From: Sedimentisphaerales bacterium
GTDB taxonomy: Bacteria > Planctomycetota > Phycisphaerae > Sedimentisphaerales > Anaerohalosphaeraceae
Reading direction: 5' to 3'
Length of the DNA: 37,649 bases
Assembly: GCA_016926155.1 (NCBI GenBank)
Contig: JAFGPC010000111.1
Span: forward strand, 1 to 37,649
Shown here: positions 1-37,649 of the stretch, piece by piece
How the letters are laid out: each line of letters begins with the position of its first letter
Position numbering within the stretch: the first letter of the stretch is position 1
Notes under the pieces: generated by a model
Database searches by the model: none
Told to the model about the DNA's origin: nothing
The model's input: the letters and a program-made list of their open reading frames with translations, nothing else
Made by a program: the position numbers and the translations under genes

Positions 1-54
1 CGGCGTCTATACAAGCAAAGGATACAGCACTCAACCCAGTAGTCACACTCCGTT

Positions 55-117
55 GAGGACGTCTTCTCGCAGCCAACACCTCCTGAGAGACGTCCTCTAT
101 CTTTTCTTATTCTTCTT
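55..117 (+). terminator. Rho-independent terminator of a gene left of the window
   Basis: A stem with ten perfect pairs (GAGGACGTCT against AGACGTCCTC), extendable with one bulged base, is followed by a T-rich tract from 98 to 117. The T tract lies on the + strand side, so it should end a + strand transcript that enters from outside the window. Two short frames end near it (stops at 40-42 and 54-56), and I cannot tell which, if either, is the tail of that gene. Confidence 0.75.
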
Positions 118-128
118 TGGTGGTAAGC

Positions 129-1193
129 TTAATCGATATAAAATGCACGGACCATGCGCAGCAGATCTACTATAGAAAGGATTCCTGTAAGACGCCTGGA
201 ATCATCTACAACAGGAATCGCTCCGATCTTCTTACGCAACAGGATACGGGTTGCTTCCATTACCGTATAATCCGGATGGACTGTGATGGGTTTTGATGTC
301 ATGATGTCTCGTATACAGACCTGATTTAGAAAATGCATATGATCCATATCGAATAGATCTTCCCGAAATCCACCGGTCTTTTTTCGTTTTGGTTTGGTCG
401 ACGAGGGAAGATTGCGTAAAATGTCTCTGTCGGTCAATATACCGACCAACTTCCCCATTTCATCTACGATGGGAAGATGTCTCAAACGATGTTCCTGGAG
501 GATCTCCATAGCCTGGTTCAAGTTCTGCTCGGGTAAAAGAGTCACCGGATGGATTGCCATGATTTCGTCGACGTTTTGGATCGCATAATGAGCCAGATGA
601 CGCAGTTCAGGATCATCTGCGGCAAGCCAATTACTCAGATTGCGTTGCTTTGTCTGGCATCGATAGACTTGCTCGATACTTTCTTCCAGTCGAAGCAGAA
701 GTCGGAGAAGGTCAGTGGTTGTTACGATACCTGTGACTTTTCCATCCCTGACAACGGGAAGCATGTCGATATGTTCGGCAAGCATCGTATCAATTGCTTC
801 TATGATGGGTGTATCCGGGACGACGATTTTAGGATTACGAGTGACTACACGTGCCAGCAGTCGCCGCAGTGCCTTGGGATCGGGTTTAAGAGGGATCGAT
901 CCGTGGATGTTAGGCGCCCCGATCCGCAGTACATCGCGCTGGGATACTACGCCGATGAAGACCGGCTCCTGTCGCTTCCCATCGGGATAATCAAGGACGG
1001 GAGCATGCCGCACATGGTGATTTTCCATAAACTTCAAACAGGTCTTGACCGAATCATCCAGGGTCAGGACTTCCACCTTACTGGTCATTATGTCATGAAC
1101 AACCCGGGGAATCGGACTGAAAGACGCATCTCCTTCGCCAAGCCTGGCCAGAGCGGATGCCAAGTTTCTTTTCTGAATTATTCCCCGTATCAT
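129..1193 (-). CDS. Four-CBS-domain protein
   Basis: This 354-residue protein consists almost entirely of four consecutive CBS domains, roughly residues 32-95, 110-170, 215-270 and 297-354. Each has the typical pattern of a variable N-terminal strand, a helix, a PVVD-like strand, G-x-(L/V)-(T/V)-G-I and then a D-(L/I)-L-R end. CBS domains bind adenosyl nucleotides such as AMP, ATP or SAM. No catalytic or channel domain is attached, so it is probably a stand-alone cytoplasmic nucleotide sensor whose partner is unknown. The frame opens further upstream, but I chose the ATG at 1193 because AGGGGTGG lies just before it and the residues upstream look non-coding. A 10-bp inverted repeat sits 46-72 bases upstream. 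Family membership is clear; the target is not. Confidence 0.9.
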   Translation of the reverse strand: MIRGIIQKRNLASALARLGEGDASFSPIPRVVHDIMTSKVEVLTLDDSVKTCLKFMENHHVRHAPVLDYPDGKRQEPVFIGVVSQRDVLRIGAPNIHGSIPLKPDPKALRRLLARVVTRNPKIVVPDTPIIEAIDTMLAEHIDMLPVVRDGKVTGIVTTTDLLRLLLRLEESIEQVYRCQTKQRNLSNWLAADDPELRHLAHYAIQNVDEIMAIHPVTLLPEQNLNQAMEILQEHRLRHLPIVDEMGKLVGILTDRDILRNLPSSTKPKRKKTGGFREDLFDMDHMHFLNQVCIRDIMTSKPITVHPDYTVMEATRILLRKKIGAIPVVDDSRRLTGILSIVDLLRMVRAFYID

Positions 1194-1238
1194 TTCCACC
1201 CCTGATCTGCAATATAAAATTGTATCCACTAAACCTTG

Positions 1239-1265
1239 CTTATAAAACGTCGGCGGTTTTATAAG
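1239..1265. repeat. 10-bp perfect inverted repeat, candidate operator
   Basis: CTTATAAAAC and GTTTTATAAG are perfect reverse complements separated by seven bases. The element lies in the gap between the divergent CBS-protein and DUF456 genes, 46-72 bases upstream of the CBS start. Each arm contains a TATAA core on both strands, so it could be a regulator site overlapping a -10 element or a hairpin in the leader. No good -35 match was found for either strand. Confidence 0.5.
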
Positions 1266-1380
1266 AGTACGTAAGCAGAACATGACCTATTTTCGGATAA
1301 AGCAGTATTGTGTTTGGGAAAAGTCTGGCGATTTTAGTACATTATAAGCATTTTCTTTTCCTTCAGGGCGCTGATTTCGG

Positions 1381-1393
1381 TAGAATTCGGGTA
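1381..1393 (+). promoter_or_regulatory. Candidate leaderless -10 (TAGAAT) for the DUF456 gene
   Basis: TAGAAT (1381-1386) matches the -10 consensus at five of six positions and ends six bases before the ATG at 1393. Transcription would therefore begin at or next to the start codon. The -35 position is poor (TTCCTT with 17-base spacing). No Shine-Dalgarno sequence is present. The arrangement repeats at 15010 and 26764. Confidence 0.35.
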
Positions 1394-1902
1394 TGGTTTA
1401 CGTCTTACTGATTATTCTGGTGCTGTTGAATTTATGCTTGTTGGCCCTGACCCTGCTGGCTCTGCCAGGAAACTGGCTGGTGGTTGGTACGACCGTCCTG
1501 TTTGCCTGGTGGCGACCGGAGGCACTATTCAGCAAGTATACCTTGATCGGGATCGCTCTGTTGGCGATGACAGGGGAGATAATCGAATTTTTCGCTGGCA
1601 TGGGTGGGGCCCGCCGGGCGGGGGCAAGCTGGAAATCCGCCCTGGGTGCCATCGGAGGTACCATCGCTGGTGGTATAGTTGGGACCTTCATGATCCCGAT
1701 CCCCATCTTAGGAACTCTGCTGGGGGCCTGTCTGGGAGCCGGCTTGATCAGCGGGTTTCTGGAGCGCTCTGCGGGGCGAGGTCATCAAGCCGTTCGGACG
1801 GGTATGGGAGCGGGGATTGGGGTTTTCATCGGGACGACGGCTAAATTTGTCATTGGAATTCTCATCTGGCTGATCATCACAATTGCTGCTTTCTGGCCTT
1901 AG
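1393..1902 (+). CDS. DUF456 family membrane protein
   Basis: This 169-residue, strongly hydrophobic protein has a DUF456-like layout. Membrane segments lie at about residues 3-25, 28-44 and 51-70, followed by Gly/Ala-rich segments at about 83-108 and 108-126 and a final pair at about 137-168. The Gly-rich stretches G-A-I-G-G-T-I-A-G-G and G-T-L-L-G-A-C-L-G-A-G are typical of the family, which is common in bacteria and has no assigned function. The ATG at 1393 lacks a Shine-Dalgarno sequence and is preceded closely by a -10-like hexamer. It is divergent from the CBS gene and upstream of EF-G on the same strand, with its own promoter between. It is an inner-membrane protein; its role is unknown. 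Confidence 0.8.
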   Translation: MVYVLLIILVLLNLCLLALTLLALPGNWLVVGTTVLFAWWRPEALFSKYTLIGIALLAMTGEIIEFFAGMGGARRAGASWKSALGAIGGTIAGGIVGTFMIPIPILGTLLGACLGAGLISGFLERSAGRGHQAVRTGMGAGIGVFIGTTAKFVIGILIWLIITIAAFWP

Positions 1903-1979
1903 ACAATATTCATTTCTTACCGGGAAAAAACTTGTTCAAGTATTTTACGCTCTGATTTCCTGAATTTTATACTTTTCTC

Positions 1980-2008
1980 TTGCATTTTAAGAAAAAGAGT
2001 TATATACT
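1980..2008 (+). promoter_or_regulatory. Sigma70-type promoter for the EF-G gene
   Basis: The -35 TTGCAT (1980-1985) and -10 TATACT (2003-2008) are separated by exactly 17 bases. The predicted start is near 2015, giving a leader of about 160 bases before the ATG at 2177. A second TATACT lies at 1968-1973 with a weak -35. The leader shows no riboswitch that I recognise. Confidence 0.6.
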
Positions 2009-2176
2009 ACAGGTTTATTAAGTTTCTCAATTGGAGTACAACCCTCCACTTGTCGATACACCCCTCTACAAACCATGGGGAATGTTTTTCTTTATGGGGC
2101 GGGGCTCGTGCCGGATGACGGCATAGAAAGGCAGGCGGGAAGATTTTATCGGATTAATAAGTGGAAATGTAGAAAC

Positions 2177-4273
2177 ATGGAATCGATTCGTAACATTCGA
2201 AATATTGGTATTTCAGCGCATATCGACTCGGGTAAGACGACTCTGAGCGAGCGGATTTTGTATTATGCCGGCCGGATCCACCGGATGCAGGAAGTGCATT
2301 CGGACAAAGGCGGCGCGACTATGGACTTCATGGAACTGGAGCGCGAGCGGGGCATTACGATTACTTCGGCGGCGACCCAAGTGGACTGGAAGGGCCAATG
2401 TATCAATCTGATCGATACGCCCGGCCATGTGGATTTTACCGTGGAGGTCGAGCGGTCGCTACGCGTGCTGGATGGAGCGATCATGGTGTTGTGTGCGGTC
2501 GGCGGTGTGCAGAGCCAGTCGGTGACGGTGGATCAGCAGATGAAGCGATACCGTGTGCCGCGCATTGCCTTTATTAATAAGATAGACCGGGTAGGAGCCG
2601 ATCCGGAACGCGTTTGTCATGAACTGGCCGAAAAACTCGGACTGAATGTGATTCCGATCCAGATCCCCATGGGTATCGGAGAAGATTTAGAGGGTGTGAT
2701 CGATCTGGTCACAATGGAAGCGATCACGTTTGAAGGTGCTGACGGGGAAAAAACCGTTCGTGGTCCGATTCCTGCCAAGTATGCTGATAGGGCTTCAAAA
2801 GCAAGAGAAACAATGCTCGATGTGTTGAGCATGTTTAATGATACGCTTCTGGAACGGCTGTTGGATGAAAAACCGGTTGAATCAACGATGATCCGGGAGA
2901 CGATTCGCGAGGCGACCATCAACCGTAACATTGTTCCTGTGATGATGGGTACGGCATTCAAGAACAAGGGTGTTCAGCCGTTGATGGATGCAGTATGCGA
3001 TTACCTGCCCAGCCCGATGGACCGGTCTTATTTTGCCCGCAACCACGACAATGAAGGATCCGAGACACCGCTTGCCGGCGATCCGGATGCGCCATTGGTG
3101 GCGATGGTGTTCAAAATCACCGATGAATCCTTCGGACAACTGAGCTATATTCGGGTCTATCAGGGGCGGCTTGTCAAGGGAAAGCAATACCGCAATGCCC
3201 GGACGAATCGAATGCAGCGTATCGGCCGGATTGTGCGGATGCATGCTAATGACCGCGAGGATATTACGGATGCGGGACCGGGAGATATCGTAGCCTTACT
3301 GGCGGTGGATTGTGCCAGTGGGGATACGATTTGCGGAGAAGGGCTCAATTATTCCCTGGAGAGTATTTTTGTGGCCGACCCGGTCATCAGCCTTTCGATA
3401 ACGCCGGCCAGCTCGGCCGATCAGGAACGAATGGCCAAGGCATTGAGCCGGTTTATGAAGGAAGACCCGACCTTCCGTGTTCATAGCGATTCCGAGACCG
3501 GTCAGACGATCATTGCAGGGATGGGGGAGCTGCACCTGGATGTGTATGTCGAGCGAATGCGACGGGAGTTTAGGGCGGATGTGACGGTTGGCGTTCCGAA
3601 TGTGAGCTATCGGGAAGCGCCGACTGTCGAGGCGCACTTCAACTATCGACATAAAAAGCAGACAGGAGGCTCAGGACAGTTTGCTCATGTAGTGGGTCGA
3701 TTGATACCTTTGGCCGCTGATGCCGAAACGACATACGAATTTGATGATCGGATTACCTGCGGGCGGATTCCGAGCGAGTATATCCCGGCGGTCAACAAGG
3801 GTTTTCAGGAAGCGATGAAACGCGGACCTTTGGCGGGATATGAGGTCGTCGGATGCAAGGTGTCTCTGGAAGACGGATCATATCATGAAGTCGATTCGAG
3901 CGAAATGGCCTTTCGTATTGCAGGTCGGGATGCGTTTCTGGAAGCATTCCGAAAATCACAACCCTGTCTGCTGGAACCGATCATGAAGGTGGACATCGAG
4001 ACGCCGGGCGAATTCCAGGGGGCCATCGTGGGCGATCTGAACTCGCGACGCGGGATCATTATCGGTACAGAGATGCGGGATACTTATGCCGTGATACGTG
4101 CCGAGGTGCCGCTGGCGAGTATGTTTGGATATGCAACGGTGATTCGCGGATTGAGCAAAGGGATGGCTGCGTTTTCCATGGAAATGCTGCGGTATACTCG
4201 TGTGCCTGTTAAGATTGCCGACCAAATTCTGCTGCAGCGTCGTGACAAGAACCAACAATTTGTACAACGGTAA
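2177..4273 (+). CDS. fusA: Elongation factor G, mtEFG1/spdEFG1-like
   Basis: This 698-residue ribosomal translocase GTPase promotes movement of tRNA and mRNA after peptide transfer. The G1 motif is A-H-I-D-S-G-K-T (residues 14-21), followed by the switch region R-G-I-T-I-T-S-A-A-T, G3 D-T-P-G-H-V-D and G4 N-K-I-D. Domains II to V follow, ending in the domain V stretch G-D-L-N-S-R-R-G. The Ser in H-I-D-S-G-K, where most bacterial EF-G has Ala, together with M-D-F-M-E-L-E-R-E-R-G and the SAAT stretch, matches the mitochondrial EFG1 / spdEFG1 subfamily better than classical FusA. I chose the ATG at 2177 because conserved EF-G sequence begins there; an in-frame extension to 2075 looks non-coding. 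The Shine-Dalgarno is weak. No rpsL, rpsG or tuf lies nearby, unlike the classical str operon. Its end is 4 bases from accA. Confidence 0.93.
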   Translation: MESIRNIRNIGISAHIDSGKTTLSERILYYAGRIHRMQEVHSDKGGATMDFMELERERGITITSAATQVDWKGQCINLIDTPGHVDFTVEVERSLRVLDGAIMVLCAVGGVQSQSVTVDQQMKRYRVPRIAFINKIDRVGADPERVCHELAEKLGLNVIPIQIPMGIGEDLEGVIDLVTMEAITFEGADGEKTVRGPIPAKYADRASKARETMLDVLSMFNDTLLERLLDEKPVESTMIRETIREATINRNIVPVMMGTAFKNKGVQPLMDAVCDYLPSPMDRSYFARNHDNEGSETPLAGDPDAPLVAMVFKITDESFGQLSYIRVYQGRLVKGKQYRNARTNRMQRIGRIVRMHANDREDITDAGPGDIVALLAVDCASGDTICGEGLNYSLESIFVADPVISLSITPASSADQERMAKALSRFMKEDPTFRVHSDSETGQTIIAGMGELHLDVYVERMRREFRADVTVGVPNVSYREAPTVEAHFNYRHKKQTGGSGQFAHVVGRLIPLAADAETTYEFDDRITCGRIPSEYIPAVNKGFQEAMKRGPLAGYEVVGCKVSLEDGSYHEVDSSEMAFRIAGRDAFLEAFRKSQPCLLEPIMKVDIETPGEFQGAIVGDLNSRRGIIIGTEMRDTYAVIRAEVPLASMFGYATVIRGLSKGMAAFSMEMLRYTRVPVKIADQILLQRRDKNQQFVQR

Positions 4274-4277
4274 AAAA

Positions 4278-5387
4278 TCAGTCGTTGTCGCGTGTCGGTG
4301 TGCCGGCTGTAGATTCCTTTTCAATCGGAATTTTTTCGATATCACGAAGCTGAGCTTCCACGGACAGACGCTTAGGAATTTTGGGCTTTTCGATCCTGCT
4401 TTTGATGACTTTCTGATCACTGCCGCCAATCGCCAGAATCTTTTTATAGCGGTTTTCAAGCAGGTTTTCAATTTTCATTCGTTTGAGATCTCGAAGCGTC
4501 CTTGTGATGTATTGTTCCACGTTGTAGACCGTGTCATGCAGGTTACGATGAGCCCCGCCAAGTGCTTCGGGGATGATGGTGTCTACAATTCCAAGTTCCT
4601 TCAGTTCCGGTGCTGTTAAACACAGGGCCTGGGCGGCCTTGTCGGCCTGGGTTCCATCGTGCCAGAGGATTCCCGCACACCCTTCCGGTGAAATGACCGA
4701 ATAATAGGCATATTGCAGAATCGCCATTCGATCCCCCACTCCAATGCCAAGGGCACCACCGGAACCGCCCTCACCAATTACGATACAGATAATCGGAACG
4801 CGAAGCCTAGACATTTCCCGTAAGTTGACGGCGATGGCCTGGGCTTGTCCTCGTTCTTCAGCACCGATGCCGGGATAGGCACCGGGCGTGTCAATAAAGG
4901 TAACGACGGGCAGGCCGAACTTCTCGGCCAGTTTCATCTTGGCAAGGGCCTTGCGATAGCCTTCGGGATTGGGACACCCGAAATTACAGGCGATCTTTTC
5001 TTTGATATCCCGCCCTTTTTCCTGGCCGATGATCAGGACCTTTTCACGACCAATCTGGCCAAAAGCAGTTACAATGGCCGGATCATCCCCAAAACATCGA
5101 TCTCCGTGCAATTCGCGATAATCTTTGATCATGAGATTCAGATAATCGCGGAACAGAGGCCGTTGGGGGTGTCGGGAAACCTGGACAACCTGCCAGGGGG
5201 TAAGGTTGGAGTAAAGGCGTTTCAATTCCGCAGTCAAATCCTGCTGCAGGAGGCGGATGCGAGAGGCGTTGTTATCTGTAATACCGGCTTGTTCGCGCAA
5301 ATCGGTAATCTTGCGGTCAATTTGCGCGATCCGATTTTCGAACGGCAGGTACTGCAGTCCGTTATTTTTCATCGTTCCGTTTGCCAT
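4278..5387 (-). CDS. accA: Acetyl-CoA carboxylase carboxyltransferase subunit alpha
   Basis: With AccD, this subunit transfers the carboxyl group from carboxybiotin to acetyl-CoA to make malonyl-CoA, the first step of fatty acid synthesis. The 369-residue protein has the family core: W-Q-V-V-Q-V-S-R-H-P-Q-R-P, G-D-R-C-F-G-D-D, I-D-T-P-G-A-Y-P-G-I-G-A-E-E-R-G-Q, I-G-E-G-G-S-G-G-A and S-V-I-S-P-E-G-C-A. Typical AccA is about 315-320 residues. This one carries roughly 45 extra, highly charged residues after the usual R-Y-K-K-I-L end. Two starts are possible, 5387 and 5372, and neither has a good Shine-Dalgarno sequence. The gene stands alone, divergent from tyrA and convergent with EF-G; accD is not in the window. 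Confidence 0.95.
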   Translation of the reverse strand: MANGTMKNNGLQYLPFENRIAQIDRKITDLREQAGITDNNASRIRLLQQDLTAELKRLYSNLTPWQVVQVSRHPQRPLFRDYLNLMIKDYRELHGDRCFGDDPAIVTAFGQIGREKVLIIGQEKGRDIKEKIACNFGCPNPEGYRKALAKMKLAEKFGLPVVTFIDTPGAYPGIGAEERGQAQAIAVNLREMSRLRVPIICIVIGEGGSGGALGIGVGDRMAILQYAYYSVISPEGCAGILWHDGTQADKAAQALCLTAPELKELGIVDTIIPEALGGAHRNLHDTVYNVEQYITRTLRDLKRMKIENLLENRYKKILAIGGSDQKVIKSRIEKPKIPKRLSVEAQLRDIEKIPIEKESTAGTPTRDND

Positions 5388-5537
5388 TGGTTCGTTTTGC
5401 CGACGGGTCGTTTATGGACGTAAAAAAATTCTGCCCGTGAATACGGATCAGAAATCAATTCAGTATGCAGCCCGGTCCCTGGGCTCAATTCCGATTCCAC
5501 ATAGTAACAATTTCGGGCGTCGAATGAAAGAAAAAAA

Positions 5538-5566
5538 TTGACATTGTCCAAGTCAGCGGCTAGTCT
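5538..5566 (+). promoter_or_regulatory. Promoter for tyrA (TTGACA-N17-TAGTCT)
   Basis: A perfect -35 TTGACA (5538-5543) is followed after 17 bases by TAGTCT (5561-5566), a weak -10 with three of six matches. The predicted start near 5573 gives a leader of about 40 bases that contains the AAAGG ribosome-binding site. It may drive tyrA, purSL and purQ together, since no terminator lies between them. Confidence 0.5.
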
Positions 5567-5611
5567 TTTAAGGGTTGTGGATCTGGGTGGAATTTCTATA
5601 AAGGTTTTCCT

Positions 5612-6484
5612 GTGAAAGACTTACGGCAAGTCACTGTATTGGGTATGGGCCTTTTGGGCGCCAGTGTTACTCTGGCGGTCATGCGTTCTATATCTCGAAT
5701 TCGGGCTGTCGGATACAGTCATCGAGCCTCTACGCGGAAAAAAGCCGAGGACCTGGGAGTTGCCCATGAGATCTCCAATGGACTGGCGGAAAGCGTTCAA
5801 AATGCGGATTTGGTCATTTTAGCAACGCCACTGAGTACATTTGAGGATGTATTTCAGGAGATTGCCCAGCACCTGAAACCGGGCTGTATTGTAACGGATG
5901 TTGGCTCCACCAAAGTCCATCCGCATCATTGGGCCGAAGCACATCTGCCCAAAACTGCGCGTTATGTCGGATCCCATCCGATTACCGGTAGTGAAAAACG
6001 AGGTATTGAATTTGCACGGGATGATCTTCTGACCGGCGCCCGATGTGTCTTGACTCGAAAAGCGAGTACCGATGAGAATGCTTTACAGACGGTTCAAGCA
6101 TTTTGGGAGACGCTTGGTTGTATGGTTCATATCATGGGACCGGCCGAGCATGACCGGACATTGGGGTATGTCAGTCATCTTCCTCATGTTCTGGCAGTGG
6201 CTCTGGTTAATGCCAGTGATCCGGGTCGATTGCAATTTGCCGGCAAAGGTTTTATTGACACTTCTCGTATTGCCTCCGGGCCCTCCAATATCTGGACAGA
6301 TATCCTGGCAACCAACAGTGATAACGTAGTGCGAGGCATCCATCGGGTTGTCAAGGAATTACTACGCTTGCAGACAGCAATCCGTGGGGGGAATAGAAAG
6401 CAGGTCGAAAAACTTCTCGAGCAAGCCCGGGCGCGTCGAGCAGAATTGATCGACTATAAGATTCGAAACAAGGAATTGTTGTAA
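5612..6484 (+). CDS. tyrA: Prephenate dehydrogenase family protein
   Basis: Prephenate dehydrogenase oxidatively decarboxylates prephenate to 4-hydroxyphenylpyruvate for tyrosine synthesis; some members use arogenate instead. The 290-residue protein has an N-terminal Rossmann fold with G-M-G-L-L-G (11-16), a mid-protein G-S-H-P-I-T-G-S-E motif holding the catalytic His, and the helical C-terminal domain with S-H-L-P-H-V-L-A. There is no fused chorismate mutase or ACT domain, so feedback control by tyrosine through ACT is not expected. The start is GTG at 5612, nine bases after AAAGG. purSL follows after 92 bases on the same strand, so cotranscription is plausible. Prephenate versus arogenate specificity cannot be decided from sequence alone. 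Confidence 0.92.
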   Translation: MKDLRQVTVLGMGLLGASVTLAVMRSISRIRAVGYSHRASTRKKAEDLGVAHEISNGLAESVQNADLVILATPLSTFEDVFQEIAQHLKPGCIVTDVGSTKVHPHHWAEAHLPKTARYVGSHPITGSEKRGIEFARDDLLTGARCVLTRKASTDENALQTVQAFWETLGCMVHIMGPAEHDRTLGYVSHLPHVLAVALVNASDPGRLQFAGKGFIDTSRIASGPSNIWTDILATNSDNVVRGIHRVVKELLRLQTAIRGGNRKQVEKLLEQARARRAELIDYKIRNKELL

Positions 6485-6576
6485 TATCGGGTCAATGGTA
6501 TGCCTCTATGAATGAGCCGGATAGGCGGGGTAAGGAATAAGCAAAGGACGAAACAGAAACGACAGAAGGAACGAAC

Positions 6577-9462
6577 GTGGCACAATGGCGTTTTGAGGTT
6601 TCAAACCGTAAGGGCTTTGTCGATGCACGAGGCCAGGCAGTTCTGGAGGATATTAGGGAATTGGGGATATCCTCCGTCGAGGGAGTATATACGGCCCGGG
6701 TCTATTTGATCGAGGCGGAATTTGACCGTGCTTTTGCTGAGAGAGTAGCTTGTGAGCTGTTGACCGATACGGTTTGTCAGGAGTATCGGATAGGACGCAG
6801 CGATGCCCCGGCCGGTCCGATGCCGGCGACGATTGTCGAGGTGCACCTGAAAAGCGGTGTGACCGATCCGGTCGCCGAATCAGTCGTGGCCGCCCTGGCT
6901 GACATGGGAATGGCAGGGGCGTATGTGCGAACGGCACGAAAGTATATTCTCCTTGGACACGTTTCTCATGAACAAACCGAGACCATAGCTCGACGTATTC
7001 TTGCTAATGATTGCATTGAAGAAGTCATTGCAGGGGCAGACAGCGAGCCCCCCAGTCCGCATACTCACCCCTATCAGCTTTCCGTAGTACAGGTGCCGAT
7101 TGTTGGTTTGAATGACGATGAGCTGATGCAAGTGAGCAAGGATCGGGACCTGTTCTTAAACTTGACGGAAATGCAGACAATCCAGCGGCAATACCAGTCT
7201 TTGGGACGGGAACCGACCGATATCGAGCTGGAAACACTGGCCCAGACCTGGAGCGAGCACTGTGTCCACAAGACACTCAAAAGCAGTGTGGATATGGATT
7301 TTGACGGTAATCAGGTCCATTTCGATAACCTGCTTAAAGAGACGGTTTTCAAGGCGACACAGGACCTGGACAAAGACTGGTGCATCAGTGTGTTTTCCGA
7401 TAATGCTGGCGTCGTCGAGTTTGACGAGGAGACGGCCGTTTGTTTCAAAGTGGAGACGCATAACCACCCTTCCGCATTGGATCCATACGGCGGTGCGGCG
7501 ACAGGCATCGGCGGGGTGATTCGCGATCCAATGGGAACGGGTATGGGAGCAAAACCCATCGCAAATACGGACATTTTTTGTTTTGCGCCGCCGGACATAA
7601 AGTTGCACGATGTGCCAAAGGGTGTGCTGCATCCAAGACGGATCATGAAGGGAGTTGTCAGCGGTGTACGTGATTACGGTAATCGAATGGGAATTCCGAC
7701 GGTCAACGGGGCTATCTACTTCGATGACCGATATATGGCCAACCCGCTTGTCTTCTGTGGGAATGTCGGATTGATTCCGCGGGAGAAATGCTTCAAACAT
7801 CCCCAATCGGGCAATCTGATACTCGTTATTGGCGGCAGGACCGGACGTGATGGTATTCATGGGGCTACTTTCTCCAGCGGTGAGATGACGCACGAACATG
7901 AGGATATCTTCTCCCATGCGGTCCAGATCGGAAACGCAATCACAGAAAAGAAAATGCTCGATACGTTGCTGGTCGCTCGGGATCGAGGGCTCTATGAAGC
8001 GATTACCGATTGCGGGGCAGGGGGGTTGAGCAGCGCAGTCGGAGAGATGGGAGAGAAACTGGGCGCTTTGGTGGATCTGGAAACCGTGCCTCTTAAATAT
8101 ACCGGGTTGAATTATACGGAAATCTGGATCAGTGAAGCCCAGGAGCGGATGGTGATCGCGGTCAAACCGGAGAATCTGGACGAGATCAGTGATCTGTTTG
8201 CCGGCGAGGATGTCGAAGCAACGGTAATCGGTCGATTCACGGATGACAAAAAACTTACCCTGCGGTATCAGGGAGTGCAGGTCGGTCAGCTTGACATGCA
8301 GTTTTTACATGAAGGACTGGCTCGCTATTCCCGGCAGGCTGTGTGGAAGAGCAAATCGTTGGGCGAGCCGGACCTGCCGGTTAAAGACAACTACACCGAA
8401 GAATTGCTGGGGATCCTTGGATCTTATAATGTGGCCAGTAAGGAGTGGGTAATTCGCCAGTATGACCATGAAGTGCAGGGAGGCAGTGTAATCAAGCCGC
8501 TGACGGGGGCAAACAATGACGGGCCTAGCGATGCCGCTGTCGTTCGTCCCAAATTGACATCGGCCAAGGGGATTGCGCTAAGCTGCGGGATGAATCCCAT
8601 GTATGGAGATATCGATCCGTACTGGATGGCGATGGCAGGGATTGATGAGGCGATTCGCAACCTGATCTGTGTTGGAACCCGACCGGACCGTATTGCACTG
8701 CTGGATAATTACTGCTGGGGAGATTGCACACGGTCGGAGACGCTGGGGGCGCTGGTGCGGGCTTCCCAGGCATGTCTGGATGGAGCGATGGGATTTGAAG
8801 CCCCGTTTATTTCCGGAAAAGATTCCCTGAACAATGAATTTGTGTGCGAGGATGGCACACGAATCGCGATTCCATATACACTTCTGATCAGCGGGATCGG
8901 ATTGTTGGATGATGTGAATCGCTGTGTAAGCATGGACGTGAAAAAGCCAGGGAATCTGCTGTTCGTGATCGGACTGACACGCAATGAAATGGGCGGATCG
9001 CATTATTATAAACTCAGGGGGCATTTAGGGGCTAATGTGCCTAAAGTGAATCTGTTGGTTGCCAGGGAAACGGCTCGCAGGATTCATCAGGCAATCCTGA
9101 AGGATCTGGTGGCTGCATGTCATGATTGCAGCGAAGGGGGACTGGCAGTTGCCCTGGCGGAAATGGCCTTTGCGGGCGAATATGGTGTGGAGGTGGATCT
9201 GCGCGGCTTACCGACCAGCGACGATTGTGTGCGGGCCGATATGCAGCTTTTCAGTGAATCGAACAGTCGGTATATCGTGGAGGTATCTCCTTCCAATTAT
9301 GATGCGTTTGCCAGGCTAATGCTGAATCTTCCCTTTGGTCAGATTGGTGAGGTGGTAAAGGAACCACGACTCACGATCAGGGATCGTAATCAAGAGATTG
9401 TGGTGGACGCCGAATTGCAGCAACTGAAAACCGTATGGCAGGAACCGCTATGGCTTGGGTAG
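6577..9462 (+). CDS. purL: FGAM synthase, PurS-PurS-PurL fusion
   Basis: FGAM synthase makes formylglycinamidine ribonucleotide from FGAR, ATP and ammonia in purine synthesis. Residues 1-72 and about 87-160 each look like a PurS domain (the second has V-H-L-K-S-G-V-T-D-P), so two PurS-like units precede the catalytic part. The PurL part starts near residue 180 and shows T-W-S-E-H-C-V-H-K, E-T-H-N-H-P-S-A, G-A-A-T-G-I-G-G and D-C-G-A-G-G-L-S-S-A. At 961 residues it is longer than small PurL (about 740) and lacks the glutaminase domain of large PurL, which is supplied by purQ 36 bases downstream. The start is GTG at 6577, six bases after AGAAGGA. No separate purS is present. Confidence 0.93.
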   Translation: MAQWRFEVSNRKGFVDARGQAVLEDIRELGISSVEGVYTARVYLIEAEFDRAFAERVACELLTDTVCQEYRIGRSDAPAGPMPATIVEVHLKSGVTDPVAESVVAALADMGMAGAYVRTARKYILLGHVSHEQTETIARRILANDCIEEVIAGADSEPPSPHTHPYQLSVVQVPIVGLNDDELMQVSKDRDLFLNLTEMQTIQRQYQSLGREPTDIELETLAQTWSEHCVHKTLKSSVDMDFDGNQVHFDNLLKETVFKATQDLDKDWCISVFSDNAGVVEFDEETAVCFKVETHNHPSALDPYGGAATGIGGVIRDPMGTGMGAKPIANTDIFCFAPPDIKLHDVPKGVLHPRRIMKGVVSGVRDYGNRMGIPTVNGAIYFDDRYMANPLVFCGNVGLIPREKCFKHPQSGNLILVIGGRTGRDGIHGATFSSGEMTHEHEDIFSHAVQIGNAITEKKMLDTLLVARDRGLYEAITDCGAGGLSSAVGEMGEKLGALVDLETVPLKYTGLNYTEIWISEAQERMVIAVKPENLDEISDLFAGEDVEATVIGRFTDDKKLTLRYQGVQVGQLDMQFLHEGLARYSRQAVWKSKSLGEPDLPVKDNYTEELLGILGSYNVASKEWVIRQYDHEVQGGSVIKPLTGANNDGPSDAAVVRPKLTSAKGIALSCGMNPMYGDIDPYWMAMAGIDEAIRNLICVGTRPDRIALLDNYCWGDCTRSETLGALVRASQACLDGAMGFEAPFISGKDSLNNEFVCEDGTRIAIPYTLLISGIGLLDDVNRCVSMDVKKPGNLLFVIGLTRNEMGGSHYYKLRGHLGANVPKVNLLVARETARRIHQAILKDLVAACHDCSEGGLAVALAEMAFAGEYGVEVDLRGLPTSDDCVRADMQLFSESNSRYIVEVSPSNYDAFARLMLNLPFGQIGEVVKEPRLTIRDRNQEIVVDAELQQLKTVWQEPLWLG

Positions 9463-9498
9463 TATTGGCGGATAGAGAACCAGGAGTGAATTGACGTT

Positions 9499-10290
9499 AT
9501 GAAAAACGTTCAGGCGATTGTTCTTCGGGCAGCCGGAGTAAACTGTGATATGGAGACGAAATACGCGTTGGAGCTGGCCGGCGCCCGGGCCGATCGGATT
9601 CATATCAATCGACTTATCGAGAATCCAGACTTGCCGGACCAATATCAAATCCTCGTTTTTCCGGGAGGATTCAGCTATGGAGATGATGTCGCCGCGGGCA
9701 AGATCCTGGCCAATCAGGTGATGCATCATCTAGCCGAATCGATTCGCAGGTTTGTCAACGAAGGCAAGCTGGTGCTGGGAATCTGCAACGGATTTCAGGT
9801 TCTGGTCAAGATGGGAATCCTGCCGGGATGTTCGGGATTGGAATTTTCCTTCGAGAATCAGCCGGTAAGTATTACCGATAACGATTGCGGCAAGTTTGAA
9901 GATCGATGGATCTATTTACAGCCCGGGACCGATCGTTGTGTGTTCCTGGATGAAAACCGTCGAATCTATTTGCCGATTGCTCATGGTGAGGGAAAAGTGG
10001 TAACCCGAGATAGATCCATTCTGGAACGGTTGCAGGCCGAAGGACATGTGGCGTTTCGATATGTGGATGCGCAAGGAAATACGGGAAACTTTCCGATTAA
10101 TCCAAATGGTTCGATGGATTCGATTGCCGGGCTGACGGATACCACCGGTCGTGTCTTGGGATTAATGCCTCACCCCGAGCGATTTGTGCATCCTACGCAA
10201 CACCCGCATTGGACACGGCTGGAAGAGTCGAGATGTGACGGGATGATAATTTTTGATAATGCCGTTCGCTATGTAAAAGAAAATTTGTAG
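9499..10290 (+). CDS. purQ: FGAM synthase glutaminase subunit PurQ
   Basis: PurQ is a class I glutamine amidotransferase that releases ammonia from glutamine and passes it to PurL. The 263-residue protein has F-P-G-G-F-S-Y-G-D-D near residue 55, the nucleophile Cys96 in G-I-C-N-G-F-Q, and His225/Glu227 in P-H-P-E completing the catalytic triad. It is slightly longer than Bacillus-type PurQ (about 227). It lies 36 bases after purSL with AGGAG upstream of the ATG, so the two subunits should be cotranslated. The end faces the helicase gene, and a weak hairpin sits between them. Confidence 0.95.
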   Translation: MKNVQAIVLRAAGVNCDMETKYALELAGARADRIHINRLIENPDLPDQYQILVFPGGFSYGDDVAAGKILANQVMHHLAESIRRFVNEGKLVLGICNGFQVLVKMGILPGCSGLEFSFENQPVSITDNDCGKFEDRWIYLQPGTDRCVFLDENRRIYLPIAHGEGKVVTRDRSILERLQAEGHVAFRYVDAQGNTGNFPINPNGSMDSIAGLTDTTGRVLGLMPHPERFVHPTQHPHWTRLEESRCDGMIIFDNAVRYVKENL

Positions 10291-10305
10291 ACACCAGCGG
10301 CGATC

Positions 10306-10336
10306 GTGATCTTAAAAGATCACCCTATGATTTTTT
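10306..10336 (+). terminator. Possible weak terminator after purQ
   Basis: GTGATCTT (10306-10313) pairs with AAGATCAC (10316-10323), and a T6 run follows at 10331-10336 after seven intervening bases. The second half lies inside the 3' end of the convergent helicase gene. The gap between stem and T run makes this a weak example. Confidence 0.35.
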
Positions 10337-12488
10337 CAAGGTTGGCGTATTTCAGCATGAGTGTTTTGGTTTGGCCGGAATTGAATCGCACTACGACAAT
10401 ACTGTCTGGTCCCAGGTTGAGAAATTCCTTAACGCGGCCCAGTCCGAATTTACCATGTTTGACGAGTTGATTAACCTTAAAGGCGGGCTCGTCCTCATAG
10501 GTATCATGTCCATATGTATGGTCTTCTGCAGGTGAGTCCGTGTCATGGCCCATGGCAAAATCACTCTGGTCTTCATAACCAATCTCGAATAAAAACTGGG
10601 AAGGAGTCGTACGAAGTATCTGTCCTCGCAGGGTCCGATATCGACTGTGCGTAATCGTTACATTGTCCTTGGCCCGTGTAATGCCCACAAAGAACAATCG
10701 GCGTTCTTCTTCCATCTCGTCGGCCATACCCATCGACCGCTCATGTGGCAGCAGGCCATCCTCCAGGCCGATGATGAAGACATGATCGAATTCCAGGCCT
10801 TTTGCGGCATGCAAAGTCATTAGCGAGACCTTTCCGCTGTCAGGATTATAGGCGTCGGTATCACTATACAATGCGATCGTCTGGAGCCAGTCGATCAGCG
10901 AAGGCGTTTCAGCGATCTGGTCGTAATTGGATGCGGCATTAATCAATTCTTCGATGTTCTCGATAGCGCTCTCCTCCTTCGGACCGGCATGACTGAGATA
11001 GTCGTAATACCCGGTTTCTTTGAAAACTCGCTCCATTAATGGGGCAACCGGGCCATCCACATCATTACGGAACTTGTCAATTAATGAGGCAAAGACGGAG
11101 AGCTTAAAACGCGTTGGTTTGGCTACTGAATCAATCCTGTCGGCTTGTCGGGCGGCTGCATCCAGGCTGAGACGATGGCTTACGGTAAAGGACTGTAATC
11201 GCTCTATCGTAGTCTTGCCGATACCCCGTGGATGTGTGTCGATCGCCCGCAAAAACGCCATATCGTCATCCGGATTGGCAATTAGTTTCATGTATCCCAG
11301 CATGTCTCGAATTTCCTTACGGTTATAAAATTCGATACCGCGGACGACCTGGTAAGGGAGCTGCTCTCTGATAAATGCTTCTTCGATGACCCGGCTCATC
11401 GAATTAACACGATAAAAGACGGCCATCGCATTGGCATCGATCCCGGAAGCGATTTTGTCACGAATAGCGCGGGCGATAAAGTGGGCTTCTTCGGCTTCAT
11501 CCTGGGCACAATAAAACGCCGTGTCATCTTTAACCTCTTTCCGCATAGGGATCAGAATTTTGGCTTTTCGTTTGGTGTTGAACGTGATGAGCTTATCAGC
11601 CAGTTGGAGAATATGCGGTCGGGATCGGAAGTTTTCTTCCAGTTTGATGACGGTAGCGTTGGGCCAATCCTTTTCGAAGGCCAGGATATTTTCAATATCG
11701 GCTCCGCGCCAACGATAAATAGACTGGTCCGGATCGCCTGTGACACAGAGATTGCCATGGGCCAGCGCCAGTCCTTTGGCAATCTGATACTGGGCATGGT
11801 TGGTATCCTGATATTCATCGACTAGGATATAGCGATAACGGTTGCTCAACTCGATCCGCACATCCGGCTGGTTTCGCAGGAGAAAAGCTGTCTTTACCAA
11901 AAGATCGTCGAAATCCAGAGCGTTATTGTCGGCCAATCGGTTCTGGTATGTCGTATACGCTTTAGCCAGGATTTGGGTGAAATAATCGTCGGCTCGCTCG
12001 GCTAGTTCCTCGGGTGTTTCCAGATCATTCTTGCAATTGGATACGGCGGCCAGCATGCGGGCGGGAGTGAAATGGCTCGTGTCGGTTCCGACTGAGACGA
12101 TTGCCTCTTTCATAATTCGCTTCTGGTCAGCCTCGTCGTAAATACTGAAATTGGATCGCAATCCCGAATATTCGGCGTATTGTCGCAGGATTCGTACGCA
12201 CAGGGAATGAAATGTACTGACATGTACACCCCGGCGAATTCCCACAGCCTCGACGCGTCCTCGCATTTCTTCGGCGGCCTTGTTGGTGAAGGTAATTGCA
12301 CAAATATTCCAAGGGGCAACTCCATGCTGAATCAGAGCTGCGATTCGATATGTGATGACGCGGGTCTTGCCGCTACCTGGCCCGGCCAGAATCAGAAGGG
12401 GCCCGTCCATGTGACGGACAGCTTTTTTTTGCGCTTCGGTAAGCCCATCCAGATGCGGCGATAAAACATAATTTTTGTGATCCATCAT
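10320..12488 (-). CDS. pcrA: UvrD/PcrA-type DNA helicase
   Basis: This 722-residue superfamily 1A 3'-5' DNA helicase acts in repair and in removing stalled complexes. The Q-motif region (L-T-E-A-Q-K-K-A-V) is followed by Walker A G-P-G-S-G-K-T (36-42), the motif II stretch V-D-E-Y-Q-D-T-N, motif III G-D-P-D-Q-S-I-Y-R-W-R-G-A, motif V H-A-A-K-G-L-E-F and motif VI V-G-I-T-R-A. The C-terminus (about residues 675-722) carries H-G-K-F-G-L-G-R-V and resembles the PcrA Tudor-like tail that contacts RNA polymerase, which favours PcrA over Rep. The ATG at 12488 has only a weak GGA site. The gene stands alone with its own strong promoter about 50 bases upstream. Confidence 0.93.
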   Translation of the reverse strand: MMDHKNYVLSPHLDGLTEAQKKAVRHMDGPLLILAGPGSGKTRVITYRIAALIQHGVAPWNICAITFTNKAAEEMRGRVEAVGIRRGVHVSTFHSLCVRILRQYAEYSGLRSNFSIYDEADQKRIMKEAIVSVGTDTSHFTPARMLAAVSNCKNDLETPEELAERADDYFTQILAKAYTTYQNRLADNNALDFDDLLVKTAFLLRNQPDVRIELSNRYRYILVDEYQDTNHAQYQIAKGLALAHGNLCVTGDPDQSIYRWRGADIENILAFEKDWPNATVIKLEENFRSRPHILQLADKLITFNTKRKAKILIPMRKEVKDDTAFYCAQDEAEEAHFIARAIRDKIASGIDANAMAVFYRVNSMSRVIEEAFIREQLPYQVVRGIEFYNRKEIRDMLGYMKLIANPDDDMAFLRAIDTHPRGIGKTTIERLQSFTVSHRLSLDAAARQADRIDSVAKPTRFKLSVFASLIDKFRNDVDGPVAPLMERVFKETGYYDYLSHAGPKEESAIENIEELINAASNYDQIAETPSLIDWLQTIALYSDTDAYNPDSGKVSLMTLHAAKGLEFDHVFIIGLEDGLLPHERSMGMADEMEEERRLFFVGITRAKDNVTITHSRYRTLRGQILRTTPSQFLFEIGYEDQSDFAMGHDTDSPAEDHTYGHDTYEDEPAFKVNQLVKHGKFGLGRVKEFLNLGPDSIVVVRFNSGQTKTLMLKYANLEKIIG

Positions 12489-12514
12489 AGGGTTCCAACG
12501 ACTGGGAAGATGTA

Positions 12515-12574
12515 CTTTTGGTTTATCAAAATTGCGGCTATTGGAATTAGACCAAAAGATTCGTTGTTTGTCAA
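12515..12574 (-). promoter_or_regulatory. Helicase promoter with overlapping inverted repeat
   Basis: On the minus strand, -35 TTGACA (12574-12569) and -10 TCTAAT (12551-12546) are separated by 17 bases, with the start expected near 12539. CTTTTGGT (12515-12522) and ACCAAAAG (12551-12558) form a perfect 8-bp inverted repeat with a 28-base spacer. One arm overlaps the spacer and -10; the other lies in the early leader. That placement would suit a repressor or a damage-type regulator, but the repeat does not match a LexA box that I know. Confidence 0.6.
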
Positions 12575-12955
12575 TCCTCCATACGCTTCCGACTGTATTT
12601 TGCCGTGGTTAAGTCCTATATTATGGTGAAAAGAAAAAAAAATTATTATATAGGAGCAGTTGATTTCCATCTCAATGCGACCTCCAGAGTATTTTTAGAG
12701 CACGCAATCGTGGTTACCAGCACTGAAAACCGCCTTTTCCGGTCTGGATTTTTACAGTTGTCTTGTCCCTTTGGATTGGAATGGAATTGTATGGCATTTA
12801 CATTGATCTGTAGGGTCAGGACTACGTTTGACGATAATGTCACTGAAATACCCGGCAAGCGGAATTGCATGCCTGGGGGGCCTTCAGAATAGGTTGTTGT
12901 ATATACAATGAGAAATAAAGCAGGTGAGATAATGGAAGCAAGGAAAGGAACAGAA
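12575..12955. other. Long upstream region of the porin gene
   Basis: This 381-base stretch separates the helicase promoter from the porin start. It includes an A-rich run (12629-12642), several AT-rich -10-like hexamers without a matching -35, and a perfect 12-bp palindrome at 12897-12908. A 95-codon open frame (12605-12892) has no ribosome-binding site and no protein-like composition, so I do not call it. No structured RNA was recognised. Confidence 0.4.
12897..12908. repeat. 12-bp perfect palindrome upstream of the porin
   Basis: TTGTATATACAA reads the same on both strands and ends 47 bases before the porin ATG. The size and position would fit an operator for a dimeric regulator in a leader or core promoter. 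A 12-bp AT-rich palindrome can also occur by chance. Confidence 0.4.
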
Positions 12956-14254
12956 ATGAGGAAGTTGAGTGTAGTAGTTCTGGGATTGGTGCTGATGGCG
13001 ATGGCTATACCCGCTTTGGCACAGGGCAATGATGCCCGGATCCAGAAGCTGGAGACCAGTCTGCAGCAAATGCAGGCGGAATTGGCAGCCTTGAAAGCCC
13101 AGCAACAGAAGAGCGTTTCTGAAGATGAAGTTCAGGAAATTGTCTCCAAGGTCGTCAAGGAAGAAGGAGCCGGTATTCCCGAATGGACCAAGAATCTCTT
13201 CAACTTCAAGGGCGATCTGCGTTATCGGCATGAACAGAGAGACAACGACAGCGCCACGGACGACCGTCGTCGGGATTCTGTTCGCGGCCGTGTAACCATC
13301 TTCGGGCGGGTCAACGAAGAGACGGACCTGATTATGCGAATTACCAGCGGGACCGAAACCCTGACCGGCGAGTTTGCCGACAAAAGCGCCGAGATCGATC
13401 AGATGTATGTAGACTGGCACCCCGGTTCTCTGGACAAAATCCCCTTCCTGGGCACAGGCGTGGAAATGCTCGAGAACCGCTCTCCCTGGTATCTGCCGGG
13501 ACAGAAAGGCACACATATTCTGGCCGGTAAAATCCCCTTCCCGTTCTATAGTCCGGTGAACAGCACGCTGCTCTTTGACGGGCAGAACCTGGAAGGCGCT
13601 GCGGCGACCGTCAAGCATGAATACTCCGATTCGCTGACCGTCTTCGGGACCGGCGGCGCATTCTGGGTAGATGAACAGGCGGCCGCGGCCGACGCCAGTT
13701 TATTTGGCTTCCAGACCGGTGCCACCATTCAAAAACCTGTCGAAGGCATGGACGAAATCAAGTATGCCACCATCGCGGCCGGCTGGTTTAACTATGGCAA
13801 CATCGAAAGCGGTCCGGTCACCCTGACCAGCAACAGCGTGAATGGGGCGGGAAGTCACAGCGAAGATTTTGACCTGTTGACTTTTAGCGGCGAGATAGGC
13901 ATCCCCATGTGTAACCTTCCCGTTATCGGCTACGGCGAGTATGTCTGGAATACCGCGGCAACGACGCCGTGGGACAAGGGGTATCTGGCCGGCGTGAGCA
14001 TCGGCACTATCGCCAATACCGGGGACTGGCAGTTCACCTATAACTTCAGGGACATTGAAAAGGACGCCACGGTTGACGCCTTCAATGTGGGATTCGGGCA
14101 GGGAACCGATACGAAAGGGCATAACTTTACGCTCAATTATCGCCTGGCCAAAAATGTCACCCTGGGCGCTACCTATTACAACGGCGACAAACAGACTGCC
14201 TTACGGGAAGAAAAGTTTGACATGCTGCAACTGGATCTTGTGTTCAAGTTTTAA
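12956..14254 (+). CDS. Outer-membrane porin-like beta-barrel protein
   Basis: This 432-residue secreted protein has an N-terminal signal peptide with cleavage likely after A-L-A (about residue 22). A short coiled coil of about 40 residues with hydrophobic heptads (I-Q-K-L-E-T-S-L-Q-Q-M) follows, then a long beta-strand-rich region with alternating residues, ending in the aromatic K-F. The layout matches putative porins in which the coiled coil lies in the periplasm and the barrel crosses the outer membrane. I chose the ATG at 12956 because AAGGAAAGGA precedes it and the signal peptide starts there, rather than the earlier in-frame ATG at 12908. Two Cys-poor strand regions contain a G-x-G-E-Y-V-W barrel-like strand. 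A strong terminator follows, so this is a single-gene unit. The transported solute is unknown. Confidence 0.82.
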   Translation: MRKLSVVVLGLVLMAMAIPALAQGNDARIQKLETSLQQMQAELAALKAQQQKSVSEDEVQEIVSKVVKEEGAGIPEWTKNLFNFKGDLRYRHEQRDNDSATDDRRRDSVRGRVTIFGRVNEETDLIMRITSGTETLTGEFADKSAEIDQMYVDWHPGSLDKIPFLGTGVEMLENRSPWYLPGQKGTHILAGKIPFPFYSPVNSTLLFDGQNLEGAAATVKHEYSDSLTVFGTGGAFWVDEQAAAADASLFGFQTGATIQKPVEGMDEIKYATIAAGWFNYGNIESGPVTLTSNSVNGAGSHSEDFDLLTFSGEIGIPMCNLPVIGYGEYVWNTAATTPWDKGYLAGVSIGTIANTGDWQFTYNFRDIEKDATVDAFNVGFGQGTDTKGHNFTLNYRLAKNVTLGATYYNGDKQTALREEKFDMLQLDLVFKF

Positions 14255-14272
14255 TCGGATAGATTTCTGTAA

Positions 14273-14307
14273 GGGCCTCATTGGACTTCTAATGAGGCCC
14301 TTTCTTT
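14273..14307 (+). terminator. Strong Rho-independent terminator after the porin
   Basis: GGGCCTCATT (14273-14282) pairs perfectly with AATGAGGCCC (14291-14300) around an 8-base loop, followed directly by TTTCTTT. It begins 18 bases after the porin stop codon. Confidence 0.95.
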
Positions 14308-14325
14308 GCGCTATTGTGTTTGCAG

Positions 14326-14340
14326 ATCACAGATTGTGAT
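14326..14340. promoter_or_regulatory. ATCACA-N3-TGTGAT inverted repeat
   Basis: Six-base perfect arms separated by GAT lie between the porin terminator and the CheX-like gene. The half-sites resemble those of CRP/FNR-type regulators but point the opposite way from a standard TGTGA-N6-TCACA site. No convincing promoter could be placed around it. Confidence 0.3.
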
Positions 14341-14446
14341 TCTGTTTAAGATGCTTCTGGAAAGGGCCGATACAGAAGTCGGGTATAAGGTTGTAGTGAA
14401 TGGTATACAAGGGAAAAATACGAGCCGATTGTCGGTGTGAAATAAA

Positions 14447-14920
14447 ATGAGTATGGTAGAAAATACCGAACTTCGTGAATGTCTCTGGAGCAGCGTGTCC
14501 GAGGCGTTTGACACCATGATTTCCCTTCCTCTGGAACGTGTGGAGGAACAAGATACGATCCAATATAATGGATTGCTTCTGGCCGCGACAATTACCTTTA
14601 CCGGTCATATTAAAGGCTCTCTGATTCTTCTATGCAGTGCAGGATGCGCAAAGAAAATTGCCCGCGCCATGCTGATGCTGGAAGAGGACCAACCCATCGA
14701 AGAGAATGAAATGAATGATGCGTTGGGCGAGGTTGTGAATCTGGCTATTGGCGGATTTAAGAGCCGCCTGCTGACTATCGGTGACGAAATCAAAATTTCC
14801 ATTCCCACAGTAACCAAAGGCCGTGATATGCGGCCGATATTAGGCACAGGTGCCGAATCTTTCAGTCTTTTTTCCGAGACGCAAGGACACACTTTCGAAT
14901 TCCTTTTCACCTATAAGTAG
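14447..14920 (+). CDS. CheX-like chemotaxis phosphatase family protein
   Basis: This 157-residue protein resembles CheX, which dephosphorylates the response regulator CheY-P. The diagnostic E-x-x-N motif appears once, as E95-V-V-N98 within L-G-E-V-V-N-L-A-I-G-G, the single-copy arrangement of CheX rather than the two copies of CheC. The strand pattern G-H-I-K-G-S-L-I-L-L around residues 53-62 and the final I-P-T-V region fit the fold. No cheA, cheY, receptor or flagellar gene lies in the window, so its target may be a stand-alone receiver domain. The ATG at 14447 has no strong Shine-Dalgarno. Function is inferred from the motif and length only. Confidence 0.8.
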   Translation: MSMVENTELRECLWSSVSEAFDTMISLPLERVEEQDTIQYNGLLLAATITFTGHIKGSLILLCSAGCAKKIARAMLMLEEDQPIEENEMNDALGEVVNLAIGGFKSRLLTIGDEIKISIPTVTKGRDMRPILGTGAESFSLFSETQGHTFEFLFTYK

Positions 14921-14986
14921 GTTGGTTCTTCTGAAAATCATTTCCCGATGTTCTTTTTATTCAGAAAGTCTACACATGGGATCAAT

Positions 14987-15024
14987 TTGCCTTTTGTTTT
15001 ACTAATGGGTAGAATCATCATTCA
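14987..15024 (+). promoter_or_regulatory. Leaderless-type promoter for the exonuclease gene
   Basis: TTGCCT (14987-14992) and TAGAAT (15010-15015) are separated by 17 bases. The -10 ends eight bases before the ATG at 15024, so the mRNA would start about 0-2 bases before the start codon. The bases between (CATCATTC) contain no Shine-Dalgarno sequence. Confidence 0.5.
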
Positions 15025-15515
15025 TGAAACATCGCTGTTACCTGGATATTGAGACAACCGGGATCCGTTGGAACGGATATGACATTACAGTGATCGGTCT
15101 GGGCTTTGAACATGACGATACAGTCGAAGTGGTTCAACTTGTCGGTGAAGTCATTACGGATAATAGACTGTTGGAAGCCCTGTCAGACGTGGACACAATC
15201 TACACATATAACGGTAGCCGGTTTGATCTGCCCTTTATCCAACAACAGTTGGGAGTGAATCTGAAGGAGCAGTTCATTCATCACGATCTGATGTACGACT
15301 GTTGGAAAAACAATCTCAAAGGGGGTCTTAAGGTTGTCGAGGGAAAACTTGGCATCTTTCGTACTACTAAAGGCGTTGATGGCTGGATGGCGATACGGCT
15401 TTGGTGGGATTATATCAATCATCACAATCTCCAATCCCTTGGGACGTTATTGCAATACAACCGGGAAGATGTGGCCAATTTGCGTATTCTCCGTGAAAAA
15501 CTCAATGTATTATAA
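15024..15515 (+). CDS. YprB-type 3'-5' exonuclease (RNase H-like fold)
   Basis: This 163-residue protein is a compact DnaQ-superfamily exonuclease. Motif I is L-D-I-E-T-T-G (residues 7-13, with Asp and Glu metal ligands). Motif II is Y-N-G-S-R-F-D-L-P-F near residue 62, and motif III is Y-N-R-E-D-V near residue 148, giving a DEDDy active site. It matches the YprB-like RNase H_2 domain family, which usually occurs with TPR or helicase modules; here it stands alone. The substrate, whether RNA or DNA 3' ends, cannot be told. The start has no ribosome-binding site and looks leaderless. It converges on the aldo/keto reductase gene with 66 AT-rich bases between. Confidence 0.85.
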   Translation: MKHRCYLDIETTGIRWNGYDITVIGLGFEHDDTVEVVQLVGEVITDNRLLEALSDVDTIYTYNGSRFDLPFIQQQLGVNLKEQFIHHDLMYDCWKNNLKGGLKVVEGKLGIFRTTKGVDGWMAIRLWWDYINHHNLQSLGTLLQYNREDVANLRILREKLNVL

Positions 15516-15581
15516 TCAATGATATATTTTTTCATTTTCATGGAGATCTACAAATAGGATTATTATGAAAGTATATATGCA

Positions 15582-16577
15582 TTACTGGACGCCATGTAAA
15601 GCACGGCCGATAGGGCCGTCAAAGTTAGGAGCTGTCTTAAACGGCTCAAATTGTCCTGTTAAGGCGACCTCTCTGGTTTTAACCAGCAATTCCACTTTTT
15701 TATTGTCACTTATGGAAGAGTGAGTTTGTGCTATTTGGATGTTGGCGTTTAGCAATTCCTCCGATTCCATACCCGACACAATCGTAGAAACCGGCAGGCT
15801 CCAGACATAATTTAATCCCTCCTCAGGCGTAACGACATTGGCCCGTAGCACATATCCGCTGCCCAGCGTTTTCATGGCGATAATCCCTATGTTGCGACGA
15901 ACCAGAATGGGTACGACATGCTGTTCGAAGCTTTTATAATGGGCGTCAAGTACATTGAGAGGCATCTGCACCGCATCCCAGGGATATCCATAAGCCAGCA
16001 TCTTGAGATGCAGCAGGGGATCTCTGTGACCGGTAAAGCCGATAAAGCGGACTTTGCCCTGCTTTTTGGCCAATTCAGCCGCCTCAATCCCTCCATTCGG
16101 AGCAAATATCATTGCCGGATCGGCGTCATAGACGATCTCATGAAACTGCCACAGATCGATCACATTGGTCTGCAGGCGTTTTAGGCTGTCTTCCAGATGC
16201 TGCATAGCGGTTTTTTTATTCCGCCCGTGGTGTTTGGTCATCAGAAAAGCCTTGCTTCGGTATCCATCCCGCAAAGCACGACCCATCAGGTTTTCCGACC
16301 GGCCGTTATGGTATTCCCATGCATTATCCAGAAAAGTGACACCCCGATCGATAGCCTTTCGGATCAGAGCAATGGACTTTTCATCCTCCCTGATTCGTCC
16401 GATATGATGACCTCCCAAGCCAAGCATGGAAACCTGCACTCCTGTTGCACCCAGCGGTCGTGTAGGAATTGTACCTTCCGCGGCGCGGCTTGGGGAATGA
16501 GACAACAGTGATACGGCGCAGATTCCATAGGCTGTATTTTGCAGAAAACGGCGTCTGGTTATGATTTGACTTTTCAT
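15582..16577 (-). CDS. Tat-exported aldo/keto reductase
   Basis: This 331-residue protein starts with a twin-arginine signal, T-R-R-R-F-L-Q-N-T at residues 8-16, then a hydrophobic stretch and a cleavage site near S-R-A-A-E. The mature part is an aldo/keto reductase (beta/alpha) barrel, with L-G-L-G-G early, the catalytic Tyr in D-N-A-W-E-Y-H-N-G-R-S-E, Lys in F-L-M-T-K-H and His in L-W-Q-F-H-E-I. Such enzymes use NAD(P)H. Tat export implies cofactor loading in the cytoplasm and action outside it, probably on sugars or aldehydes. I chose the ATG at 16577 over the upstream one at 16607 because AGGGGTGG precedes it. It lies 135 bases downstream of the ECF sigma gene on the same strand, with a possible promoter of its own. 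Confidence 0.88.
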   Translation of the reverse strand: MKSQIITRRRFLQNTAYGICAVSLLSHSPSRAAEGTIPTRPLGATGVQVSMLGLGGHHIGRIREDEKSIALIRKAIDRGVTFLDNAWEYHNGRSENLMGRALRDGYRSKAFLMTKHHGRNKKTAMQHLEDSLKRLQTNVIDLWQFHEIVYDADPAMIFAPNGGIEAAELAKKQGKVRFIGFTGHRDPLLHLKMLAYGYPWDAVQMPLNVLDAHYKSFEQHVVPILVRRNIGIIAMKTLGSGYVLRANVVTPEEGLNYVWSLPVSTIVSGMESEELLNANIQIAQTHSSISDNKKVELLVKTREVALTGQFEPFKTAPNFDGPIGRALHGVQ

Positions 16578-16633
16578 GGCTCCACCCCTATGAATTCTGG
16601 TTTTCATGTGGATTTTAGAAACCTACACACAAC

Positions 16634-16662
16634 AGCCTATCTATTGTGCGATGACGTGGCAA
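16634..16662 (-). promoter_or_regulatory. Possible promoter of the aldo/keto reductase
   Basis: Minus-strand TTGCCA (16662-16657) and TAGGCT (16639-16634) are 17 bases apart. The -35 is good and the -10 weak. If real, the leader is about 50 bases and the gene need not depend on readthrough from the sigma factor gene. Confidence 0.3.
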
Positions 16663-16712
16663 TAGAGAAATTCCTGAAACGATCTATTCTCTGGAATGCG
16701 GGAGGAGTTGGA

Positions 16713-17621
16713 TTATCGCGGTTTGTGCAGAAATCCGATGGTGGATTCCATGATGCGTTTTTGGAGGTGCTGAGACTTGTCTTCAGCGGTTTGTTCCTGC
16801 AGGTCGGTCAGATTGGCCCGGCAGAAATGACACCCGAGTTTGTTCAGATGGAATTTGACATAGTCGTGCCAGTTACCGTCCAGAGTACCAAGCATATAAG
16901 CGCCTATGGTACTTCGTTTTGGGCAGCTAAGCCGGCCGGCCTCCCATACCTGCGTAAGCAGATCTTCCAGTTGTGTTTCTTGGGTGACGTTGAGTTTACT
17001 TGAGGCCGCATGGTCACGGACCTGCTTGAGGCAGCGATGTTTAATGACGGCGATATTCCGCTCGTTGATTTCGACGATTCGCGCCACGTCTTTGTTGGAA
17101 AACTGACAGTAAAATAAAAGTTCAACAATTTGCATGTCCCGAAAATTCAAGGTGCTTTTATAATTGTCAACCAGGACGGTCAATGCCTCGGATAGGGTGG
17201 AACGCAGCAATTCATTCTGTTCATCCTTCCTGGCATAGAAACTTGCTGTCATTTCGTCCGAGGGCATTGCGCTGAAGGCGTCACTGTCGCCGATCGTTCG
17301 CTGTGTTCTTTGATAAACATCCTGCAGTAGGCAAATGTGCTTGGAATGAGCGCTGCGGTAACTGTTGATAATCTTGCGTCGCAGAATAGTGAACAGATAG
17401 GTTTCAATTCCGGCGTCGGCTCGGAAGCTGCTCAAGCCGGTCAGAAAGGCGATAAACGTATCCTGAATAATATCCTCGGCATCGGCGCGTTGACCCAGTT
17501 TGGCCCTGGCAAAAGACAAGAGACGCCCCCTATACCGCGTGACCAGTTGTTCCCAGGCATGTTGGTCTCCGGAGCGAATCTGCTCCAGTAATACCTCTTC
17601 AGCCTTGCTGATCCCGCTCAT
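16713..17621 (-). CDS. ECF sigma factor with C-terminal ZAS-like Cys/His segment
   Basis: This 302-residue sigma-70 family protein is of the ECF type. Sigma2 lies at about residues 12-85 with A-D-A-E-D-I-I-Q-D-T-F-I-A-F and T-Y-L-F-T-I-L-R-R-K. A longer than usual linker follows, then sigma4 at about 155-215 with a helix-turn-helix in F-S-N-K-D-V-A-R-I-V-E-I-N-E-R-N-I. About 85 further residues follow. They hold C233-P-K-R-S-T-I-G-A-Y, H258 and C264-H-F-C267, resembling the zinc-binding anti-sigma (ZAS) pattern but with H-x5-C-x2-C instead of H-x3-C-x2-C. The ATG at 17621 has AGAGGAG directly upstream. It follows the kinase and membrane genes on the same strand with a 131-base gap that holds AT-rich promoter-like sequence. 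Regulated genes are unknown. Confidence 0.88.
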   Translation of the reverse strand: MSGISKAEEVLLEQIRSGDQHAWEQLVTRYRGRLLSFARAKLGQRADAEDIIQDTFIAFLTGLSSFRADAGIETYLFTILRRKIINSYRSAHSKHICLLQDVYQRTQRTIGDSDAFSAMPSDEMTASFYARKDEQNELLRSTLSEALTVLVDNYKSTLNFRDMQIVELLFYCQFSNKDVARIVEINERNIAVIKHRCLKQVRDHAASSKLNVTQETQLEDLLTQVWEAGRLSCPKRSTIGAYMLGTLDGNWHDYVKFHLNKLGCHFCRANLTDLQEQTAEDKSQHLQKRIMESTIGFLHKPR

Positions 17622-17660
17622 CTACTCCTCTTTACATTGTTTCCAGTCTTGCAATAGGGC

Positions 17661-17710
17661 GATATAATATCCACCAGAATATATTGTGATGGGATTTATT
17701 ATAACGTCAA
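17661..17710 (-). promoter_or_regulatory. Candidate promoter region of the ECF sigma gene
   Basis: Minus-strand TTGACG (17710-17705) lies 16 bases from CACAAT (17688-17683). A consensus TATAAT also occurs at 17703-17698 but lacks a good -35. The 11-base near-palindrome GATATAATATC at 17661-17671 lies just downstream of the predicted start. Autoregulation by an ECF-specific sequence cannot be assessed here. Confidence 0.35.
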
Positions 17711-17752
17711 TAGAAAATTGATTGATCCCGGCAATTTGATTTTTACCTTACC

Positions 17753-19207
17753 TTATGCGAAGTTCAGGATTATAAACAGACCAATTAACCCCAGAACGAT
17801 TGCCGCAATACGGAGAGACCATGTATAATATCCCCGGGTGGCGGCATTGAGGAAGGCATACACGATGCAGATCAAACCGGCGATGCCGAGGAAGGTCAAG
17901 ATCATTTTGGCCCAGGTAATCCGCTCGATCCGCATGATGGCGGTTTTCTCCTGTGTGAGCGGAGCCATTTTAGGTTCGGAGGTATCGATCAATAAGGCCG
18001 TTCGGTAGATGGGGCCGGCGGCGCCGTAAAACTGTTGGGTGAATCGGTCGAAGATCATGCCACGACGTTCCAGGTCAACCGGGCTGACCGAGAAAGAACG
18101 GTCCAATACCCGGTCGGGCGTACGGGCTCGAACCTGATTGATCATATGAGCCACCTGACGGGTCGCCTGAGTCATGGCCTCCCGTTCCGCCTGGGCCTGG
18201 GATGTCGCCGAAGTGGTCGAACGCGCCAGGACATACGAACGCTGGCGATCCTGTGACTGAAACTGTGGAAAATCCAACAGCCAGGGCTTCTCGTGGTATC
18301 GGACCTGTGCTTCGGCGAAACGATCGAAGTATTTTACTGTCAGGACAAGCAAGCCGGTAAGCTGTCGGGTAGTCGCATCATCGGAATGCAAATAGTGGAA
18401 TCGTTCATCCTCTTTTTGAAGCTTGAAGGTCAGGATTTTTTGAGCTACAAGCTGTGAGTCAACCGATTCGGCCACATCCACACTTTGTACTATCTCGGCG
18501 TCCATCCCGAGTTGTTTGTTCAGTTCACGTTGGAACAAAGGCGTGAAATCCTTGTTGTAGACCCACACCTGAGAAGGCCTTTCCTCTCCGGCTAAAACCT
18601 TCTGGACCAGCTTATCCGCCTGACGGGCCAGGGCCGCTACCGCCGCCTCCTGCGAGGGATACACATCCGCCGGCATCTCCTGCTCGACGCCCTCATGCCA
18701 AATGGGAGGCAGTCCTTCCTCTATGGGAAGGCTGGAGACGACGGAAAAGGAATCGTCCCACTGCCCGGCAGAAGATTCTATGGAAGGTGGTCTCACCGGT
18801 TGGTTGGCATATGGAATCGTCGCAACACGAGTGTGGCTGAAAGTGAGGAATCCAAAGGCCAGCAATCCGAATACGAAGCAGAAAACCAGAATACTCGCGA
18901 GTATTTTTCCGGGATTTTTGCTTTTTGCAATCAGGAGAATAAAAGTGATAATTCCCAGGAGAATGGGTAGGAACAAGATGGGGGATGCCCCGACTCTTGG
19001 AACAACGTGAGTGGTATTGGAAACTATGGGCGCCAGGGCAAAACCGGCAAATCGTATGACAAAGATCAAAACCACAAAGATCCCACCTGCGATCAATAGT
19101 CCGGGAATCACCTTTTTACCGTGTTTAACAGACAATGCAATGGTGATTATTATGGCAACTCCGAGGAATGCCAACACTAACAACTCAATTGCACCGATCA
19201 TAGCCAT
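17753..19207 (-). CDS. Six-segment membrane protein with a large soluble domain
   Basis: I do not recognise this 484-residue protein. Four membrane segments lie at about residues 5-26, 33-58, 76-94 and 103-125, and two more at about 431-452 and 461-482. Between them is a soluble region of about 300 residues, probably on one side of the membrane. That region has a predicted alpha/beta character, with a Ser/Ala/Thr-Gln rich helix near T-S-A-T-S-Q-A-Q-A-E-R-E-A-M-T-Q-A and no obvious catalytic motif. The start at 19207 has GAGG seven bases upstream and lies 26 bases after the kinase stop, so it should be cotranscribed with the kinase. The context suggests a substrate or partner of the kinase at the membrane; that is inference only. 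Confidence 0.75.
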   Translation of the reverse strand: MAMIGAIELLVLAFLGVAIIITIALSVKHGKKVIPGLLIAGGIFVVLIFVIRFAGFALAPIVSNTTHVVPRVGASPILFLPILLGIITFILLIAKSKNPGKILASILVFCFVFGLLAFGFLTFSHTRVATIPYANQPVRPPSIESSAGQWDDSFSVVSSLPIEEGLPPIWHEGVEQEMPADVYPSQEAAVAALARQADKLVQKVLAGEERPSQVWVYNKDFTPLFQRELNKQLGMDAEIVQSVDVAESVDSQLVAQKILTFKLQKEDERFHYLHSDDATTRQLTGLLVLTVKYFDRFAEAQVRYHEKPWLLDFPQFQSQDRQRSYVLARSTTSATSQAQAEREAMTQATRQVAHMINQVRARTPDRVLDRSFSVSPVDLERRGMIFDRFTQQFYGAAGPIYRTALLIDTSEPKMAPLTQEKTAIMRIERITWAKMILTFLGIAGLICIVYAFLNAATRGYYTWSLRIAAIVLGLIGLFIILNFA

Positions 19208-19233
19208 GTCTATACCTCATTTTCTCTGTCGTG

Positions 19234-22200
19234 CTAGATTGCACTGGTTATTGCCTTATGTTTTCTGGGCGGCCAGGCCAGGATAAATACCGAAAGGATA
19301 AACACACCGGCGGCCGTGTACAGCGGTGTTACCTGTACGGTATTTAAAAGCGAGTTCCATGCCTGTTCAAAGTTTTTCTGCTGTAGGGCATTGGCCAGCA
19401 TGGCGCCATTCGTATGGGCAAAGGCCGAAGCCAGAATGGTCTGTACCGCCAGCAATCCAAAAATACCCATCATCGCCCGCAGAATATACATAGCTCCGCC
19501 ATTTCGGCGTCCGATGATCAGCAAAGTAGCTGCGATCAGGAAGAGAAGAACGGTAGCGATGGAGCTGATCTGTGTGAGCATCGCAGGCCAGTTTGAAGTA
19601 TGTAAAACATTGCCGATTTCCTCCCCGAGATGGGGATCCGGGAAACCCGCAGCAATAATATCCGGAGTATGTACGGCCGTAGCCAGACCGACCAGCAAAG
19701 CGACCAACAGAATGATATGCCCCAGGAAGCCGCAGATCCACGTGATCGGATTGAATGAATGACGGGGAACAATCGGATGCATTCGATGCGAAGAAACAGG
19801 GGAGTAGGATGTGGATTGCTGTCCGGATTCCATTGTCTGGACCGGTTCTGGAGCTTGATGGACAGCCTGTTCTCGCTTGGCTTGTTCGCGTGCAACGGCG
19901 GCTTGTTTGACATTTTCCGGCATTTCTTTCCCTGTCAATTCAGCTTCATTTTCCCACATTAAAAGGACACGACCCTGCGCATCTGTGAACTGTCCGGTCA
20001 GGATCAGTATGGCATCGATAATCTGGCCGATCACGAACAATCCGCCGGTGAAGAACCAGAGAAGGCCGGTACCGATCTTACCAACATAGAACCGATGCAA
20101 TCCCGGCAGGCTGACGAAAAAGCCACCGCACATGATCAATGCCCAGATCCGCTTATATGGACTCACTCCCGGCACCGGTCCGGTATTAGTCGATACCGGT
20201 GGTTGTGGCTGATGGTGGACTTGTTTTCTTTCTTTGCTTTGACTGAATAAACCCAATGCAATAAAGCTTGTCACAAAGCCAAGTCCGCCTATGACAATCA
20301 ATGGAATACCGATAGCTTCCGGAATAATCCTGTCATCCATCAGCATCACAGATCCAATGATCGTCAGTATGCACAAAGCGCTGATGACCGGTTGGAGTAA
20401 ATATCCATACCAACTGCAAAAACGCGTCTGGAAGACACGAATGAAAGACATAAGACCCAGCCACAAGGAAGCAACACCAACACCAATAAAAGGCTGCACA
20501 TGTTCTTCCTCAGCAAAAATAATCGCCCCGATACCAAAGCCGATTAAAATGATAAATGCCAACATCCATAACATACGGATGCTACCGGGCACCCTGTGTC
20601 CTTTGTAGATAGATCCTGAATTATGAATCGCTTGTGGCCTTGATGCCGCCTGTTGCTGGACGTTCTGTCCGGCGCTCTGTGGTATAGGAGGCGCTGGAGA
20701 AGCTTGAGGCCTTGGACTTGGTCCCGGTTTTTTCTGTTTTTCGTGATATGCATGAATCGCACTGCGCGTCATGCAAAATGGTGTCAGAATCTGGACTACC
20801 AGGGAAGCGCCTGCCAGGATACCAGCACATAGTACGTTCTGTCCGTGCAGGATCAAGCCGATGATATAGGCTACAAAACCAGCCCATAAGGCATGTCCCA
20901 GTTGAACGCGTTTTTCCCGGTCGGGTGTGCTTACTTTCCACCAGTCAGTTAAACAGACGGCCAGGGCGATAGCAAGCCATGTTCCCTGTCTGGCAGACGA
21001 AGAACCGAAAATTCCCCCAAACATTACGGCCATGATTCCCAGGGGGATTGCTACAATGGCACCGAGCGCGAAACGGCGTAACCAGATTGATTCTTCTTCT
21101 AAATTGCCTAACCATTTGTAACGAGACCAGAGAATAAGTTTGCCGGCTGTGAAAATCATCACGATGGTTAGAAAAGCCACTGGAACAATCATAGAGCTGT
21201 GTCCGCTTAGCATTCCTACACCAACAGCAATCACAGCGGCGGAGATGATCGCTAGAATCTGTCGTTGATGTTTGGAGACTGGATCTGTAGCGGCAGCTTC
21301 CAACAGGATCTGGGGATACGGCTTCGCTTCCGGCTTGCTATTCCGGGGTGCTGCAGTCGGTTTCGGTTGAGGAATCGGCGGAGGCGTATCGGCATGGCCA
21401 GGTGTTGGACGAGCCTGCGGTTTGTTCTTGATAGCGATCTTCTCGGCCACAACGGAAAGACTCTGCGGAGAAAACTGAGACACGCTGTTACGGATATGAT
21501 CCGAACCGAAGACATCTTCAATCATTTCCTGAACAGTCTGGTATCGCTCTTCCGGATCTTTGGCAAGAGCCTTGCGGATGACCCGTGCAAATGTCTCATC
21601 CACTCCGGTCAAGTCCGGCTCGGAACTCATGTGTTTCATCAGCACTTCGGCGGGGCTGTTTCCAAAGAAGGGCACCTGTCCGGTGAGCATCTCGTACAGG
21701 ACGATGCCCAGGGCGTAAATATCGATGCTTCGGTTATAGCAGCCGGCCCCGATCTCCGGGGCCATATAGTGAACGGTCCCGACCGTGATGGTCTGCCCGC
21801 TGTGCCGGCTGGTATTCATGGCTTTGCTTAAGCCGTAATCCCCGATCTTGATCCCTCCGTCTTCATAGAAAATATTGCTGGGTTTCAGATCTCTGTGCAC
21901 AATCCCACATTCGTGGAGATAGTTAAGCCCTTTGGCAATTTCGCGCAGGAAGAAGGCGGCTTTTTGCGTTCCTAATCCACCCCGTGATTCCTGGATCAGA
22001 TCTGCCAGAGAAGGACCGCTGACATATTCCATGATCACAAAGGGACGCCCTTGGTTGTTGTATTTGACATCGAAAATCGTGACCAGATGCGGACTCTTGA
22101 GGTTCATGCACTGGTTGATGCCACGAAGCTCGATCTGTTCATACGTCTGTAACGTTTTTAGGGCGACCTGTTTGCCGCTGTCGCTAATAGCGTAGTAGAC

Positions 22201-22287
22201 TTCTCCGAAGCCGCCGCGACCCACCCCTCGCTGGATCGTGTACCCCTCCAGAGGTCGGTCACCATATTGGTATTGGAATCTCTGCAT
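19234..22287 (-). CDS. Membrane Ser/Thr protein kinase with TM2 domain
   Basis: This 1017-residue protein has an N-terminal Hanks-type kinase domain (about 15-270). It shows the glycine loop G-V-G-R-G-G-F-G (21-28), the ATP lysine K44, H-R-D-L-K-P-S-N (131-138), D-Y-G (150-152) in place of D-F-G, A-P-E (176-178) and D189 in D-I-Y-A-L-G. The catalytic residues are present, so it is probably active, but the alpha-C glutamate position looks like Gly56. A Pro-rich linker follows, then about six membrane segments, a second linker, four more segments, a TM2 domain (near residues 720-790, with G-L-H-R-F-Y-V-G), another linker and four final segments. It is much larger and more hydrophobic than PknB-type kinases and has no PASTA repeats. 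GGAAG precedes the ATG. Genes on both sides are probably functionally linked. Confidence 0.92.
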   Translation of the reverse strand: MQRFQYQYGDRPLEGYTIQRGVGRGGFGEVYYAISDSGKQVALKTLQTYEQIELRGINQCMNLKSPHLVTIFDVKYNNQGRPFVIMEYVSGPSLADLIQESRGGLGTQKAAFFLREIAKGLNYLHECGIVHRDLKPSNIFYEDGGIKIGDYGLSKAMNTSRHSGQTITVGTVHYMAPEIGAGCYNRSIDIYALGIVLYEMLTGQVPFFGNSPAEVLMKHMSSEPDLTGVDETFARVIRKALAKDPEERYQTVQEMIEDVFGSDHIRNSVSQFSPQSLSVVAEKIAIKNKPQARPTPGHADTPPPIPQPKPTAAPRNSKPEAKPYPQILLEAAATDPVSKHQRQILAIISAAVIAVGVGMLSGHSSMIVPVAFLTIVMIFTAGKLILWSRYKWLGNLEEESIWLRRFALGAIVAIPLGIMAVMFGGIFGSSSARQGTWLAIALAVCLTDWWKVSTPDREKRVQLGHALWAGFVAYIIGLILHGQNVLCAGILAGASLVVQILTPFCMTRSAIHAYHEKQKKPGPSPRPQASPAPPIPQSAGQNVQQQAASRPQAIHNSGSIYKGHRVPGSIRMLWMLAFIILIGFGIGAIIFAEEEHVQPFIGVGVASLWLGLMSFIRVFQTRFCSWYGYLLQPVISALCILTIIGSVMLMDDRIIPEAIGIPLIVIGGLGFVTSFIALGLFSQSKERKQVHHQPQPPVSTNTGPVPGVSPYKRIWALIMCGGFFVSLPGLHRFYVGKIGTGLLWFFTGGLFVIGQIIDAILILTGQFTDAQGRVLLMWENEAELTGKEMPENVKQAAVAREQAKREQAVHQAPEPVQTMESGQQSTSYSPVSSHRMHPIVPRHSFNPITWICGFLGHIILLVALLVGLATAVHTPDIIAAGFPDPHLGEEIGNVLHTSNWPAMLTQISSIATVLLFLIAATLLIIGRRNGGAMYILRAMMGIFGLLAVQTILASAFAHTNGAMLANALQQKNFEQAWNSLLNTVQVTPLYTAAGVFILSVFILAWPPRKHKAITSAI

Positions 22288-22398
22288 GATTTGCTTCCGT
22301 TTCGTTCAGAATTCCCTGTGACGCCTCACTTTTATTACTTTTCTCACTTGAAAGACCAACACGTTGCCAATTCTTAAAGACCCTTCTGTGGTCGATTT

Positions 22399-22420
22399 GT
22401 GACGAGATTCAGTTCGTCAC
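22399..22420. repeat. Hairpin between the FHA-like gene and the kinase gene
   Basis: GTGACGA and TCGTCAC form a perfect 7-bp stem with an 8-base loop in the 147-base gap between two minus-strand genes. No T run follows on either strand, so it is not a standard terminator. It could tune expression of the kinase relative to the upstream genes, or stabilise the mRNA. Confidence 0.4.
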
Positions 22421-22434
22421 GCACTATTATCTTT

Positions 22435-24018
22435 TCATTCACACCGGCGGGCCAGCACCAGATTTAATTTTCCGACCTGAATGGCCGTATCCAGCGGCAG
22501 CGGCATCTCCTTTGAACCGCTCTTTCCCTCGATAATCAGCGGTTCGTCCGTGCGACAATAAAGTCGATCGTTTTTCATGTAAAATGTAATGGTTTCATGG
22601 ATGTCATTGGTGCGAATATGGTTTCCTATGCCGGGACCGACAAGGATCTCACGATCCATCAGGATCACGTGATTGATGTCGGGCCGAGGCAGACGGGCGC
22701 TACTCAGTTGTAGTGTGGCCGTGGTGCTGGCGGCATTCGGCTTATGAAACCGCATACGACATCGCATAGAAAGGGCGATTTTATCGCCATCGGTCAGTAA
22801 CTTTTCACTAATCTGTCGTTCTCCGATGTGAATGGGCTCTCCACTGCGGAGAATATAATCTTCGTCATGCCGTTCAATCGTCGCTGTGGGCAGATGAGCG
22901 GCCGCCATCAAGGCCAGAGTAGGTTGCTGGGAAGAACTGATCGGGCCAATCGTGACCTTGCTGTCTCGGACGGTCAAAAAAGCGCCCACTCCGTCGATTT
23001 GCATGACGAATCGGGATGGGAGAGTATCATTGTTGGCGGCAGTTTCCGATTTGGGCTGCATGGGCTCGGTCTTTCGTTCGAAAATCGCTTCCTGTTCCAT
23101 CTCCTGGCTGACTTCATTCTCCGAACTTTGGACTTCCAGTAATCCCAAGGGACCGGTATGAAGAATGTCCATCGCTTCGGCAGCCTTTTGTGCTTGGCTG
23201 TGGGCTTCACTGATCCACTTGGCATGAGGCAGAAGGAGCTTAAGTTTGGCCAGAGACTGCGCAGCCTGGCGACAATGGCCTACGTATAAATCATTTGCTG
23301 CTCGATGACAATGTTTTAACGCATCACGGAATTTGTTCAGATCGACATTGCCGCAATCTAAAGCATCTGCTTTCTCGAGGAGATGAGAGGCGACATCAAT
23401 CCAGCCTTGATTTAACTGATCGGCAATCTGATCAGTGGCCCTGGCTTTGACTTTGCAACATAGCTCCGCTAATGGAGCGTGTTGATTCCGTCCCGGGCCG
23501 GCATAAAGCAGAAGTTCGATAGCCCCGGTCAAATCATCCCGCTTTAAGGCCTGTTCCACCTTTTCCACGGCGGCTTCACTCTTTTTTCGCTCTGTTTGGG
23601 CCTGTTGTTTAATCCGATCTGCATCCGGATGTTCGACGGTGTCCAGAATATTTACACCGACTGTCAGCCAGCCCTTGTCAATCTGTTCCTGTGCATTTGC
23701 CAGCATCTGGGCCCGCTGTTGATGGGTATATTGCTTGGCTTCCATGACCTTGCAGATCGCCCGTCGCAGTTCGGCGATTTCATTGCGATTGCCGCCTAGC
23801 TTGTCGGCCTTGTTACAGTCATTCAAGGCATGACTGAGCCGCTCGGCAGACAGATGTTCATTTCCTCGCCGGGTTATCGCCTGGGCCAGTCTGGCCGTCA
23901 GTTTCTGACCTTTCCGGCACTGGCCGAGCTTTGAATCATCCTGGATCAGACGATAGGCCTCATCAAGCTGGCCGTCACGCATAGCACATTCAATCTGTTT
24001 GAGCCGTATGTTAAACAT
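22435..24018 (-). CDS. Helical-repeat protein with two degenerate FHA-like domains
   Basis: This 527-residue soluble protein has two parts. Residues 1 to about 300 are helical, with TPR-like spacing of A-x-R-x-L and L-N-x-G-W-x-x-V-A repeats. Residues about 336-427 and 450-527 look like beta-sandwich FHA domains: the first has V-T-I-G-P and L-L-T-D-G-D-K-I-A-L, the second I-L-V-G-P and a similar end. FHA domains normally bind phosphothreonine through Arg, Ser and Asn-Gly residues. Here the (I/V)-G-R signature reads (I/V)-G-P in both copies and the Asn-Gly pair is missing, so phosphopeptide binding in the usual way is doubtful. There is no signal peptide or membrane segment. Its place just before the kinase suggests an adaptor that links kinase and partners. 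The FHA call is by pattern, not by search. Confidence 0.65.
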   Translation of the reverse strand: MFNIRLKQIECAMRDGQLDEAYRLIQDDSKLGQCRKGQKLTARLAQAITRRGNEHLSAERLSHALNDCNKADKLGGNRNEIAELRRAICKVMEAKQYTHQQRAQMLANAQEQIDKGWLTVGVNILDTVEHPDADRIKQQAQTERKKSEAAVEKVEQALKRDDLTGAIELLLYAGPGRNQHAPLAELCCKVKARATDQIADQLNQGWIDVASHLLEKADALDCGNVDLNKFRDALKHCHRAANDLYVGHCRQAAQSLAKLKLLLPHAKWISEAHSQAQKAAEAMDILHTGPLGLLEVQSSENEVSQEMEQEAIFERKTEPMQPKSETAANNDTLPSRFVMQIDGVGAFLTVRDSKVTIGPISSSQQPTLALMAAAHLPTATIERHDEDYILRSGEPIHIGERQISEKLLTDGDKIALSMRCRMRFHKPNAASTTATLQLSSARLPRPDINHVILMDREILVGPGIGNHIRTNDIHETITFYMKNDRLYCRTDEPLIIEGKSGSKEMPLPLDTAIQVGKLNLVLARRCE

Positions 24019-24313
24019 GGGCTTGCCCCGCTGTTACCGGTTGGCGCATCCTGACAGTTGGACGATCCATACCGTATTCTACCAAGTTCCCGTATCCTTC
24101 GCAAACCATGGTCTTTGTGCGAACTACACGTTGGGATTGATCGTGTGAATCATATGATGTCGGAATATAAGGAGTATAATCGGCTTCGAACGGATCACAG
24201 GCCCAAGGACACAGATCCGACCGACCGAAAGCGCAACAATCGCATGTTGCTTTTCCTGTTCGGTCGGTTCGGACCTGTTTGACTTGTCGTGTTGTGTTCG
24301 TTGGTAAGACCAT
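24011..24313 (-). CDS. Possible small Cys-containing protein
   Basis: This 100-codon frame ends eight bases inside the start of the FHA-like gene, the kind of overlap seen with translational coupling. The sequence has a cluster of cysteines (C-D-C-C, then L-C-P-W-A-C) followed by a Tyr/Pro-rich stretch (D-P-F-E-A-D-Y-T-P-Y-I-P) that looks protein-like. Against it, the only ATG (24313) has no Shine-Dalgarno sequence and the family is unknown to me. Without it, the 339-base gap between two genes of the block is unusually long for this region. If real, the cysteines might bind a metal. Confidence 0.35.
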   Translation of the reverse strand: MVLPTNTTRQVKQVRTDRTGKATCDCCAFGRSDLCPWACDPFEADYTPYIPTSYDSHDQSQRVVRTKTMVCEGYGNLVEYGMDRPTVRMRQPVTAGQAHV

Positions 24314-24357
24314 TGTTATTCATCCGTTTATGGTTGCTTCCTTCCCTATAAGTAGGC

Positions 24358-25188
24358 TTAGTTGACGGCGACCAGGGATTCGGTTTTCTGGATTTCCTTG
24401 CCGCCGGTTTCCTTGGGGGCAAAGTGTTGGTCGATTTCCTGGAGCAATTCGGTTTCCTGGACAGCATCGACGGGTACGCTCTGGACGAAGTGGCTTTCGT
24501 ATGCCAAGACCTTCTCAGCGACATCCAGACGTTTCTTAATCTCACCGATCAGCTTTTCGGTCTGGGCAATCTTGCTGTTATCGAACTGTACACCCGATCC
24601 GATAGTACTGGCCTTGAGCAGACGGTGCTTGGCCTGCAAGGCCTCGATTTTGCTGGCCAGAATCCGCTTTTGCGTCCGAGCCCTGTCCAGCATCTGCATA
24701 GAGGCGGCCAGCGCGTTTTCACGGGTGCTGAGCATTTGTTTTTTGCTGACTAGTACGATCTGGGCCTCTTTGAACCGCTCAAAACGCCAAGCCAGGTCCT
24801 GCTTGAGTTCCTCGCGATTGTAATCCCGGCCGGCAAAGGTATATGTGGCTTTTTGTGTATTCAGGCAGTTGCGAAGGGCCTTGATCCGAAGTTCTTCTTC
24901 GGTAAAGGATTCCTCACTGCGCTCCAGATCGGACTTGAGGGCGGCGATTTCCACTTCTTCCTGGGCAATCAGCCGTATATTCTGGTGAATTTCCGGCATG
25001 ATTTCATCCAGAAGCTGCTGGGCCCTCTTCAGTTCAAATTCGATCGGAACCGAATCCTTGACCGTGGAACGAGTCCAGTTGGCGCAGGATTTGACATAGC
25101 TGATGGCCTCGGTTCCGAAGACCAATCCACCCACAACGGCTACGGCTGCGGTGATGATGACACCTCTTTTGAACCATTTCCACAACAT
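24358..25188 (-). CDS. Membrane-anchored coiled-coil protein
   Basis: This 276-residue protein has a single N-terminal membrane segment (about residues 9-27, after the basic W-K-W-F-K-R) and then long helices with strong heptad character, about 50-110, 130-185 and 205-250. The short break at T-F-A-G-R-D-Y-N-R-E may be a turn between two antiparallel helices. The membrane anchor plus hairpin coiled coils resemble scaffold proteins of the PspA/IM30 kind only in outline, and no family can be named. AAGGAG upstream of the ATG is the best ribosome-binding site in the block. It is the first gene of the minus-strand signalling run and may recruit or space the kinase and its partners at the membrane. 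Confidence 0.75.
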   Translation of the reverse strand: MLWKWFKRGVIITAAVAVVGGLVFGTEAISYVKSCANWTRSTVKDSVPIEFELKRAQQLLDEIMPEIHQNIRLIAQEEVEIAALKSDLERSEESFTEEELRIKALRNCLNTQKATYTFAGRDYNREELKQDLAWRFERFKEAQIVLVSKKQMLSTRENALAASMQMLDRARTQKRILASKIEALQAKHRLLKASTIGSGVQFDNSKIAQTEKLIGEIKKRLDVAEKVLAYESHFVQSVPVDAVQETELLQEIDQHFAPKETGGKEIQKTESLVAVN

Positions 25189-25530
25189 GACAATTCTCCT
25201 TAAAACATTTCTTGGTAATCACTTACGTTCTTTTCAATTGATTTAGAGCTTTGGGCTTTCTCAGCCCTTTCATAGGTGTTGTCACAGGGCATAGCGGCTT
25301 ATTTCAGGATCAGGCAGGGAAATTCAAAGAGATTTTTTAAAATAACTTCAAAATAAGGATAGGGATATACGTTGAATGGGACTGAAAGATGCATGGATTT
25401 AGGAATTATAATAAAAAAATCTCAAGCACGCCTTTTTTGGGTTGAATTGCTCGGCATGGTCCTATAAACTGTTAGCTTCCCACCCGGTATGGAGAGAATC
25501 AGAGGTTTTTAACATTGTGGAGGATCGTGT
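25189..25530. other. Divergent intergenic region
   Basis: This 342-base gap lies between the coiled-coil gene (-) and the propeller gene (+). It contains a small GGGCT/AGCCC hairpin at 25253-25267, an isolated TATAAT at 25407-25412, and a possible + strand promoter at 25442-25468 (TTGAAT, 15-base spacer, TATAAA). I found no convincing promoter for the minus-strand signalling block, although one is expected here. No RNA gene or ORF was recognised. Confidence 0.4.
25442..25468 (+). promoter_or_regulatory. Possible promoter of the propeller gene
   Basis: TTGAAT (25442-25447) and TATAAA (25463-25468) are good hexamers, but the spacer is only 15 bases. The leader would be about 56 bases and contains the strong GTGGAGGA ribosome-binding site before the ATG at 25531. 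Confidence 0.3.
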
Positions 25531-26727
25531 ATGAATTGGTTGAAACAGACAGTGGTATTTCTTTCAATAATGGTTCTGGTCGATTCTGTCTCACTCGGAG
25601 CCAATTGGAAAATTATCCAACTGACCGACAATGAAGTCCATGACCGCGGGCCGAAAGTCTCCCAGGGGCAGGTGGTCTGGTATTCGCATGTCGAAAGTGA
25701 CAACGAGATATTCTGGTATGACGGGTTTCAGATCAGGCAACTGACGGACAATACCTTCGACGATATGCAGCCTAGGATCCATGTGGGAGATCCCAATGTT
25801 ACGATCTGCTGGTATGGTCAGGCTGCCGCCAATCGCACAAATGAAATTTATGCCAGCGATGGGACCAGTGTAGTGCGGCTGACGACCAACGACTGGGATG
25901 ACCGGGAAGCGGTCTGTTCGGCCGATCAGATAGTCTGGAGACAGCAGAACGGCAAACAGGATTGGGAGATTCTTCACTATACTCCGGCGGGGGGAGTGGA
26001 GTCGATTACAAGCGATGATTACCAAGATCAACACCCTTCCGTATATGGCTCCTGGATTGCCTGGGTCAAAAACGGGCAGAAGGCCCGTGAAATCTGGCTG
26101 CATGACGGTCAGGAATCCCGGAGGATTGCTGATAGCGATACCGTATTTGACTCTGGGCCGTCGGTGGGAGATCACCATGTGACGTGGATGCAGTGGATCG
26201 ACGACAACTGGGAAGTCTTTCACTATCAAGGGCAATCCTATCAGCGTTTGACCTTTGGTGATATGGACCACTTTGCTCCGGTGGTTTGTGGTGAACGAAT
26301 CGCATGGCGCATGAACGACGGTAATGATAACGAACTTATGTACCACGATGGGACCTATCTTCATCAGATTACCTTTGATGAGGATTTGACCAGTGATGAG
26401 AGCGTTCGGATGGACGGACAGTGGATTGTATCTCTGCGTAAAGCTGCCGAGAGGACAGATATAGCGCAAATTGTCGTTTATGATACAATGACTCGTCTCG
26501 GCACGGTGCTTGCCTGTCCGTTCGACCAGAACAGCGAACTGGATATTCGCGACGGCGTGATTGTCTGGCAGGCCTTCGACGGCAACGACTACGAGATCAT
26601 GATGGCGGTAGCCTGCGATGAGATGGCCGGCGATGTCAACGGCGACTGTACAGTTAATCTGGAGGATCTGGCCCAACTGGCCGGTGACTGGACAAATTGC
26701 GCCCTGCCGGAACAATATTGCCCGTGA
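25531..26727 (+). CDS. Secreted beta-propeller with C-terminal half dockerin
   Basis: This 398-residue exported protein has a signal peptide (about 1-23). About eight repeats of 40-48 residues follow, each with a W-x-(I/V)-x-x-(L/I)-T-D start, a V-x-W strand near the middle and an E-I-x-x-Y-D-G end, as in TolB/WD40-like propellers. After them, residues about 365-398 form one dockerin-type calcium loop (D-V-N-G-D-C-T-V-N-L-E-D) with a helix containing L-A-x-L-A-x-x-W. Full dockerins have two such loops; this has one. Proteins of this design are common in Planctomycetota and probably bind surface glycans or proteins. No catalytic residues are visible. PIG-L follows after 51 bases with its own promoter. 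Ligand unknown. Confidence 0.8.
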   Translation: MNWLKQTVVFLSIMVLVDSVSLGANWKIIQLTDNEVHDRGPKVSQGQVVWYSHVESDNEIFWYDGFQIRQLTDNTFDDMQPRIHVGDPNVTICWYGQAAANRTNEIYASDGTSVVRLTTNDWDDREAVCSADQIVWRQQNGKQDWEILHYTPAGGVESITSDDYQDQHPSVYGSWIAWVKNGQKAREIWLHDGQESRRIADSDTVFDSGPSVGDHHVTWMQWIDDNWEVFHYQGQSYQRLTFGDMDHFAPVVCGERIAWRMNDGNDNELMYHDGTYLHQITFDEDLTSDESVRMDGQWIVSLRKAAERTDIAQIVVYDTMTRLGTVLACPFDQNSELDIRDGVIVWQAFDGNDYEIMMAVACDEMAGDVNGDCTVNLEDLAQLAGDWTNCALPEQYCP

Positions 26728-26740
26728 CTTCTATATTTCC

Positions 26741-26779
26741 TTGCATAGAAAAGTTTTCGCAGATAGAATTCTGTTCCTA
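26741..26779 (+). promoter_or_regulatory. Leaderless-type promoter of the PIG-L gene
   Basis: TTGCAT (26741-26746) and TAGAAT (26764-26769) have exactly 17 bases between them. The -10 ends nine bases before the ATG at 26779, so the mRNA is expected to start about three bases before the start codon. No Shine-Dalgarno sequence is present. Confidence 0.6.
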
Positions 26780-27537
26780 TGGAACCAAAGATAGCATTAA
26801 GTATCGGTGCACACCCGGATGATGCGGAGTTTTTCTGTGCAGGAACATTGGCTTTGCTGGCAGCGCGAGGCTGGCAGGTCCATATCGCAACCATGACGCC
26901 CGGCGATTGCGGAACGGTGCAATATAGCCGCGAGGAAATCAGTCGGATTCGTAAAAATGAAGCCGTCCGATCCGCCGCGCTCATCGGGGCCCAGTATCAT
27001 TGTCTGGAATGCGACGATATTTTCATCCTGTACGACCGCCCAACACTAATGAAGGTGATTGAACTTGTACGTCAGATACGGCCCAATATTGTGTTTACTT
27101 TGTGCGAAGATGATTACATGGTGGATCACACCACCACCGGGAAACTGGCGATGACAGGCTGTTTCTGCAGCGGAATTGTCAATATCGTAACCAGTGACGC
27201 CAAACCGTTTGAAGCCACCCCGGCATTGTATTATATGGATCCGGTTGAAGCCAAGGACCGTTACGGAAAGCCAATCCGGCCTGGCATGATCGTCGATATC
27301 GGTGAGACTTTTGAAACCAAAATAGAAATGCTGTCCTGTCATGCCAGTCAGCGGGACTGGCTCTTGAAACACCACGGAATCGATGAATACACCAAGGCGA
27401 TGGAACATCTTTCCCTCAAGCGCGGAAAGGAGGCGGGCGTTCGATACGGCGAGGCATTCCGTCAGCATCTGGGGCATGCCTACCCACAGGACAATCGACT
27501 CGCCGCGGAGTTGGGAAATCTGGTTCACATTCTGTAG
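26779..27537 (+). CDS. PIG-L/LmbE family N-acetyl-sugar deacetylase
   Basis: This 252-residue zinc-dependent deacetylase-type protein has the signature A-H-P-D-D at residues 11-15 (His12, Asp14 and Asp15 as metal and catalytic residues) and the third ligand H117 in V-D-H-T-T-T-G. Family members remove acetyl groups from N-acetylglucosamine in small molecules or glycolipids, as in mycothiol, bacillithiol and GPI synthesis. Here the next gene, 11 bases downstream, encodes a NagB-like sugar isomerase, which favours a catabolic or salvage role: deacetylate, then isomerise. No signal peptide is present, so it acts in the cytoplasm. The start has no ribosome-binding site and a close promoter. The substrate is not known. 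Confidence 0.88.
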
Positions 27538-27548
27538 GAGGACCGAAT

Positions 27549-28478
27549 ATGGCACGCAAACGAAGTATTCTTGCGCCGGATTGGTGGGATTATACTACGC
27601 TTGAAGATGATGTTCTTAATGATGCCGCCTCCCTAAGCCTGGAAGATATGCTCGCCATGAGCCGTGATGGTTTTGAGGTAAAGTTTTATGATACGATGGA
27701 AGATTTCTACCTGGCTGAAGCGCTGGAGTATATCACGGCATGGCGGCAGGCCACGGCGGATAATCCCGTGGGGATCTGTGGGCCCATCGGGCCGACCGAA
27801 CAGCTTCCACTGGTGGCTCGACTGGTCAATGCCCTCGAACTGGATTTGCAGCATGCCCATTTCTGGGGTATGGACGAGTGGTGCATTCGTGGCAAAGAGG
27901 TAGATACGGCTCACCCGTTGTCTTTCGAAAAGGCGGACCGTCAATTGTGTTTTAATCGTATTCATACTCATCTACAAATGCCGGAGGAAAATCTGCATTT
28001 TCCCAAGGCGGATGTAAAGGTCTATGTCGAAAGTTGGCAGGGAGTTCGCTGTGCCGTAATGCAGGGCGGACAGGGGGATATCAAGCACTGGGCGTTCAAT
28101 GATCCGGTAAAACGCGAAGGCGTGTATGCCGATGAACCGCCGGCTCCGGCTGAGTATCGAAAGTTCTCAACACGAGTGGTGGATTTGCATCCCGTGACGG
28201 TCATGCAGAATGCCCGGACCAGCGATGGGGGGGTGGTGACAGGTGTTCCGACCCAGGCGATTACAGTCGGACCGGTGCAAACCTGGCAGGCCGAAAAAGT
28301 TTCGATCTGGCAGGCGGGTACCCATGACAATCCCTTCGGAATGCGGCTGACGACGCTGATGATTGGTAAACGCATTGCGGACACTGCCGTACCCATGTCT
28401 CTGCTGGCCGACCACCCCAACGTGCAATTCAATTTCTACCGCGGTGGGATTGGAACCTGTAGGGTGGAGAGGCACTAG
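27549..28478 (+). CDS. NagB-like glucosamine-6-phosphate isomerase/deaminase family
   Basis: NagB converts glucosamine-6-phosphate to fructose-6-phosphate and ammonia. This 309-residue protein keeps the fold landmarks. A phosphate-loop-like I-C-G-P-I-G-P-T lies near residues 77-84. D109-E110 in G-M-D-E-W matches the base in M-D-E-Y of NagB. H180 in [11 protein letters not shown] aligns with the ring-opening His of D-G-H-I-A-F-N-E-P, although the preceding Asp is shifted by one and the Glu of F-N-E-P is Asp185. It is longer than NagB (about 266). TAGGAGG overlaps the PIG-L stop, so the genes are translationally coupled. The changes mean that substrate or reaction may differ from NagB. The stop codon shares CTAG with the convergent gene. 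Confidence 0.8.
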
Positions 28479-29362
28479 ATCACGTTTTGATAAGCCAGAA
28501 ATAAAGCGCGATAATATTGCATCAGTCGGATCGGCTCACAGGATTCAGGGATCTCGGCATTGCAGTACCCTTCATACCTGCTTTCTTTCAATAATTGGAA
28601 CAAACGGCGATAGGGATATGTCTCGTGGAAAAGCTGATGCATGTGAACATTTCCGATTCGGCCGCGGACAAGGTTGAAATTGGATTCGAAGCCGGGTTCT
28701 TCGGTATCTGTCGGATCACAGTTGAAATTGACGTACAGGTGGGTACAGTCGGCATAGTCCAGAATCTTGCGGGTGATCTTTAGGCGATTGGTGCCGCGGC
28801 CATGATTAGCTATTCGGATTTGCACGCCGTGATCGGCTCCGAACGTGGCAATTTCACGACAAGTTCGGCCGATCTGTTCCAGGGTCTTTTCGACGGGAAC
28901 GCCTTCTACGGGAATCTGGTTGGGAAAGACCCGGATTCCTTTAACACCGACATCCTGAGCGAGCAGGATATATTCCTTTGTGCCTTCTGTGTTTCGCTTT
29001 AAAACAGCCGGATCGCCATGATGGTAGCTGAATCCGCTGGCGAAACTGATCGCACGAATCGGAGAATCCTCAAACCGTTTTTTTACCTCTCCACGTTGAG
29101 CTTTTGTCAGATTGACTTCCACTTTATGAGCATGTGTGGTTCGCAACTCAACATGTTCAAATTGGGCCTTTGTGCAGTTGGCAATAATGGTTTCAATGTC
29201 CCAGTTACGAGCAAGGTTGTAAGTCATCAGGCCAATCCGTAAAGGTATATGTATCGGATTTTGCGATGGTTTGGCTTGAGTGCCGGTTGGGTTGGGTAAA
29301 ATCACACCGGCCGAGGCAACCATGGAGCTTTTTATAAAAGTTCGTCTGTTTGTGCCGTTCAT
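28475..29362 (-). CDS. Tat-exported sugar isomerase/epimerase-type TIM barrel
   Basis: This 295-residue protein starts with a Tat signal, N-R-R-T-F-I-K-S (5-12), and a hydrophobic run, then the AP-endonuclease-2/xylose-isomerase-like TIM barrel. Metal-binding-type residues appear in order: Glu in H-V-E-L-R-T, His in A-N-H-G-R-G, the N-F-N-C-D-P-T-D strand, His in H-M-H-Q and a late Glu in N-A-E-I-P-E. These proteins isomerise or epimerise sugars, but the exported planctomycete members are mostly uncharacterised. GGAGG lies eight bases before the ATG. It follows the ATPase on the same strand after 44 bases and may be part of that transcript. Its stop overlaps the stop of the convergent NagB-like gene. 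Confidence 0.85.
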
Positions 29363-29406
29363 CCCTTTGCCTCCGACATCATTTTAACTAAATTTCTTTT
29401 TTAAGG

Positions 29407-29985
29407 TTAGATGCCAGAAGCCATTATATCATATAAGGCTCGCAGGGCATCGCGAATATTCCCCTTGTGTTGAAAAAAGAGATGTTCAAGAAAGATAGAA
29501 TCGAATGGGTGCTGATCAATCGAGCGGAGAAGTTGTTCTGTTATTTCTATAAAACGTTGCGGACTTGGTTGGCATCTGACCCAGGTGGGTAATAAATCCG
29601 GTTTGTGTGAGGTGACAACCAGACCGCGACCGACTTTCATGATACGATTCTTCAAATTCTGCCATGTCCGTCGCGAAAAATGATCGGCTCCGTCGAGGAG
29701 GACTACATCAGCCGGCTGGGATAGAGTGTTTTGAATCTCCGAACGGGATGGACGGACATCCATGCTGACAAAAATATACTGAGTGGATACATGAATCTCG
29801 TGGAGATGAATTTGTAGATCTTCGAGCAGTGTGGTCTTTCCCGAACCACAGGGACCGACAATTGCTCCGTAATATTTCATATCCTCCAGGCGTTGAAGGA
29901 GCTGGTCCCAGGACTGGCTTTCATGCTGATAGCGAATCTGCTTGACCTGACTGACACGAAACGGATTGTCTTTGGCAAGGATCAT
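29407..29985 (-). CDS. Small P-loop ATPase
   Basis: This 192-residue cytoplasmic protein has Walker A G-P-C-G-S-G-K-T (44-51) and Walker B V-V-L-L-D-G-A-D (94-101), a likely sensor region V-V-T-S-H-K-P-D near residue 123, and a helical end with N-I-R-D-A-L-R-A-L-Y-D. The order and spacing are those of a minimal AAA+/STAND-type ATP-binding core, without a DNA-binding or effector domain. It begins 11 bases after the arrestin-like gene, so the two should be made together. A shared role with membrane proteins of the cassette is inferred, such as ATP-driven assembly or signalling. I cannot assign a named family. Confidence 0.75.
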   Translation of the reverse strand: MILAKDNPFRVSQVKQIRYQHESQSWDQLLQRLEDMKYYGAIVGPCGSGKTTLLEDLQIHLHEIHVSTQYIFVSMDVRPSRSEIQNTLSQPADVVLLDGADHFSRRTWQNLKNRIMKVGRGLVVTSHKPDLLPTWVRCQPSPQRFIEITEQLLRSIDQHPFDSIFLEHLFFQHKGNIRDALRALYDIMASGI

Positions 29986-29996
29986 TGGTTTGTGTA

Positions 29997-30362
29997 TCAG
30001 GTTTTGAGAACGATTTCTTTGCCGGTAGGGGAAACCGTGATCTCAATACGCTTGCAGTCTTCACTGGGTTCGATCACAAGTTCTATGGCCCAGAGCAAAG
30101 AGATCAACTTCCCGGAAAAACTGTATGGACCTGTGGGGAGCGTAAATTGAAATTTATGGGTGTCGTACAAAGCCGGCCCATCGAAGGTGATCGTGTCCAC
30201 CAGGCCGATGTCTTCGTCTCCTTTGCCGCGTGTGTACCAGATCAGACGCAATTCAATCTTATCGGGTCTTTCCATGCATTGCCATTTCGTGATTCCCGTA
30301 ATCGTCTCACCGGGCCGGTATTCGACTTTTCCCTGTTCCAGTTCAATATCGAGTGTATTCAT
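29997..30362 (-). CDS. Stand-alone arrestin/Spo0M-like beta-sandwich protein
   Basis: This 121-residue protein is nearly all beta strand. It begins with the pattern seen in arrestin-like N-domains, V-E-Y-R-P-G-E-T-I-T-G followed by a strand and W, and later has F-x-L-P-T-G-P-Y-S-F-S-G-K-L with W-A-I-E-L. Arrestin-like and Spo0M-like proteins are adaptors rather than enzymes. I chose the ATG at 30362, four bases after the stop of the DUF3592 gene and with GCAGGA upstream; a longer frame to 30401 would overlap that gene. The C-terminus of the upstream gene has a related fold, so the pair may be a split two-lobed arrestin. This is inferred from patterns, not from a search. Confidence 0.65.
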   Translation of the reverse strand: MNTLDIELEQGKVEYRPGETITGITKWQCMERPDKIELRLIWYTRGKGDEDIGLVDTITFDGPALYDTHKFQFTLPTGPYSFSGKLISLLWAIELVIEPSEDCKRIEITVSPTGKEIVLKT

Positions 30363-30366
30363 AATT

Positions 30367-32088
30367 TCATCCTGCAAACAGAGGTGTAATAGTGATTTCA
30401 AATGTATCCTTCATGTCAGGCCACTTGGCAATGTCACCATGCGCTGTAAGCGTCCAGATAATTTTATTATGGTCGGCCTTGAAAGAATGCATGGTTTCAT
30501 TTGGAATATGCAGCATTGTCCGGCCAAAGGTCATTTGTTGAGGATTGTCTGTAGAGAAGACTTCCGTTTCATGGAAGGTACTTTTATCCGTGTAGGTCCT
30601 GGTACCTTGTTGATAGGTCGCTTCTTCCCGTCCGGTCACTTTGATTATCAATGTGCGGATCCTGTCGGCATGCCCGAAAATCTCCCATTCAAGTTGGGTA
30701 CTGCCGCCAATGGGAATCTCTCGTGAACCAAGAATCAATTTAACACGTGGATTGAACAAGGCCAGAAATTGGTAAATCACTCCAATGATCACTCCAATTC
30801 CGGCCAGAACAAAGGGAATCAGAAAAACAGTGAGGAACCATTCCGGTCTGCCTCGACGAAATCCCTGGACAACTTGATAGAGAAAGACCGAAAGGATGCC
30901 GTTCCAGAAGACGGCGAAAAAGATCATACCGAAGAGCTTGGCAGACCTTCCGTACCGGGCTTTTAATATGACCGGACCCGTTGTACTTGTTGTCGGTGGT
31001 CCATAGATATTGTCCTGTTCAATCCGATCGGTCTGGGTTTCCGGCAGCCAGTCGGCACGAGATATCTTGCGTGCCTTTCTTCGTGCTGTGCGGGAGACAC
31101 CGATTATACCCCCGATCCCGACCAGGACAAAGACCATGGGAATCAGGCCAAACAACAGGTTCCAGGTGAAACCTCGCTGCAGAACGGCCTGGGTTGGATC
31201 CTCGGGATTGACATAACAGACTGGATTTTTGGCGCTACGATAACTATCGACAACCGCCTGCTTTCCGCTGCGACCACTGCTCGAACCGCCCATGAAATTA
31301 TAACGATCGGCTTTGTAGGTTTGGTCGTTAAAATCATATTGATAAAAAATATATACACTATAGGTAGTGCCGTCATCACCGGAATGGCTCTTGACTTCGG
31401 CACGAAGTATCTTACAGGGAACCGGCAGCCAATCCCGAGCGTCCAGGATTCGTACAATAGGCAGGATGAAAAAGGGAACTAAAAAACCCAAGCCGGCCAG
31501 AGCAAAGATAGCGAAAAAGCCAACGCCAATCCGGGTTCCTGTCTTTTTCGCCTTCGCAACACCGGAGGAAAGAGACTTCTCTTTCGAATTACCCTTTGCC
31601 CAGGCTCCATAAATTCCGCCAAGACCGATGACTACAAAGAGTAAAGGAAATAAAAAAAGAAGCCCGAACCAAAGACTCTCCCGTTGCAGGACAGCCTGCG
31701 AGGGTAAGTCAGGATTAACATAACACTCTGTTCGACTGTCAGGTGGATACTTTCCTGCGATCGAGGCGGCCTCGCTGTAAGTGTCGGATGATTTATACCC
31801 CCAACGATAGGTTGTAGAGATGTATGTGTGCCCGGAGTATTCATACTCGTACCTCACCGCAAACCGGAACGGGTTCTCCTGAACGGAGCTTTCAAGAATG
31901 ACACAGGATGTCTTGCCCCACTTAAATCTCCCTAGGCGGGAAAAGAACTCCTGGACGATTAAATATTCAAAGAAGGCGCCGAAGGAGAAAAAGATAAGGA
32001 AAAACAGGGATAGAGCCAGTTTACCGAAGATGCTTTTCTCCTGGGTTTTCCCGTGGCCCGGGCGAATCTGAAAACCGCTTCGTGCCAT
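30367..32088 (-). CDS. Tandem DUF3592 membrane protein with arrestin-like C-terminus
   Basis: This 573-residue protein has two DUF3592-type units of about 100 residues (about 55-160 and 215-330). Each has a C-x-I-L-(E/R)-(S/A) start, Y-x-Y-x-F/S-G/N-x-x-Y and a Y-V-N-P-(D/E)-x-P-(S/T)-Q-A-V-L-Q-R ending, and each is bracketed by membrane segments. About seven segments are visible (near 20-44, 140-165, 193-217, 310-335, 385-408 and 420-450, plus one less clear). Residues from about 455 to the end form an arrestin-like beta domain with H-S-F near D-H-N-K-I-I-W. I start at the ATG at 32088, eight bases after AAGGAG; an in-frame GTG at 32097 sits on the ribosome-binding site itself. A promoter lies upstream and the next gene is four bases away. 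The function of DUF3592 is not known. Confidence 0.78.
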   Translation of the reverse strand: MARSGFQIRPGHGKTQEKSIFGKLALSLFFLIFFSFGAFFEYLIVQEFFSRLGRFKWGKTSCVILESSVQENPFRFAVRYEYEYSGHTYISTTYRWGYKSSDTYSEAASIAGKYPPDSRTECYVNPDLPSQAVLQRESLWFGLLFLFPLLFVVIGLGGIYGAWAKGNSKEKSLSSGVAKAKKTGTRIGVGFFAIFALAGLGFLVPFFILPIVRILDARDWLPVPCKILRAEVKSHSGDDGTTYSVYIFYQYDFNDQTYKADRYNFMGGSSSGRSGKQAVVDSYRSAKNPVCYVNPEDPTQAVLQRGFTWNLLFGLIPMVFVLVGIGGIIGVSRTARRKARKISRADWLPETQTDRIEQDNIYGPPTTSTTGPVILKARYGRSAKLFGMIFFAVFWNGILSVFLYQVVQGFRRGRPEWFLTVFLIPFVLAGIGVIIGVIYQFLALFNPRVKLILGSREIPIGGSTQLEWEIFGHADRIRTLIIKVTGREEATYQQGTRTYTDKSTFHETEVFSTDNPQQMTFGRTMLHIPNETMHSFKADHNKIIWTLTAHGDIAKWPDMKDTFEITITPLFAG

Positions 32089-32137
32089 GAAATCCACTCC
32101 TTTTATGCATGTTCTTCCCTGACAGAAAATTTAATTT

Positions 32138-32166
32138 AACATACAGGTTTCTGACTGTGATGTCAC
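32138..32166 (-). promoter_or_regulatory. Promoter of the DUF3592/arrestin/ATPase cassette
   Basis: Minus-strand GTGACA (32166-32161) and TATGTT (32143-32138) are 17 bases apart, with five and four of six consensus matches. The leader would be about 43 bases and holds AAAAGGAG. It separates the cassette from the upstream ligase gene. Confidence 0.45.
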
Positions 32167-32241
32167 GTTCATTTTTCCACTGTCTGTTGTCAGTTTGGAA
32201 GGAGCAGAAGAGATATTATTGTACACGGTATCATACAAGGA

Positions 32242-34005
32242 TTAGAACAGGCCCTGGACCTTTCCGGTCTCGACGTCCACATCGATACGTCGAAAGGCCG
32301 GATTAGAGGCGGTACCGGGCATGAGCTTGATATCCCCGGCAATAGGGACAACAAATCCGGCACCCTCATAGACCATAAGATCCTGGATCGGCAGGGTCCA
32401 TTTGACAGGACGGCCTTTTAGAGTAGGGTCATGTGATAGGCTCAAATGGGTCTTGACCATGCAGATCCCCATACTGTTGATCCGTGGGATCGCTTCAAAC
32501 TGCGTGGCTTTTTCATGGGCCTTCGGGGAGTATTTCACATTATCGGCGCCGTAGATTTGCGTGGCAATTCGTTCGATCTTCTTTCGTAGCGGCATCTCCG
32601 GCTCGTAAAGGAATTGAAATTCACGTATCTCATCGCAGGCATTGGCAACTTTTTCCGCTAGTTCCAGAGCCCCGTCGCCTCCTTTTCTCCAATGTTCGGA
32701 TACTGCCACTGAGGCCCCATGCGCTTCAACGATCTCCCGGATCAAATCCGCCTCTTCTTTGGTGTCGGTATGGAAGTGATTGATACAAACCACCGGACGA
32801 ATGCCACATTTCTTGACGATGTCGATATGAGCCAAAAGATTTTGGCATCCTTTTTCAACGAGTTTCAAATTCTTTCGTTTATAGGCGTCGGGTAATGGTG
32901 CGCCGGGTTTAACGGCCGGGCCGCCGCCGTGCATTTTTAAGGCCCGGATCGTAGCGACGATGACTACAGCACTGGGTGTCAATCCGCTCATACGGCATTT
33001 GAGATTCCAGAATTTCTCAAAACCGATATCCGCCCCAAAACCACTTTCAGTGACAACATAATCGCATAATTTAGTGCCGACCAGATCCGCAATAATCGAA
33101 CTTTGCCCGATGGCGATATTCGCAAACGGCCCGGCGTGCACCAGCATGGGCTGACCCTCGATGGTCTGCATGAGATTGGGATTAAGGGCCTCGATCATCC
33201 ATGCGGTCATGGCGCCGTCTACTTCCAGATCGGCGGCTGTGACTTCGTGTCCTTTTTTGTCGTACGCCACGACAATTTTGCCCATACGTCGACGAAAATC
33301 CTTCAGATTACGGGCCACAGCTAAAATAGCCATCACCTCGCTGGACACGGCCATTTGAAATCCGCTTTCCATTTCAAAGCCGTCCATTGGCCCGCCTTTA
33401 CCGATCACAATGTTGCGTAAGGCCTGAGCACAAAAATCCATTGCCCAGCGGATTTGCACTCGGTTCGGATCGATGTCCAATCTTTGTAAGCCGCTCTTGG
33501 CAAGTCGTACATCATCGTAATTCCGTTCATGCTGCATTCGGGCGGTCAACGCGACCATGGCAAGGTTGTGAGCATTGGTAATGCTTTCAATATCTCCGGT
33601 GAGCCGAATTGAGAAGGGAGTCAGAGGAATACACTGGCTTAGACCGCCACCTGCGGCCGAACCTTTGATGTTAAAGGTTGGGCCGCTGCTGGCTTGGCGG
33701 ATTGTTCCGCAAACCTTCTTGCCCAATTTGCCCAAACCCTGCACTAGACCGATGGTAGTTGTCGTTTTCCCTTCCCCAAGGGGGGTGGGAGTGATGGCGG
33801 TCACATCAACATATTTTCCTCGCCGCACATGCTTAAGGCGATCAAGGATCTTGGTGTAATCGATTTTGGCCAGTTTTTGCCCCAGAGGGATCAGTTCACC
33901 ATAGGCCAAACCCAGTTCGCAGGCAACCTGATCAAGCGGTTTCATGGTTTGTTCGGCTGCTTCGGCGATCTGCCAGTCCAGAAGTTGTGTCGGATCAAGC
34001 TTCAT
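32242..34005 (-). CDS. fhs: Formate-tetrahydrofolate ligase
   Basis: This enzyme makes 10-formyltetrahydrofolate from formate, ATP and tetrahydrofolate, feeding purine and formyl-Met synthesis or the methyl branch of the Wood-Ljungdahl pathway. The 587-residue protein shows the P-loop [12 protein letters not shown] (73-84), [25 protein letters not shown] and the C-terminal M-P-G family signature. It is slightly longer than usual (about 556). I prefer the ATG at 34005, where family similarity begins; an in-frame ATG at 34032 is also possible. Neither has a strong Shine-Dalgarno, and a TATTAT lies nine bases before 34032. No folD, metF or acetyl-CoA synthase gene lies nearby, so anabolic versus energy use cannot be decided. 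Confidence 0.94.
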
Positions 34006-34032
34006 AACAAGTCCGTATTGTTTGTCGACCAT

Positions 34033-34449
34033 TCATTTGGGATAATAGGAAATTTAATTAGATGGATTATTATCGACATTTCAGGGGAATAATTCCAGCG
34101 TAAATCTAGTAAAAAACAGCTCAACAAAGACCATTCGGGCAACAGAGTCTTCACACTGAAAGTATTGATTTTATTACCTTAAAATACGTCCTATAAAGAA
34201 AACAAAGCGAAAAAACACACATTTTTTTTATTTGAGAGTTACACTGGGATTGATTTCCCTCTCGGATTGTGATATTATAATTCCTTCGGAACCTCTATCG
34301 GAGGAGGTTTCCATCATCTTTACGTTCAGAACCCGGCTTGTTCTGGCGAAAATAAGATCAGGATTCGAATCATTTGACCACGGACGGCACGGAGATGGTA
34401 TGTTTTGGTCAAAAATAACCATAGATAGGTCTTATAAGGAGGGTATTCT
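34033..34449. other. Divergent AT-rich intergenic region
   Basis: This roughly 417-base region lies between the fhs gene (-) and the large secreted protein (+). It holds a clear + strand promoter at 34250-34278 and a leader of about 165 bases containing a bulged GGAACCTC/GAGGTTTCC hairpin (about 34288-34312). No tetrahydrofolate riboswitch was recognised on the minus strand. T- and A-rich runs at 34201-34232 may be an upstream promoter element. Confidence 0.4.
34250..34278 (+). promoter_or_regulatory. Promoter of the large secreted protein
   Basis: TTGATT (34250-34255) and TATTAT (34273-34278) are 17 bases apart. An overlapping TATAAT occurs at 34276-34281 with 20-base spacing. The start is expected near 34285. 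Confidence 0.55.
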
Positions 34450-37400
34450 ATGAACACCCGTATGTCCGCTGTTATTGTGTTTTTGGTGATGTTTTTTGGA
34501 TTGGCGCCGGCGTTTGCAGCCCCCTACACACTGATCGGAGATAATTTCCTCAGGGTCGGAAAAGTATGGGACTATGACCTGGTGGTGACTGTTCCGGCAG
34601 AGGGAGACGGCCAGGAGCAATTGTTCGGTATCTCTCTAATGGAGATCGTTGCCACAGCTTCAGTCAACGGCTATGAGGCTTTTACAATTGAAAACTCCTT
34701 CACCATTGATGAGAATACCGAATCAGAAACGTCTACCTGGGCTTTTGATGATGGTTTTCTGCTCCACCTTGGCTGGCAGGATGCCCAAGGAAGCCAGCAG
34801 TTCCGTGATGGGGATCCCTTGGAATTTTTCCCGGTCGTAATTGAGGACTCCTACAATAATGAACTCATCGGCCACGGCCTGTATGAAGGCCAGGACTTTG
34901 GAGATCCGAACTCCGGGTGGATTGGTTCAGAGGAGATGAAAATCACATTTGTGGGAATTGATACAATTACTGTACCGTTGGGTACGTTCGATTGTATTGT
35001 CGTTGATATGCTCCAGGAATGGCAGGATGATCCGGGTGTGTTTTATGGACACAGCGAAGCACGTCGATGGATCGCTCCGCATGTGGGCATTATCAAAGAG
35101 CAGGTCGATGAATACGAGTACAATGAAGATAGCCAGACAGAAGAATGGTATTTCTCGTATGAAAGAGAACTCGCCGCACTACAGGGCAATCTGCCGATTC
35201 ATGTAGATCCGGCAGCGCCGGCAGAGGGAGATGGATTTAGCTGGACAACTGCGCTTCGCTCAATGGGCGAGGCTCTTTTGAACGCTTACGAAGGCGATGA
35301 GATCTGGGTCAAGCAGGGAACGTATCTGTTGAATCAGGCTCTTCTGGTAGATGGAGAGGTGGCGATCTACGGCGGATTTATCGCAACCGAAACCGCACGT
35401 GATCAACGTCAGACGGACTCAGAATTGACGATTCTGGATGGGCAGGATACGGCGACCCATTGTTTAATAATCGAAGCGGATGCCATCCTGGATAGCTTTA
35501 CTATCACGGGTGGAAATGCGAATGGTTCCGAGTTGGACGACCAAATGGGTGGCGGTATCCTGGTGTTGCAGGCCAATCCGACCGTCAAAAATTGCCGGAT
35601 AATAGAGAATGCGGCAGTTTTTGGAGGTGGAATTTATAATAATTCCGCCATGAAAATCTACGACTCGACGATTGCCGACAATACAGCCCAGGATGGAGGT
35701 GGTGTCTATAACGACGGTGGATATGCCAGCTTGGGTGTGATTCGCTGCATAATTGTCGGCAATGAGGCAACTGGACTTGGCGGCGGCGTATATTGCAACG
35801 GCAGTTCCACTTCCCTTAATCGAATGTATCCGGAATTTTCAAACTGTGTCATCATGGCTAATGTGGCTGAAACCGGCGGTGGATTCTATTTCGGACAGTA
35901 TGTCACTCCGGACATCTATAACTGCACTGTCGTTTTTAATCAGGCCGAAGTCGGCGGTGGGATGTTTATTGCGCCGATTGCATGTTATCCGGTGTTGTTT
36001 AATACATTACTGAGGGAAAACGAAGCCGATGAGTTCGATTTCCAGTGGGATGAAGCTTTAAGCGAATCCCGTCCCGAGAATTTACAGCTTGTGTATTGCG
36101 ATATCAGGAATCTGCAGGCCTTACGCGACTATACTTCCTGGCCGTCGGGATCTATCAATTTTGATATTGGAAATCTGGATATAAGCCCCGGCTTTATTGA
36201 TGACGACGGTCCCGATGATGATCCCGCGACTTGGCAGGACAATAATCTGCAGCTTGCATCGGATTCTCCGGTCATTGACATGGGCAAGGGAAGGGAAGGT
36301 TCCTATCTGGCTCCGAAAGAGGATATCCTCGGTGTCGTTCGCCCACAAGGCTTACAGCATGATATGGGAGCGTATGAATTTGTTGCGATCGATGAAGTGG
36401 CTTCAATTGGCGTCGATACCGAACAACTCGATTTTGGATTCTACAAGAGCATGTTGGAACTAGATATATGGAATGATGGCGAGGGAACACTGGAGTTTAA
36501 CGTCTCTATCACTGAAGGCGATGACTATTTCTCTGCTGCTTGTTCCGGCACATCCACCGGTCCGGCGGATCGCAATATCTGTGAAGTTGTATTGGACCGT
36601 ACGATGTTGGCTCCCGGCCAGACGATTTCAGGAACACTGATGATCTCCGGCACAGCCGACGACTCTCCAAAACTGATTTCCCTATCGGCTCAGGCCCTTC
36701 CGGTTCCGGATGTAAATGGTGACAAGTCGGTCGGTTTGACGGACCTGTTAATGCTGGCCGATAACTGGTTGCGGAATGACTGCAGTATAGATAATGACTT
36801 CTGCAGCGGTGTGGATTTCGATCAGGACAGCATGGTAAACCTGATGGACTTTGCCTTATTGGGCCAGTATTGGCAGTATAGCGAGACCGTTGTCGTCGAA
36901 CTTCCATTTGAAGAAAATTACGACGACGACAACTTTGATGGATGGACTGTAGTAGATCAGGGGGACCAGTTGGCACCTTCCACTTGGGGGGTTTACGGTG
37001 GAATAGTTTATCAAACTTCACATATCTACTCGACTCCGACGGCCCCGTCGACTCTAGCTAAACCGGGAACGTTCCTTCGATTTGATGCCGGATTCGAATG
37101 GACCGATTATATGTTTACGTGCGATGTCCGTTCACGGGGGTATAACGATTTGGGTTTGATGTTCCGTGTTCAGGATAACGATAACTACTATCGGTTCAGC
37201 TGGAATAGTCAGGCCGAATATGCCCGTTTGGTTAAAGTTGTCAATGGCGTCGCTACGTTATTGGATGAAGAAAGCCAGGGGTATATCAGGGATCAGGTAT
37301 ATACAATTAAAATCATCGCCAGCGGTGAAATGCTGAAAGTGTATGCGGACGATGTCCTTTTATTGGAAGCCGCAGACAGCACGTTTGATGCCGGCACGAT

Positions 37401-37649
37401 TGCCCTATATACGTGGGGTAATGCTCCTGTGACCTACTTTGACAATATCCTGGTTGAACCGTATGAATCCTTGTTAGTTGATTCTTTCAGCGACGGAGAT
37501 TATAACGGCTGGACCGTCCACGACACAGGCGACCAACTGGCTCCGTCTGTCTGGGGAGTTTTCGGTGGAATCCTCTACCAGACCTCGCATATCTATTCGA
37601 ATCCGACGAGCCCGGAAACACTGCTCAAGGACGGAACATATCTGGGCTA
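34450..37649 (+). CDS. Very large secreted beta-helix / dockerin protein, 3' end outside the window
   Basis: The frame is open for 1066 codons to the window edge. After a signal peptide (1-24, A-P-A-F-A), residues about 25-245 form an unrecognised beta-rich domain. Residues about 250-600 are a right-handed parallel beta-helix with G-G-G-I-Y, G-G-G-V-Y and G-G-G-F-Y turns, ending about 610-645 in a choice-of-anchor Q pattern (D-S-P-V-I-D-M-G, then H-D-M-G-A-Y-E-F). An immunoglobulin-like segment (about 650-750) and a two-loop dockerin (about 753-818, D-V-N-G-D-K-S-V and D-F-D-Q-D-S-M-V) follow. From about 821 a 189-residue domain begins and is repeated at 1010. The beta-helix suggests polysaccharide binding or cleavage, but no lyase residues can be assigned. 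AAGGAGGG lies six bases before the ATG. An internal dockerin, rather than a terminal one, is unusual. Confidence 0.85.
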   Translation, partial: MNTRMSAVIVFLVMFFGLAPAFAAPYTLIGDNFLRVGKVWDYDLVVTVPAEGDGQEQLFGISLMEIVATASVNGYEAFTIENSFTIDENTESETSTWAFDDGFLLHLGWQDAQGSQQFRDGDPLEFFPVVIEDSYNNELIGHGLYEGQDFGDPNSGWIGSEEMKITFVGIDTITVPLGTFDCIVVDMLQEWQDDPGVFYGHSEARRWIAPHVGIIKEQVDEYEYNEDSQTEEWYFSYERELAALQGNLPIHVDPAAPAEGDGFSWTTALRSMGEALLNAYEGDEIWVKQGTYLLNQALLVDGEVAIYGGFIATETARDQRQTDSELTILDGQDTATHCLIIEADAILDSFTITGGNANGSELDDQMGGGILVLQANPTVKNCRIIENAAVFGGGIYNNSAMKIYDSTIADNTAQDGGGVYNDGGYASLGVIRCIIVGNEATGLGGGVYCNGSSTSLNRMYPEFSNCVIMANVAETGGGFYFGQYVTPDIYNCTVVFNQAEVGGGMFIAPIACYPVLFNTLLRENEADEFDFQWDEALSESRPENLQLVYCDIRNLQALRDYTSWPSGSINFDIGNLDISPGFIDDDGPDDDPATWQDNNLQLASDSPVIDMGKGREGSYLAPKEDILGVVRPQGLQHDMGAYEFVAIDEVASIGVDTEQLDFGFYKSMLELDIWNDGEGTLEFNVSITEGDDYFSAACSGTSTGPADRNICEVVLDRTMLAPGQTISGTLMISGTADDSPKLISLSAQALPVPDVNGDKSVGLTDLLMLADNWLRNDCSIDNDFCSGVDFDQDSMVNLMDFALLGQYWQYSETVVVELPFEENYDDDNFDGWTVVDQGDQLAPSTWGVYGGIVYQTSHIYSTPTAPSTLAKPGTFLRFDAGFEWTDYMFTCDVRSRGYNDLGLMFRVQDNDNYYRFSWNSQAEYARLVKVVNGVATLLDEESQGYIRDQVYTIKIIASGEMLKVYADDVLLLEAADSTFDAGTIALYTWGNAPVTYFDNILVEPYESLLVDSFSDGDYNGWTVHDTGDQLAPSVWGVFGGILYQTSHIYSNPTSPETLLKDGTYLG
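36910..37649 (+). repeat. 567-bp in-frame tandem repeat (LamG-like domains)
   Basis: Codons 821 onward and 1010 onward encode closely similar segments. The anchors are W832 and W1021 in (D/N)-G-W-T-V, followed by G-D-Q-L-A-P-S-x-W-G-V and Y-Q-T-S-H-I-Y-S. The period is 189 residues. The second copy is cut off by the window end. Each copy looks like a concanavalin/LamG-type sandwich of the kind used for glycan binding. Confidence 0.85.

Follow-up and report, generated by a model that had tools for sequence, protein, structure and literature searches.

A kinase, FHA-fold protein and ECF sigma factor gene block recurring across Planctomycetota as a putative envelope-signalling operon

Several described systems resemble parts of the locus analyzed here. 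In the ECF43 pairs (EcfP/PknT, EcfK/PknS) the gene of a transmembrane Hanks kinase adjoins that of an ECF sigma factor, and in EcfP and EcfK the DAED motif of sigma region 2.2 is replaced by a phospho-acceptor motif; EcfP-type sigmas, which lack DAED, are activated by phosphorylation at that site (PMC8999054). A C-terminal Cys/His domain on the sigma factor itself is found in ECF48, ECF52, ECF53 and SCO4117, in the form of a fused ZAS-type anti-sigma extension. In Planctomycetes, STK-linked ECF groups were reportedly named by Jogler in 2012 and by Wiegand in 2020, and what these groups have in common with our locus is the presence of ECF genes near Ser/Thr kinase genes. YscD/PscD have FHA folds without the canonical binding residues, and the Psp/Lia systems would share with the locus an envelope-stress theme and a toastrack-like target gene. 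Planctomycetes have many ECF sigmas and kinases, and a conserved gene set for which a promoter and candidate targets can be named makes their wiring testable.

The whole stretch of DNA analyzed (37,649 nucleotides, from here on the window) belongs to a draft genome of 5.0 Mb in 222 contigs, where it makes up contig C164. The features that concern us are the following, from the promoter to the last gene of the block:

25279..25306, minus strand, ECF-like promoter TGAAAT-N16-TGACAA, 5' of CC, the first gene
24358..25188, minus strand, CC, 276 aa, one N-terminal hydrophobic segment as membrane anchor and a coiled coil of ~240 aa
24011..24313, minus strand, small Cys-containing ORF, outside the conserved unit, weak match only in locus L089
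22435..24018, minus strand, FHA-like protein, 527 aa, TPR-like helical region at 1-300 and two FHA-fold domains at ~335-527
19234..22287, minus strand, Hanks-type kinase, 1017 aa, kinase domain at residues 16-256 and a polytopic membrane tail with TM2 at 716-760
17753..19207, minus strand, membrane protein MP, four TM segments, an alpha/beta domain of ~240 aa and two TM segments
16713..17621, minus strand, ECF sigma factor, sigma part at 1-205 and ZAS-like tail at 212-302

The ORF coordinates bear out the initial annotation, which had placed the five genes here on one strand (they are all on the minus strand), and its description of the last three products agreed with what we found. The kinase, described as having about 14 membrane segments plus TM2, matched Pfam Pkinase (E 1.3e-51) and TM2 (E 2.5e-9) and has ~14-16 hydrophobic segments past residue 340; the membrane protein encoded 26 bases further on had been given six segments, and six TM helices are present in its structure model; and the ECF sigma with a ZAS-like tail matched Sigma70_r2 (E 6.6e-17) and ends in a Cys/His tail. 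CC, the FHA-like protein and MP of the window gave no Pfam family at the cut-off. A CheX-like gene (14447-14920) and an RNase_H_2-like gene (15024-15515) are neighbours outside the block.

With respect to the ECF43 pairs, the operon of the window differs in its intact DAED motif, its Cys/His tail and its three further conserved partners. Compared with ECF48/52/53 and SCO4117, the extension of the window sigma has no transmembrane helix and shows an H-x5-C spacing, and the operon adds the kinase, FHA and membrane partners. The FHA fold is like that of YscD/PscD (VIA Z 9.3-9.5, rmsd 2.2, 89 residues), likewise without the canonical residues, but here it is joined to a TPR-like helical region and lies within a kinase-sigma operon. 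Unlike the Psp/Lia systems, the operon would be under ECF-kinase control, and its CC is not detectably PspA. ECF sigmas adjoining kinases are already known; what appears to be new, within the literature searched (the papers naming planctomycete STK-linked ECF groups were outside it, and neither the unit, nor its promoter, nor the target genes were found in it), is the five-gene unit with its promoter and candidate targets.

A search for MP in 148 related genomes gave matches in 45, and the gene neighbourhoods of these were compared by blastp. All contigs of sufficient length kept the order CC, FHA, kinase, MP and sigma on one strand, and the arrangement is shared by many genera of Phycisphaerae and by Pirellulales. 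Identity to the window proteins was 75-85% for the kinase domain, 46-65% for the sigma, 34-56% for the FHA-like protein, mostly 25-38% for MP and about 50-60% for CC, with a span of 46-62% for CC in Phycisphaerae relatives. Named genomes were also searched independently, starting from CC, and yielded 79 loci, again in the five-gene order, from Phycisphaerae, Sedimentisphaerales and Phycisphaeraceae and, at 28-37% identity, from Pirellulales, Thermoguttaceae, Blastopirellula and Rhodopirellula. At 78 loci (some being the same genome counted twice) the sigma gene follows that of the kinase within 5.5 kb on the same strand. Four loci depart from this: L104 and L114 lack sigma, L121 has it upstream of CC in divergent orientation, and L084 is a kinase from the window's own genome that is unrelated to the block. 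The arrangement in L121 (8853-10866) is an inversion of the usual order. Among relatives the kinase and MP genes commonly overlap by 1-4 bases, which suggests translational coupling. Two contigs of one genome (G124, contigs C162 and C163, loci L049 and L050) have very similar copies of the kinase-MP-sigma end, by duplication or an assembly split. No flanking gene family was conserved to a comparable degree around the loci of the relatives, and therefore the unit consists of CC, FHA, kinase, MP and sigma.

In several more distant families, where the kinase model is that of a general kinase domain and its assignment rests on position plus match, the parts appear in the rearranged order FHA-MP-KIN-SIG-ZAS-CC (L306, L307, L308, L311), so that their association is not due solely to common descent of a single block; their retention after rearrangement is strong evidence of a functional unit. 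One family (L316, L317) has only FHA-KIN-SIG(+tail), without CC or MP, which are therefore not always needed; this may be the system in its smallest form. Across 294 Planctomycetota genomes CC was found in 59 and the sigma family in 50 (40 with both, 10 with sigma only, 19 with CC only and 225 with neither; Fisher P 2e-25), a P value that overstates the case because the genomes are not independent, the neighbourhoods being the stronger evidence. The genes had been proposed at the outset to form one functional block, to be checked by comparing neighbourhoods, and this grouping survives: homologues were clustered, not scattered, with sigma close to the kinase, order and strand were kept though flanking genes vary, and the parts recur reordered. 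That the grouping is due to chance, or to unrelated genes hitch-hiking together, is contradicted by the conserved order, the reordered versions and the co-occurrence of CC and sigma, and its probability is practically negligible. Judged from sequence comparison, the five genes can be taken as confirmed as one evolutionary unit, a genuine signalling operon recurring across Planctomycetota.

The sigma factor belongs to the ECF type (group 4), with regions 2 and 4 and no region 3; region 4 came just under the Pfam cut-off and TIGR02937 gave 82 bits against a cut-off of 42.9. Its region 2.2 DAED motif is intact, and all 24 sequences aligned have D47 and D50. The tail has the arrangement C233-x24-H258-x5-C264-x2-C267, invariant in all aligned sequences, both fused and separate copies, although its H-x5-C spacing departs from the usual ZAS pattern (H/C)-x24/25-H-x3-C-x2-C and Pfam zf-HC2 was marginal, below the cut-off. 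Pirellulales encode the sigma part and the tail, which has the same four Cys/His there, in two genes that are often neighbours. This pattern of fusion and fission indicates that the tail is a partner of the sigma, and by analogy with ZAS anti-sigma factors we infer that it inhibits it. The tail ends in RIMxSTxGFL; S293, T294 and G296 do not vary among the 24 sequences from Phycisphaerae, and in Pirellulales SS/ST-G is mostly kept. An ECF52-like sigma with a membrane-anchored extension was ruled out, the window sigma being devoid of any hydrophobic segment.

The kinase is of the Hanks Ser/Thr type, with K44, H131-R132-D133, N138 and D150-Y151-G152 invariant, and looks active. It is not a PknB/PASTA kinase (no PASTA match in Pfam; PknB_PASTA_kin at 219 bits, under the cut-off of 450), and a defence system was also discarded, the PADLOC matches being essentially to the kinase domain alone, as with any Hanks kinase. 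The model of the FHA-like protein (65 sequences, mean pLDDT 92) has helices over residues 1-300 and two beta domains at ~335-527, in agreement with the two degenerate FHA-like domains that had been described. The FHA chains of YscD, PscD, CT664, Slr1951, EmbR and ArnA were among its fold matches (Z 8-9.5, rmsd 2.2-3.8 across 87-96 residues), the FHA of EssC was the best Foldseek match (8.6e-4), and the Pirellulales orthologues pass the Pfam FHA cut-off; by model, fold matches and orthologues these are FHA domains with the beta-sandwich fold. Phosphothreonine readers conserve Arg, Ser, His and Asn in their binding loops, a set that was not found here: in Phycisphaerae, including the window, the G-R and S-R-x-H residues that bind phosphothreonine are missing, and in Pirellulales S-R-R-H is kept and GQ replaces GR. 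The FHA domains may bind proteins independently of phosphothreonine. Of the signalling role first suggested, the block itself, the membrane partners, an active-looking kinase, an adaptor with FHA fold and an ECF sigma with a ZAS-like tail hold up, and the plain scheme of kinase as writer and FHA as reader has become doubtful for this lineage.

In the model of MP (pLDDT 79) an alpha/beta domain at 174-408 follows four TM helices and precedes two more. Because of the positive charge of the loops HGKKVI, KSKNP and ATRGYYT, a positive-inside reading places the alpha/beta domain outside the cytoplasm, presumably in the periplasm. No convincing PDB match was found for this outer domain, the best VIA hits (Z 7.3) being to unrelated enzymes, with weak Lpp20-like and HP1454-like rows also among the PDB matches. 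In CC a single N-terminal hydrophobic segment follows a basic start, suggesting that its coiled coil also lies outside the cytoplasm. CC was considered as a PspA-like protein and the idea found no support (hhalign probability to PspA_IM30 0.5%, no Pfam match). A tandem pair of PspA genes is present in the window's genome, on contig C158 (G000:C158:32561-33992; L259, L267).

The small Cys-containing ORF had been listed as a possible member of the block, and we have rejected it as a core part because the gap between CC and FHA is only 17-170 bp in most relatives. Its C-x2-C...CPxACDPFxxD stretch recurs as a weak match in the same gap of one close relative (L089) and was absent from the further close relatives inspected, so that the ORF may be a small gene specific to its lineage.

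Paired words were searched in the regions upstream of CC. Of 66 distinct regions, 25 have AATAA-N14-CGAC, and in shuffles no word pair was present in more than 5. With a position matrix, TGMAAT-N16-CGACyA was detected at 57 of the 66 loci. In a held-out test 27 of 39 loci scored above the 99% null at spacer 16, against 0-5 at other spacers; the held-out loci are related to the training loci, a few coming from the same genomes, and are not fully independent, and this sharp dependence on spacer length is a better control than the split itself. Most sites are located 93-99 bases ahead of the CC start codon, and that of the window (25306-25279) scored 16.1 against a 99% null of 11.4. Ahead of the four inner genes the motif was essentially absent (0/94, 1/96, 0/90 and 0/75), and the Pirellulales upstream regions searched gave no motif clearly above shuffles. 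An ECF-like promoter on the first gene only is the layout expected of an autoregulated ECF operon and suggests that the sigma switches on its own operon; another ECF of similar preference could also read it. The conservation of this promoter adds to the evidence for the sigma as the output.

We read the block, with a probability of roughly 0.6, as an autoregulated envelope-stress signalling operon in which the kinase acts on the tail and the sigma is freed. The periplasmic domain of MP and CC would sense the state of the envelope and act on the membrane kinase, which, with the TPR-FHA protein as scaffold, would act on the Cys/His tail directly or through that scaffold. The ZAS-like tail would keep the sigma inactive until then, and the freed sigma would transcribe its own operon plus a few envelope genes, for instance one for a toastrack-like lipoprotein and one for a membrane protein of 220 aa. 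Speaking against this reading are the FHA domains without phosphothreonine-binding residues, the H-x5-C spacing and marginal zf-HC2 score of the tail, the failure to find the motif in Pirellulales and the families that do without CC and MP. It is conceivable, although somewhat short of an even bet, that there is a phylum-wide ECF class whose DAED-intact sigma is freed from a fused or separate ZAS-like domain by a membrane kinase together with a TPR-FHA scaffold; that release by kinase and scaffold stands in, within that class, for the canonical proteolysed anti-sigma is put forward just as tentatively. In cultured Pirellulales the target protein of the kinase could be sought, and whether its modification frees the sigma from the ZAS-like partner.

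Other ways of connecting kinase and sigma have to be considered. If the system worked like EcfP/PknT, the kinase would phosphorylate sigma region 2, providing the negative charge for RNA polymerase binding, and the vicinity of kinase and sigma genes, as in ECF43 (PMC8999054, PMC13147305), fits this. However, the invariant D47 and D50 of an intact DAED set this sigma apart from the EcfP/ECF43 type, so that such activation is not expected, and with the conserved Cys/His tail also speaking against it we regard it as quite improbable. The tail might instead sense metals or redox by itself, the kinase controlling other things such as envelope remodelling and the sigma only maintaining expression of the operon; the four invariant Cys/His speak for this, and some ECFs with Cys-rich extensions do sense metals (PMC8999054), but most of the families examined keep the sigma next to kinase and FHA, also where CC and MP are missing, making this unlikely. 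Finally, the kinase could phosphorylate the invariant Ser-Thr in the RIMxSTxGFL end of the tail and thereby release it from the sigma, in line with the conservation of S293, T294 and G296 and of SS/ST-G in Pirellulales; conservation of these residues may be structural, and we consider this switch rather doubtful.

Candidate targets of the sigma elsewhere in the genome were sought with the motif. The window's genome has 7 copies of TGAAAT-N16-YGACWA and 2 of the reversed control, and the strict pattern gave 19 sites against 4 reversed in 24 operon-bearing genomes, 4 of the 19 being the operons themselves. The genes recurring downstream code for the toastrack-like lipoprotein, a 220-aa protein with one TM segment and an ABC ATPase. 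Similar ABC ATPase genes lie behind the motif in two genomes (L214, L216). The gene of the 220-aa protein was detected in three genomes and has the motif in each of them, at positions from -68 to -80. That of the toastrack-like lipoprotein (assigned through DUF4097 at a marginal Pfam score) follows the motif in five genomes, one of which is that of the window (G000:C101). Orthologues with the motif amounted to 5 of 12 in operon-bearing and 0 of 17 in operon-free genomes (P 0.007), although three of the five sites had suggested the family in the first place and without them the comparison is 2 of 9 against 0 of 17, not significant. Toastrack proteins have been tied to membrane stress in other phyla (PMC11237479). 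In operon-free genomes (L240, L247, L231, L230, L234) toastrack-like genes are often found behind a different ECF-like element, e.g., GAAAC...GCGACTAA, and there another ECF may control them.
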